DNA of 64,000 nucleotides, taken from the NCBI GenBank assembly GCA_000697665.1, contig KL197714.1:104201-168200 (forward strand). Direction: 5' to 3'. The stretch's first letter is position 1, and the number at the start of each line of letters is the position of its first letter. Positions 1 to 64,000 of the stretch are shown one piece after another. A program made the position numbers and the translations under genes. Source of the stretch: Jaapia argillacea MUCL 33604 (Eukaryota; Basidiomycota; Agaricomycetes; Jaapiales; Jaapiaceae). The notes under the pieces were generated by a model. That model saw only the letters and a list, made by a program, of their open reading frames with translations. It was not told the origin of the DNA and did no database searches.

Positions 1-50
1 TGGTACGCTTTGCACCTGCACTTTTGGTGGTTACTCCTCACGTTCCACAG

Positions 51-394
51 AACCTGGTTATTACGCTGATGGGAAGTTTGGTATTCGGATTGAGAACATC
101 GTGATCGTTCAGGAAGCGAAGACCCCGAATAACTTTGGGGACAAGGGCTTCTTGAGCTTTGAGCATGTCACAGTGGTCTGTCCTTCCTTGTCGTCAAGTG
201 ATTCTCTTGCCTGACTTGTCTTCTTACCGTAGTGCCCGATCCACAAGAAACTCATCGACACGGAATTACTTACAGCACAAGAGAAGACTTGGCTCAATAA
301 CTACCACGCCGAAACTTGGGAAAAGGTCTCCCCTCTACTCCAGAATGACACTCGTGCTTTGGAGTGGTTGAAGCGAGAGTGTGCTCCCTTGTAG
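51..394 (+). CDS. Xaa-Pro aminopeptidase (aminopeptidase P), 3' end only
   Basis: Two terminal exons, 51..175 and 233..394, joined by a 57-nt intron (GT at 176, branch-like CTGAC, AG at 232). The translation starts in the codon of the metal-ligand Glu of an EPGYY motif, runs through FGIRIEN (second ligand Glu) and FEHVTVCPI, and ends LKRECAPL-stop. This order is the C-terminal metal site of cytosolic M24B aminopeptidase P, which removes an N-terminal residue before proline using two metal ions. Bases 1-50 read as the end of the preceding intron, so the gene begins outside the window. About 95 of roughly 600 residues are visible. They contain no stop or frameshift. Confidence 0.9.
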
Positions 395-929
395 TAGTTT
401 GTTTCTAGGGATGCGAGAACAATGTCGGTTTCCATTCTCGACTTTGTTTTCGCATGGACTGGATTGTTTTGTCGTACCGCGGACTGCGAGACGTATTAGT
501 TGATCGTGAATCTGTGTTGCTACCATGAAGTTATGTATACCTTCGCATGAAAGCAATACAGATTCTGGACATGAGAGTCGCGGAGGGTCAGGTGTGTCGC
601 TTCCCAGAACGTTAAGCGCTCGGCGATTGCAGATAAACAGATTATCTTCCGGAGACACCTATCACCGCCGCTGAGTATCCAACTCTACCTGATGCTTCTG
701 ACATTCGCCGCTGACCTAGACCTTGTTTGATTCCTTCTGTTCCATTTCATGGTCCACAGTCAACAACACTATGTCAATATGATACAGAGTCACGACATGA
801 GTATGGGCGCTTAAGAAGAGTTTAATCGCTCGGCCTTTGCCCGAGTATAAATGGTACGTTTTCAGACACGTCGTGGGACACAATCGGCCCTCTTTCTTAA
901 CCTGTGTTTTCTCATCGGTTTACAGCAGA
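395..929. other. intergenic, no gene seen
   Basis: Between the aminopeptidase P stop and the helicase start. Only short, unsupported open frames occur. It should hold the 3' UTR of the first gene and the promoter of the second. I see no convincing TATA box, repeat or RNA gene. Confidence 0.5.
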
Positions 930-3900
930 ATGGTGGTCTGTGCTTGTGGAGTTTCGCTCAAGATTCATGATATGGAGGCACATTTGAAGGGTAGGAGGCA
1001 CAAGGAACTTTTGGCTCGAGAGAATGCCACCTCTACGGGGAGGAAACTCAGTAATGGCCCTGTATCGGGGCCACCCAGCAAGGTTCCTGCGCCGAGCACA
1101 TCGAGAAAGGACCCTGCGCCCACACCCTCCCACAATGGATCTTCGCCATCACCCTCTTGGGCTAGACCACAGCGCAATCGTGCTCAGCCACGCGCCCCAG
1201 CATCTTCATATCGCTGCGAAATATGCCAGATCCGACTTGACAACCTGGAAGGGTATCTTCGTCATGTTGAAAGCCTACAGCACCGACAGACGGTCACGCG
1301 GGCCTCGGCCCCCGTTGGGGACAAGGATGCCCCACCTCGTGGAGTCTTTTGCATTTTCTGCGAGACAAACGTACCAACTCATACTTTTGCTTCCCATCGT
1401 CAATCGCCTGCCCATGTAGAAAAGGAGAGGGTTGCTGCTATGCGTGCGGAGGTTGAGGAAGCAGCATCTGATAAGAAAGGGATCTCAATATCACCGCCAG
1501 ACGGGAGTGTAGACTTTGGCGTCTTGGAGATTGACGAAACTCTTGGGTCGTCCGTCACGCAATCAGTCGTTATGATTATATCGAATACTCAATCCACAGG
1601 ACGAGTTGCTTTGACGGAGATCCGCCTCGCTTCTTCAGCTCGCAAGAATTCCCGTGGTGTCAGGTGTGCTCCCTCGTTTTTGCGCAATGCTTCTCAGTCG
1701 TAATTGGCGTGAATGTTGTCAGCTTTTCAGCAACATTGGTGGGCAAGTCCCAGTCAATCGAGCAGAGTTCGACTCGGTCGGCGCTGGTATTGTTTCACCC
1801 ATCGTATGAGGGCAGGTACGAGGACACGGTCGAATTCTTGTTCCACGATACCCGAGGAGACGAGAGATTCGTTATAACACGACGTGTCACAGCGATAGTT
1901 GGCTCCGAGGAGGACTATGATCTGCTGAAACCCTCGGCTCCCTATGCCAAACCAATAGTCAGGCCTCTGGAACCCGAGGAACTGGTGATACCTGGCCTGA
2001 GGCCGCCCACCTGGTCAGATGTCAGGTTCCGCAATCCGCTTCCGGAGTACCCACCTCCCAAGGACCTGATTGACGCCGCGTATGGGCGCAACGGTTGGAA
2101 GGAGGTGAAGTCGAGATTCTTACCCAGAATCTTCGATGTGATCTCCCACGCGAAGTGGTTTCAAGTACTTCTTCATATCGAGGAAGAAAAGCAAAGGTAA
2201 TGGTTTCTTGGGTATCGCATCAATGCTGATGGAATACTTGGTAGACGGAACTTGGATCGGTATTCTCAGAGTGGTGTGGAGCTGCGACCAGATTACCCCC
2301 GGTATAGGTATGGCGGAGAACACTTGCCCTCCCCCATGCTATCCGCTCATTGCTATCGCATTCTAGCTTGAAGGTGAAAGGCCTACTAGAGAAGAGGCCT
2401 TCCATCATCGTAGGCGACACGATTCTAGCAAAACGCACAGACACCGATGGACCCTGGTTCGAGGGCTGCGTTCACGCAGTCCGTGGCGACACCATTAGTC
2501 TACGATTCGGGGATGAGTTCAATACTTACCGAGGGAAAATCTTTGACGTCAGGTTCAAATTAAATCGTATGCCACTGCGTCGCATGCACCAAGCTCTATT
2601 GGCATGGGGAGCCGCACCACGTCTCACTTTCCCTGGCCCTGAACATGCTTCATACGGTCTTGTGGATCCGATGTTGGTGGATGCCATTCAGGCTCAGCTC
2701 GTTAACCGTACGATCGCACAAGACAAGGAACAACTGTGCGCTATCGCGGCGATTGTCAATCAGCCTCGCGGTAGTGCGCCTTTCATTATTTTTGGCCCGT
2801 AAGTTCCCACAATTCAATACACCCCCATTACTGAACCTGGCTCCAAGGCCAGGAACAGGAAAAACCGTAACTTTGGTCGAAGCTATCCGACAGTTGTTAG
2901 CAGACCCTGATGCAAGAATCCTTGCATGTGCCCCAAGCAATCTTGCTGCAGACACAATCGCTCTACGATTGAAAGACATTGGCCCAAGCCAATTATTCCG
3001 CATGAACGCGCTCTCTCGGGCACTTAATGACCTTATGAACATTTCCCCGACATTGAAACCATTTTGTCAGATCAATGGGAACAGTGTCTTCGCCATCCCC
3101 CCTATCGAAGATCTCCTACGCTTCCGCGTCATTGTCTCCACCTGTGTATCTGGAGGTATCCCGCACGGCGTTGGTCTCAAACGTGGCCATTTCACGCATA
3201 TCTTCGTCGACGAAGCTGGTCAGGCTTCTGAGCCCGAGGTGATGATACCCATCAAGTCGATGGCTGGCGATCACACCAATGTGGTACTTGCAGGTGATAT
3301 CAAACAACTTGGTCCTATTATTCACTCCACCATTTCGCCGGAGTTTGGATTGTCACGAAGCTACTTGGAGCGCCTAATGGCACGCAACATATATAACCTC
3401 CACGAGCGCATGGGTATCACGTACGTCACCCAGAATTTTCTACAGCCCCTCCACTATTTGCTCACGAGTATGAATTGTCAGAGTTGTGAAGCTGCTCAGC
3501 CAGCATCGCTCCCATCCATCGATCATAGAATTCTCAAATGAGACGTTTTACGATAACGAACTGCGACCGTGTGGCGATCACGTCATCACCCATAGTCTGC
3601 TGAGCTCCGGAGTGCTCGTCAAGAAGGGCTTCCCCGTTGTATTCCACGGTATCACCGGAAGAGATCTTCGAGAGGAGACATCCCCGTCGTTCTTCAACAT
3701 TGAAGAAGCCACCGTGGTCAAGAGATACTGCGAGGATTTACTGGATGAACACAAAAGCCTCAGTATGTATATCTGATTTTAACCTCCATATGAAAATCCT
3801 CCTAAACAGGCGTCTTACAGAACCAGAGCACATTGGCATTATCTCTCCTTACCACGCACAATGCGTGAAAATCACGAACATTCTGCAGAAAAAGTACAAG

Positions 3901-4503
3901 GACATTAAAGTGGGGAGCGTTGAAGAGTTTCAAGGACAGGTGATATAAGACTTGTCAACTTTCGGCGGTTATGGAGTAGCTAACCTTTTGTTCAGGAGCG
4001 ACGGGTGATCATCTTGTCCACGGTCCGAAGTAACCTGAATTTCGTCAAGCAAGATATTAGACAGACATTGGGGTTTGTTGCGAATAAACGTCGCTTGAAT
4101 GGTGACTAATCGTTTTCTTGTGCCTCCTTTGCATGACTTATTCCTTCTTCTAGTTGCCATCACCAGAGCCCAGGCGCTCCTCATCATAGTCGGCGATCCA
4201 GTCGTGCTATCGTTAGACCCTACGTGGCGAGCATTTTTGAACTTGATTCACAAGAACGGTGGCTGCAGGGGAAAGGAAATTGACTGGGACGGTAACGAGG
4301 CCGTCGACTACGACGGCGGAGTTGCAGCGTACGCTCAGCAGCGGCGCACCACCGCCATGAAAGATATGGAGGAGATGATTGTCCGGCTGAGAGCACACGT
4401 GGCAGCCCGCACTAACGATTCAGTCCCCTTCCAAGAACCTGATTCAGATGTCGAGTCCGATGGCGACGCATACGAGGATACGCCATGGAGGGAATATGAT
4501 TGA
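930..4503 (+). CDS. SF1 RNA helicase of the Mov10/SDE3/Armitage family
   Basis: Nine exons: 930..1663, 1723..2196, 2245..2307, 2367..2798, 2848..3420, 3482..3762, 3821..3939, 3996..4101, 4154..4503. They close to 1043 residues with introns of 48-61 nt. The N-terminus has three C2H2-like fingers (near residues 4-20, about 98-120 and about 145-165), then a beta-sandwich-like region and the helicase core. Visible motifs: GPPGTGKT (567-574, Walker A), DEAGQ (689-693, Walker B), [17 protein letters not shown] (765-773), EEFQGQE (887-893) and VAITRA (928-933). DEAGQ and the Upf1-like order are typical of Mov10/SDE3 proteins, which act in RNA silencing and transposon control. The tail is acidic. The first in-frame ATG after an upstream stop was chosen. 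A role in small-RNA silencing is inferred from the family. Confidence 0.93.
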
Positions 4504-4767
4504 TGATGTCTCGCAATATATCGAAGCAAAGCTACCATACCGGTACCCAGTAACGATACAGTTGGTGTATTTATCTATCTACATGAAATCAGTTCGTACA
4601 TTCCCTGGAAATTAGGAAAAACAGGAAAGAATAAGTGATTGCTTGGTATACACTGCAGTGCGACACGAAGATGTCCATCCGAATGAGCCAAAGGAAAATA
4701 CAAGATAGAAGGCAAAGATGAAATATACGGCATTGAAGGCGCCGGGAAGGCTTCAAGTCATTCTCAA

Positions 4768-5969
4768 TCATTTCAGCAGTCGTTTCCGCTCAACGATGAG
4801 ACCCGACACAAGCACATGAAGGAGATGATCGAGAACAAGTTCAGAGAGGGGGGTGAACATTGCGAGCATAGGGGGAACCTTGGATTTGACGCCGTTGTCA
4901 TCCTTCATTCGGGATGGGTAAAAGGTGGCGACGTGGAAAAAATCAATGCCGTGTCCGCGATCTTGACGTTCCTTCAGAAGACACTGAGAGGAAAAGATGG
5001 GTATGATTCAGTACCAATAATGGAGCGCAAGCGGGAACAATATTACTGACCATCATCTTTGAGGGTTCACTCGTATTCCACAAAATCGGTGACATTTTGG
5101 GGAACTCCCATAACATCGATGACTTCCAGCCATAGGCCTTCTAGAGGAAAGCACACTGATGAATCTAATGAAGCCCTTCTCAGAAAGACATGTCGCCACA
5201 TACCGTGGGATGACCACCATTGCCTGGCTTCAACACATCCGATATCCATGCTGTAGTGGCACCAATTCGAACAGTACCAAACTTTTTACCAAAATCTGGA
5301 TTTCCAATTCTGTGATAAAACAGATATGATGTGAGCTGCAGAACTAACAGATGTTATTACTCACTCTATTTCGGCTATATCCTCGTTTGAATATCCACGA
5401 TAGATTGTGGTGATATACGACCTCTCCGGAACGAAGCAATTCATTCCGACTGTGATCCGATACAACTGAGGGGGAGTTCCACCTTGTAGTGAAGAATTCT
5501 CGGGGTTGGTATCAACGACGATCATGGTGTTAGGACCTCGAGGAACGAAGGAATATCGAGGAACAGTCCATTCAGACGAGGAGTGACTTCCTCCACTTCG
5601 AGAAGTTTGTGACCGGTGATCGGCGATGGGGGGACTTGGCGTACGTCCCATTCTTAAGCTGGATGGAGGCTCCCGGTTTTCCCCTCTGCTTCGATCGCTG
5701 CTAGAGCTGGTACCCGTTGAGGGTTGCCGACTAGAGGAAGGTCTCGGACTAGTTAGGGGAGGTGAGGGAGGATGGTCGGCACGCTGCCAGTCCCGGCTAT
5801 CCTCCAGAGGGAGGACTGTTGTCCTCGAGCTGATGTGGTAGAGCTCATGCAAAGCATTGAAGTTTCTAACTAAAACGTCAGTACTTCTTTCCCGTCGAGA
5901 TTCAGTATACGCACGGACGCAGATCGGGACTACCGCGAAGATTATCAAAGTGTGGTATGTTTGCGGCAT
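4768..5969 (-). CDS. uncharacterised protein, accessory family 1, copy A
   Basis: Four exons, complement(join(4768..4983, 5051..5140, 5204..5309, 5365..5969)), give 338 residues with no internal stop. I do not recognise the family. It has a Ser/Pro/Arg-rich low-complexity N-terminal half and a folded-looking C-terminal half. Exon borders and several short motifs are shared with copy C at 9.1-10.1 kb: EIGNPDFG / EIGNPEYG, WISDVL, AYGWK / AFGWK, and a hydrophobic end in VSGLIVERK / VSALIIERR. That shared gene structure is the best evidence that it is real. The chosen start (codon MPQTY) gives a hydrophobic stretch at about residues 5-20, which may be a membrane anchor or may mean the true start lies elsewhere. 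It converges on the helicase gene, with 264 nt between the stops. Confidence 0.72.
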
Positions 5970-6744
5970 CGTATGGATATATTGGCACTGGGCGGGCCAT
6001 GGTGAAAGAGGCTCGTGTGCAAAGACAACGGGCCAACACAAGGCCAAGTCATTGACTGACTAGATGACTGACGAAATAGCGAGGTTGGGAACCAGCATTC
6101 CGAGAAACCTTGGCTGAACAGCCACCAACTTTCACAGCACGAACGTGCGTGCTGTGATAGGTCTCGTAATTGGGCGCTTATGTTCCAGTCCTTTCCAGTC
6201 GCCGGTTCATGTGAGCTTCGAGCTGTATTTTGGTGTCGGCACTGCAGATTGCAGGACCCCATGGGTACATATCAAAGGCATAGGAGTCGAAGAAGACAAC
6301 CTCCCGACTTCGGCTTGACCATACTTCCATAATTAAGTACCGACCTGTGCAATGCCGGTTCGCCTGCTTCTTTGATCCCAAATCTGGTTCAAACTGCAAT
6401 GGTGTTTACCCAGTGACCACAATATTTACTGGGCTACAATGGGACCAAGAGACCAGAAAGATTGCACATTATTGGTTTCGGAGGGTGTACCAAGTCGGCT
6501 TGGTAGGTATGGATACCTACTAGCAACTGACACGTCATAGATTTCTGCACGTCAAGGTTCCAATCAGACAATCGCGTTGGAACGAACCCCGAGCCACGAC
6601 TCCCACAATGCGGCCACGGTGACCCGCTCTTTCATAACTAGGTTCAACGTGGTGGAATTTGAAGTACGGGGTCGGTGGAATAGATGGAAACGAGTATGTG
6701 GTGGCCTTGAGGTAGGTGAGGTATTTGAGCTGGGCGTAGCGCCT
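5970..6744. other. intergenic, no gene seen
   Basis: Upstream of family-1 copy A and downstream of dead copy B. Only short scattered frames without splice support. It presumably holds the promoter of copy A (minus strand). Confidence 0.4.
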
Positions 6745-7685
6745 CTCGGGCCAGAGAGATCAGACTATCGCCAAGAAGGTTATCGCCAATCCCTTCCGTA
6801 AATGAAATGGATGCGTGGAGCTTCTTGGCGAATTGGTTGCCTTCGGACTCGAACTTTAGTGGTAACAAGCCTGCAACTAGGTGGTGGTGACCAAATAGCA
6901 CTGAAGAGAATGGGGGAGGGGATCAGAGCCGACCGTGGAGCGGTAAATGCAGAGAGATTAGAATTCGGAAGACCTGATTAGGCTCGTTGGAGGAATTCCA
7001 CAAGAGAACCACGTTTTACAGCTTCCACTCTATGGTTTGATTCCAGTCAAAAGCAAGCTAAGATAAGAAGAACCTTTAAGACGCATCTCACTGCCTAGTC
7101 AGACAGTGAGCGTAAGATACCCTTTCCCCCAGGGGCGAGGATGTCCGAGATCGTGTACGCATCGTTGTTACCCAACGACACTATACCAATCTTGTCCTCG
7201 TATTCTGGGTTTCCAAGCCCGATTGTGCAGGTAGATGAAGTTTACGAAGACAGCGAGAGGCAGAGAATCCTTACTCAACCTGGGTAAATTTCCTCCCGCT
7301 TCGTCGGATGGTAGTGGTGTGAGACCTATCCGGAGCGAAGAAAATTGACAGATATAGTGGACCGCGCATGGTCAGCTCGTTCATCTGGCGGTAATTCTGC
7401 ATGCTCGAACGCAAGACGATCACGACATATATAGGAACCTTGGTGATGGAACTCGAATTTGGAAGGTCCAGTTGATGAGAAATGCAGCGAGGAGAAGCGA
7501 GTTATTTTCTCAAGTTTGATGGTTGTTGTGTGGTCTGCAATCCGTGTGATATGACCACAGGTTATTCAGATCATCTACTCAATCTGGATGCATATGCGCT
7601 CACCTTTGACTTCTAGTGGATGCGCCGGGCGGTGATAATTGGTGGTCGGTCTGAGACGAATGAGCTAATAAAGGTGCTTTGAGAT
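6745..7685 (-). pseudogene. dead family-1 copy B
   Basis: Collinear at the DNA level with intact copy C (9092..10070), including the exon reading IGNPEYEDKIG then ISDIL, and the FEFHHQG segment. The start codon position reads ATC instead of ATG. The exon matching the tryptophan-rich segment of C carries a TAA, the terminal exon a TAG, and the second exon a TAG after NFLRSG. No chain of exons can be closed. Copy B is part of a 1.8-kb duplicated segment that also carries a dead stub of the neighbouring gene. Confidence 0.75.
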
Positions 7686-8299
7686 GGTGGGGGGTGTAGG
7701 CGAGCGTTTCAGCGTTGGTAAGCTCAGGTTGCCGCTGTGATCCACAAAGCGCGGCCCTCCTAGGTGCGGACACAAGGAATGCCAGTTGCAACAAGATTTG
7801 TGAACGTGCGTTGCCGTTTTGAATATTATCATTAGAAACCCCGTGAGCGGTGAGATGACAAGAGGTATGGATACCTTCAGAATACGGATCCAGAATATGA
7901 AGTCCACCCATTCTGTACAATTGTCGAAAGGAAAGGGTTCAGCTTGAGTCTGTCAGTGGACAAGAAAGGTTTTGCTTCCGTCCCGACTCTCGATCGCGCT
8001 CAGGTCCATGTGATGGTCTTCAATGGACCTCAGTTCATTGCAATGGTCCACTACATAGGAACATGGCGAGACCCATTTCGGACCAGGAGAACTACGCAAG
8101 TTGGAGGGTCACCGCGATGTCGTTACGAGTGGCAAGCAGACATCTCATCAAAGGCCGGAATCCGGAATCCAGTTGTTTCCAACATATTATCTATTCGTTG
8201 GTCCGTTTCTTGCCTCAGAACCTAATAAAAAGCTGAGAGCAGTCCTTGTTGCCACATCTCCGTTAACGTTTGACCTCCAACCGCCTCCCAAGACTTAAC

Positions 8300-8590
8300 A
8301 GTACAAGTGCTCAACGACTAGTCCCTGCTCGGATGGATGCTTTATCTCCCTGTCGGATGACTTATAATGAAGTGTAACAGGAAACTACTGGTCTTTCTCA
8401 ACCAGCCCGTTCTCAAGAAATGCTACAGAAGCCACAAACGTGAATGTTCCGAACTTGCGGGGAAACCCAAGCTGGGCCTTCGGACACCCCTCTCAAAATC
8501 TTTGAAGACAGATCGTCTATATTGACACCAGAAAACGACGAGACTGTCATCAAGTTGACGCACACTTCGATCGCTGATCTAGTAGAATAG
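8300..8590 (+). pseudogene. 5' stub of accessory family-2 gene
   Basis: Matches the first exon, first intron and start of exon 2 of the intact gene at 10693..11444. The start codon site is changed (GTG instead of ATG in the matching block), the frame breaks in exon 2, and the remainder of the gene is missing. It is the broken end of duplication copy 1. Confidence 0.6.
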
Positions 8591-9091
8591 ACGGTGGCCT
8601 GCCACGGTGCCGCTCGAATGATTTTTGCCCACGACGGTTAACGAGCTACAGTGAGGCAACAAACCAAAAGGGTCGCATATTATTGGACGTGTAGTGGAAC
8701 AGCCCCGAGGACGGCGAGGACGGGCATGAAGCTCCTTCCCTCACTTCACCCTGCATTTCCGTTCACACTTACCCCTAAAAAAGCCCTGAACCAATGATGA
8801 CTCCCTCCGCCATGGACACCCGGCCCTTCGTGCATCTCGCTTCAAAGTCAACGTCGGGTAAATTTAAAGTCCTGCAGTAGATGGGGTAACGAGAAAGGAG
8901 TATGTGGGGGTTTTCTGGTTGGTGGGGGAAATCGAGATTGATATAGGTCCTTTTCGCCGACAGAGATCAACAGGTGGCATGAGATGAAATCTCGTCGGAT
9001 GATGCGAGTGCCACAACTTACCCAACGGGATAGCAGGAGATCGTTAGGCTAGGCATACATGGGAAGACGGCCTATTACATCGCAACGTCAT
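8591..9091. other. spacer between duplicate segments, no gene seen
   Basis: About 500 nt joining the truncated end of copy 1 to the 3' end of family-1 copy C. No coding, tandem or palindromic structure stands out. The recombination join that made the duplication should lie here or at its edges. Confidence 0.4.
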
Positions 9092-10070
9092 TCACCCCAA
9101 GACTCGCCTTCTCTCAATGATGAGAGCAGAGACAAGGACGGGAAGGCGAAGGGTATTGTCAATGTTTTTTCCAAACGAAATGGACGCGGGAACCTTCTTG
9201 GTGATTCGGTTGCCTTCGAATTGGACGCTTGGAAATGACAAGGAAGCGAGCAGGTGTTGTGCTTTTCCATCCACGACCAGATAGCACTGAAGAAATTGGA
9301 GGGGAGTATAAGAGCTGGCCGTGAAGCGGTAAATGTACAGATTATAGTACAAACCTGCTTGATCTCCAGGGTGCAATTCCACAAAAGAACCACATTGTTG
9401 AAATTCCACTGTACCGTATGTTTCCAGCCAAAAGCAACCTGAAAAAAGTAGTAACTAACGAGACACTCCTCGCTGCCGAGTCAAATAGTGCCCTTACCGT
9501 AAAAAACCCGTTTTTCCCAGTGGTGAGGACGTCAGAAATCCAGTATGTGTCATTATTATCCAACCAGTATGCGGCGTTATCCAACCAAACTGTGCCAATC
9601 TTGTCCCCGTACTCTGGGTTACCAATCCTAAATACATAGGTAGATTAGGGTTACCGAGAGAAAACGAGATGCAAAGCATTCTTACTCCACCTGTGCAACT
9701 TTCCTTTCGCTTTGTCGGATGGTAATAGTGTGAGATCTGTCCGGAGCAAAACAGTTCAAACTGACAGATATGGTGGACCATGCAACGCGAATTCGTTTAT
9801 CTGGTGGTAATTCTGTATGCTCGGGTGCGATGACGATCATGAAGTGGGGACCTTGGTGATGGAACTCGACTTTCGAGGGGAGAACCGGAAGTGGCTCGAG
9901 TTTCGGGATTGTTATTTGTGATTCTGCTTTGAATGATCTGTTTTGTCTGACCCCTGGTTATTCTGAGCCGTCAATTAAGTGGGATACTTTCGCACTCACT
10001 TTTCGCTGCTACTGGTGGATCCACCTGGCGTTGATAGCAGGTTATTATCCTGATATGAGGAAGTTGGCAT
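9092..10070 (-). CDS. uncharacterised protein, accessory family 1, copy C
   Basis: Five exons, complement(join(9092..9286, 9355..9438, 9498..9627, 9686..9946, 10000..10070)), close to 246 residues with consensus introns of 53-68 nt. The start is the first ATG of the exon (MPTSSYQDN). Family function is unknown. The middle contains FEFHHQGPHFMIVIAPEH, then EIGNPEYGDKIG, WISDVL, AFGWKHTVQWNF and a C-terminal hydrophobic stretch 'LRLPVLVSALIIERRRVLG'. No signal peptide and no known catalytic motif are visible. Three copies in 6 kb (A intact, B dead, C intact) suggest a fast-evolving, recently expanded family. Confidence 0.75.
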
Positions 10071-10935
10071 GGTAGTTGAAGGGGTGTGGGTGAGCGCTGC
10101 AGCGCTCGTGAATGAAGGGCGATGAATGATTGTGATCCCGTAAAGCGCGGGCCCCCCTAAGAGCAGACATAAGGTACGCCAGTTGTAAGCCTACGTTCGC
10201 GAACGTGCGTTGACCATTTGAGGACTAGAAACCCCCTTGAAGGAGGCCGTGTAAGTGACTGAGATGACTGAGGTGTGAATACCCTCGGGATAAGAATTTT
10301 AGCGTGGTCCGTTCAATTTGTCGCAGAACAAAGGCTTGGACTCGAATCTGTGAACGTACGTACCAGAAAAGCATCTCGATCGTGTTTCAGAGCCGGTACA
10401 TACAGGTCCGTGGGATGGTCTTCTGTGAACCAAGGACCTCGGGACTCCCGATGTCCCAGGCCTCAGGACCCAAACGCAAGTTGGAGGGTCACCATGATGT
10501 CGCTACGACTGGCAAGTAGACGTCTCATCCCAAAGGCTGGAATCCGGAATCCAGCTGTTTCCAATGTGTTATTTGCTTCGTCGGTCCGTTTCTCGCTTCA
10601 AAGCCTTACGAAAAGCTGAGAGCAGCCCTTGTCCTTGTTTCTGTCTCTCCGTCCGAAGCACATAGCTTCCAGCAGCCTCCCAAGACCTAGCAATGGTCAA
10701 CGGTGTCTTGTCCCTTCCCGTATGGATGCTCTATCTTCCCGTTGAATAGCTAACAATGAAGTGCAACAGAAAACTACCGGACGTTCTCAACCAGCCCGTT
10801 CCCAAGAAATGCTACCGAAGCCCCCGACTCAGAAATTCCGAATCGACGGGGAACCCAAGCTAGCCCCTCAGACGCCCCTCTGAAAATCTTCGAAGACAGG
10901 GCATCGATATTGACGCCAGAGAACGACGAGATTAT
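9092..10935. repeat. segmental duplication, copy 2 (working genes)
   Basis: Matches 6745..8590. It contains family-1 copy C, the shared spacer 10071..10692 and the 5' half of the family-2 gene. Both genes are open here, so this copy is nearer the ancestral state. Confidence 0.75.
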
Positions 10936-11444
10936 TGTCAAGTTGGCGCAATTGGAGTTGGAGCCCGATGCCACGAAATATTTCAAGCTCATCATGCACC
11001 ACATCCAACTGCTTGGGATGTATCTAAACAACGTTGACGTAGAAGTGCGTCCGTTACCTCCCATCCCAGTCCCTCACAGACTACTGACTTGGTCCGTCAT
11101 CCCAGACCTTCCGATCATCACCCACAGAACAGGACTCCTCTATAGCTCGAGGCCGCGAAGCTCTCGTCTCATTAGCATCTGCAATTGACAGATGGATGGA
11201 GTTCGGAGCACGAGCTTCTACCCCAGAGACGCTAGAAGATCCTGAACTTCAGGAAGTTGCAAAGTATATCAAGCTCAACACCCGAATTATCGACATGTAT
11301 CGTCAAAACGCCCTTCCTGAAGGTCAAACTTGGGAGAACGTGTGCGATATTATTATCTTGTCGCTTTATTCTGCACATGAACCGTTGGAGAAGGTGGTCA
11401 GTGGGGGGAGCTCCGTTGTGAAGGAGGAGGAGGAAGCAAAATGA
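10693..11444 (+). CDS. uncharacterised protein, accessory family 2
   Basis: Three exons, 10693..10702, 10770..11044 and 11133..11444, give 198 residues. Exon 1 is only 10 nt (ATG plus seven bases). It was accepted because the following intron has GT, a CTAAC branch site and CAG, and because no ATG lies in the open frame of exon 2. The protein is mainly helical-looking: ENDEIIVKLAQLELE, then YFKLIMHHIQLLGMY, a downstream WMEFGAR segment, and a short acidic/lysine tail EEEEAK. I do not recognise the family. It converges on the family-3 gene at 11792. Confidence 0.65.
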
Positions 11445-11791
11445 TGGCTGGAGCGACTCTGGCATGTTTTTTGGATACGGGGGAACGCCGTAGCACGAAA
11501 ACTCGATTGATGAGAGGACCTGATCCTACCGGACTTGCGACTTTTTCACTGCTACCGAGGGATCAGTGAGGGTGACGAGTAACAGCAAGTCGACAGAATC
11601 GCCGTAGGCCCGGGGTTCGCTCACCATAGTTCCAACCCCACCTGAAGGTGAAGAATGGGTAGATAAAAAAGCTTAATAGAAATGCGAGATCCGATAATTC
11701 AACACTGCAGGAAGCGACAAGCGACCACAATAACATCCAACGAACCATAATACAAGTCCAAATCGTCTCTCATCCAACACCATATCAACTA
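11445..11791. other. intergenic, no gene seen
   Basis: Spacer between two converging accessory genes. It should hold both 3' UTRs. Nothing else is visible. Confidence 0.4.
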
Positions 11792-12335
11792 CTAATCCAG
11801 TGGTCCATCATCAACCCACCACCTTGGTGAACGCCCAAAGATTCTCGTCAAGGTATCGACTTGTTTCTGCGTCGGCCGCGCCTTGTACGAATGCCGCTCG
11901 TTAGTGCAGACAGCGAGAATTTGGACGAAGCCTTCTCCGGGCACTACTGCCTCGGGAGGCGTCTTGGCGTCGATGCGACCAAAGTGCACAGTGAGTTTGA
12001 CCCGTGTTTTCATCTTGATGCGTCGTAGACCGTATGAAGCAAGGGGAAAGGCATGGAAAACCTCCCTGGCACCGGGTTCGAGGCACTTGACACCAAAGTC
12101 CGTAAGCCACGCCCCTGGTACGGCATAACCGTAAAGTCGGATACGACGCCCAGGCCGAGGTAGACGTAACTCGAAAGGCTGGCGACGCGTTTGCTTTGGT
12201 GGTTGTGTGGCAACACTCGTACTAGGTTTTGGATGAATCTGAGTCAGGGAGTCAGCTTCGTTACGGCCGGGTTTAAGTTCAGTGAAGGGGACTCACTGGG
12301 AGTGCTTTCAAAGGGTCCAACGGCTGATCAGCCAT
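11792..12335 (-). CDS. uncharacterised protein, accessory family 3, copy 1
   Basis: Two exons, complement(join(11792..12238, 12297..12335)), give 161 residues. The intron (12239..12296) has GTGAGT, a CTGAC branch site and CAG. The body is basic at first (LRLPRPGRRIRLYGYAVPG), then LTVHFGRID, PGEGFVQILAVCTNERHSY and a tryptophan-containing end, GRSPRWWVDD. The second copy 700 nt away preserves the same motifs and the same intron position, which supports the frame. No known domain is recognised. The start MADQP was chosen because it precedes the conserved splice site. Confidence 0.65.
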
Positions 12336-12672
12336 GGCATCTGTTTACTTGATAATCCGTGGGCTACTTTGAGGAATGGGAGTCAAGAGGAGCAACAGGA
12401 GGACATGGAAACAGTTGGGGAGCCTGGAGTGGACTTGCGTGATGGAAACCTCTCACGCCACAGACGCGTTCTGAGCCTGACTCGGAGGTCGCCTGGCGAG
12501 GACTTCATCCTATAGGAACGTATAGGGATGAATTTTCGATTGCAAAGTTGAAGGAACATGCACTTTTATAATGTCAGGGATAACGGAAATACAAGCCTCA
12601 TTCATTGAAGATACTGGAAACACCAACGACCATAATGCAACTGAGAAACCTCCACCATCATATGAACCAGTG
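12336..12672. other. spacer between family-3 copies
   Basis: The part next to the 12335 start still resembles the coding extension upstream of copy 2 (the block around RVWREN in copy 2) but is not open in one frame here. It is therefore either 5' UTR or decayed coding sequence. Confidence 0.4.
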
Positions 12673-13218
12673 CTAACTCTGAATCGGACGCCCATTGTCA
12701 ACCCACCACCTTGGTGAACGCCCAAATATTTCAGTCAATGCATCGACTTGTCTCTGCGTTGGTCGCGCATTGTACGAGTCCCGTTCGTTGGTGCAGATAG
12801 CGAGAATCTGGACAAAGCCTTCTCCAGGAATGACGGCCTCGTGTGGGGTCTCGTTGTCGATGCGACCAAAATGCACAGTAAGCGCGACCCGTGTAAACAT
12901 CTTGATACGACGTAGACCATACAAAGTAAGGGAAAGCTCGGGGAAAACCCCCTGGCACCGGGTTCGAGACATTTAACACCGAAATCGGCAAGCCAGGGAC
13001 ATGGTACAGCGTAACCGTAGAGCCGGATGCGACGTCCAGGCCGAGGGAGAGGTAGATCGAGAGGCTGACGGGGGGATCGTTTGGGTAGTTGCACCGCTCT
13101 TGGATGAATCTGAGTTGGGTGCCAGTAGGGTCAGATTTTCATATCAATTGGTTCAGTGAATAAGACCCACAGTGAGTTTCTCCAGACGGTTCGACAGTTG
13201 ATTGATCTGATCAGTCAT
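12673..13218 (-). pseudogene. family-3 copy 2, frameshifted
   Basis: Exon-like segments complement(12673..13109) and complement(13171..13218) match copy 1 along their length, with the same intron position. Compared with copy 1, one base is missing just after the motif CLEPGAR, near 12960. The N-terminal half (IHPRAVQLPKRSPRQPLD...) and the C-terminal half (ALTVHFGRID, PGEGFVQILAICTNERDSY, GRSPRWWVDN) therefore lie in different frames. It could be a recent pseudogene, or a consensus error given the assembly gap 500 nt away. Confidence 0.6.
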
Positions 13219-13533
13219 GGTCTGCCCGTCTAGTAATACCTGAATAATTTTTCGGAACGAGCAGCAGGGGAGAAACAGTTGAGGAACGCGTCGTGGAAGG
13301 TTCTCACGCCACACACGCGTCTTCCGCTGCACCAGTGCATATAGCTCAGTCATCACAAAATCGGCGCAACTCTTACAAGCGGATATAAAGCCCATATAAG
13401 GGCCACATTGCCAGGAATATTCAAAACTCTTGTGGTCCTCCTTACAAGCAGAGATAGTTCTATGTAGACCTTGGAGATAACTCAAGGTCTCCAAGCCTTC
13501 TCGGTATCTTGCAAGGAGACGACAAATACCCAA
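13219..13533 (-). other. open extension upstream of family-3 copy 2
   Basis: The frame of copy 2 exon 1 stays open upstream for about 100 codons (YREGLETLSYLQGL..., SCADFVMTELYAL, RVWRENLPRRVPQL). It has no ATG at its upstream end but has internal Met codons. It may be true N-terminal coding sequence shared by the family, since copy 1 keeps a decayed match. Sequence further upstream runs into the gap. Confidence 0.4.
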
Positions 13534-13720
13534 GCCTGACCGCCCATTATATGGTCATATATTCTTACCTGCTTTCGGGGCGGTACCTTCCTCGGAATAG
13601 ATTCGATTCAGCTACGAGCCTACAGCGCGTACCACGGACGAAAAGGATTTGTAAAACTGTTATATTTCACAGCCCACTATGTACAACAAATATGTACCTA
13701 CACAACGGACAGTAATAATA

Positions 13721-14551
13721 NNNNNNNNNNNNNNNNNNNNNNNNNNNNNNNNNNNNNNNNNNNNNNNNNNNNNNNNNNNNNNNNNNNNNNNNNNNNNNNN
13801 NNNNNNNNNNNNNNNNNNNNNNNNNNNNNNNNNNNNNNNNNNNNNNNNNNNNNNNNNNNNNNNNNNNNNNNNNNNNNNNNNNNNNNNNNNNNNNNNNNNN
13901 NNNNNNNNNNNNNNNNNNNNNNNNNNNNNNNNNNNNNNNNNNNNNNNNNNNNNNNNNNNNNNNNNNNNNNNNNNNNNNNNNNNNNNNNNNNNNNNNNNNN
14001 NNNNNNNNNNNNNNNNNNNNNNNNNNNNNNNNNNNNNNNNNNNNNNNNNNNNNNNNNNNNNNNNNNNNNNNNNNNNNNNNNNNNNNNNNNNNNNNNNNNN
14101 NNNNNNNNNNNNNNNNNNNNNNNNNNNNNNNNNNNNNNNNNNNNNNNNNNNNNNNNNNNNNNNNNNNNNNNNNNNNNNNNNNNNNNNNNNNNNNNNNNNN
14201 NNNNNNNNNNNNNNNNNNNNNNNNNNNNNNNNNNNNNNNNNNNNNNNNNNNNNNNNNNNNNNNNNNNNNNNNNNNNNNNNNNNNNNNNNNNNNNNNNNNN
14301 NNNNNNNNNNNNNNNNNNNNNNNNNNNNNNNNNNNNNNNNNNNNNNNNNNNNNNNNNNNNNNNNNNNNNNNNNNNNNNNNNNNNNNNNNNNNNNNNNNNN
14401 NNNNNNNNNNNNNNNNNNNNNNNNNNNNNNNNNNNNNNNNNNNNNNNNNNNNNNNNNNNNNNNNNNNNNNNNNNNNNNNNNNNNNNNNNNNNNNNNNNNN
14501 NNNNNNNNNNNNNNNNNNNNNNNNNNNNNNNNNNNNNNNNNNNNNNNNNNN
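13721..14551. other. assembly gap (run of N)
   Basis: 831 unresolved bases. Anything spanning it, including the start of family-3 copy 2, cannot be read. Confidence 1.
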
Positions 14552-15075
14552 CCCCGCCGATTTTGTGATGGTCTGCAACTTTCTGACTCTCTGCAACTCT
14601 TCCGCCCCTCCGACCACCGGCTGGGAAAGTGTTACTTCTAATCCTCATTCGTTACACTCTGGAAGATGACTACTTATTACGGTCCATGGGCTGGCGTGAT
14701 CACTGTGTGAGAGCAATGATTTCTCCCGTCCTCAATCAAACAGGCCCACCGTCACAGTCTCCACCACGTCTGCATAGCAGCTCTCACTACGCTTCAAATA
14801 GAGCAGAAAAAGTAGCGCCGTAGCGCCATCTTCTTTCTTCTGCCCCCTTCGACATTGCCTTCCTGTGACCACTCAGGCTATCACGATCGCAATCTCGGGA
14901 ATAGGCATCAGCCTCCGCGGGCAGCTCGTCGTAAGCAAAGATCCTCTCCTCTGGAACTCTCCCTACCTGAGTTAGACACACTCATCGTGGCCAATACATG
15001 GATGCATGAACGGTTCACTTGTGCGAAGTTCAAAATCGACGTGTTTATCACTATCGAAACTCTCGGCGACCTTAG

Positions 15076-15620
15076 GCGGAGTTCAACTTCCATGACCCCA
15101 GCGATATGTTCGCCAACTGTGTACACGCAGCGCTATTCGTCTCCCAACCATACATCACCACCTGGTTCTCCGGAAAAAATCAGCGACGGGACCCACTCTG
15201 ACTCCCGAATTTTGTCCAAATATTGCATGTCGGCTCACCTAGTCGTCTTGGGATCGCGTCCCAACCATCCATTTCCTCCTTCAGATCCAAGCCTGACCGA
15301 AAGACGTTGACAGGATCAACGCTACGGATTCTCTCATAGGATTTGGGCAAGTCAATGCATGGCTTCACATTGGCTCTCTCACCGACCAGGAGCCCCTTCG
15401 CGGAAGCTTGCCAGGAGGGGGAGGAAAGCAAGTCATGCCAGTACGGTTGCACCATCGATATATCGTTGATCGACCTGATAACTTCGTCCCCGTATCCCTA
15501 TCTACCAATCACAAGGAACCTAAGTTCATCACCACGGACACCCAAACCTCGGGTTTCGCTGCCGTAAGGATCAAGTCACCTGCCAGGGGCTACATCTATA
15601 CTTTCAATCGTAAAGCCTGA
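15076..15620 (+). pseudogene. decayed or partial unknown gene
   Basis: Two segments look coding on the plus strand. The first, starting after a CTTAG at 15075, reads AEFNFHDPSDMFANC, then VHAALFVSQPYITTWFSG, and hits TGA near 15195. The second, from a GACAG acceptor at 15313 to the stop at 15618-15620, reads LIGFGQVNAWLHIGSL, GGGGKQVMPVRLHHRYIVD, RPDNFVPVSLSTN and ends YTFNRKA. No good donor lies before the TGA, so the exons cannot be joined cleanly. I do not recognise the family. A 5' part may lie before 15070 or in the gap. Confidence 0.45.
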
Positions 15621-18252
15621 TTCGTGACTATTCGTGTTCAAGGCGACATATGTATTTGAGGGTGGATGTAAGCCAGGCACGAACGATAACCGTGTAGCCC
15701 CCCTCCATTTCTACAAAGGGGATCGGTCGAAATCTAAACGCAAAATGTCGTCTCCTTCGATATCGGATCATACGTGCTGTTGATCTGTCGTCATCGAGCC
15801 TGAGCAAGTTACTGAGTCTTGACGGAGGCTATAGCGGCGAACTCGGGGAGGGTTGGGGCTAAGTAGCAGCGGGTTTCACTGGTCGTTCAGCGCCCAAAGT
15901 CCATCATGATCAGACATAAACGTTAACATGATGGGGGCTATCATATGCATGATCCCCAACCATCTCACGAAGACCTGCCACATACCATTCAGGGCCAACC
16001 TAACAAAGTACGATCCAACCCCACGATCTCACAAAGATAACAGGTAGCATTGAAAAAGCGGACGAACATCACCTACTGTAAGTATGTACACGTTGGAGGC
16101 CCAATCTGACAAAGACGATCCAACCCCACGATCTCACAAAGATAACAATCGCATTGAAGAGCAGGACGTCAATGGCACTTACGACCCATCACCTACAGTA
16201 AGGTACACGTTGAGTCCTGAAAATGTAAACGGAATAGACTTGAGCCGTCCGGCCAGCCTCATTCCCTTCCTCTCCCCTGGACCCCCAACCCTAAATGCCT
16301 GCGGCAGGGGGTTGTAAGGGCCATGATAGAGAGCGAGGGAGTTTACGGTATGAATGAGGAAATGACGGTGGCGGTTTGATTGAAAGGGGTGCATGCAGTA
16401 GATAAGTAGTATTTGATACACGGTGTTTGGGTTCGTACCATCCCCTTGTGTATAATTGGGTTGGTTTTCGGAATTCAGGGTTCTTTTGGTGCCTGACCCT
16501 GGTTGTGGTTGTGGTAAGGTATCGAGGACTGGAGTTGGGTTGCTGAGTTGTGAAGAGAGTTAATTTCATAAGGGTGATAACAGTGAGTAGGCCCGCGCAA
16601 TTTAGGGACCCCAACAGTTTCGCTGGGCGGGGTGTGATCGATGAAGGTGAACTGTGGGATCTACGAGTGCGCTGGGCGTGAGGGGAGATGCTTGGCAGGA
16701 ACATACTGGAGGGGGATCGAGGATTATCGGCGTAAAGGGACACAGAACTTCTTATTCACCGGTGTCTCGTCGGTGACTTAATGCTGGGTGCCTAAGGACC
16801 ATGTCCGGCGGCTGAGATGAGTGATACGTCAAGAACGGTCCTGACTATCAAACGTCACGCAGCGTACGCGGATCAATGAGGGCAAGTGCAACGTAAGTAC
16901 GTCCATGCAGATGTGGCTTGTGGAGTGGGAGGATTGATATGGTGGTTTTTCGGCGATTTTCCCTCACATATCGACGGAAGCCGATGGACCGAGGGCGGGA
17001 GTGGGAGGGAAGTACGTTCGTTCAGTGCTCCGAGAGCCTGTTATGGTTGGAGAACACTCACGAATGATGAGGGTTGGTGACGGAATATCTACTGGGTCGG
17101 TCGATAGAATTCAGACGGGATTTTTGCGACAGCAGGGGGTGCCTTAGCATCGCACGAGTGAAAAAGAGCGAGGAGGTTTTATGGCGCTGACGGTTTTGGT
17201 GTAATTGCGCAAGGGCGTGCAAAGTCTCGCGGGAAGAGAACAATAGAGTATCGAGGATGAAGAGTTGTTGCGGTGTCAAGTAAAGACGTACAAAGAAAGC
17301 CACGCTGCGTGGCTGGGTAACGTTCAATCGACACCATCGGAGGAATATGAATTGGGTGAATATGCGACACTGCCGAGGTGCCACGGAGACGGAAGTATTA
17401 TTTGAGTTTTCTTGTCGATGGACTTGCTGCGTGTGACGAAAGTAAGACAGTGACCTCCATTGCCATAGCTGCAAGGGTGGGTGGGTAGTGTGCTGCACGG
17501 GCCGTTCGGGGAGGGACGTTTAGCGCGCGCGTGGACGATCGCAAAGGTAATCGAGGGTGATCTGATTGGAGAGAGGGACTCTTCTGTGGATCCAAATCGA
17601 AGGAGGATTTCCACGCAAAGACGAGCGTGTTTAGGCATGGGTTACTGGATGAGGACGAGTCGAAGGGGAACAGGCTCCGGCTATCCGGCGATGGTAGAAA
17701 GCGGCTTTCGGTGCCTGCTGATCAGGAACGAGCTGCATGCGGCGGGGATGTCGGATTGGTCGGAGGAGATAGTAAAGGGGCCGGCCGGGGACTGAAGGAG
17801 CAGCACTGTGCTGTAGTTGCGGTGATCACGAAATAAGTACTGTATTTGGGGGAAATTACAGCGAAAACGTGTTCAGGACGTGCGGGCTGCGACGGCGGCA
17901 AGCACACAGTGGGTCGGGAAAGTGAGAAGGTAAGTTACGCAAGGGGAACCGGAGTGTGGGAATACGGCCGGAGGGGTACCGGAAAGGGATGTTGATATAC
18001 AACTGCCAGGCACGCACAGCAAAAGTGGAGTGATCGAAGGAACCATCTCAGACCCATCTCACCTCAGCCGCTCAACATCCTCTGCCACCTCGCTTCTCTC
18101 CTGCTAATTCCTGGCTCGTCAATTGCTCTCCCGTTCTCCCGCTAAAACATCCCACCGATATCCCGTATCCCCTCTGTTCACTGGCAACCCACTACACAAC
18201 CGTTTAACTTGTTGGCTCTGCCCCACCTGTAGCCGATAGTTTCACTACCACC
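15621..18252. other. 2.6 kb without a supported gene
   Basis: Apart from the direct repeat at 16003..16215, nothing here has a supported gene structure. Several open frames of 60-150 codons exist on the minus strand (for example 16291-16743 and 17058-17498), but they have low-complexity or random-looking composition and no splice support. The last 200 nt form the promoter and 5' UTR of the G-alpha gene. Confidence 0.5.
16003..16215 (+). repeat. direct repeat, two approximately 100-bp copies
   Basis: Copy 1 (about 16003..16096) and copy 2 (about 16110..16215) share a 30-bp perfect core beginning CGATCCAACCCCACGATCTC. Both continue through GATAACA, CATTGAA, ATCACCTAC and TACACGTTG. Copy 2 is slightly longer in its second half. 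No coding meaning is seen. Confidence 0.85.
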
Positions 18253-21122
18253 ATGTCCCCCAGACGCTCTAGCTCTGACGATCCGTTCGAGTCCGTCCTT
18301 CGCCCACCCGCAGACGAGACTCCGGATCAGAAAGCCATCAGATTGAAGGCCGAGGAAGAAGCACGTCGTGTCAGCCAAGCAATTGACGATGGTATCAAAG
18401 CGGAACGGATCGAAAGGAAGAAGAGGAGGATCGTCCGTCTTCTTCTCCTTGGTCAGAGTGAAAGTGGTCAGTACCTTCTTTCCCGACGGTTCCGAGTCAT
18501 GTTTTACGATTGATGAACGTCGTCGCATGTTGTTTTATTGAACAGGCAAATCAACTACTCTCCGACGTATGTGCTTGTAATTTGTCAACACATATGATCT
18601 CTAACCCTATCCACCTACCCCACCACCACCTCCTTCCCACCCCCAGAATTCCAACGCCTCTACACTCCAACAGCTTTCCGGCAAGAACGGATCCTATGGA
18701 GATCCGTCATCCAACTCAATCTCACCCGCTCAATCCGTACAATCCTAGAAGCAATCCCATCCCACTCACCCCACTCACCCCACTCACCCTCCTCTCCCAT
18801 CCATTCACCCATATTCCACCCCAGCTCCCCACCGCACCACCACAGACCTTCCCAAACCCAATCTTACCGTGAACGATCAGCCTCGAGGCCAAGTTCACGC
18901 AGAGCCACAGCTTCTTTCAGTGGAGTCTCACCCTCTGCTAGTTCATCCGTCACCGTCGCTCGCGCCAACGGCAGCAACTCCCAAACAAAATCAGGTGGAA
19001 GTGTCGGGAACCAAACTCGGTCTTTCGGATCTGGAAATTTTGATATTTATGAAGAGGATTTACCGAGAGATCGAGAGGAGGATACTCTCGTTGATAGTTA
19101 CTCGGCGTTTGCTAGTTCTTCTGCCTTTAGGGGGGAGAAGGAGAGGATAACGATCCCTGTGTATCTGCTTGAGATTAAGGAGAGGTTGAGTGGGCCGCTT
19201 AGACATGTTGAGGCTCTTCTGATTTCGAAATTGATACCGGGGAGTGCGAGTGAGGAGGAAGGTTATGGGAAAGGGAAGGGGAAGGGATTGGGTTCGTCTA
19301 CACCCTTTTTGAGTGTTAATAGCAAAGGTGAGTTGATTTATCGATGGCCATCGTCGTTGCGTATTAACTCTCAATTTTGTGTAAAAGGCAAAGAACCAGA
19401 TTATTCTGGTACGGATTGGCCTTGGGCGAACCAAGAAATATTCATCCGACCCGGGACGTCATGGAAAGTCCAACAACAACACCAACACACCCTCTCCCTA
19501 GCCCACCCCCAACCCCGTCTCCCACCCCAAGCCCTAGCCCAAATCACAGAAATCAACGGCTACGACTCTCATCACCCCCACTCACACGAACATTGTAACG
19601 GCTTACCGATCCCACCCGTCCCTTCCCTCACCAACTCGATATCAACTGCATCTTCTTCACCGCCTCCTACGTTTTTTGAGAAGGGTAAACATGGGAGTGA
19701 AGGGAATTCGGAGATTGGTGCGGCGCTTGGGGGTGGGGAGAGGGGGGGAGGGGGTGTTATGGATATTGATGCGATTGTGGCGAATGTGTTGAATAGGTGT
19801 AGAGAGGATATGGTGGCGCTTTGGTCGGATCATACGGTTAGGGAGGTGTTGAAGAGGAGGAAGATTAGGTTGGAGGAGGGGAGTGGGTTGTGAGTTTTGT
19901 CTTTTGTTTCCTTTCCGCTTCTCTCCATGTTCTCCGTCTCTTTTTCATCGTCACATCCTCACTCGTGGTTCGGCGCGGGAACGAGACTCATGGATATCTC
20001 GGCCTACAGCTTCTTGAACGACATTGAACGAATAACATCATTCAAATACGCTCCGTCGGAAGGTACGTACCCCCTCACCCTTCTCACTACCCTTTTTGCT
20101 CACGTCATCATCATCAGACGATGTGTTGAAAGCGCGGTTGAAAACGGTTGGAGTGGCAGAGTATAAATTCGAGATGGAAACTGCTGCTGGGAAGGAGAGT
20201 GGGACGGAATGGAGGATTGTGGATGTTGGTGGGAGTCGGAGTCAACGACGTGAGTGCTATATAGTTGTTCTTTGGAGGGAGCATCTGAGCTGATATTGGC
20301 TTTACCCTTGAAGCGACTTGGGCACCTTTCTTTGACGATGGTGAGTTGTTTTCATAAGGCTTGTTGTTATATACTCACTCACGGAAATGACAGTCGATGC
20401 GATAATCTTCCTCGCTCCGATATCTGGTTTTGACCAAGTCTTGTCAGAAGACCGAAGTGTGAACAGGCTGGTGCGCCTTTCCTCCCTCAATCCTCCTTTC
20501 AACGTAACTCCACTCACCCCTCATTCCTGTGAACAGGAAGACTCGGTGTTACTCTGGAAAGCAGTTTGTTCGAACAAATTACTAGCAAATGTCGAACTTG
20601 TATTATTTTTGAACAAGTGCGATATTTTGGAACAGAAACTCAAGAGTGGTATTCGGTGAGTTTCTCACTTCTACTACATGATATCGTTGGTTGTCTGGCC
20701 CTGATGGGTGTGTAGGTTGAGCAAGTATGTGAGGAGTTATGGGGATCGGGCTAATGATTTGGAGACTGCTAGTAAATGTATGGTGTTCAATCTTCGTTGG
20801 AGTCGGCGATAACTGACATTTGTGGTTTTTGATGACGTAGACTTCCGCAGCAAGTTTAGTGCCATTCAGCGGGAATATTCACCTAATCCTCGAAAATTCT
20901 ATGGTTTCTGCACCTCTGTCACAGTGAGTCTTTCACCTCATACCGACGTTTGATAGGCGTGGTGAACAAAGTGTTGTGTAGGATACCACTACGACGGCAG
21001 GTATTCTTGCTAGTGGTACGTTTTCCCCCGTGGCCCTCCGAGATCAGCCTACTAATTCTGTCTTTGCTGTAGTGAGAGATATGGTCATCCGTCAACATCT
21101 CAAGCAATCAAAGTTGTTATGA
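18253..21122 (+). CDS. divergent large G-protein alpha subunit
   Basis: Thirteen exons (18253..18466, 18546..18566, 18647..19327, 19388..19889, 20010..20062, 20118..20249, 20314..20340, 20394..20470, 20537..20655, 20716..20777, 20841..20923, 20982..21015, 21073..21122) close to 684 residues, almost twice the usual 350. Core motifs are in order: GQSESGKST (67-75, P-loop), DVLKARLKTVGV with the switch-I Arg at 497, DVGGS (526-530), NKCD (595-598) and FCTSVTDT in place of TCATDT. The extra length is a Ser/Pro/His/Gly-rich insertion in the helical domain, about residues 105-440. The usual catalytic Gln of DVGGQ is Ser. There is no N-terminal MGC myristoylation/palmitoylation signal, although charged helix aN is present. 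It probably binds GTP, with altered hydrolysis. Confidence 0.9.
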
Positions 21123-21899
21123 TATTCCCCATCTATTTATCCCCCTCCCGCGGGACCCTGATTTTCACCGCATCTTTGATTGCTGCTTTGACCTTTATGA
21201 ATTCTGTTATGCCACCCACCCACGCCGATGCACTCATGATCCCCCCTAATCGACGACGAACTTCGTTTGTTTGACCCATCGTCACATGTTGTTATGTTGG
21301 AAACTCCTTGTTCATTTATCTATTTGCTGCAATATCGATTGTTTTCTCTGGTAGGTGTTTGGGATGGTGGTTTCGCGTTGTATCGACGCATAAATCATAT
21401 GGTGAATCTGCGCAGGTTGTATGCGGGCAAGGTCTTCGCCTCCAGCTCCGCGTTGCCACATCCACCATCAGGATGTCCCGTCTGGCGCAACCACTACTCA
21501 TGCCAAGTGCTACCACCTCCAAGTTCTACCCTCCATAACCCTGCTGGACTCTTCCTTCTAACTATCCCTCAACGACAACCCTCGCAGCATCGCCCTGATC
21601 TGCCCCCGGCTTCCTTCCATAGCATTTGGGACAGGGACTTCTCTGTTTGGTCAGGTCAGTCGGGGGTGATAGTGCTGGGGGCGGTCAAGCTGACTGCTTG
21701 CCCTCAAATTTCAGGACACTGCTGAAGGAGTCGAGCTTGCAATGCGGTGCTTTCAACTTTCATGTCTCGCGAGTTGGACCGTCCATGCAAGTTGGTTTCT
21801 GTCTTGTCAATGGAAGGTGTCTCTTCGTTTGGCAATGTATCAAATATAGTATATTTGCGGGCAATGGTCGCAGGATGTATAAGAACCGCATATAGGTAA
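21123..21899. other. intergenic between converging genes, no gene seen
   Basis: Spacer between the G-alpha stop and the SEH1 stop. Open frames on the plus strand here (to about 150 codons) have no family resemblance and overlap the expected 3' UTRs. Confidence 0.4.
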
Positions 21900-23633
21900 T
21901 CAATCAGCGGCTTGGTTCTCTTCCATATCTACATCCGCCCTCTCATGTTCCTCAGCTTGTTCTACGCTCAGATGCCCAGCGGGTCTCCAGACGCTACCTG
22001 CGGTAGCTTTCCATAGCCTTACACGTCCATCGTTGCCTGCTGACGAGAGGATGGTCCTGAGGGTCCGTTGAGTTCAGAACAATTTACGTGTAAATGACAA
22101 AAAATAACTGACCCTGTGATATTCCATTCAACTCGCCCAACAGCCGATCTGGAACGGTGGATGTAAGCGTAAGCCATTCAGCAAGGGGTGTCACTACGTA
22201 CTTGTGTTCGTCGAAATCTGCAACCACGACTCCTGTCCAACCTTCTCGCTCCCTCTCCTCGCTATCACCCTCACCATCTGGGATTTCCTCCGGCTTGATT
22301 TTCCATATCCTCACCCGACCATCTCTGCCTCCGGTAGCGATCAAATGATATGATCTTCCACATGATGGGGCCCAAGAAACACAGGTGATGGCGAATGGTG
22401 TGGGGATATCTGAGTCGGCAGTAGGACCGGACGCATCGCCACTACCAGAGAAAGTGGGGAGGGTCGGTGAAGGGTCCAACGTTAACAAGGTCACGGGACG
22501 ACGTGAAGGTGAAGTTTGAATGATCTGTAATCCAAATGCGAAGGAAGGCACCAATCAGACAGATAGTCGTAAGGCGGGTGGGGTGAAAAGAACCTTGATA
22601 ACGCCACTAACGCCACACCCAACAGCAAGCACTTCACCCCAATACCTCTCCTTACACCAACTTAAACACCAACCGCCATCAGCCTCTCTATTTCCCATCC
22701 CAGGTCTTCCCACCGTACCTCCTGAACCTTGTGCCTGTGCCTGACTCTGCTGTAATGCGTGTGCCACGAGTGAAGCGGATGCTGCCCCTGGACCATCTCG
22801 ATCGAGGGTTGAATGGGTTTGAGTGGGGGTAGCTATTGCTACGGTATGAGAATGTGAGTTGGAGGAAGGGGTGGAGGAGTAGGGGAGTGTTAGGATGTCT
22901 ACTTCCTCGGTTAACACCCAACTTGTGAGGGTTGGTTGTTCGAGGCATTCGTATATTCGGAGGTGATTGTCCGAGGAGATCGATGCCTGTGATTTCAGAG
23001 GGGTATTGTGATCAATGTGAGGGAGAATATGATGGAGGTTTTCAGTGACTACGTACGACTTTGAGACCAAAGGCTCGAGGGGAAAACTCGAGCATCCTCA
23101 CAGTCCCTTTGGAATCCACTAACACAGCTCTCTCAACCCACTTGTCCCTTCCCTTCCCTCTGTCCAGGTCGCCCCCTGGACCCGTGCCATTAAGGGAATG
23201 ACTATGAGGTGAAAGGGAATCACCTTCGCCCCCCGAAGTCTGCTCCCAGATTTTCACCGTTCGGTCGAATGAAGACGATGCGAGGATGGAGCCGAACTCG
23301 GGGTGGGCCCAAGAGAGCTTGGAGATGGGTGCGTCGTGAGCCTAAGCGATGGTTGGGGGGCGTCAGTTGTGGAAGGAGTTCAGTAACTTGAATCTCACCT
23401 TCCAGTCATCTTCGACGTTCCAGGTGCCAGTACTTTCGTCCAGTCCCCATATTTTTATTCTGAAGATGACGAGGGGGTGTAAGGATGATGCGAAGTATAT
23501 GAATGCAGTCGGGAATGGAAGTGAGAAACCTTTGATCGAGTCCGCAAGTAGCGAGTCGCAGACCATAAAAGTCATAGGAAGCATCGGTGACCAAGTCGTC
23601 GTGAGCATTCTGAACAAGACCCGTCTGAATCAT
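21900..23633 (-). CDS. SEH1: nucleoporin / SEA-complex WD40 protein Seh1
   Basis: Seven exons, complement(join(21900..22056, 22113..22148, 22202..22524, 22594..22986, 23057..23341, 23399..23459, 23530..23633)), give 452 residues. WD-type repeats are visible from the N-terminus: AHDDLVTDASYDFYG, RIKIWGLDE, KLSWAHPEFGSILASSSFD, RTVKIWE, HLRIYEC, CVSWAPSCGRS, ATGGRDGRVRIWKI and VEWNITGTILSSAGNDG, followed by RVRLWKA. WAHPEFG next to SSSFDRT is diagnostic for Seh1. Seh1 sits in the Y-shaped nuclear pore subcomplex and in the GATOR2/SEA complex that controls TORC1. Low-complexity inserts (about residues 100-130 and 200-240) make it longer than yeast Seh1 (about 350). The tail is acidic. Confidence 0.92.
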
Positions 23634-23780
23634 CCCGGGCAGCGAGCGAGGTAAGAAAAGCAAGGGACGCGATGGGCGCTGTTGGACGCGACGACGAAAC
23701 GCGTTTGTTCACCGTCGGCTTTTGCCGGTTTACTTCCGCTGTAACTTGTTCAGTCTCCATCGCAGCCGCCGTCGGTGATC
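23634..23780. promoter_or_regulatory. shared promoter between SEH1 and the ChAPs gene
   Basis: Only 147 nt separate the two start codons, which face away from each other, so both genes must use this stretch as promoter and 5' UTR. It is GC- and CpG-rich, with no TATA box. Co-expression is an inference from the layout. Confidence 0.6.
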
Positions 23781-26667
23781 ATGACCTCCGAGGCCCATTT
23801 CAAGGATATTCCAGAGCTCTTCGAGGTTCGTGCATGCATATCCTCGAGCTTTAACTGCTGTCCTTATACCGCAACCAGGTGGAACAGGGCGAATCCTTGA
23901 ATGCTCGCACAGAAGCTCTATGTCAGTAAGACCTCTACTCTGGCGTATTTTATATGTCTGAACTTTCCTGGCAGCTACATTTCGCGAGCTGGGACCTCCC
24001 GATCTATGTCACGTCGTCAAAAGTTCGGGAAGGGCGGGCCAGCGTGACGTATGTCTTGTTCTTGCTTGCCCACATAGCTGTGCATTAACATCCAACCCTA
24101 GCTTGGCTCATATCACTACATCTCTGGTGTCGACGCATCCTCTTCCGCGTCATTAGCTGCCTATATCAACTCTCTAACCTACGCAATTGAAGACACTGCT
24201 GGGTGGTTATCCAAGGGCCCAACGTGGAAAGTTAAGAATGGGTGTTATTGGTACGCTTGCGTCAGCCTATTACCCCACTCTCCCTCAACTTCGTACTCCA
24301 GTTGTTTTAATGCCTTCTCGCGAGTCGATATCCGTGTCGACGTGAAAATACCGGGAGGAGTTAATGCGTATGTGATAGACTTGCGTGGTGAGAGGTAAGT
24401 GTTGACGCGTCCTCCAGAGGTGAATTCTGATGGACATATGATGCAGACACGAGGCTACAGCAGACATCTGGCAAGAAACATATCTCTCTGCCCTCCTGAG
24501 AGCCATCCTGTACTCTGATGACCCAACCTACTTCTTGGAAGCTTATCGGAAACTCGATCCAATCACCAGCCCAGAAGGTGAACTTCGATTTCTCCAGACT
24601 GCCGAAGCTTTGTTCATGAAAGGTAACTCGACTCCACCTTTGCAATGTCTCACATCTCACGAGTTGTTCCTACAGGCTGGCAAGTCGGATCCGATCCCGA
24701 GATCCAGGTGGCGACAGTGGTGTCAAATCATCTCACCGCCGCTATCCTCAAGTATTTCGGTGATAGTAATCGCTGGCAGCAAGCCGCCAACCTATTTGAA
24801 AAGTTGACCGCGCGAGAACCCGAAGTTGCTTCCCTGCTGGCAAAGAGTTACATCGGCATGAGTGAGCTCAATTCCATCTCCGTCATCCATTCAAATTCTC
24901 ATGTGTGCGGGAAGACGAGGAGGTGAAAGCAGTTCAGATCATGTCCGCCGCCATGAAACAAACTCCGCAATCCTATACCTTATTACACGTCCAATGCGAG
25001 TTCCTTCGATCAAAAGGCAAATACCAGTGGGCTCTCGAACTCGCCAGACAGGCTGTGAACTGTGCCCCTAGTGAATTCGTGACGTGGGAGAAGCTGACTG
25101 AAGTTTATATGGATCTTGAAGATTACCAGTTTGTGAGCCTCTTATTCGTTTTTCATCGTGAACCGAAGTATTGAAGCGATATAGGCCCTCCTGACTCTCA
25201 ACTCATGTCCAATGTTCACTTATAATGGTCGAGATTCCCATCGGAATATCACACCAGCGAAAATGCACCTCCCATCCAAGCGACCAATCACCGATATCCT
25301 CCCTGACCGACAGAAAACTGAAGACGACGAGGTTTGTTGACCATACCCACATGCCATCTCGGCGATATTGACATCGCTCTCTTTAGGCAGACCCCGCTTT
25401 ACTTCGGTTACCATCTCCCGGTCTCCGCGGGACTTGGGCCCGAGCTTATGCCCTCCTCTGCCGGCTCGTCTCCCGTATCGGCTGGGACGAACTCCTCAAA
25501 TTCCGGAGCACCGTCTTCGTTATGGAAGAAGAATACAGGATGCAAAAAGCTCAAACAGATATCCACGCTACAAGTAAGAACGGATTGCTCAACGGGCGTA
25601 TACCCCAAGGATCCGATATTGACGTGGGTACCGCTATAGTGATACACGAAGATGGAACGGTTACTTCTCGCATTCGTGGAGATTCAAGGAAGGGAGATGA
25701 TGATGCAGATGATGATGCTTCGATCAAGGGTGTCTCGTCGAAGACTGACCCTGATGAGTCGAGCAGTCATGTGGATGTGAAAGAGTCGACGTTGGACGCT
25801 GCACCTTCGATTCCCACCATTAGAATTTCGACCGAGTCGGATAGGGCGAGGGAGGAGAATGGGGACGATGAAGATTTGCCTCCGTATGAGAATGGGAAGG
25901 AGAATGGGGTGATTGTTAGGACTGGTCATGAGTTGGAGAAGCCGGTTCAAGCTGCTGCTGGTCAGGGACAAAACGATGATCAGGAGGGCAAGGCGCCTCC
26001 CTCGGCTCCTCCGGCAGATTTCTCTTTCAGTAACAAGCGGCTTTGTGAACGGTGGCTGGACAATCTTTTCATGGTTCTCTATGAGGTACGTTGTGCCCGC
26101 ATGCGCGAATACCGCTTTATTGAGTTGGGTGTCGACAGGACTTGCGGGTGTGGACCATCTTCCGAGCTGAAGTCGCCCATTTCAAAACTCAACATGTGGC
26201 ATATCGCAAGACCGGCTTGGAATGGGAGATTCTCGGCGACCTTGGGCTTCGTCTCCACCACAAGGAAGAGGCAAAGGAGGCATACCAACGTTGTCTCGAA
26301 ACCCTAAGATATTCCCAGAAGCCGTGGCAAAAACTTCTCGATATGTACGCGGAGGAGAACGATCTACAACGATCGTTGCAAATGGCGATTCGGGTCGCTG
26401 CGTATCAATATGGCGAATATACAGAGATGACGGTAAGTCACCTCGTTTGCCATTCGCTCGCGGACAATCTTCGATGCTTAGACTTGTTCATGTGCACAGT
26501 ATCCCTCTCAAATTGCGCGGTGCTTTTTCAAACTTGGGCAGATTCACGGGCATGCGAAAATCTCTTACACGCTCATGAGTATGGGCCTCCCTGATCCGAT
26601 CCTCAAAATCATGGAAAGTTACATGTCCTATGGGAGGGTCTTCAAACCGGAGGGATACGACTTTTGA
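23781..26667 (+). CDS. ChAPs-family exomer protein (Bud7/Bch1/Chs6-like)
   Basis: Twelve exons (23781..23825, 23879..23921, 23975..24048, 24102..24250, 24302..24394, 24447..24622, 24676..24861, 24915..25132, 25185..25331, 25387..26085, 26139..26432, 26500..26667) give 763 residues. The order fits the Chs5-Arf1-binding family: FRELGPPDLCHVVKSSG near the N-terminus, FNAFSRVDIRVDVKIPGG, tetratricopeptide-like helices (QQAANLFEKLTAREPEVAS, WALELARQAVNCAP), and the closing motif GLPDPILKIMESYMSYGR. A non-conserved acidic/Ser-rich insertion of roughly 150 residues (about 430-580) lies before RLCERWLDNLFMVLYEDLR. These proteins form the exomer coat at the trans-Golgi, which exports chitin synthase and a few other cargoes. 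Confidence 0.92.
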
Positions 26668-27027
26668 GTTTGGTCTCTCCTAGTGTTCCCTTCACTCTTC
26701 ACTTCATGTACATGTGTTTTTCGAATTTGCTTCCTGTTTCCCATTAGACGGCAGCTACACAAACATTCTGGTGTGGGGTTTGAGGGGCTTGGCAAGCGAT
26801 TTTGCAAAGAAACGTTTTGCCTTTGGGACCTGGCATCGCCGCCGGCATGAGCCGGCTGTGTACGGCTGGAACCGACGCAACCTGAGTGGGCGAATACAGT
26901 CTGCGAACTCTCCACACCTCGTTGCCCTTTGACTACCAAAGAGCTCTGTCCTTCGTTACTACCTTGAGATCACAAAAGATTCTCGAGTCCTAATTGTTCT
27001 CTACCAAAGTACTCGCTGACAAGCAGT
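26668..27027. other. intergenic, no gene seen
   Basis: 3' UTR of the ChAPs gene and promoter of the coiled-coil gene, which run in the same direction. Nothing else is visible. Confidence 0.4.
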
Positions 27028-28382
27028 ATGTCTATGTCACCTCCCATCCGACGCTTGTCGACGTCCAGCTCAAAGAGGGAGGAAGATCTGATCAATGCGT
27101 ATGAAGCAGAGGAGGAGCGAATAATTAATGTCTTGTCTCGAAAATTGGAACAGGTATCTGTCAATATTCATGCCGCTTTCTAGCTCTCTTTTTGACATCC
27201 TCGTCGTTTTAGCTTCGCGAGGAGAAAATCGAGTTGGAAAATATTCGAGAGGCTGAATCTGAGTCACGCGTGAATAGGCTATCTCGAGAGCTCTCTGCTT
27301 TACGCTTGGCTCAGCAGCAGCAGCAGCAATCGCACACCAATGGCGCCGAGTCTCCAGATGCTAGGCCAAATGGCAATGGATATGCACATGGGTCGATGTC
27401 GGCGAACCCGCTTACTCCCAGCCCAGAAGTAATGCTAGAAGCCATGCGAAGAGAGAATGAACATTTGAGAAGTAGGCTGGTTGATACTGAGAGAGAATAT
27501 ATACGATTAGCGAGGTTGAATGAGATCTATCGTGAAGAGCTCATTGATCATCGGCATCGGGTGAGTTCGTCGTTTCCTTCCTGGCTGCTGCCTAAATTGT
27601 TGTATTTATGATGGTTGTAGCTTGGAATTTCAGTAGACAACCTGATAGGCTTATCGTCTTCGACGGACCCATACTCTCAGCCTACACATCGCAGATCGTC
27701 TTCATCGTCATCCTCTCCCTCGACTTCTGTCCTGACTCTTCCATCCGTCCATCATTCCCGACCAACCAGCAGCGTCCCCATTCCCCGCCCGGCTTCGCAG
27801 ATTCACCGCCCAATCAATTCCCTCTCCTCAGAGTCCACCACTCCGTTATCGCATTCCCCTTCTTCGGCCGATTCGCCGTTCCCCTTTTCTCCGGTCACCA
27901 GCACTAACCCAGCGAGCCTCGTTAGCAATCATACATCGGTGACGACTCCGCCCTCGTCAGCTTCCTTGAACTCGAATCCGACGCTGCAATACAATAATGC
28001 AATGCTCCGAACGCTTCCTTATCCGACCGTGCCTCCGCCATCCTTGTCGTCTTCGTGGGGCTCGCCCGTGATTCCATACCATATTCCTCCACGAGACCCT
28101 TCCTTGTCTCCCATTGAGTCGCGCAGTCGACGCAACTCCTATCACAGAAGGGGCAGCTTCGAGCGGCGTGTGCCTGATCCTGGAAGCGGCAGAGGCACAA
28201 GTCATAGCAATAGTCGACGGGCCAGTGTCGAGCGAGGAGCGAGGGTTGCAGAGACGGGGACTTTGGTCTCTAGGAGTCGCAGAAACTCACTGGCTTCAAC
28301 TTCAGAGAGCCATCTCCACTTGGATGACGTCGGGGTTGCTCTGCATGAGCCCATCCCTGACATTCCGGAAATGTCGCCATGA
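27028..28382 (+). CDS. uncharacterised coiled-coil, Ser-rich fungal protein
   Basis: Three exons (27028..27153, 27213..27560, 27621..28382) give 411 residues. Residues about 15-70 and 125-165 are heptad-like charged helices (YEAEEERIINVLSRKLEQ, then EKIELENIREAE; later MRRENEHLRSRLVDTE), so a coiled coil is likely. A short glutamine run (encoded near 27313) sits between them. The C-terminal 250 residues are Ser/Pro-rich and disordered-looking, with several basic SRRNS-type sites that could be phosphorylated by AGC kinases. I know of no named function. Similar proteins of this build are common hypothetical proteins in agaricomycetes. Confidence 0.8.
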
Positions 28383-28674
28383 TTCCGCGCCGCATTCCAT
28401 TTTTTGTAATTATGACTTGTACTACCAGGACCATCCCATTTCCACCTGTTCAACTTAGCCTTACGGCGATATTGTTCTTTGCTCATCGCTAATACACACC
28501 ATTGACGTTGGGAAGCGGCGGCGCTGCCATCCGCATCTGGCAGAGAGATTACCATATCCGGACGCCGGATCCACAAAAGGTTCCGTAGGCCTCGTGGTGG
28601 GGCTGTGCTTGTCGCTACAGCGCATCCTCCATTGTTCGGTCGGGTCCTATTCCTTCCGAGTCACCGTCAAAAAG

Positions 28675-28682
28675 TATAAAAG
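28675..28682 (+). promoter_or_regulatory. TATA box of the HSP20 gene
   Basis: TATAAAAG lies 46 nt before the second ATG and 28 nt before the first ATG of the small heat-shock gene. A strong TATA box fits a highly inducible stress gene. The expected heat-shock elements (alternating GAA/TTC) are not clear in the 150 nt upstream. Confidence 0.55.
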
Positions 28683-28727
28683 CTCGCCGCCGTCAAGAAA
28701 ATTTCCCCCATGTTATCTTTATCCACA

Positions 28728-29958
28728 ATGTCATATCATGACTATCCCTACAATGTTGAGCACGGTCAATACTCAACCACCCCGACAACACCCAGCCCGT
28801 ATCCCAGCACGAGTCCTTGGGAACCTGAACAAGATCTTCCGCCCATGAATGTTCAGCCTCAGCAGCAATTTCAGGCGCCTCCACCACCTCCACCCTCTCA
28901 ACCACAAACTATTCAGCTCCAAGAACGCGTTCCGATTGTGCCAAGTCAACGACGCGTCCAAGTTCATCACGTCGAAGAGTTCCAGCCGCGGCATACAAGT
29001 TTATCTCAGGCGGTATACGGCGCTGGTGGTGGGAGTGAGAGCGGAAGGTCAGACCGCGATACAGGGGACTTCAGACCCCGACTTTCTGTTGATCCTGTGC
29101 GTCCCAGAGCGAGCAGCGCATTGGCTGTGAGATCGACATCAAGCCGCGCTCATCATACCGCGTCACATCCCTATCGGCGCCCATCCACGCAAGGGGAGAT
29201 GGGCGGGACTGCATCTGGGAGTGGTAGCAGATCTCGCTCAGGCCGAGGGAGTGAGGACGTGAGAAATGTTGCTATCGGCCACACGCCCGGTTCTGGTTCC
29301 ACCGTATCGTGCCCTGCTCAAGGCAGAAGGACAAGTACGCCAGGTCCTGGTCTTGCCGCAAGTGAGAGGTACGCCGTCCCTGTTTCATGTGTCGATTTTC
29401 CTTTTGCACATCATGGCATCGCTCTGGTTTCCCCGTGTAGCTCCGCGATGCCTCCTCCACCGCAGTCTGAAGGACTAGCAATGGGTCGCCGGTACAACAT
29501 CCGTACCGATGTTTATTTCAGCGTATCTAGTAACGTCATGACGGCCATGTTTGAGCTGCCTGGCGTGAAAAAATCTGATTTGAGGATCACACTGTCGATG
29601 TGTCCATACAGTCGTGTTAGGCAGCTGACGGTGTCGGGGAAGGCTTTGCCTCTCAGCCTTGCTCGTCGTCAACCTGCTAATGACCCCTCCGAACCTTCGA
29701 GCTCTGATGTGCGTGCGAGTGAAGAAGGATTGTTCACTGTGAGAGAACGAAAGTATGGAGAATTTAGTAGGACGCTCGTCGTACCGCCCGATACGAAGGT
29801 GAGCTCTACTGTCTTCTCAGCGTGACTGGGAGATATCTGAAGGACGCGTGTAGGCTGAAGACGTCACTGCCGACATGGAAGATGGTATCCTCATCCTCAA
29901 AGTCCCTGGAGGCACACGAACCGACCCAATAGATCCACAAGAAATCGTCATCCGATAA
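28728..29958 (+). CDS. HSP20-type small heat-shock protein
   Basis: Three exons (28728..29368, 29441..29798, 29854..29958) give 367 residues. The N-terminal 230 residues are a Pro/Gln/Ser/Arg-rich disordered arm. An alpha-crystallin domain follows from about residue 232: YNIRTDVYFSVSSNVMTAMF, ELPGVKKSDLRITLS, LTVSGKA, FTVRERKYGEFSRTLVVPP, and VTADMEDGILILKVPGG with the GILIL signature. Such chaperones hold unfolding proteins in large oligomers. The first intron is 72 nt, a multiple of three and without a stop, so a retained form would still be in frame. An ATG 18 nt upstream is in frame and could add six residues. Confidence 0.88.
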
Positions 29959-30423
29959 CTCCAACCGCCGACAAACGCTTCCGCCCTTGCCGACTGCTAC
30001 CCTCCCAAGACCACCGCTTTGCCCAACCATTGTCAAGATACCACTGCGCCACCACCCTTCCTCTCAAAAAGACTTATCGTGTCAACTTTATGGACTTTCA
30101 AATGACACACTTTCTCGACCTCTGAAAACCCCATGGTCTTATACTATAATCGTAACCACCCCTACCTACTTATCGCATATCCCCACTACCCAGCTAGATC
30201 GTACCACCCTTGCTTGGTTGTATATCCCTATTGTATCGATACCGCTCTCTAGTTGCAGTTTACCCTTGCTCTCAAAGTTGTTTTTCCTTGACCTTTTATT
30301 TGTTGGATTCTCCCCAGACCAATTAGCGTGCATTGAAATCATCTCTTGAGTGGGAACCGGATACTCGACTATTGTACACGATTGGAGGCCTTCGTTCTAT
30401 TTCCCCTTCCACTAAGCTATGTA
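29959..30423. other. intergenic between converging genes, no gene seen
   Basis: Spacer between the HSP20 stop and the GH1 stop, AT- and C-rich, with the 3' UTRs of both genes. Confidence 0.4.
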
Positions 30424-33600
<3,177 letters not shown>

Positions 33601-33812
33601 TCATCGTCATGGCTGCCCACACTGAATCCCCAATACAGCCAGCGCCCAGTGCCTCAGCTCCATAGGATAACAGAAAAACCACGGCCAGAACAGGTGTTCA
33701 GTCTGGTGCTCTTGAATGGGCCGTTGCATTCGGAAGGACGCGTGGTGGCAAATCCAGTCTGCAATAGCAAGCAAGCCAGCATCAACTCTGCAATTCAGGA
33801 CGTCAAAGCATG

Positions 33813-34275
33813 TCATGGGCACCAAAGCTCACACCCGACTGACCGACACATCGTCCACCTGTGCTCAAACATCCGGTCAGTAAGCCCCTCGATCTTGTGA
33901 CTCCGTGTAGGGCGGGTTGGCGGTATGGCCATCGCACGATGCAACGACGGTCGAGTACTCCAACTGCTACGATTTCCGCTGAATGTGATCTCCAGAGGGA
34001 TTGAGGTGCCTGGAATATAAGGCTCAGGACCACCCGATGTGCGCGCACTGCAGAAAATCGATTCACCTGTGTCCATATCATCAAGATCATAAAGAGCGCC
34101 GCGTCTCCCATACAACAACGTGTCCACGATCTTCAACCCTCTGATCCTTTCTGATACGCAGCGACGGGGCTGACTCGGCGCTAGACGAACCAAAGCATGT
34201 GTGATACAGATCAGGAGTTCCCTGCGAGCTTTCCCTCTCAGCATTTCCACTGACGGACATTTTCCGATCTTCGCG
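33813..34275 (-). CDS. possible exon(s) of an unknown gene
   Basis: A minus-strand open stretch reads RGLKIVDTLLYGRRGALYDL, DDMDTGESIF, then GGPEPYIPGTSIPLEITFSG, and ends shortly after CELWCP. The composition looks more like protein than the surrounding frames, and the IPGTSIPLEITF segment resembles a beta-sandwich such as an arrestin-type domain. I cannot find a clean start or closing exons, so this is only a candidate. A second open stretch, 33607..33825, may or may not belong to it. Confidence 0.3.
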
Positions 34276-34446
34276 CATGGACACGATGTGTGTCCTATGT
34301 CTGTTCGAGGAAAAATAGGGAGGATGCACACAGTGCTATCGATTGGTGGGGATATAACATGACATACATGGTTTCATTCAAATTACCGGAAGAAAATCAA
34401 ACTTGGCAGGAGATGAGTGATCGAAAGACGAGGGCAGAACGGGGGA

Positions 34447-35721
34447 TCAGGGTTTGTCTTGATACTTCTTATAGCCTTCTTCCTTCCACCACTAAACGAT
34501 AAAACCAAGCACCATCAGTCCAGTATCCCACACGCAGAGAAAGTTCTTACCTCAACCATCAACCGTGCCCCTTCTTCCAACGACACCTTAGGTTCATACC
34601 CCAACACCGTCCGAGCCTTATCAATACAATAAACCTGTTGCGTCGTCGTATAAATAACGTTATACTTCTCCAACCTCGGCTTCGATCTGGTAATCTTCGC
34701 AGAGGCTTCAAATATGAAAGCTAGGACCATCGCCGCTCGCCTAGGTATAACCTTGATTTCTTTGGGAGATGGTACATGGCCGAGTTCTCGATAAATGAGG
34801 TTTTGGACATCCCAGAAGGGGAGTGGTTGGGCGTTGGTGATGAAGAACGCTTCACCAGCGACTTTGGTTGAAGATGTTGGATCGGAGGGGATGAGTTTGT
34901 CGGCGGCGAGGATATGAGCGTCTGCTACGTTCCCTACGTAAACAAAGTCGACCAGAGCTGTGTTGGGTCCTATTTGGATGTTGGCTTTGCCTTCTTGGAG
35001 TGCTTTGGCGGAAGGGTACATCACTTGTTTATCGTCGGGGCTGCAGAAAAGAAGCGGGGATTGAGCCAAAGTTGAACCGAGCCGAAATAGAAGGCCCGCC
35101 CAGAGGTAAGAGGAGAGATAAACGCGCACCCGATCATCCCACAAGGTCTTATCGCGCACGTCCTCAAACCACCCTCGCGCTCATCGTTCGCCTCTAGGAC
35201 CATCAACTCGCCCTTGGCTTTAGTATCGTGGTAGGCATCCCAACCTTTCTTGACCACGGGCGCAGTCTTCTCGTCAACACCGTCGAATGGTTTACCAGTA
35301 TACACGACGCCAGTGGACGAAGTGTACACAAATTTCTGTACCTTATGGGCGATGGCTGTGTCCAAGACGACTCGGGTGCCCACGACATTTACTCTTGGGT
35401 AGATTGGAGGTGGAAGTCCGTGGATCGGCGAAGCGGTGTGGAAGATACATGTCGCTCCTGACTACGGTCAACGCGTTCATCGTACCACAATGGCATTCCA
35501 AAAATAATGTAGATACGCACCTTCTCAATGGCGCTGGACACCGCCTGGTTATCTGTGATGTCGCCGACAAAGACTTGGACGTCGCCGTTGAACGTTCTGG
35601 GAACCAAGTCAAATATAGCGATCTTGGTCTCGCCGCGAGCAAGCAGGGCTTTGACAATGGCCCCTCCAAGAAAGCCGGCACCCCCGACGACAAGATAGGA
35701 CTCGCGAGGAACGTCTGACAT
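34447..35721 (-). CDS. ERG26: sterol-4-alpha-carboxylate 3-dehydrogenase (decarboxylating)
   Basis: Four exons, complement(join(34447..34491, 34551..35040, 35130..35457, 35517..35721)), give 355 residues. The N-terminal Rossmann motif is VVGGAGFLGG (GxxGxxG at 13-19). The catalytic set of the 3-beta-HSD/extended SDR type follows: FVYTSSTGVVYTG, then YHDTK (YxxxK). RTCAIRPCGMIGPDDKQ and the ending WWKEEGYKKYQ are typical of Erg26. The enzyme removes the C-4 carboxyl group as CO2 while oxidising the 3-hydroxyl in ergosterol synthesis, in a membrane complex with Erg25, Erg27 and Erg28. The chosen start is the only ATG before the Rossmann motif. It diverges from the gene at 35882. Confidence 0.9.
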
Positions 35722-35881
35722 GGCGTCAATAATGGACGATAAATCCAAGTCGAATTATGGGTGACATGTGACTTGACCACGTGAGCGTGTTGGTTGTTGA
35801 CTCAGTCACGACGCGTTGAAATTCGACGCTATAAAGGCGAACAAATAATCCCGCCAATCGCCGTCATCGTCAACCACAACG
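35722..35881. promoter_or_regulatory. shared ERG26 / acidic-protein promoter with CACGTG site
   Basis: 160 nt between two divergent start codons. A palindromic E-box CACGTG lies at 35778-35783, and TATAAAG at 35830-35836 sits about 46 nt before the plus-strand start. An E-box could be read by a bHLH factor such as the fungal SREBP (Sre1), which controls sterol genes. That link is inference from the neighbour, not shown. Confidence 0.45.
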
Positions 35882-38049
35882 ATGCCGCCAAAACGTCCCT
35901 TCCCCCTCGACCCTTATGTCTACACACATTCCTCCCCCCCATCGTCGTCGCCCCTCCCAATTCCTCCCGCAAAGCGTCGTGCTATTCCTTTCCCTTTGGC
36001 CTCGGCGTCGACTCCGTCAGCGACGACGAGCACACCCTACACACCTCGCTATGCATACCAAACCCCCTCGGACTCTCCCTCCAATCCATTTGGGTTCTCT
36101 CGGAGGTCGAGAGTCCAAGTTGAATTGCCCAAGGCCATGCCATTCTCGAAACATTTGGTTCTTAGAGTTCAAGTGGCTCATGCGCCGAGTTTAGGGGACG
36201 TAGGGAAATTATCCAAGAGGTCCAAGAGGAGTTTGAAGCCGGGAGAGGTTGCTGATGAGGATGAATGGAGAGATGGGAAGGATGGAAGTGCGAAGGACAG
36301 GGATGGTCCATACAGAATCGTCCAGGTCCCCACAAACTACACTTTCAAACACCTCCACAAATTACTCTTATTTCTATTCGACTTGCCTGCCCGTTCAGCC
36401 GTTTCATCTCCCTCCAAGTCTAAACTGTCCGACGACGACGACCTGGGTCACTTATTCGAAGTCCAAAAATCCATCGTCACCCATTCCGCCAAACCCTTTT
36501 CACAACCAGGTCATATCAAGTCGGGAAAGACGTGGGCGAAGTTGTCTAGCGTACGAGATCCTTACGCCAGGAATATTTCGTTACAGGATGCCTATGATGC
36601 GCCGGAGGACGAGGATGCTGACGGGATATTCGACGACGAGGAAGAGGAGAGCGGGGAGTGGAGTTGGGAGAACGAGGACGATTTCACTCTAGGGAACGTC
36701 TGGCCCAAAGGCGCAGATCAACGACGTGGCATCATCTACGTAAGCCTCCTCCCTTTCTCCCTTACTCTTCAACTCTAACGTTCGTCTTGTCTTCTAGCAT
36801 CATAACCTATACACAACCCTCCACCTGACACTCAATACAACCACTCTCCCCTCCCTCTCCTCCACCTCTCCCGCAATTCCATCACGGAAAGGCATAGGGA
36901 ACAAACCTCACGTCTTCCGCGCGAGAGGTACGATTGACCTCGGCCAAACTCCTCCGTCCGAGTTCGGCGATGGGAGCCCGTTGGTGAGGAAGGTGTCAAA
37001 GAACTCCTTCGAGTTGACCGGCAAAGGGAGTAATCCGTTCGCTGGTACAAGCAAGTCCGCCAAGAACCCGTTCGCTACTACGAGCGCAACCGACAAACTC
37101 GCCCTGCTCCAACGTCGATTCGCTCCAACCTCAACCTCAACCAAACCATCCCGCCCACCGTTCCCCCTCCGATTTCCCACCTCAACGTCCCCCGCGTTCA
37201 CCCTCACACGTTCGCCAGCAGGCGCCTTACTCCTAGATCTCCCAACCATCAAGTACAATTCGCCCGACGCTTTTGAGCGATTCTTGAGAAAGTGTGCAGA
37301 GTACGAGAAGGTGTTGAGTGGGAAAGGACGGGGGAGTGGAGGTGGGATTGGCGGAGAAGAATTTAGAGATGCGAGGTTTTCGTCGCCTATGGTCGGGAAC
37401 GGACCTTCGTCTGATCCTTTCGACGAGGTAAGTTTCGAACTCTCCGAACTCTGATTTCGTTTATTGACGGTATTATCGTTAGGGTACATCATCGTCTTTC
37501 AACCCATTCTCACCCGATTCCCTTACTTCCTTGCCGACGACTACGCCAGCTCCGACACATCCACAACACAGACTCTTAGTTGACCGAGCTCAACGGCGGC
37601 TTACGAGGCTCACGAACAAGTCTCTTGGGGCGTTGGATGATTCAGATGAAGAGGAGGGGAAGGGAGAGGTTGATGAAGTCGATCAATTGGTTGATGAGTT
37701 GGTTCGGGGTGGAGGTGAGGAGGGGGAGGAGGAATTGAGGGGAGGGGGTGCGGAGAGTGGGTGGAGTGATGATGATGAGGAACGTGCAGAAGACGAGGAT
37801 GAGTGCGGGGAGGATAGTGATGAACGTGCAGACGAAGAGGAGGCAGAAGAGGAAGGAACAGATAACGAGTTTGATGGAGAGGAAGAGGTCGTCCAGGTGG
37901 TGAAAGTGAAAGCGGGGATGGAAGGGAAGGGCAAGGGCAAGGAAATGAAGGTCAAACCAAGGAAGTTAACGAAGAAGGAAGAGGAGGAGAGGGAGAGGAG
38001 GAAGTTGTGGATGGATTTCGACCCCAGGTTTGACGAGGTTGAGCTATGA
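35882..38049 (+). CDS. uncharacterised acidic fungal protein
   Basis: Three exons (35882..36739, 36798..37427, 37483..38049) give 684 residues. The first 60 residues are Pro/Ser/Thr-rich (a possible basic PPAKRR nuclear signal at 30). A segment 'ELPKAMPFSKHLVLRVQVAH' then leads into YRIVQVPTNYTFKHLHKLLL, FLFDLP and a region resembling a plasmid-pRiA4b / IS1096-type ORF3-like fold (a guess, not shown). The C-terminal 150 residues are extremely acidic with a Lys-rich end (KPRKLTKKEEEERERRKLW, then MDFDPRFDEVEL). It may be nuclear. A decayed copy of its first exon lies 18 kb away in the repeat nest (54.3-56.35 kb). Confidence 0.82.
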
Positions 38050-39279
38050 TCTCTCTTAGGTTTTGGACTTGGGAAGCTGCTTAGGACTAGGGTCACGATA
38101 GTTATAGGTTTGATTTATGATTGATTTGTATACACAGTAGTTAGCACAGTAAACATAACCTGCTTCTTTGACGGTGTTTCGTCGTTCGATCTTGTTTGGG
38201 ACCATGAGGTTCTGTCGACAATTGAAACGAATACAAATGACTTGCAGCACGTTCCACGAGGGACAACACTTCAGTTCAATCAATGCGGGAGGTCATGTCA
38301 TCGGGGAGAGGAGGTGAAATATTGTACTCAAAGGTCTGAACTGCGAAGAAGTCAAAAGGGGCTCGATGAGCTTAGGGCAGCGGAAGACGTAGTGTAGTTA
38401 CACAGTCAGAAACCAAAGGACTTCCACTCGCAAATCTGTTCTCGAAGGAGCGACTTGTTCGAGGACTGTCCGCCACACTCCCCCAGGCTGCAAGTGACCG
38501 GAGACCTGCGAGAAACTCGCGGAGCTTTGATTGAGAATTGACATATGTGCGCTTCGCATACGTATGTAATTCGAGACGACGTGACCTACGATCAAGACGA
38601 AAGGTCGATATCTACCACGGCGGGTGATGAGAAGTGTTGGGGGAGGGACGGTCCAAGCTGCCGATACCGCATATATCGCATTCAAAGACCGATGAGGATG
38701 CAGAATGGAGTCACGCACCGACGTTCCCAAGAGACCGATATGTCTCCCTCGACCATCATTCGCATTCAAATGTCGGAAAAATCCAAATCACCCGATTGGG
38801 CCATACATGGTAGGTAGGTAGGTATATTCCAGTCCCCGACTCCCCGAAGTGGGAGGAGGGTTCTCTCACGTTAGATCGTAGATCTACAGCCAAACCTCTT
38901 GCTCGTGGGAATTTATAATTGTACAGTTTGACCTTCTTCTTTTGGCAAGCCATTCCCATCCACTGGCAGACAAAGTGTCTCGTTCATTGTACAGGGCTCC
39001 TGTTTTTTCCTTTCCTTCGGTTCTGCTGCTGTCACGTAGAGTGTTGGATCGTCTAAACTATGCAATGCACTCGTCAAGCTGTGGAGCATGGTGCATGACA
39101 CAAGCTTGCTCTTTTACAAGGCCAATTCAAGATTACTTCTGAATGTTGGTTTACAGTCTGAGGGAGTCGGGGACTGGTGCTTGCCGCCGCTACGATACGG
39201 TCCCGATGTTCAAAACACTGGTTTCCACAGCTACATGCGTGTACAATAATCGTAGACTACATCAGGAAAAGGGTTTTCA
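38050..39279. other. 1.2 kb without a supported gene
   Basis: 3' UTR of the acidic-protein gene, then sequence up to the left end of the Plavaka-type element. Open frames are short and unsupported. Confidence 0.45.
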
Positions 39280-39282
39280 TCG

Positions 39283-39377
39283 TGTAGCTCTGGGGGTGAC
39301 AGCGTAGCAGTCTGTAGCCGATGTAGGAATCTATAGCAGTTGATGTGTAGCCTGGACCTCAATGTAGCGAATGTAGC
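39283..39377 (+). repeat. left subterminal repeats of the Plavaka-type element
   Basis: TGTAGC appears five times in 95 nt (about 39283, 39313, 39345, 39363, 39372), often as GATGTAGC- or AATGTAGC-like variants. The mirror-image hexamer recurs at the right end, which supports binding sites for the transposase. Confidence 0.65.
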
Positions 39378-39449
39378 TGTGGAAGTTGATCCGTAACTCA
39401 ATGTACCTCCTCTCTGCAATACAGAGTACTACATTCTATAACCCGTAAC

Positions 39450-40540
39450 GATGTAGGCCATGTTTCATGACCTGGATTGAGATGGCGGCATGCATTGGTT
39501 TCGTCGATTTATTTGCATCTGTGTTGCCATGCACGTCAGTTTCGTTTCTCTGCATTGGTTTCATCCTTGCACCGGTACTTCTGCTGCCCCTCAGTTCCCG
39601 ACCAAGACATCCCTTGACTCTGAATGCTGCACTGCTACCGGAAGGGAAACAAGGGTGCTGTACCTGGTTCTCCCGCAGAGTTCAATGGATGTGCTTGTGC
39701 GCAGACGGAGGAGGTTTGGTTGCTTGATCGCTGTGCCACGCACCCCAGCCATATTCAATGCATGTTGATCATATACGATACATTTTCCCTTTCCCTTCAT
39801 GTCAGTCCTATTTACTTCATGTGTCGTTCCTCCCTCTGACAACACATTCTAGCTGCTTGACTTTTTCCTCCAACAGATCCGAGGGACCGAGAGTAATAAG
39901 GGCTTGGTGAGTGCACTCAGAATGTCATCCCTGCATAGAGCAATATATCCATTGTCCGCAACCTCACAACGGCCGTCACCTGTAGCGCTCCTCAAGTCCA
40001 TAGTTCTGTGGTTTCACTGTCGCCGCCGCCCTGTCCTCTGAGTCAGGTGTGAGTGATGACTGATGGGGCTGTGGTAGCAGAGCTCCCTTTGCATCGTCTG
40101 ATGGGCATGAGTGGATTGGGTTTGTAGGGCATAGGTTCAAAGTACAGAGAATAAATCAACACTGATGTACCGATTGAAATAAAATTGTGATGCCACTTCA
40201 AGTGTGTTGTTTGTCGTTCGGCGAGGATCAATGTTACCTGTTGACTTGCCCATCAAGTGACAACTCCGTATAATTCGGTCGACACTGATGACCACGGTGT
40301 TCTGATGATGATTGCGAGTTGACTGCGTGAGGATGATCATCCCCGTTGCAGGGTCTGGGGCGTGAAACAGAGTGAAGCATTCTACATATACAAGGGGGTG
40401 AGGAAAAGAGCCGAACTGAGGTGGGAGCTGGAAGATTGCGTGGACTTGAGCAATGCGCAGTCCTGGTCATCAGTGACATATATAAGCTTGATGCTCAATG
40501 CAAAGCCGTGACATAACATACCTTCGAGATGCGTACCAGC
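39450..40540. other. non-coding left arm of the element
   Basis: Between the subterminal repeats and the transposase stop. Only short frames are present. It may hold decayed accessory sequence and the transposase 3' UTR. Confidence 0.4.
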
Positions 40541-43194
40541 TCAGAACTTCTCTGGGTCTTGGATGATGACCCCGGTGTCGAAATGTGCAGGCACTGCAGC
40601 TTGGCGGCCTCCAGCTGGTCTAGCTGTTGTTGTCTGTATCCGTTCGAGGTAAATGCCTTCTGTAGTGTGAGGATTGGAAGCGATGTAGATAACGACTTGC
40701 TTGTAGAGGTTGAAGTGGTCCATGCGATTGGGTTGAAGTGAACATTGAGGTAGGTTATCGTGGAGAAAGTTTGACAGAGCGGGCAGGAAGTTGGCTGTGC
40801 CGTAGTCTTCTTTGAGTCGTGTTACAGTGACGTTGAGAAACGGGCATGCACGAGCGACTGAGTAACTCCTCGGGGGTCCTTCAACATTCGTAGCCTTTTC
40901 AACAGCATCTTGAAGGTCCTTCACCACGTCTTCATTGTCGTCACTGTCTTCATCGACTTGAACAAACCTCCGTCGCCCCCGTTTCCACTCAATATACGAT
41001 GTTTGCATCTCAATCGCCTCTTGACGCTGGAGCCATCGGGTCATTTGCTCAGTGTAGTCACGCTTGTTACTTGCTCGATAGGCTTCCTTTGCGAAGTCGA
41101 TGTGGAGGCGTTCGGGGAGCTCGGTGTTGAAACCATCGGCACTGCCTTTTGATTGGATGGCTTGAACGTAGTGGACGAGGGAGGCCATCTTGGGAAAACT
41201 GAAGTTCTTCCACACACCTTGTTCAATCAGGACATCCTTGTTTGCGTGAAATGTATCGAGTGCCAACTGAAGCGCAGCAAGAGTGTCGGTGGTGTGAGAT
41301 CGAAACTGAGCATAGTAGATGAAGTCCAGAAGAGAGCGAGCAACTGCCAAGACTCGAGACGGAACAGCGCCAGCCACGACACCTATGAACACCATCTCCA
41401 TCTCCTTCTGCTCTGTGCCAGTCCACTGCTTGACGAGGGAGATCCCTTTTTTGAAATCACGCAGACCTGGGTAGTTATTCATTGCCTTAAAGCGAGCATC
41501 AACTTCTTTATCACCCATGATGCTTTGGCACCACTTGACGAGATGGTCTTTGAAGAGGCCTTTGTGAAGCTGATGAAGGAGGTCAGGTGTGAAGCACACG
41601 AAGATGTTGCAGTGGGGGAGTTCGGCCCAAAAAGGTTTGTGAACAGCCTGCAAACCTTCCGCCTCAAAACGCTCATCATCAATGTGATTCTTGTGGTTGG
41701 CGAGCACCTGTAGTGTCATTGCCACATCTTGTAACGTCGAGCAAACTGCATTTCCCTTCTCATTGGGTTTGCAAATGCACCTCGGACAATGGTTCTCGTT
41801 GCAACAGGCAACTAGACATTGTTCTAGATAATCGGCAACATATGCTGCCAGGATGGGATAGATGCAACAAACCCAACCATCAGCACAAGTCATCTCGACA
41901 CCTTCCCACCCAGCCTGGATGAGAGATTGTAGCATGAGACCCATGCAGTGATGGAAGAGGCAGTATCCGGCAAGTGAGCGAGATTTCTCAGTGAAGTTAT
42001 TGAGTTTGGTGACAGGTATGTAGCCGAGTAGCACATTTGCTCGAGATGATGACTGACGACGTGTTTCCTTCGAGATGTTTCCAATGGAGAGGTACACCAG
42101 CCATGCAGCTTTGTCGCCACGGAACTGAGACAGGTTGGTTTTGTCGGAGGCGAGAATGATCGGCGCAACAACTGCGCTGTCCACAAGCTTCCCCTGTCAT
42201 TCAAACACATCATTAATATCCACACACTTCATTCGTGACAAATTCTATCACCTGCACCTCCCACCACCAGTCTCCGGTCCACATCTCATCATACACCCTT
42301 GTCTGGCCCTCCTTGTCTGCAAAAACTCGTTCTGGAACATATGAGATCATCCCCTGGAATACGGGATTCCCTATCAACTCCCTAATGCATTCAACTGGGT
42401 CTCGCTTCCACAGCTCCACTGTCTCGACAATGGGTTTCTTATCTTCCCCCAAGATGTTGCCCATGACATCGACGAGCTCGCAAATCCATTCAGGACCATG
42501 GGGCAACTCATCAATCTTTTGGAGGAGACTGTATGAGTTATGATACGACGGCTGTGTTTGGTTTCGAGTCTGGAGAATGGTAAGCTGGGGTGACATTTGT
42601 ATTGGCCATCTCACTCACAATTGGTAGTTTCAAAAACTCGTTCATCTTTGATTGGGCAACATTTTGGACGAGCCACCTGCCCAACTCCCACTCCTCCTCA
42701 TCAAGAAATGGATTCCAATCATCTCCCTTCTCACCTTCTCGATGTCTTTCAAACACCGTCTTTTCCTTCTGAATCGGAGCCACAATCAGTTTCTCCATGA
42801 ACGCCTCCACGAAATGTGCCCCCTTTAAGTCTCGAAAGTATTCATCCTCGACCTCCTCGAGTTGGGGTTGTCACCATTGCCAATCGTCAGTATGCGGAGC
42901 CATTGGTACTGGGTGGGTCAGCAGTGCAAATCCCTTGCTGCTGTCTCTACCATCATCATCACCATGAACCTCAACGGTTGGATCATCAGCACCCTCCTCC
43001 GGCTCCTTCGCTGGTGGTGGATCTGCAGCCTGAGGTTCTGATGTCGAAGTGCCATCTTTTGAAGCTGCCTTCACTGACCTCTTCTCCATCTGATGCTTCC
43101 AGATTAGGCGACACTTGGGGGCATTTGAGATGTGATTTTTGACTGCCTTTGCATCCTTGAATGTTCGATTGCAATAACCACAAGTAACTGGCAT
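40541..43194 (-). CDS. Plavaka transposase (one in-frame TGA)
   Basis: Exons complement(join(40541..42193, 42252..42569, 42619..43194)) form one frame of 848 sense positions, interrupted by a single TGA at 42871-42873. The start MPVTCGYCNRTFKDAKAVKN is the N-terminal C2H2-like finger of these proteins. After the TGA come GRWLVQNVAQSKMNEFLKLP, then YSLLQKIDELPHGPEW, VVAPIILASDKTNLSQFRGD and KAAWLVYLSIGNISKETRR. CADGWVCCIYPILAAYVADY and HKLFKDH-like HKGLFKDHLVKW follow. This string is characteristic of agaric Plavaka transposases (KDZ/CACTA-related, DDE nuclease). The TGA sits where a CGA (Arg) would fit, consistent with C-to-T change at a CpG. The stop probably disables this copy. Confidence 0.85.
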
Positions 43195-43583
43195 AGTATA
43201 TCAAGTTTCTCTGGGGGGGGGAGCAGCCTGAGTGTTGTAGAGTTTTCGAAGGCAAGTTCTCATTCAATTCCTATCTGTTATCACGATTTCCGCCTGAAAC
43301 ACAGGCCTGATTGGGTGACTCAGCAGTCAGGAGGCGCGGCATCATGTGCGCGTGGTGAGCCGTCCGTCGGGGTGCGTCTCGATCCTTGACACCTGTTTAT
43401 ATACCCTCGCGCCTTGTTGATTCATGAACCTTAAAATGTTGCACAGCATTCTGGACGCGTTGTTTACGCATCTCGTTTGTTTGGTACCCAAGTTGAGGTT
43501 TAAAAGGGTTCGATTCCTCGCTCTTTCCTTTATCCCCCACCAACAGCTCCCTCCCCCTCTCAGAAATACCTCTCTTCTCTCAG
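43195..43583. promoter_or_regulatory. divergent promoter of the Plavaka-type element
   Basis: 389 nt between the transposase and DUF6532-like start codons, with a TATATA near 43398. It should drive both genes. A GGTTCGATTCC word near 43507 looks like an RNA polymerase III B box but lacks a matching A box. Confidence 0.4.
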
Positions 43584-45810
43584 ATGGCTGCTCTCTCCCG
43601 CTTCACCCATGACTCTGACGATGATGGCTACTCTATGGAGGTGACCAATCAACGTTTGACTCGCCAACGACGCCCCAGTGAGAAGCAACAACAACACAGT
43701 ATGTCTTCACCCTTTCGCCTCAAATTATAACCTAAAATTGACTCCTATCCATCCCTCTCAGTTGAGGAACAAGAAGAATCAGAGCGTCGCCGTGCAGCTC
43801 AGAAGAAAGGCTCTGCGCATTCCCGTCGTGTTGTCACTGATGACAAAGATGAGGAAGACAAAGACAAATTTGGTAGTGACGGTTTGTTTCCTCCTTATGT
43901 TTCTCCTGCATAATTCACTCACAGCTTGCTTTCGGCGGTTTCTTACAGCAGGGAACTTGTTTGACAATGATGGTGAAGACAGAATGGCGAGTTTTTTTCC
44001 TTTCCTGCTTTAAGCTGCCAGTGGTCCTCACCAGCTATTCACAGTTCACCTCCCGTATTGTCCCACCCAAGGCGGCTAGGAAGACGCTCACTGCTCGGTC
44101 CAACTGAGTCCCACCTTCCACTGGCCCATCTCATTCCGCTCCTCACTCCGTCGCACACACTGCAACACATGTGTTGTCAAATACTACCAATACAACAATT
44201 CGTGTAAGTCGTATCATTGTTGCACATCAAGACAACGTCGCTCACTGCCGTGGTTGATGAATCAGCAACCAAGAGGAGACATTGCTGCTCCTTCTTGTAT
44301 TCAAGGCTCTGAGTCCGTGGGTGCACCATCAGCTTGGCCTCGTGGCGGTAATGAGAACACAGGACCGTTGGACGCCCTTAGAGCAGAGACCTTTCGTGCT
44401 CGCACAGGTATTGAGTCTGATACTCACGGTTTGGTCCCCCGATGTGCTCGCCTCAAGGATTCGATCCTCTGTGATGAACGTGAAGTCAATGAACTTGATG
44501 GCTCCTGCAGAACTTCTACCTGTGGCGCCAGGCCCTATGATGATGAAGATTCTGAATCCAATCACGAAGTTCGAAAGTGCTGTCACTCAGTGAATACTGA
44601 CAGTGACGAGGGCGAGAACGCTGGTATCCCTAAGGCTCAGTGCACCAATCAGGGCTCTGGACGCCCCACCCAGAAAGACTTCAATGATGATACTCAAGAA
44701 GTTCTTCACCATGCCATCAAGCTCTTCCGTTGCAAGATCAGTGCTCGCGATGCCTTCCCCAACCATGCTACGGAGTCTGACTGGGCAAAGGAGTCATGGG
44801 AGGAGGCTCAGCAGATCACCAACATGTGTATTCCATTGACCATCACTTTGGTTGGAATGGTGCGTGTTCATTGCTACTTTCTATTTGCTTTGCTCATGCA
44901 CTGTTAAGATCACCCGCTGTGGGTCACACCTCTGAGGCGAGGTGAAGACCAAGGCTTGCCTTATCGTTGAGACCATGTATGGTTTCAGCAGTGGACAGAA
45001 CAAGAGGATTGTTGAGGGCAATCGCACCCTTGCCATGAGTTTGAAGGACAAGTCTGGATTTGTCTACAAGGTAATGTGTTCCTTATCGTGACCAACTGTA
45101 GCCTTCCAACCATCTGTTTGCACAGTTTCCAAGTGCCAGCAAGAGCCAGCGGAAGGGTCTCTACAAACATGAGATCATCGTGAAGCTTGTCAACAATGTC
45201 TGGTTCGCCAATCGGCATGATGAAGGTGTCGTATATCACCAATACTTTCACCCCCTCCCCGCCCCTGCCATTGCTCTGCTTCTCACTGTTGTAAGTTCTT
45301 CCATTTGTCCTTCATCTGTCCTTTCTCATCACCAGATTATTAACTCTCATCTTCATCCCAAATTTTTGCAGATCGAGTGCTGCATCGATGAGTGGGGAAG
45401 TGGCGTCAAGACCGATATCAACTTTATGGCTGTCGAGTACAAGCGCGTCTACGACACTCATCTCGAATCACTGGTTAACTTTGGGCAGCATACCAGCCAC
45501 TACAATCTTCTCAACAAACTGTGCAACAAATTGGCTGTTGATGGCAGGTGAGCTTATCATTACCCTCCCTCCCTTCTCGCATTAACTGGGTGTTAGATTC
45601 TTCTCTGGTGCCGAGCCCATCAACACAACCATCGCTGCAGCTGTTCCCCCGTCCGCCTTCAATGCAGCCATTCAGGAGTATGAGGAAGATCTGACCGAGT
45701 CTGATTCAGATGGTGAAGAATTGTTCTGTGTTGGTGCGGGGAATGGTCAGGGCCAAGAGATTGCTGACAAGGATGCTCATGAGGATGCTGGTGACGACGA
45801 TGATGAGTAA
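43584..45810 (+). CDS. DUF6532-like protein carried by the element
   Basis: A multi-exon gene. It starts MAALSRFTHDSDDDGYSME (43584), continues after a short intron with IEEQEESERRRAAQKKG, and has a long exon from about 44255. The conserved part spans about 44690-45560: KLFRCKISARDAFPNHA, TKACLIVETMYGFSSG, KGLYKHEIIVKLVNNVWFAN, ECCIDEWGSGVKTDINFMAV, then an acidic end. This pattern matches the DUF6532 family of agaricomycete proteins, whose function is unknown. The middle exons near 43.97-44.25 kb could not be joined with confidence (one frame ends in TGA near 44106). Its place beside the transposase suggests a second transposon protein, perhaps DNA-binding. Confidence 0.65.
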
Positions 45811-46139
45811 CAGGTTGTGAGTAAACACACACACCTTCTCTGACTTTCTTTTTTGCTGATTATTTTTCTCGTGTTTCTGTCCAGTACGATTATCTCTCCA
45901 ATGTGGTTTATCTGTTTGACTGTTCTATCTCTTACCACCCCTTCTGAATGTTTGTCTTCTGTGAATGCCTGGCTGTTCATGTACTTCCTGTTCTTTGAGA
46001 CTGTCATCATGTATTCCTTCTCGCCGTGCTCCACTGTGAATATAGATCATGACCGATACCCTACCCATGTCTAGTGCTTCCGTGAGCTATACAAATATCC
46101 TTGCAGCAACAAGGCCCCTGTATCTTGTGAAGTGTCTAT

Positions 46140-46310
46140 GGAGAGCTACAGAGCCTACAGGGCTCTATTGAGGTACACATATATGTTGCACACCAGCTGC
46201 CTATGGAAACTACATGGTGCTACATATCTCAGCCGTTGAACTACATTGAGCTATATTTTTGACATGGGCAGCTACATCGTGCTACGTCAAAGGGGGGGTT
46301 ACCACAGGGG
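46140..46310 (-). repeat. right subterminal repeats of the Plavaka-type element
   Basis: GCTACA and close variants (CTACATG, CTACATT, GCTACG) recur at about 46145, 46218, 46270 and 46279, inverted relative to the TGTAGC cluster at the left end. Confidence 0.55.
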
Positions 46311-46379
46311 TACAACTGCTATGTGGGCTATATTTTGCCATGTTGCGACCCCCATTTTTGCTGATGTACTATATCCCCC

Positions 46380-48450
46380 TCTCATGGGGAATGAAGCGTG
46401 GGGCAGCATGTAATGGAGATGATTCCGACAGCACCATCAGCACAACCAACACTCCTGGCTCCTCCAGAGGACAAGCAGGTACAGTGGCTAAAACCGGGGG
46501 AGGAAAAAAAAATCCCACTACAAGTAGGATAAAAAGAAGGATCCATCCCTCACCGGAATCCAGCAGGAGTCCCCTCAACTGCCAGACAAAATTCACCACA
46601 GACCAGAGTGAGGCCAAAGATGGCAACCACCTGATGAGACAGTCACAGCGCCATGAGAGACTTTCCAAGACATAAACATCACTCAGTCTGCCGGGGTATC
46701 ACCATTGGCAAGGCATCAAAAATGACCATAACCTCCCAGGCAAACTTCGCCAGCAGTGGGAGAACCTGTCTCCGCTTAGTAAGAAGCCGCAAAAAATCAG
46801 TGGCATCGTTCCCAATAGCAATCGTGCATGCAGATGGCAGGCACTCAAACAGGTCCTTGAGGAAGGAGGCCCAAAGAGATACTAACTGGGAAACTCCACC
46901 ACTGCATGTGAGCAGTGCATGAACAGGGTCCTCCACATCCAGGAGACACAGGTGACAGATCCTCAAGTGCTCTGAGACCACAGGAACATAGCATGAAGCA
47001 CGCCGCAACTGTTCAGAGGCCAGTGTATGGTCAGACAGAAGAAGATGGGTCAATGCGGTCCTGTGCTGGGGAACAACAACACAAAGATATCCACGGAATG
47101 CCAAGACCCTCTGTTCCAGGGCTCCATCTGCACCTCTGGAGAGGTGATTGTGCAACAGGATAGTCCTCGAGGACGTGTTGATGAACTCCTGAAGAGCAGT
47201 ATTACATGCACTCCTAACCTGAGAGATCAGCCCCTGGATATCCTCTGATGATAGGCATGTCACATCTCCAAGGACCACTGGAGTAGGGAGGGAGAGAAGA
47301 ACATGAGCCAGATCAGATACCTAGGAGGGGCTTCCACACTTATGGAGAATGACAGAATCATCCAATGCACATCTGGCAAGATGCCTAGAGGGCAAGGAGA
47401 TCAAGTAGCTGAGATACTGCAAAGCAAGTACCACCCGGTGGTAACACAGAGGAGAGAGCCCAGTCTCTGTGAAGAGAATGGCAATGACAGAGTGAGGGTT
47501 AAGCCCAAGAATTCGCCGAATATATGCATGTTGCACATCCTCAAGCAACGCCAATAGGGTAGGATCAATGTCAAGTACAACATCACACCCAGCTGTCAAA
47601 TGAGGATCCACCCGTGCCATGTAGAGCTGGCATCCCTCAAAGGGGGGCAGAGATCCAGTCATTGACTGAGTCTGCAGGGCAGCACCTGCAATGCCACGTG
47701 CTGCCGATGCCTTCAGCTTATAATGCTTCGCAAATATATAATGATGAGTCAACTGAAAAGTGATGCCAACATACTTGTATTGCTTAACATACTACAGCGG
47801 ACAATCACCCATCATGATGTGGCCAGGGTGAGATCCAGCACGAGACACAGGGACAGGACCAAATATCATGCACTCAGACTTCCTAGCATTGGGTAGCAAG
47901 AAGTTGCAGCTGCACCACTGCAGAAAGGCATCCACCTTAGTCTGCAGCCCCTTCAAGGATGTGGAGAAGAGGGCAAGATCATCAGCATGTTCAAGCTGAG
48001 AGATTGCCCGTCCAAAGAGGACAATATCATCCACATGAGAAGGGACATGGAAGTCAGCAAAGAATACATTAAAGAGGCCTGGAGAGACTGAAAAGCCTCT
48101 GAGACACTGCCATCCAGCTTCAGCACATAGGAGATACAGTCATACAACATCCTTAGGAGATCAAGGAGGGGGCCCCCAACACCCCATGAGTGAAGTTTCA
48201 CCCATAAGGCATCCTTGTTCACACTTGGAAAGGCATTGGTGATATCAACAAATGCCACATACATTGTCTTCCCCTCTTGGCGTGCCCGGTGAATAGCAGA
48301 CATCAGGATAAACACATTGTTGTTTGTATGATAAGTACGGCGGAAGCCATTTTGAGAGTCTGGCAGAATATCTGCATCCTCCATCCATTCTGACAATCGA
48401 CCATCAATGAGTAGTGTCAAAAACTTCAGGAGGCAACACTCGAGGCCCAC
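46380..48450 (-). mobile_element. LINE reverse transcriptase, 5'-truncated and frameshifted
   Basis: Minus-strand pieces in order. Piece 1 (48450-47953): RT fingers/palm with DSQNGFRRTYHTNNNVFIL and MYVAFVDITNAFPSVNKDAL. Piece 2 (48034-47792): the catalytic HADDLALFST (YADD equivalent) and CSCNFLLPNARKSECMIFG. Piece 3 (47752-47321): thumb. Piece 4 (47278-46679): the C-terminal CHLCLLDVEDPVHALLTC finger. At least three frame changes and no upstream endonuclease mean it cannot work. The catalytic Asp pair is still present. This RT type is widespread in agaricomycetes. The 3' part ends near 46380, abutting the Plavaka-type element. Confidence 0.85.
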
Positions 48451-48484
48451 AATGCAGTAGCTATCCAGGTCAGATGCTATGGAC

Positions 48485-48875
48485 TTACCAGGCCTGATCA
48501 GTCCATCAGGATTTTGGGTGGCTGGTCAGGTTCAAAAAGAACCTATAACAACTGATCAGGGTTGTCAGGCCTGACGGCCTGACAAGGTGTTATTGGTGCT
48601 GATAACCCCTGGTCAGCCTTTGCAGCCGGATAACAGAAAAAGGATGCTTCACATCCCTCTTCTTACTTACTTACTGGATCACTCTTTCTTACTTGAGTTC
48701 CATTGATCATTACTTATTATCATAGGTACAGTTCACTCGTTCATTTGTTCACATTTGTTCACATATTGTAACATTAGTTATTGACTTTATTTATTAATTA
48801 CGAGCGGGTTCGAACATGTGGCCTCACAAGCTATCCAACACATGCACGATTCTACCACAAGGCTAGATGGTCTCG
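48485..48875 (-). mobile_element. tRNA-derived SINE candidate
   Basis: Read on the minus strand, 48872-48800 has an A-box-like GTGGTAGAATCGTGC and a B-box-like TGTTCGAACCC about 35 nt later, as in tRNA-derived SINE heads. The tail contains several CAGGCCTGA-type words. No intact tRNA cloverleaf can be drawn. Confidence 0.55.
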
Positions 48876-49324
48876 ATTTGTTATGTGGCTATGAGGAATA
48901 TGTACTATGATTTGATGCTAGCCCTAGCACTTGTACCACCAACTGCGACTGAAAGTAAGGAGACTGAGCTCAGAAACACACCCAGACGGTGGGTTATGCC
49001 TGCGGACCGCGAAGAGACCGTATATCTGAGAAGGATGAGGGCTTGTACTGTTCAGCCCTGACAGATGCTGACTGGGACCTGTTCAGCCTTTACTGCAAGC
49101 CTGATCTGTCCTGACAAGTGGTTCAGGCTTCGCCAGGCCTGACTAGCCAAATTGTGTTTTTCTGACAAATCTTCAATACCACCAGATGCTCAACCGCCTC
49201 CCCTCACGAATGGAAAGTCAGTGCCGTTTTGGTCTGGCTGCGCGAATTACAACAATCACCAACACAACTCCCATCATGGCCATCAGGAATTGCGGAAATC
49301 CACTGAGAGCTCCTGGAAAGCCCT
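48876..49324. other. repeat-derived spacer
   Basis: Contains another block rich in CAGGCCTGA/CCTGAC words (49060-49150), in the opposite direction to the SINE tail at 48490-48600, perhaps a related fragment. No gene is seen. Confidence 0.35.
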
Positions 49325-49590
49325 GAGAAATGGTTTAAAGGCCCCTTAGGGCCTGTCAGAGCTCTCAGGGCTCCAGCTCTCAGGCAGTCTATTTTTCACT
49401 CTGAATGAGCCTCAGGGCTTTGGCAAGAAACCTCTCAGGACTTCTCAGGACATTCAGAACTCAGGAGCCTCAGTAAAGTGAGCCAGAAGAGTGGGTTTTT
49501 GCAAAAGTTCACAGAGGGAATCGAACCCACAACATGATAGACACAAATACCACTTTAACCACTACACCACACCAAGCCATATTTTCTAGA
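49325..49590 (-). mobile_element. tRNA-derived SINE, copy 1
   Basis: On the minus strand the head (about 49583-49515) has TGGTGTAGTGGTTAAAG (A box) and GGGTTCGATTCC (B box). The tail is rich in CTCAGG / CCTGAG words. A similar head and tail recur in inverse direction at 51720..51945, so the two are probably members of one SINE family. Confidence 0.65.
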
Positions 49591-50215
49591 GGAAATGGTG
49601 GTTCATATTGGTTGTACAATGTACTTGAGTTGTTTAATTCTAACTGCTTTAGCAATATTAGAACACTTAGAGAAGCTCTGGTCATAGAATGGGGGTAAAG
49701 TGCTAAATTCACAGAGTTTGAGCAAGGAGACAGGAATCAAGCAAGAAGTCATCCTAAATAGCAGGTGAAGTCCAGAGAACTCGAGTGGGGCCAAAAAGCT
49801 AGATTGTTCTTGGAGTGAGCATCTAAGTATAAGTACAAAGAAAGCTCAGGTACTGAAGGGGCTGGCTGAGTCAATTCTATAGAAAGGAGAGGCCAGGAAC
49901 ATAGGCTGAAGCCAGAAAAAGTAAAAGACAAATAAACTGTGGGGAGCATCAGAGGGAAGTCAAAGAGAGAGCAGAAACATATGAGAAGATAAGCATCAAT
50001 GATAGAAGTATAAGTCTAGACACAGTAATAGGGTAATGGCAGGTTGGTGAGTTGGGAGAGCATGGTATTGTTGAATGATAATGGGGATCAGTGACAGGAG
50101 TTCATCACAGAAGATATGGTGAACAAGGGATTGGGATACTTGTGAGGGAAGTCCAAAGAGGTGAGGCATGAAGGTTCTTCAGCAAGGTCTAGAGTGTGTA
50201 CAATGTTCTCAATAG

Positions 50216-50660
50216 TGTTGTAAACGCCTTCAGACTTGTACATTTTCATTTGTATTGTATCTATCTTGACGTCTTATCAGGCTTATCTTGTGTTGTATCA
50301 TTTCCCTTGTCTATGATACTCGATCTGGACTTATTCTATTTTTAGCCCATTCTATTATTAGCACTTCCATTGTTCTCATGTTCATTGTTCTGTACCATTG
50401 TCCTTGTGCATTGTCCTGAACCTTATTCCACTTTCCATTGTCTAAGCCCATTGTCTTGTTGTCATTATTCTCAATCCATTGTTCAATGCCCTATTGTTCT
50501 ATTAGTATATAAGGACACCTAGCTACTATGTATTCAGTAGCTTGTCCACTTGAACAATACAGCACTTTAGTTGTATCCTTCAAGCAGTTTTCTCTCCATC
50601 ATCATCCTCTACAGCCTCAACATTCTAGCCTGAGTACTAGCCACTAAGGCACTCCTAACA
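50216..50660 (+). mobile_element. LTR, family L1 (old)
   Basis: Starts TGTTGT and ends CTAACA, with a TATATAAGG-type promoter word near 50507 and a C/T-rich end. A second member lies in the opposite direction at 53109..53965. No clear target duplication is seen, so it may be one end of a larger, rearranged element. A fossil. Confidence 0.55.
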
Positions 50661-51719
50661 CTTGGACAAGCTCCTACCAACCCTACTCACTCTGTATGAC
50701 CAATGCAGCCAGGACCTGCAATGATATCACCCACACGCCCTGTACACATCTGGTTCGTCATTCTCTTCCTACAATTCCTCAGTGACATATTCATCGACTT
50801 TGCATTGCAACTCAATCAATACATACAAGAAATACAACGGAAATACAACAAAGGGTGAACCAACTAAACCGGCATTGTTCGAAGCCACACTCACTGCAGC
50901 ACTCATCTATGTAGCAGACCAACTCTATCAATTCAATGGGAAACTACTACCACAACCACACATAGTCTACCCTAACCAGCCTTACCCCAACACATACTGG
51001 TCTCAAGATTCCCTGTCACAGATCAATTAAATCCTGACTATATCTGCCACAATGTCTCCATGAAACAATTGAAGTCCTGGACGTCAAGCACATCTGACCT
51101 GTCGAAATATCCATTACAATCACACCAATCATCATCCCCATTGCCCTAATCATCCACATAATATATGAAAAAATATCAATCCACCAGAATCTGAAAGACC
51201 ACATCCAATGTGCGTAAATGAACTCTGTAACAGCATTGGACACCACCGTTATTGTCCTAACCAACGTCTAGATTGCAGACAATCACTCTGCTCCCAGATG
51301 GGAGGACATCATACAAGTTGCATGCACAACCCCCATCATGAACTACCAGCCTACAAAGCTCAACCACACATTTTCCAAATTAGAAATAACATAAATCCCA
51401 AACCCAAACTCATTAGGAACATACCCATACCTCCATCAGACCCTTTGAACTTCGTCGAATTCCTAGTAGAATTCCACCACACCATCATCATAGCAATCAC
51501 AAAGTGGACAAGCTACCAAATATATAGTAACTAGGTGTCCTTATATACTAAGAGGGCAATAGGGCTTTGAGCAATGAAGATATGAGATGAGTTATGAACT
51601 TGCTCTGCAGGTGAAGAAGGCAACCTCAAGCAACCAGACAACTAGGCTCCTTTGTATCATGCAGTGGACTTGAGATAATTGTGTCAATGGTCATTGTAGA
51701 CCCAATATGGTTGATATAC
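50661..51719. other. CpG-poor repeat-derived DNA
   Basis: Follows the L1 LTR. It may be remains of the element interior. A short antisense L1 fragment lies at about 51500-51560. No domain is recognisable. Confidence 0.35.
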
Positions 51720-51945
51720 TTGTCTCAGAGTTATGTTGTTCTGTAGCTAAGTGGTTAATGAGTTAATTTTGTGTGGCATGATGTGGGTTTAATTCCCCAT
51801 CTTGACATTCTGGAAAAATAGAAAATAATGACATTACACTCAAATACTGTCTCTGTTGTGACAATTCCTGAGTCCTGAGAAGTCCTGAGGCTCCTGATAA
51901 CTTTCTGTCAGGGCTCCCAGGCTTCCTCAGGGCCTCAGGAATGTT
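51720..51945 (+). mobile_element. tRNA-derived SINE, copy 2
   Basis: The head at 51742-51800 has TAGCTAAGTGGTTAATGAG (A-box-like) and GGGTTTAATTCCC (B box with C-to-T type drift). The tail holds the same CCTGAG/CTCAGG words as copy 1. The order and spacing match copy 1 in inverted direction. Confidence 0.6.
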
Positions 51946-53108
51946 CTAATCTGCTGATGCCGTTCATACTTTCGAGTGACGAAGAGGGATGAGTAGAGGC
52001 AGGGAGTCAATGATGATGGTGGTCACCTGGAGCATCTGCGAGGAGGCTGTAAGTCTTGACCCCTGGGAAGAGGGGAAATTCCAAGGAGACATTGAGCTGT
52101 GATGGCTACGGAATGGAGGAGGGAAAGATGGAGAGAGCAACTGGGTGAAGGCAGATGATGCCTTGAAGACTTATGAAATGCACAGCCCATGAAGCTGATC
52201 CTGATGTGTTCTCAATTCTGAATCCTACAAAGATGAGTGAGTGTCAGCAAGCAGAAATAAGCCAGGTACCCATAACCATCAACATAGCTTGTGATGAAAT
52301 CAGCTCCATAAGACAACTCCATAGCGACTACAGCCCATCTGAAGCTGTCAACAAGTCCTCTTGATAGAGTGAGCAGGTAGGGTATAGTTTGTAGGGCAAA
52401 CTGGAGGTAATCTGGATAGGGGACATGGGCACCTCATCGGATAAAGGGATGGACAGATACAATATCTGGAGTTGTTCAGACCTGTCAGATGCTACATGAG
52501 CTGCTGGCATGGAAGGAAACAGCTTCCAACAGCCATGAAGCTCTGGGTTGAGAAAGTGGGGTGAGCTTGGCTCCTGGTGGTTTGAGGCGACAAGAAGGCT
52601 TCCTGTTATCTGATACTGTCAATTTCTTGACAGATAGATCAACAAATTGATCTTACCTAGCTTGGCATTGAATCTACATTGACTCTCATATGAGTATCCG
52701 GCCAACACACATCTGATCTCTTAATCCTCCATCATCCTTGCCTGGAGTATATTTGAACAATGTTGAGGAGGTACTCAAATAAAGTGTTGCCATTCAAATT
52801 ATTGTCAATAGGAATCAATCACAATCTACATTGATAGGTGAGGTCATCCAGCTTTGAGCATAATTATGGAGGTCCTGAACAAAGGAATTTGGGAGAATGA
52901 AATGATCAGCAAGCATGTGTCAGGAGATTTGGAAATCACAAAATTTTTGCAATCTCATCAACTAATGTCAAGGTGACTAGACCATTGACTAACATTAGAG
53001 TGCAGGAATGCAATGGCTTCCTGGCATACAGATGATTCAACAGTGGGACTACAATGGGAGAAGGGTCCACAGATTCATCTGGGAAGAGTGGGACATGATA
53101 TTAGTATG
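51946..53108. other. 1.2 kb of CpG-poor DNA, nothing recognised
   Basis: Very few CG dinucleotides. Frames are broken on both strands. Probably ancient repeat or gene remains beyond recognition. Confidence 0.4.
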
Positions 53109-53425
53109 TGTTAGGAGCACCTTAGCGACTAGTACTTAGGCTATGATGTTGAGGCTGTAGAGGATGATGAAGGAGAGTGAACTGGTTGAAGGATACAACT
53201 AAAGCACTGTATTTTTCAAGTGGACAAGCTACCAAATACAGAGTAGCTAGGTGTCCTTATATACTACAGAGACAATGGCAAGAGAACAATGAATACAAAC
53301 AATGAAGGTAGAACAATGTACAGTGAACAATAGCAGTGAACAATGAGAATGGACAATAAGAGAGAGAACAATGATGAGGCTGTATAAGATGAGTCATTGG
53401 ATACTAATAATAGTACAAGGTCTGA

Positions 53426-53450
53426 GATAAGATAAGATAAGATAAGATAT
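53426..53450 (+). repeat. GATAA microsatellite
   Basis: Five to six tandem GATAA units just before the nested LTR. Confidence 0.8.
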
Positions 53451-53463
53451 AATGAATTGTGCT

Positions 53464-53853
53464 TGTTACAAACCACGCCTCAGTAGGACTATTTTCACTT
53501 TTCTTTACTTCACTTCACTCTGCCATTTAACTATGGACTACAGACTCCTATTTTCTTGACTCACTCTGACTCCTTTCTTACTCATCATTACTATGGACTA
53601 CAGACTGTGCTAAACTACGGACTATGCTTCTATCCAGTATATATACCTGCCTGTATTCACTAATAGTCCCCATCTTGTTCACTTTGTCAATACAAGTCTT
53701 TACTTGCATTCCTAACAAAGTCCGACTTGGTCTCTGTCTGGTCTCCTCTCTCTTATCATTCTCATACCGCCTCACTCTATGTTGCAACCTAAGTATCATC
53801 AGAGAAGTACTAGTCTTAACCTCAGGTACTTTGTTGAAGTCACAACTTTAACA
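53464..53853 (+). mobile_element. solo LTR, family L2, nested in L1
   Basis: TGTTA...TAACA ends and a perfect 5-bp duplication GTGCT on both sides (53459-53463 and 53854-53858). It sits inside the L1 LTR, so it is younger than that copy. Contains a TATATATA-type promoter word near 53640. Shares its second half with the LTR at 54688..55362. Confidence 0.8.
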
Positions 53854-54687
53854 GTGCTAAGTATCATGGACAAGGGAAATGATACAAAGGTGAATGAAGT
53901 CCAATAATGAGAGTAAAATACACACAATACAATGAAAATATACAAGTCCAGACATGTTCACAACAGTAGGGGGCACTTGAACCAGGGAATGGTGCATGGT
54001 GGAGAGAGGGCTTGGAGAGGGCATCATGCTGGGGTGGCTGTGAACCTTGAATCCTTGGTTGAACTTTGTCTACTCCACACCCTTCCAAAATGCAATTTAT
54101 ACAGGTAATCTTCCTAACACCTCCAAAAATGTTCTTGCTCCTCCTCTGATCCAACCTCTAGGCTCAGGAAAGACACATGTATGTCCTGAGTGGTCATCAT
54201 CACAGGCTCTGAAGTAGTTGAGAGGAGTGGCACAATTCAATGCTGCTTTTCATTTGATTCCCTCTGCCTTGGTGGTGGATCTTCTGGATCACTTGATTAT
54301 GATGTATTGAAATTTGAGCCTACAAGAGTTGAGCAAATAATTCCCCCTGTAAAACATCATGCTTTTCCTTCATCTTTGGCCTCAGCATTGACATCATCAG
54401 CAGCAATAAACACACCCTACACACCCTGCTGTACCTATCAAAAGCCCTTTCTCAGAGGTTGAGGGTTGAAGTTGAATCACCGAAAGGCACACCATTTGAA
54501 AACATCTGGTTTTGAGAGTTTGAGTGGCTCATGCACTGAGTTTGGTGTACGTGGGGAAATGTTCAAAGTGGTTGAAGTCAAGAGGAGTTTGAAGTCAGGT
54601 GAGGTTGGTGACAAGGATGAGCAGAGGGATGGTGGCAGGGTTCCCTTGTTAAGAATCACACAGCACTACACCTATTTTCATTTTTCT

Positions 54688-55362
54688 TGTTATTCGACAC
54701 TCCTCACGGACATCTGATCCTTCCAATATATGGGATCATCAAGCACTATGACCATATTCCTCCTAAACACAAGGGATGGGTTCATACCCCTTCGACATCC
54801 TTCGATACATCCTCGTTCTTGCACATCCGACCTCTAGTGCATTATCCTCCACTCGCACCCAACCTTTGTCATTCTGACTCCTCATTACATCAGCACTCCA
54901 CCTTCCAGTACAACCTGGACCATGGACTGCAGACCCCTATGTCTCTGACTCACAGATCAGACCATCGACTGTGGACTACAGACTATGGACCCCTAACTAT
55001 GGACTATGGACCCCTAACTATGGACTATGGACCCCTAACTATGGACTTCTATCTTTCTGACTCACTCTGACTCATGCTTACTACTATCTTACTCATCCTC
55101 ACTATGGACTACAGACTGTGCTTCACCTTAGTATAAATACTTCCCTGTATTCACTAGTATTCCCCATCTTGTTCACTTTGTCAATATAGATCATTATCTT
55201 TATTCACATCATCCCAACTTGATTCCTGTCTGATCATCTGTCTGGAAACCTCTGATAGTCTCTCATCTTCTCGTCGTTCTACTTCTGTGGCTGTAGCCTA
55301 GGTATCATCAGAGAAGTATCAAGTCTTTCATCGTATACTTCGTTGAAGTAACAATCTTAACA
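54688..55362 (+). mobile_element. solo LTR, family L2-related
   Basis: TGTTA...TAACA ends. Its second half (from the GACTCACTCTGACTC region on) matches the L2 LTR at 53464..53853. Flanking 5-mers TTTCT and TCCCT agree at three of five positions. Inserted in the decayed gene copy. It retains more CpG than its surroundings, so it looks younger than them. Confidence 0.65.
54984..55045 (+). repeat. 21-bp tandem repeat inside the LTR
   Basis: About three units of TATGGACCCCTAACTATGGA-type sequence (21 bp), within the L2-related LTR. Confidence 0.75.
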
Positions 55363-55390
55363 TCCCTAGAAATGTGAAGAAGAGGGATAG

Positions 55391-55924
55391 TGTAACGGCT
55401 AGGCTAGACCTGCACGTCACAACAGCTTAGGAGTTGGGTGTCGTCCAGAGGGCTGGCGAGCCTCGGAGCCGGTACTGAGGTGTGAGACCCCTCGCAGGGA
55501 GCCCCGCTATCGAATACGTGGAGACCGCGTCCTCAGGTGCTACTCTCGTAGCTCCCTGAGACACTCAATAGCTTGGCACGGCTGTTTACATAGCCGTCCT
55601 GTGTCGACGAGGAGTCCACGATGCGACCAAAGGTTGCTCTTGATTTCGAAGTAGATAAAGTCTCGTAACTCGACCCTCTTGTAGAGGTCGAGTTCTGAGT
55701 AGAGCTGGTGGTTCTAACTACCAGCTATAAGTGAGATAAGTCACCTAGTTCACACAATTGACACACTCAATAAAGAGGTCGATTCATGAATAGGCAGTAA
55801 AAGATGATGTATTCGAAAGAGGAAACTACGAGGATACACATGTGAATTCAAACTCCGACACCCAACTTCCCACACTCAGTCCAGAGTGATACTGGAGAGT
55901 ATTCCCCAATAACCACCCATTACA
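55391..55924 (+). mobile_element. solo LTR, family L3 (young)
   Basis: 534 bp with TGTAAC...ATTACA ends and a perfect 5-bp target duplication GATAG (55386-55390 and 55925-55929). Rich in CpG, unlike all the DNA around it, so it entered after most of the decay. It lies between the two halves of the pseudogene, next to the L2-related LTR. A fossil without internal genes. Confidence 0.85.
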
Positions 55925-56345
55925 GATAGACCATACATGATCATTTAGGTCCCCCCCAAACTATACTTTCAAACATCTTCAGTTTACTTCTATTTGATTT
56001 ACCTGCCTGTTCAGCTGTTTAGTCTCCTGCCAAGTCTAAACTGAGGTCCAACCACAACTTCAGTCACCTATTTGAAGTCCAAAAATCAATCATCATCAAT
56101 TCCACCAAACTCTTTTCACAACTAGGTCACATTAAATCAGAAAAGACAACAGTGAAGGTGCCAAGCATATGGGACCCTAATGCATGGGATATGTCATTCC
56201 AGGATGCATATGATGCACAGGAGGATGAAGATTTTGATGGGATATTTAATGATAAGGAAGAAGATAGTAGGGAGTGGAGTTGGGAAAATGAGGATGAAGG
56301 GAACATTTCAAACATCTAGCTCAAAGGCACTGATCAATGATAAGG

Positions 56346-59300
56346 TATCATCTATGTAAGGCTCTTGTCTGCAGTGTAGAGACACAAGATACATTGTACA
56401 TAGTTGAATTTCAGAAGTAAAAAGAGTATATCAATTCTATAATGCTGCAAACTAGTGTAAAAATAAAAAACTGTGAAAGCAAAGTTGAACACATACCAAG
56501 CTGATGATTCCCAATAAGAGAACCCAAGACCCTTTGACACCCCTCTGCATCAGCCCAAAAAGACTTGGGATCCATCTCCAGACTTTTGACAGCCTGTAAA
56601 AGCTTATTCAAAATTTCCAATGCCTTGACATTACACCACATTTGCTGAAACAGCATATCCCAAGCTATTGTACCACGATGAAGAAATGAGTGCTTTGCAA
56701 TTATAGCACTGGCTAGATGAAGGTAAAATATATCAATGACAAATATTAATGCTACATACCAGAAATTGCATAGATTGCTTGTTGATGAGTCGAGAGTTTA
56801 ATGGTCTATAAGATTATAACATTCAAATACAAAAGTAAGCAATATTAGAGCATACCTGAGCTTGGAGCCAGTTACAGAAATTGTGCAGAAGTGAGGAGTA
56901 GTATCTCTATACAAATAAAACCACATCAAGTCAATATAGATACAAATACTAGGAGGAGAATTATTGAGCAACTTACTTGCTACTCATATAATCAAAATAT
57001 CAAGCAAGGGTTTAACAAAAAGATAAATGAATGAGAATACCACTACACACAAACTAGTATGATTGTGAGACAAAGAGGAGCTGGCTAAGAAAGATACACC
57101 ATAGTAGACAAAGCACTTACATCCTGTTAAGGCAACCCAGAAAATAGAGAAAGTGAGCTGACTGGAAGACTGGGGCCAAAGTGGACAAAGTACTCACATC
57201 CTGTTGATGCAACCCAGGAAGCAGAGAACATAAGCTGGCTGAGAGACTGGAACCAAAGTGAAGAAAGCACTCACTCTCTGTTGATGCAATCCAGAGAGCA
57301 GAGAAGATAAGCTACCTGAGAGACTGGAGACAAAGGGGGCAAAGCACTCACTCTCTGTCAATGCAACCCAGGTAGCAGAGAACATAAGCTGCCTGAGAGA
57401 CTGAGGTCAAAGTAGACAAAGCACTCACAGCCTGTTGATATAACCCGGGGAGCAGAGAACATGAGCTGGCTGAGAGACTGGGGCCAAAGTAGACAAAGTA
57501 CTCACAACCTGTCAATGAAACCCAGAGAGCAGAGAATATGAACTAGCTGAAAAACTAGGGCCAAAGTGGATAAAGTACTCACAAACTGTCAATGCAACCC
57601 AGGGGCAAGACAACATAAGCTAGCTGAGAGACTGGGGCCAAAGTAGACAAAGTACTCACATCCTGTTAATGCAACCCAAGGAACAGAGAACATGAGCTAT
57701 CTGAGAGACTGGGACGGAGTGGACAAAGCACTCACGTCCTGTGAATGCAATGCAGGATGAAGAGAACATGAGCTGCCTGAGAGACTGTGGGGCCAAAGTG
57801 GACAAAGTACTACAAAGCACTCACATCCTGTTGATGCAATTCAGGGAGCAGAGACCATGAGCTGCCTGATAGATTGTAGGCCAAAGTGAACAAAGTACTA
57901 ACATCCTGTCAATGCAACACAGAAAGCAGAGAACATCAGCTGTCTGGGAGACTGGGGCCAAAGTAGATAAAGAACTCACTTTCTGTTGATACAATACAGA
58001 AATCGGAGAACATGAGCTGCTTGAGGGACTGGGGCCAAAGTGTACAAAGCACTCACAACCTGTGAATGTAACCCAAAGAGCAGACAGCATGAGCTGGCTG
58101 AGAAACTGGGCCAAAGTATACACAGCACTCACAAACTGTTGATGCAACCCAGGGAGGAGAGAAAATGAGCTGGCTGAGAGACTGGGGCCAAAGTGGGCTA
58201 AGCACTCACAATCTGTCAACACAACCCAGAGAGCAGAGAACATGAGCTTACTGAAAGACAGGGATTCAAGGGGGAAAATACTCACATCCTGTCAATGCAC
58301 ACCAGTGAGCACAGACAATGAGCTGGCTGAGAGACTGGGGCCAAAGTGAACAAAGCACTCACAACCTGTTGATGGGGCCCAGGAAGCAGAGAATATAAAC
58401 TGGCTGAGACTGGGGCCAAAGTGGACAAAACACTCACATCCTATTGATGCAATCCAGGGAGCAGAGAACATGAGCTGGCTGAGGAACTGGGGCCAGAGTA
58501 AACAAAGGACTCACAAACTATTATGCAACCCAAGAAGCAGAGAATATGAGCTGTCTAAGAGACTGGAGCTAAAGTGGACAAAGCCTCACCTCCTGTTAAT
58601 GCAACCCAAAGAGCAAAGAACATGAGCTGGCTGAGAGACTGGGGCCAAAGCAGACAAAGCACTCGCAGCCTGTCAATACAACCCAGAAAGCAGAGAACAT
58701 GAGCTAGATAAGTGATTGGAGTCAAAGTGGACAAATCACTCACAAACTGTGGATGCAATCCAGAGAGTAAGAATATGAGCTGCCTGAGAGACTGGGGCCA
58801 GAGTGGACAAAGCACTTACAAACTATTAATGCAATCCAGGGAGCAGACAATATAAGCTGGCTGGAAGAGACTGGTACCAAAGTGAACAAAGCACTCACCT
58901 CCTGTTGATGCAACCCAGGGATCAGAGAACATAAGCTGCCTGTGAGACCAAGGTCCAAAAGAACAAAGCACTCACAAACTGTTGATGCAACCCAGGTAGC
59001 AGAGAACATGAGCTATCTAAGATACTGGGGCCAAAGTGGACAAAGTACTTACATCCTGTTAATGCAACCCAAGGAGCAGAGAATATGAGCTCACTGAGAG
59101 ACTGGGGCTAAAGTGAACAAAACACTCACAACCTATTGATGTATTCCAAAGAGCAGAGAACATGAGCTGTCTGAGAGACCAGAGCCAAAGTGGACAAGGC
59201 ACTCACAACCTATCAGTGCAACCGAGGGGGCCAAACATTAGCTAGCTGAGAGAATGGAGCCAAGGTAGACAGAAAACTCACAACCTATCAATGCAACCCA

Positions 59301-60686
59301 GAGAGCACAAAACATGAGCTAGCTGAGAGAATGGGGCCAAAGTAGACAAAGCACTTACATCCTGTTGGTGCAATCCAGAGAGCAGAGAACATGAGCTGGA
59401 TGAGAGATGGGGGCCAAAGTAGACTAAACACTTACCCACTGTTAATACAACCCAGGAAGCAGAGAACATCAATTCGCTGGAAGCCCGAGACCAAACTTTA
59501 TCATGTACTGACTCTCCATGGATACCAAGACAATACCCTTCCAACCCATTTCTTGAAAACCAACTCTTCTTGATTTCTATATCTCTTATATACCAACTCA
59601 CAAGCTCTGTATCTCTTGTCAGTTAAGACCAATAATACACAAGCTTCTTACCTCTCAACTCCCCATTTTTCACATAAGTCCAAATTATTTCTTTGAATAC
59701 ACACAAATAGCTGCCTTAATACATCATCTCCAAGGGCATCTGCAGTCTTCTCCAGCAACTCATAACAATTTGTTTCTGCCTTGTTCATATCTATATGGGA
59801 TGTAAATGATAAATGATATATAGAGAGAAATAATTCTTTCCTTGAAGTTGAACACTCTTTGAAGGTGGAAACCTTGTTTCATTAACAATATTTGCACATT
59901 TTGCAGTGAAACAATTTGAGGCAGATCTAGACGCCTCATCAAAGGCATCATCCTCATCCCATCCTTGACCCATCAGGAATTGCTAAGTCTGCAACACAAA
60001 ATCATCAAATTTTGTGTAGATAGCAATCACCGGAACTATAAAGTGTTCACATATATTTCCCCACTAGAGAGCAACCATTACTCACCTGCCCCAGGGTCAC
60101 ACTCCTGGAAAAATCTTGCCTCTGCTCCAGTCAAGAGACGACTTGCATTATCAGTTGGAAGACAATACCTTCTCACGGTCGAGGCATCAGTGTCCAGTCA
60201 TAAAATGCAAAGTGATCACCCACCAGATGGCATGTAGCTGCTCCGAGGAGCTCCTTCTCATCCCTCGCTGTTCAATAAAGTCTTGTACAATCTTGAATTC
60301 TGAAGTGGATCCACATTCAAATCCACGAGAATCATGGAAAATATATCCAGGATTGGCCTCAAATATCATCTCATTCTCGATGTTGTGTTCACCCCGCTGT
60401 CACTTGGTATTGGCTCAGATCGAGTGATTGAATCATCTACTACATACCTCCCTGCTTGGTGCAAGAGCTGAGAGGTCAATCTGGTAGGCAGATGATAGGG
60501 ATTACTTCTCACAGTCAAGTCCAATCCGCCACTTACCTCCTCGCGCTTGGAGTTGTAGATCTTTGGCTGATCTGTCGTATTGCAGACTTTTTGGAGAACC
60601 GTCGTCTTTCCTGCGTTTGCTCTGCCCATCACCAGAACGCGGAACTGGCGGTACTTCTGCCTGAGTCGAAGGGTTCGGTCGTCCAT
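56346..60686 (-). pseudogene. P-loop GTPase (G-domain) gene, broken, with a giant repeat intron
   Basis: Minus strand. Exon 60686-60537 reads MDDRTLRLRQKYRQFRVLVM, then GRANAGKT (G1). Next come an exon with HNIENEMIFEANPGYIF and HDSRGF (G3), one with YCLPTDNASRLLTGAEARFF, and one with VPVIAIYTKFDD (G4 TKFD). A TAG follows VLQT near 59980, and a frame change lies before NNLDLCEKWGVER (59690-59650). After the repeat-filled intron come three clean exons: 56906-56856 (RYYSSLLHNFCNWLQAQ), one reading TIKLSTHQQAIYAIS, and one reading FLHRGTIAWDMLFQQMWCNV. It resembles the abundant agaric MMR_HSR1-type G proteins of unknown role. The intact 3' exons against damaged 5' exons suggest recent loss. Confidence 0.75.
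57060..59490 (-). repeat. 77-bp tandem array of intron-like units, about 31 junctions
   Basis: About 31 head-to-tail units of 72-81 bp (mean 77.1 between 57115 and 59428). On the minus strand each unit starts GTGAGTGCTTTGTC, continues through a C/T-rich stretch with CAGTCTCTCAGCC, and ends GCATCAACAG-like. All 31 junctions keep an AG end. 23 have GTGAGT, five GTAAGT, and three a one-base variant. Exactly three bases lie between AG and the next GT: GAT, GTT, TTT, AGA, GAG, GCT, GAC, AAA, ATT or TGG, never a stop codon. The array fills one intron of the GTPase gene. Confidence 0.9.
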
Positions 60687-61734
60687 GAGATGGTGGTCCT
60701 GGTGAGAGTTGCGAGAGATGACTCGGACCCAACGATTGATAACGAAGAGCGCTTGCGTGAGTGTGCAATACATTGTCACGCGGCGACGGGGACATCTCGG
60801 CGAAACGTCTGTCCTCCTTTTGCACCGTCCATGCGTAAGTCATTCACGTGGCTGCCTCCGGGCTCACATCCTTGGCCTCCACCATAGTTCTCATCTACGC
60901 CGAATGCTTCCCCACTCTGTCTTTCCAAATCCCAACCGTAGCGACTGGCTATATATTAGACGTTCAAGTCACACCGTTCATTTCGCCAGGTCTCCGACTG
61001 GGCCAATGACCTGTCATAGTCGTCTTGGGAGTAGCCTCTGGAGTTGGCTGCAACTGGTTCTGGTAAGCCGCCATTCATTGCCTCCCACTCCAAAGTCTTC
61101 GTGCCCATTATCCCGTCCTCAATCAATGAACCTAGACACACCCCAACCCGACTGTTCGAAGTCGGAGTCAACCAAGTCCAGGCTGAAAAGGCCAGCGTAG
61201 CGAATCCAATACCCAGCCTACAGGCCCCTCTCCACTCACTCACATACAGGTGACCAGATCACATGTCCACGACCGTTCGCCTGCCGGATTCTCAAACCCA
61301 ACCGCAGACCTGATCCCTAACCCCAACCCCGAATTATAGCCCGCGAGTGGTTGACTGTCGTGCTCAGCTACGCCAGTCAATGCAGATCATGAAGAATTTT
61401 AAGGGCCAATTGTACGTCCGAACTTCCCTGCACCCGATATCTTCCAATAACAGCCAAGTCATTTATCCGACCTGTAGCATCTTCACCCCAGTCATAGTCA
61501 AACTAGCCCCAACCAAGACTTTAACACTGTCCCTCTCAGTACACTACCGAATCGACTGCGGGCATATACGCTCAAGGAGTCCAATTCGCTACGGTAACCA
61601 CACCTTCTGGCACAACGAGGTATTCGAGTAACCGTCCAGTCGTCGCACTCACTACATGTCTTCTCGCTCCTGCTCTCGGCACTGGCCACAGGCTTCCTAC
61701 CTGAGCCCATAACTTCAACACTTTCCAACGTCCG
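60687..61734. other. 1 kb without a supported gene
   Basis: Upstream of the GTPase pseudogene. A minus-strand open stretch (60956-61243) with a hydrophobic segment exists, but there is no splice or family support. Confidence 0.4.
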
Positions 61735-62560
61735 GTGGGCCCTACATGGCCATTGATCTGTACATCCAGGACGACGACCCCGCCCTCGGTTTCTTCATCA
61801 CAATGCAGGATTCATCCAACAGCGGATCATTTCTCCGTGTTGACCGATTTGAGTCCCCCGGTGTTTGTGGACGACGAAGTGTACCCTATGTTCACCTTAT
61901 GGGAGGATATACTCTTAAACTCCTCTTACCATTTCCCAGCCCTCAAGCGTCTCTCACACATCCCACGCCCAAAAAGCGATGAACTCATGGGTTTCGTACC
62001 TACCATCGACTTCCCACCATCCCTCTCCTTTTCCCCACCTCGAATCACTCTCGTTGACCAATTTCACGTTTGGTCGTCGAACGAATTTGGAGTCGTTTAT
62101 AGCGTTGAATGGGAGGAGATTGAAGGTATTAGAGTTGAGAGGATGTAGTGCCGTTTTGGAAGAAATGGATTGGGAAGGGGTTGATGAGGGAAAACCTTTG
62201 CCCGGTCAACGGTTTTGGACGGATACCTTTGAGGAGTGAGAGACGAGTATGTGGTTATGCGTCGGGTGGTTGTTAGGCAGTGAGGGGATGGGATGTGGAG
62301 GTTGTTTCTGGAAGGTTTGAGCATCTTCGTTTTGCCGAATCTGAGGAGTTCTTAGTTCTTGAGGAAATGATGGATAAGGATGTTGGGGATACGGCTAGGC
62401 TCGGAGAACAGAACGATGAGGAACCTTTCTCGTGGACGTTGTTCGATTGTCGGCGGCGAGTGCCGGATACCTGTCGACGATCGTAAGTCCTCCCCAATCA
62501 GAATAACATCATTGACGTCGTAACGACAGTAAAGTCATACTACAACCCTCCAACGAGTTG
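61735..62560 (+). pseudogene. F-box/LRR-like gene fragment
   Basis: Short plus-strand pieces recall the leucine-rich part of agaric F-box proteins: SYHFPALKRLSHIP (61940-61980), HLESLSLTNFTFGRRTN (about 62040-62085) and ALNGRRLKVLELRGC. They lie in different frames, and there is no clean intron between them. A later piece (62280-62486) continues WTLFDCRRRVPD. Probably a decayed member of the family seen again at 63150. Confidence 0.45.
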
Positions 62561-63149
62561 AGCGAATTGGGGGATGACAAGAACTAGTTATCAACCCCCC
62601 AAATATGTTCTCTCACTGGGCCACACAACACCCGCAACCACTTCACAATTCCATTTCGATCAGAAAGACCCGTCCTTAAATCCCAGCCGCTCTGTGCCCT
62701 CCTCGCACCTCCCCAGCATTCTTCCCCCTCTTCCAATCGTTCACAGCAGCCAATAACGAGCGTCAAAAATTCAATGACATCGCACACATCTCAACCAGCA
62801 ACAAAAGGAATCTGCGTCTGTTCCATGCCAGCGCCTACATCGACCCATCACACAATTACAGCCATCATCACACCCCTCCCATCATTACGAGCGTACAAGT
62901 AGCGACGGTTGAAGACAAATAGTCTACTAGGTAGGGCACGAGGAGCATCTTCTCATACATTATCGGGAGTCGCCTGTAGATCAACGTGAGTTGGGCTCAT
63001 CCTTTGTTCTTTCGTCTTATTGGATGCACCGCAACGCAGCTCTTCATCTTACCCCACCTCCACCCTTTCTCTCTCTCTGCTCAAGATTTTCACTCAATAT
63101 CAGGGCTAACGTGTGCGTCTGTCTGGCCAGGCAGTTCGATTAGTTCTCC
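62561..63149. other. spacer between F-box-like sequences, no gene seen
   Basis: About 590 nt with only short frames. It may contain the promoter of the next F-box-like gene. Confidence 0.4.
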
Positions 63150-63900
63150 ATGCCTTCGTCGACTCCAGGTGCTTCAGGCTCGGGTTCAGGCGAAGGACCC
63201 TCATCGAACCCTCCACCAAACCAAGCACCACCCTCAGCCTCTGAGAACATCGCCATCGAAATCTGGTCCCATATCTTCTCCTCCCTCTCCTCCGTCAACC
63301 CTCCACTCCCTCTCCCTCGTCTCCCGCCAATGTCACTTCATCGCCCAACCCATCCTAATCCATAACCTCATCTAGAACGACCCAGCAGCAGTCGCTCGTA
63401 ACATCCCCTACTGGCCATCAGGTCCCACTCTCACCGACGCCAACCAAGTCGGAGACCCAACTCTCGTCCGTTCCGTAATCTTCTCCCTCTCCCCAAACCG
63501 AACCTCCTCCCCTCCAAACATAACCTTCCTAAACGCCCAACACTCAAATGCGGCTCTAGTACACGAAACACCCACCCGCCCCCGATTCTCAGAAACACTA
63601 TTCGTTTCTCTCCGCGGTCGAATCTCACACCTCCATACTCATTTACACGACATCACACCTCCCACCACAGTTTACGTAAGTACGAGACTTTGTCACAATG
63701 CATGTCGCTTGCAGAACACCGACCCCCGTACTTTAAGCAGGACGCTTGCTCTGGATAACGCCCTCAGCGAAAGTGTACCAATGGGCACTCGACCACCGAG
63801 CGGCTTCTTCGCCTCGGGACTCGCACCATCGTTCCCTATCTGGACACCAAGATATTTTGCAATTCTTACTTCCCAGATGGACGCTCGATCGTGAGTGATT
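63150..63900 (+). pseudogene. F-box protein gene, damaged, runs to the window edge
   Basis: The start MPSSTPGASGSGSGEG leads into an F-box: ENIAIEIWSHIFSSLSS, then, one frame over, PPLHSLSLVSRQCHFIAQ and PILIHNLI. A base change in phase is needed near 63300. The frame then meets TAG at 63373-63375 and continues NDPAAVARNIPYWPSG. F-box proteins bind Skp1 and bring substrates to SCF ubiquitin ligases. The two faults may be real or sequencing errors. The 3' end may lie beyond the window. Confidence 0.5.
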
Positions 63901-64000
63901 CCTCGTTTTACATTTCACTGGTGTCGTTTGCATACGTGAACATTTCCCAATGTGTTCTCGATGGTCTCATGCCTCTTCAGTTAATCCTCATCTCGCATCT

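What the first reader, a model, noticed from the sequence alone, without database searches (positions are those of the whole stretch)
57060..59490. Tandem array of intron-like units with 3-nt 'micro-exons' and paired splice sites
Read on the gene strand, each 77-bp unit is a complete minimal intron (GTGAGT...CAG/TAG) followed by exactly three bases and the next GTGAGT. All 31 AG sites and 28 of 31 donors are canonical, while the unit bodies differ at many positions, and none of the 31 triplets is a stop. Juxtaposed acceptor and donor sites are the hallmark of recursive splicing points. Here there would be about thirty in one intron, and because the spacer is 3 nt, use of any subset as micro-exons would keep the frame. 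Either a spliced intron was amplified with its borders, or the array lets an overlong intron be removed in 77-nt steps. I know of no described case of this layout.
Basis: partly seen in the sequence, partly recalled or inferred. Interest (0 to 1): 0.88.

Follow-up and report, generated by a model that had tools for sequence, protein, structure and literature searches.

The report
Tandem ladder of tiny fungal introns
A probable fungal gene contains what reads as about 34 back-to-back minimal introns, each separated from the next by a single codon, and nearly all of the repeated ones kept their splicing signals while the rest of their sequence drifted, which suggests that the cell splices (or recently spliced) them one by one.

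Summary
At 57121-59512 (minus strand) 31 tandem units of about 77 nt each read donor, branch-point-like box, YAG, three bases, next donor. Across 30 aligned units the 13 splice positions differ from consensus in 4.1% of cells, other intron positions in 15.2%, spacers in 36.7%. 27 of 30 units keep all 13 where 7.6 are expected. No AG lies between box and acceptor (0 in 866 nt, against 85 in 1120 nt upstream). The units' tree is star-like, so they diverged largely independently. I infer purifying selection for splicing of nearly every unit.

A 45-nt intron and an exon (59513-59606) ending in phase 0 at the first unit fit instead. The gap 56907-59512 can be parsed as 34 introns and 33 one-codon exons without a stop; the last two introns are unlike the unit and less certain.

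Whether the codons reach mRNA is unknown: no RNA, relatives or own genome were available, and the gene has an in-frame TAG.

The parts
57121..59435 (-). 30 tandem units u01-u30: 72-86-nt intron (20 of 30 are 74 nt) + 3-nt spacer; GTRAGT ... YTNAY ... YAG NNN
59439..59512 (-). first unit u00: 74-nt intron, donor GTCAGT, branch-like TTGAT 30 nt before the acceptor's end (AACAG); followed by TGG (59436-59438)
   Evidence: unit-like core z = 9.9
57054..57120 (-). unit-related last intron L1 (67 nt, GTAAGT...CTAG), followed by TTT (57051-57053)
   Evidence: (z = 5.5 against the unit consensus)
56980..57050 (-). candidate intron L2 (71 nt, weak donor GTGTGT ... GAGTAG), not similar to the unit, followed by CAA (56977-56979); the least certain step
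   Evidence: (z = 0.0)
56907..56976 (-). candidate intron L3 (70 nt, GTAAGT ... TTGAC ... TATAG), not similar to the unit
   Evidence: (z = 0.1)
59513..59606 (-). inferred coding exon upstream of the ladder (ends ...VLSWYPWR, phase 0)
   Evidence: needed for the frame; the stretch is also open in a second frame and no homologue was available
59607..59651 (-). separate 45-nt intron GTAAGA ... CTGAC ...
56856..56906 (-). coding exon downstream of the ladder (RYYSSLLHNFCNWLQAQ, phase 0 at both ends)
56497..56805 (-). next two coding exons (56760-56805 and 56497-56712); their phases require phase 0 at 56906
59652..60686 (-). 5' part of the host gene: P-loop protein (GRANAGKTT), six exons, one in-frame TAG at 59983-59985

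Best explanation
A 74-nt intron together with one adjoining codon was amplified in tandem, in phase 0, inside a fungal P-loop protein gene. It gave a run of about 34 short introns separated by one-codon exons. Each unit is, or was until recently, removed on its own by intron definition, the usual fungal mode. Because a kept unit shifts the frame or brings a stop in 29 of 31 cases, selection kept donor, branch point and acceptor in nearly every unit while the rest drifted. Shown: the layout, the selective conservation, the AG exclusion zone, the star-like history, and a phase-0 reading across the ladder without a stop. Inferred: that the spliceosome uses the sites, the order of splicing (neighbouring introns one after another, since both sites of a 3-nt exon can hardly be bound at once), and that the codons remain in mRNA, giving up to 33 extra residues (WDVVVDFEFFAEFDVDIFVKDDDDFVARRDDFQ). 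Skipping any subset keeps the frame.
For: 13 splice columns: 16 changes in 390 cells (4.1%) against 15.2% in the body; lowest of all 77 rotations of the mask; random 13 of 74 columns P = 1.3e-4. With the body's base-specific mutation spectrum, 3 violations observed against 38.7 expected, 27 of 30 units intact against 7.6 expected; donor + acceptor alone, base-stratified, P = 1e-4 (without stratification P = 0.006). The three deviations are mild: one GC donor, one T at +3, one deletion at +6. Variation follows splice consensus: R at +3, YTNAY with N freest, YAG with C or T. AG exclusion zone 0 in 866 nt against 85 in 1120 nt upstream; simulation mean 5.2, P = 0.001. No unit has GTRAGT at any column on the opposite strand (0 of 30). 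Star-like tree, internal branches 9.6% of length. Other introns of the gene are 45-65 nt, one 128. The frame requires phase 0 at 56906. Fungal intron definition: PMC2397502, passages.
Against: No RNA, homologue or own genome was available. The YTNAY box was chosen after seeing the alignment; on the opposite strand a YTNAY column holds in 29 of 30 units and a YAG column in 22 of 30, and on the gene strand three further YAG columns lie before the box (28, 27 and 22 of 30), so these two motifs alone are not specific. Five non-splice columns (48, 52, 53, 63, 84 of the alignment) are as invariant as splice columns, so splicing consensus does not explain all conservation; some body columns vary as much as the spacer. 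The gene has an in-frame TAG, a weak AAG acceptor and a weak GTGTTC donor and may be a pseudogene now. The first donor is GTCAGT and L2's is GTGTGT; L2 and L3 do not resemble the unit. The upstream exon is open in two frames. Absence of stops in the triplets is uninformative.
Confidence: 0.68

Rival explanations
1. Nested or ratchet removal: the units are spliced out from inside, shortening a 2606-nt intron until the outer donor 59512 joins the outer acceptor 56907, so that the triplets never reach mRNA.
For: Explains the conservation of all sites equally well; 2606 nt would be far longer than the gene's other introns (45-65 nt, one 128); cryptic recursive-splicing exons of Drosophila are always skipped (PMC8605326, passages).
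Against: The outer donor GTCAGT is weaker than most inner donors and would have to outlast them. A constant 3-nt spacer and phase-0 borders on both sides are not needed if triplets are always removed, but the constant spacer can be inherited. The triplets give no test.
Confidence: 0.22
2. Inert satellite: a 77-bp minisatellite that by origin contained splice-like motifs sits in one intron removed in a single step; the motifs are only inherited.
For: Tandem units share motifs by descent; five body columns are also invariant; YTNAY and YAG columns also occur on the opposite strand.
Against: Units diverged largely independently (mean terminal branch about 0.11 per site), yet splice positions stayed; variation follows the splice code; AG exclusion zone. 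Unused internal sites should decay or be selected against.
Confidence: 0.07
3. Intron array as a host of small RNAs (snoRNA-like, as in SNHG14) or other structured elements.
For: SNHG14 has 29 and 48 tandem introns hosting snoRNAs (PMC11608373, start of abstract and passages); a few body columns are invariant without a known reason; an ANANNA string (the loose H-box pattern) occurs in 17 of 31 units.
Against: No Rfam match in the window at gathering scores; C box in 0 of 31 units, D box in 4 of 31; the consensus unit folds worse than shuffles (z +1.8).
Confidence: 0.03

Closest known systems
Human UBC array of dual-specific splice sites (PMC10809524; abstract, passages and section 7 read)
   Same: Tandem repeat with a site in each unit usable as donor and acceptor; skipping any number of units keeps the frame; isoforms form a ladder.
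   Different: There the unit is a 228-nt coding monomer with a single AG|GT, and the sites are poorly conserved. Here the unit is an intron with its own branch-like box, acceptor and donor are separate and 3 nt apart, and the sites are strongly conserved among units.
Recursive splicing / ratchet points of Drosophila (PMC8605326, passages)
   Same: Acceptor and donor juxtaposed between two exons.
   Different: There few sites with 0-nt exons in very long introns, with a downstream cryptic exon. Here about 33 sites every 77 nt or so with 3-nt spacers and complete short introns.
Stwintrons of fungi (PMC9024468, PMC7138796, PMC8469720; start of abstracts in the listing and passages)
   Same: Complex intervening sequences of several U2 introns in fungi, removed by consecutive splicing; repeated sequence-similar copies.
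   Different: Nested introns, the inner one interrupting a splice element of the outer; sequence-similar copies at many sites. Here introns lie side by side, none interrupts another's element, all in one tandem array.
SNHG14 tandem introns (SNORD115/116; PMC11608373, start of abstract and passages)
   Same: Dozens of consecutive related introns in one transcript.
   Different: Host of snoRNAs in the introns; here a protein-coding frame with one-codon exons and no snoRNA signs.
Introners (PMC9860276, start of abstract and passages)
   Same: Families of similar introns arising by multiplication.
   Different: Copies inserted into many genes; the words 'tandem' and 'basidiomyc' do not occur in that main text.

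Membership tests
U2-type spliceosomal introns (each unit) | GT donor with GTRAGT-like consensus | tested here: met
   33 of 34 candidate donors GT, 1 GC; 29 of 34 GTRAGT
U2-type spliceosomal introns (each unit) | Branch-point box and YAG with no AG between them | tested here: met
   YTNAY 30 of 30, YAG 30 of 30, 0 AG between in 30 of 30 aligned units; also u00, L1 and L3; L2 has one AG (GAG) next to its TAG
U2-type spliceosomal introns (each unit) | Excised as lariat in vivo | not testable with these tools
   no RNA data
Recursive splicing (zero-nucleotide ratchet points) | Acceptor and donor directly abutting (AG|GT) | tested here: not met
   3-nt spacer at 31 of 31 array sites; the two further sites (TTT, CAA) were picked with the same spacing
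Recursive splicing (zero-nucleotide ratchet points) | Stepwise removal observed | not testable with these tools
   no RNA data
Stwintron | An inner intron interrupts donor, branch point or acceptor of an outer intron | tested here: not met
   each unit carries its own donor, box and acceptor
Micro-exons | Very short exon included in mRNA | not testable with these tools
   3-nt spacers in phase 0 without stops; inclusion unknown
Introners | Similar introns at many sites in the genome | not tested
   no genome held; in the window outside the array only matches of 10-14 bases
snoRNA host introns | C and D boxes or an Rfam match | tested here: not met
   (gathering scores)

The most novel reading that the evidence does not exclude
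Serial one-codon exons: the gene's mRNAs carry a variable subset of up to 33 single-codon exons, any subset in frame, so that one locus can make a very large set of proteins differing in a short acidic-hydrophobic segment. Array length itself evolves as a codon repeat in which every codon has its own intron.
Probability: 0.3. Interest if true: 0.92.

Novelty: new variant of a known kind. Interest (0 to 1): 0.77.

Why it matters
If true it is a natural experiment on minimal splicing: some thirty related short introns with 3-nt exons in one transcript, each diverged largely on its own. It shows which intron positions selection protects, asks how a spliceosome copes with dozens of 3-nt exons in a row, and gives a concrete route by which introns multiply: tandem copies that carry their own removal signals and add one codon each.

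Tried and rejected
I dropped it when the downstream exons proved to need phase 0. Absence of stops in the triplets as evidence of coding: rejected, P = 0.40 in phase 0 and 0.26 in phase 2. Higher-order repeats or neighbour similarity: none seen, mean identity by lag 0.760-0.798 over lags 1-25. RNA structure of the consensus unit: none. snoRNA boxes and Rfam. Origin of the unit from another intron of the gene: of nine compared the best z is 1.7, not supported (one of the nine, the fifth, was cut at a wrong border). Relatives: two unit patterns in viral contigs and one of them in prokaryote genome contigs gave no match, and a protein search in viral contigs found 13 stretches with a pattern, none confirmed; these collections are not meant to hold fungi, so this says little. 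Literature: nine answered full-text searches showed no title or abstract start with this layout; listings are capped (for example 20 of 1,783, 20 of 26) and the library lacks most subscription papers. Names and motifs such as P-loop, YTNAY, AG exclusion zone and box C/D are recalled.

One search replaces it.

Full report
Setting. The window is probably from a basidiomycete fungus: it holds a Plavaka transposase (Pfam 1.3e-86), a reverse transcriptase piece, a glycosyl hydrolase family 1 piece and short introns; the taxonomic inference is mine. No own genome is held, so everything below rests on the window itself.

The array. Tandem Repeats Finder gives 57099-59469, period 77, 30.7 copies, 76% matches. 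Read on the minus strand, a scan for YAG-NNN-G(T/C)NAG in 56800-59700 gives 31 sites in the array and one more at 56982. The strict form YAGNNNGTRAGT occurs 31 times in the window, 28 of them in the array, against 1.80 expected from shuffles; outside 56900-59700 there are 2 in 122,400 positions of both strands. I cut the array at donors into u00 to u30 and aligned them with MAFFT. Counts below use the 30 units u01-u30; u00 was left out because its borders were then uncertain.

Selection on splice positions. In 77 majority columns, the 13 splice columns (donor +1 to +6, the four fixed positions of a YTNAY box whose A lies 28-30 nt before the acceptor's last base, YAG) carry 16 changes in 390 cells (4.1%); the other 61 intron columns 15.2%; the three spacer columns 36.7%. 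The mask has the lowest score of all 77 rotations, and 3 degeneracy-aware violations where the next best rotation has 19 and the mean is 44. Random 13 of 74 columns: P = 1.3e-4; donor and acceptor alone P = 0.006; GT and AG alone P = 0.003. 27 of 30 units keep all 13 positions, where the body's spectrum predicts 7.6 (P about 1e-13 if units are independent). The exceptions are a GC donor, a T at +3 and a deletion at +6. A maximum-likelihood tree is star-like, internal branches being 9.6% of its length and only one node above 62% support; parsimony steps per column are 1.08 at splice and 3.56 at body columns, and no other rotation reaches the mask's total of 14 (next 20). So the cells are close to independent, though not wholly.

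A second sign. No AG lies between the box's A and the terminal AG in any of the 30 units (0 in 866 nt), though AG is common just upstream (85 in 1120 nt). Placing the observed number of changes with the upstream spectrum would give 5.2 on average, P = 0.001. This is the AG exclusion zone expected of used acceptors. On the opposite strand no unit has GTRAGT at any column.

Results against the reading. Columns 48, 52, 53, 63 and 84 of the alignment are also invariant and are not explained by the splice consensus alone. The opposite strand has a YTNAY column in 29 of 30 units and a YAG column in 22 of 30, and the gene strand has three further YAG columns before the box (28, 27 and 22 of 30), so box and acceptor by themselves are not specific; the donor, the substitution pattern and the AG-free stretch are. 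Some body columns vary as much as the spacer.

Borders. The exon before it is open in one frame and ends in phase 2. Downstream, the exons of 51, 46 and 216 nt fit together only if 56906 is entered in phase 0; a direct splice 59652|56906 runs into stops, and since triplets keep the phase, so would any route through array acceptors alone (inference). The donor GTAAGA at 59651 is followed 45 nt on by CTGAC...ACAG, then by a 94-nt stretch 59606-59513 that ends in phase 0 exactly at the first unit's donor GTCAGT (59512), giving a 74-nt first intron. That stretch is open in two frames and has no known homologue here, so the exon is inferred from the phases. After unit u30 come three more candidate introns of 67, 71 and 70 nt with TTT and CAA between them; the first is a decayed unit (z 5.5), the last two are unrelated to it (z 0.0 and 0.1) yet can be cut with the same 3-nt spacing. 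Thus the whole space between two coding exons can be parsed as 34 introns and 33 single codons. All 34 candidate acceptors are YAG; 33 of 34 donors GT. The 71-nt one (GTGTGT donor, one AG beside its acceptor) is the weakest, and the last 141 nt before CAA may be a single intron.

Host gene. Exon 1 matches Pfam Arf just above cut-off (22.9 against 22.3 bits); the joined 284 residues only 18.7 bits, below it, and the C-terminal 109 residues nothing, so the family is not settled beyond a P-loop protein. There is an in-frame TAG at 59983-59985 and there are two weak splice sites. The gene may be a young pseudogene, an allele, or hold a sequencing error; the conservation in the array would then be a record of recent rather than present selection.

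Mechanism. Fungi, basidiomycetes included, are thought to recognise introns as units, and an error at one site then tends to give retention (PMC2397502, passages). In this gene 29 of 31 units would shift the frame or add a stop if kept. This accounts for protection of donors, branch points and acceptors alike, which free skipping would not. Exons of 3 nt and even 1 nt are known, and sequential removal of their flanking introns has been proposed (PMC4674806, passages). Inclusion of the codons is the simplest outcome of unit-by-unit removal, but inside-out removal with loss of the codons cannot be excluded from sequence.

Known relatives. The nearest are the UBC array of dual-specific splice sites (PMC10809524, abstract, passages and section 7), ratchet points (PMC8605326, passages), stwintrons and the tandem snoRNA introns of SNHG14. 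Tandem repeats at exon-intron borders can create introns in human genes (PMC2812944, passages). None of those seen has complete tandem introns separated by single codons.

Noticed in passing
59983-59985 (minus): In-frame TAG in the fifth exon of the host gene, after ...YTKFDDFVLQT; with the weak AAG acceptor at 60169 and the weak GTGTTC donor at 59855 the gene may be a young pseudogene.
   Followed up: partly
56971-56982 (minus): TAG-CAA-GTAAGT: same 3-nt layout as the array, but its flanking introns do not resemble the unit; 2 such sites occur in 122,400 positions outside 56900-59700.
   Followed up: partly
57121-59435 (minus), alignment columns 48, 52, 53, 63, 84: Body positions as invariant as the splice sites, for example the AG just before the branch-point-like box and the A at -4; reason unknown.
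   Followed up: partly
40541-42184 (minus): Large open frame of a Plavaka transposase (Pfam 1.3e-86).
   Followed up: partly
about 13700-14600: Run of N (831 N in the window), probably an assembly gap or a masked stretch.
   Followed up: no
54981-55047: Three perfect copies of a 21-bp repeat, between 1 and 2 kb beyond the end of the host gene.
   Followed up: no
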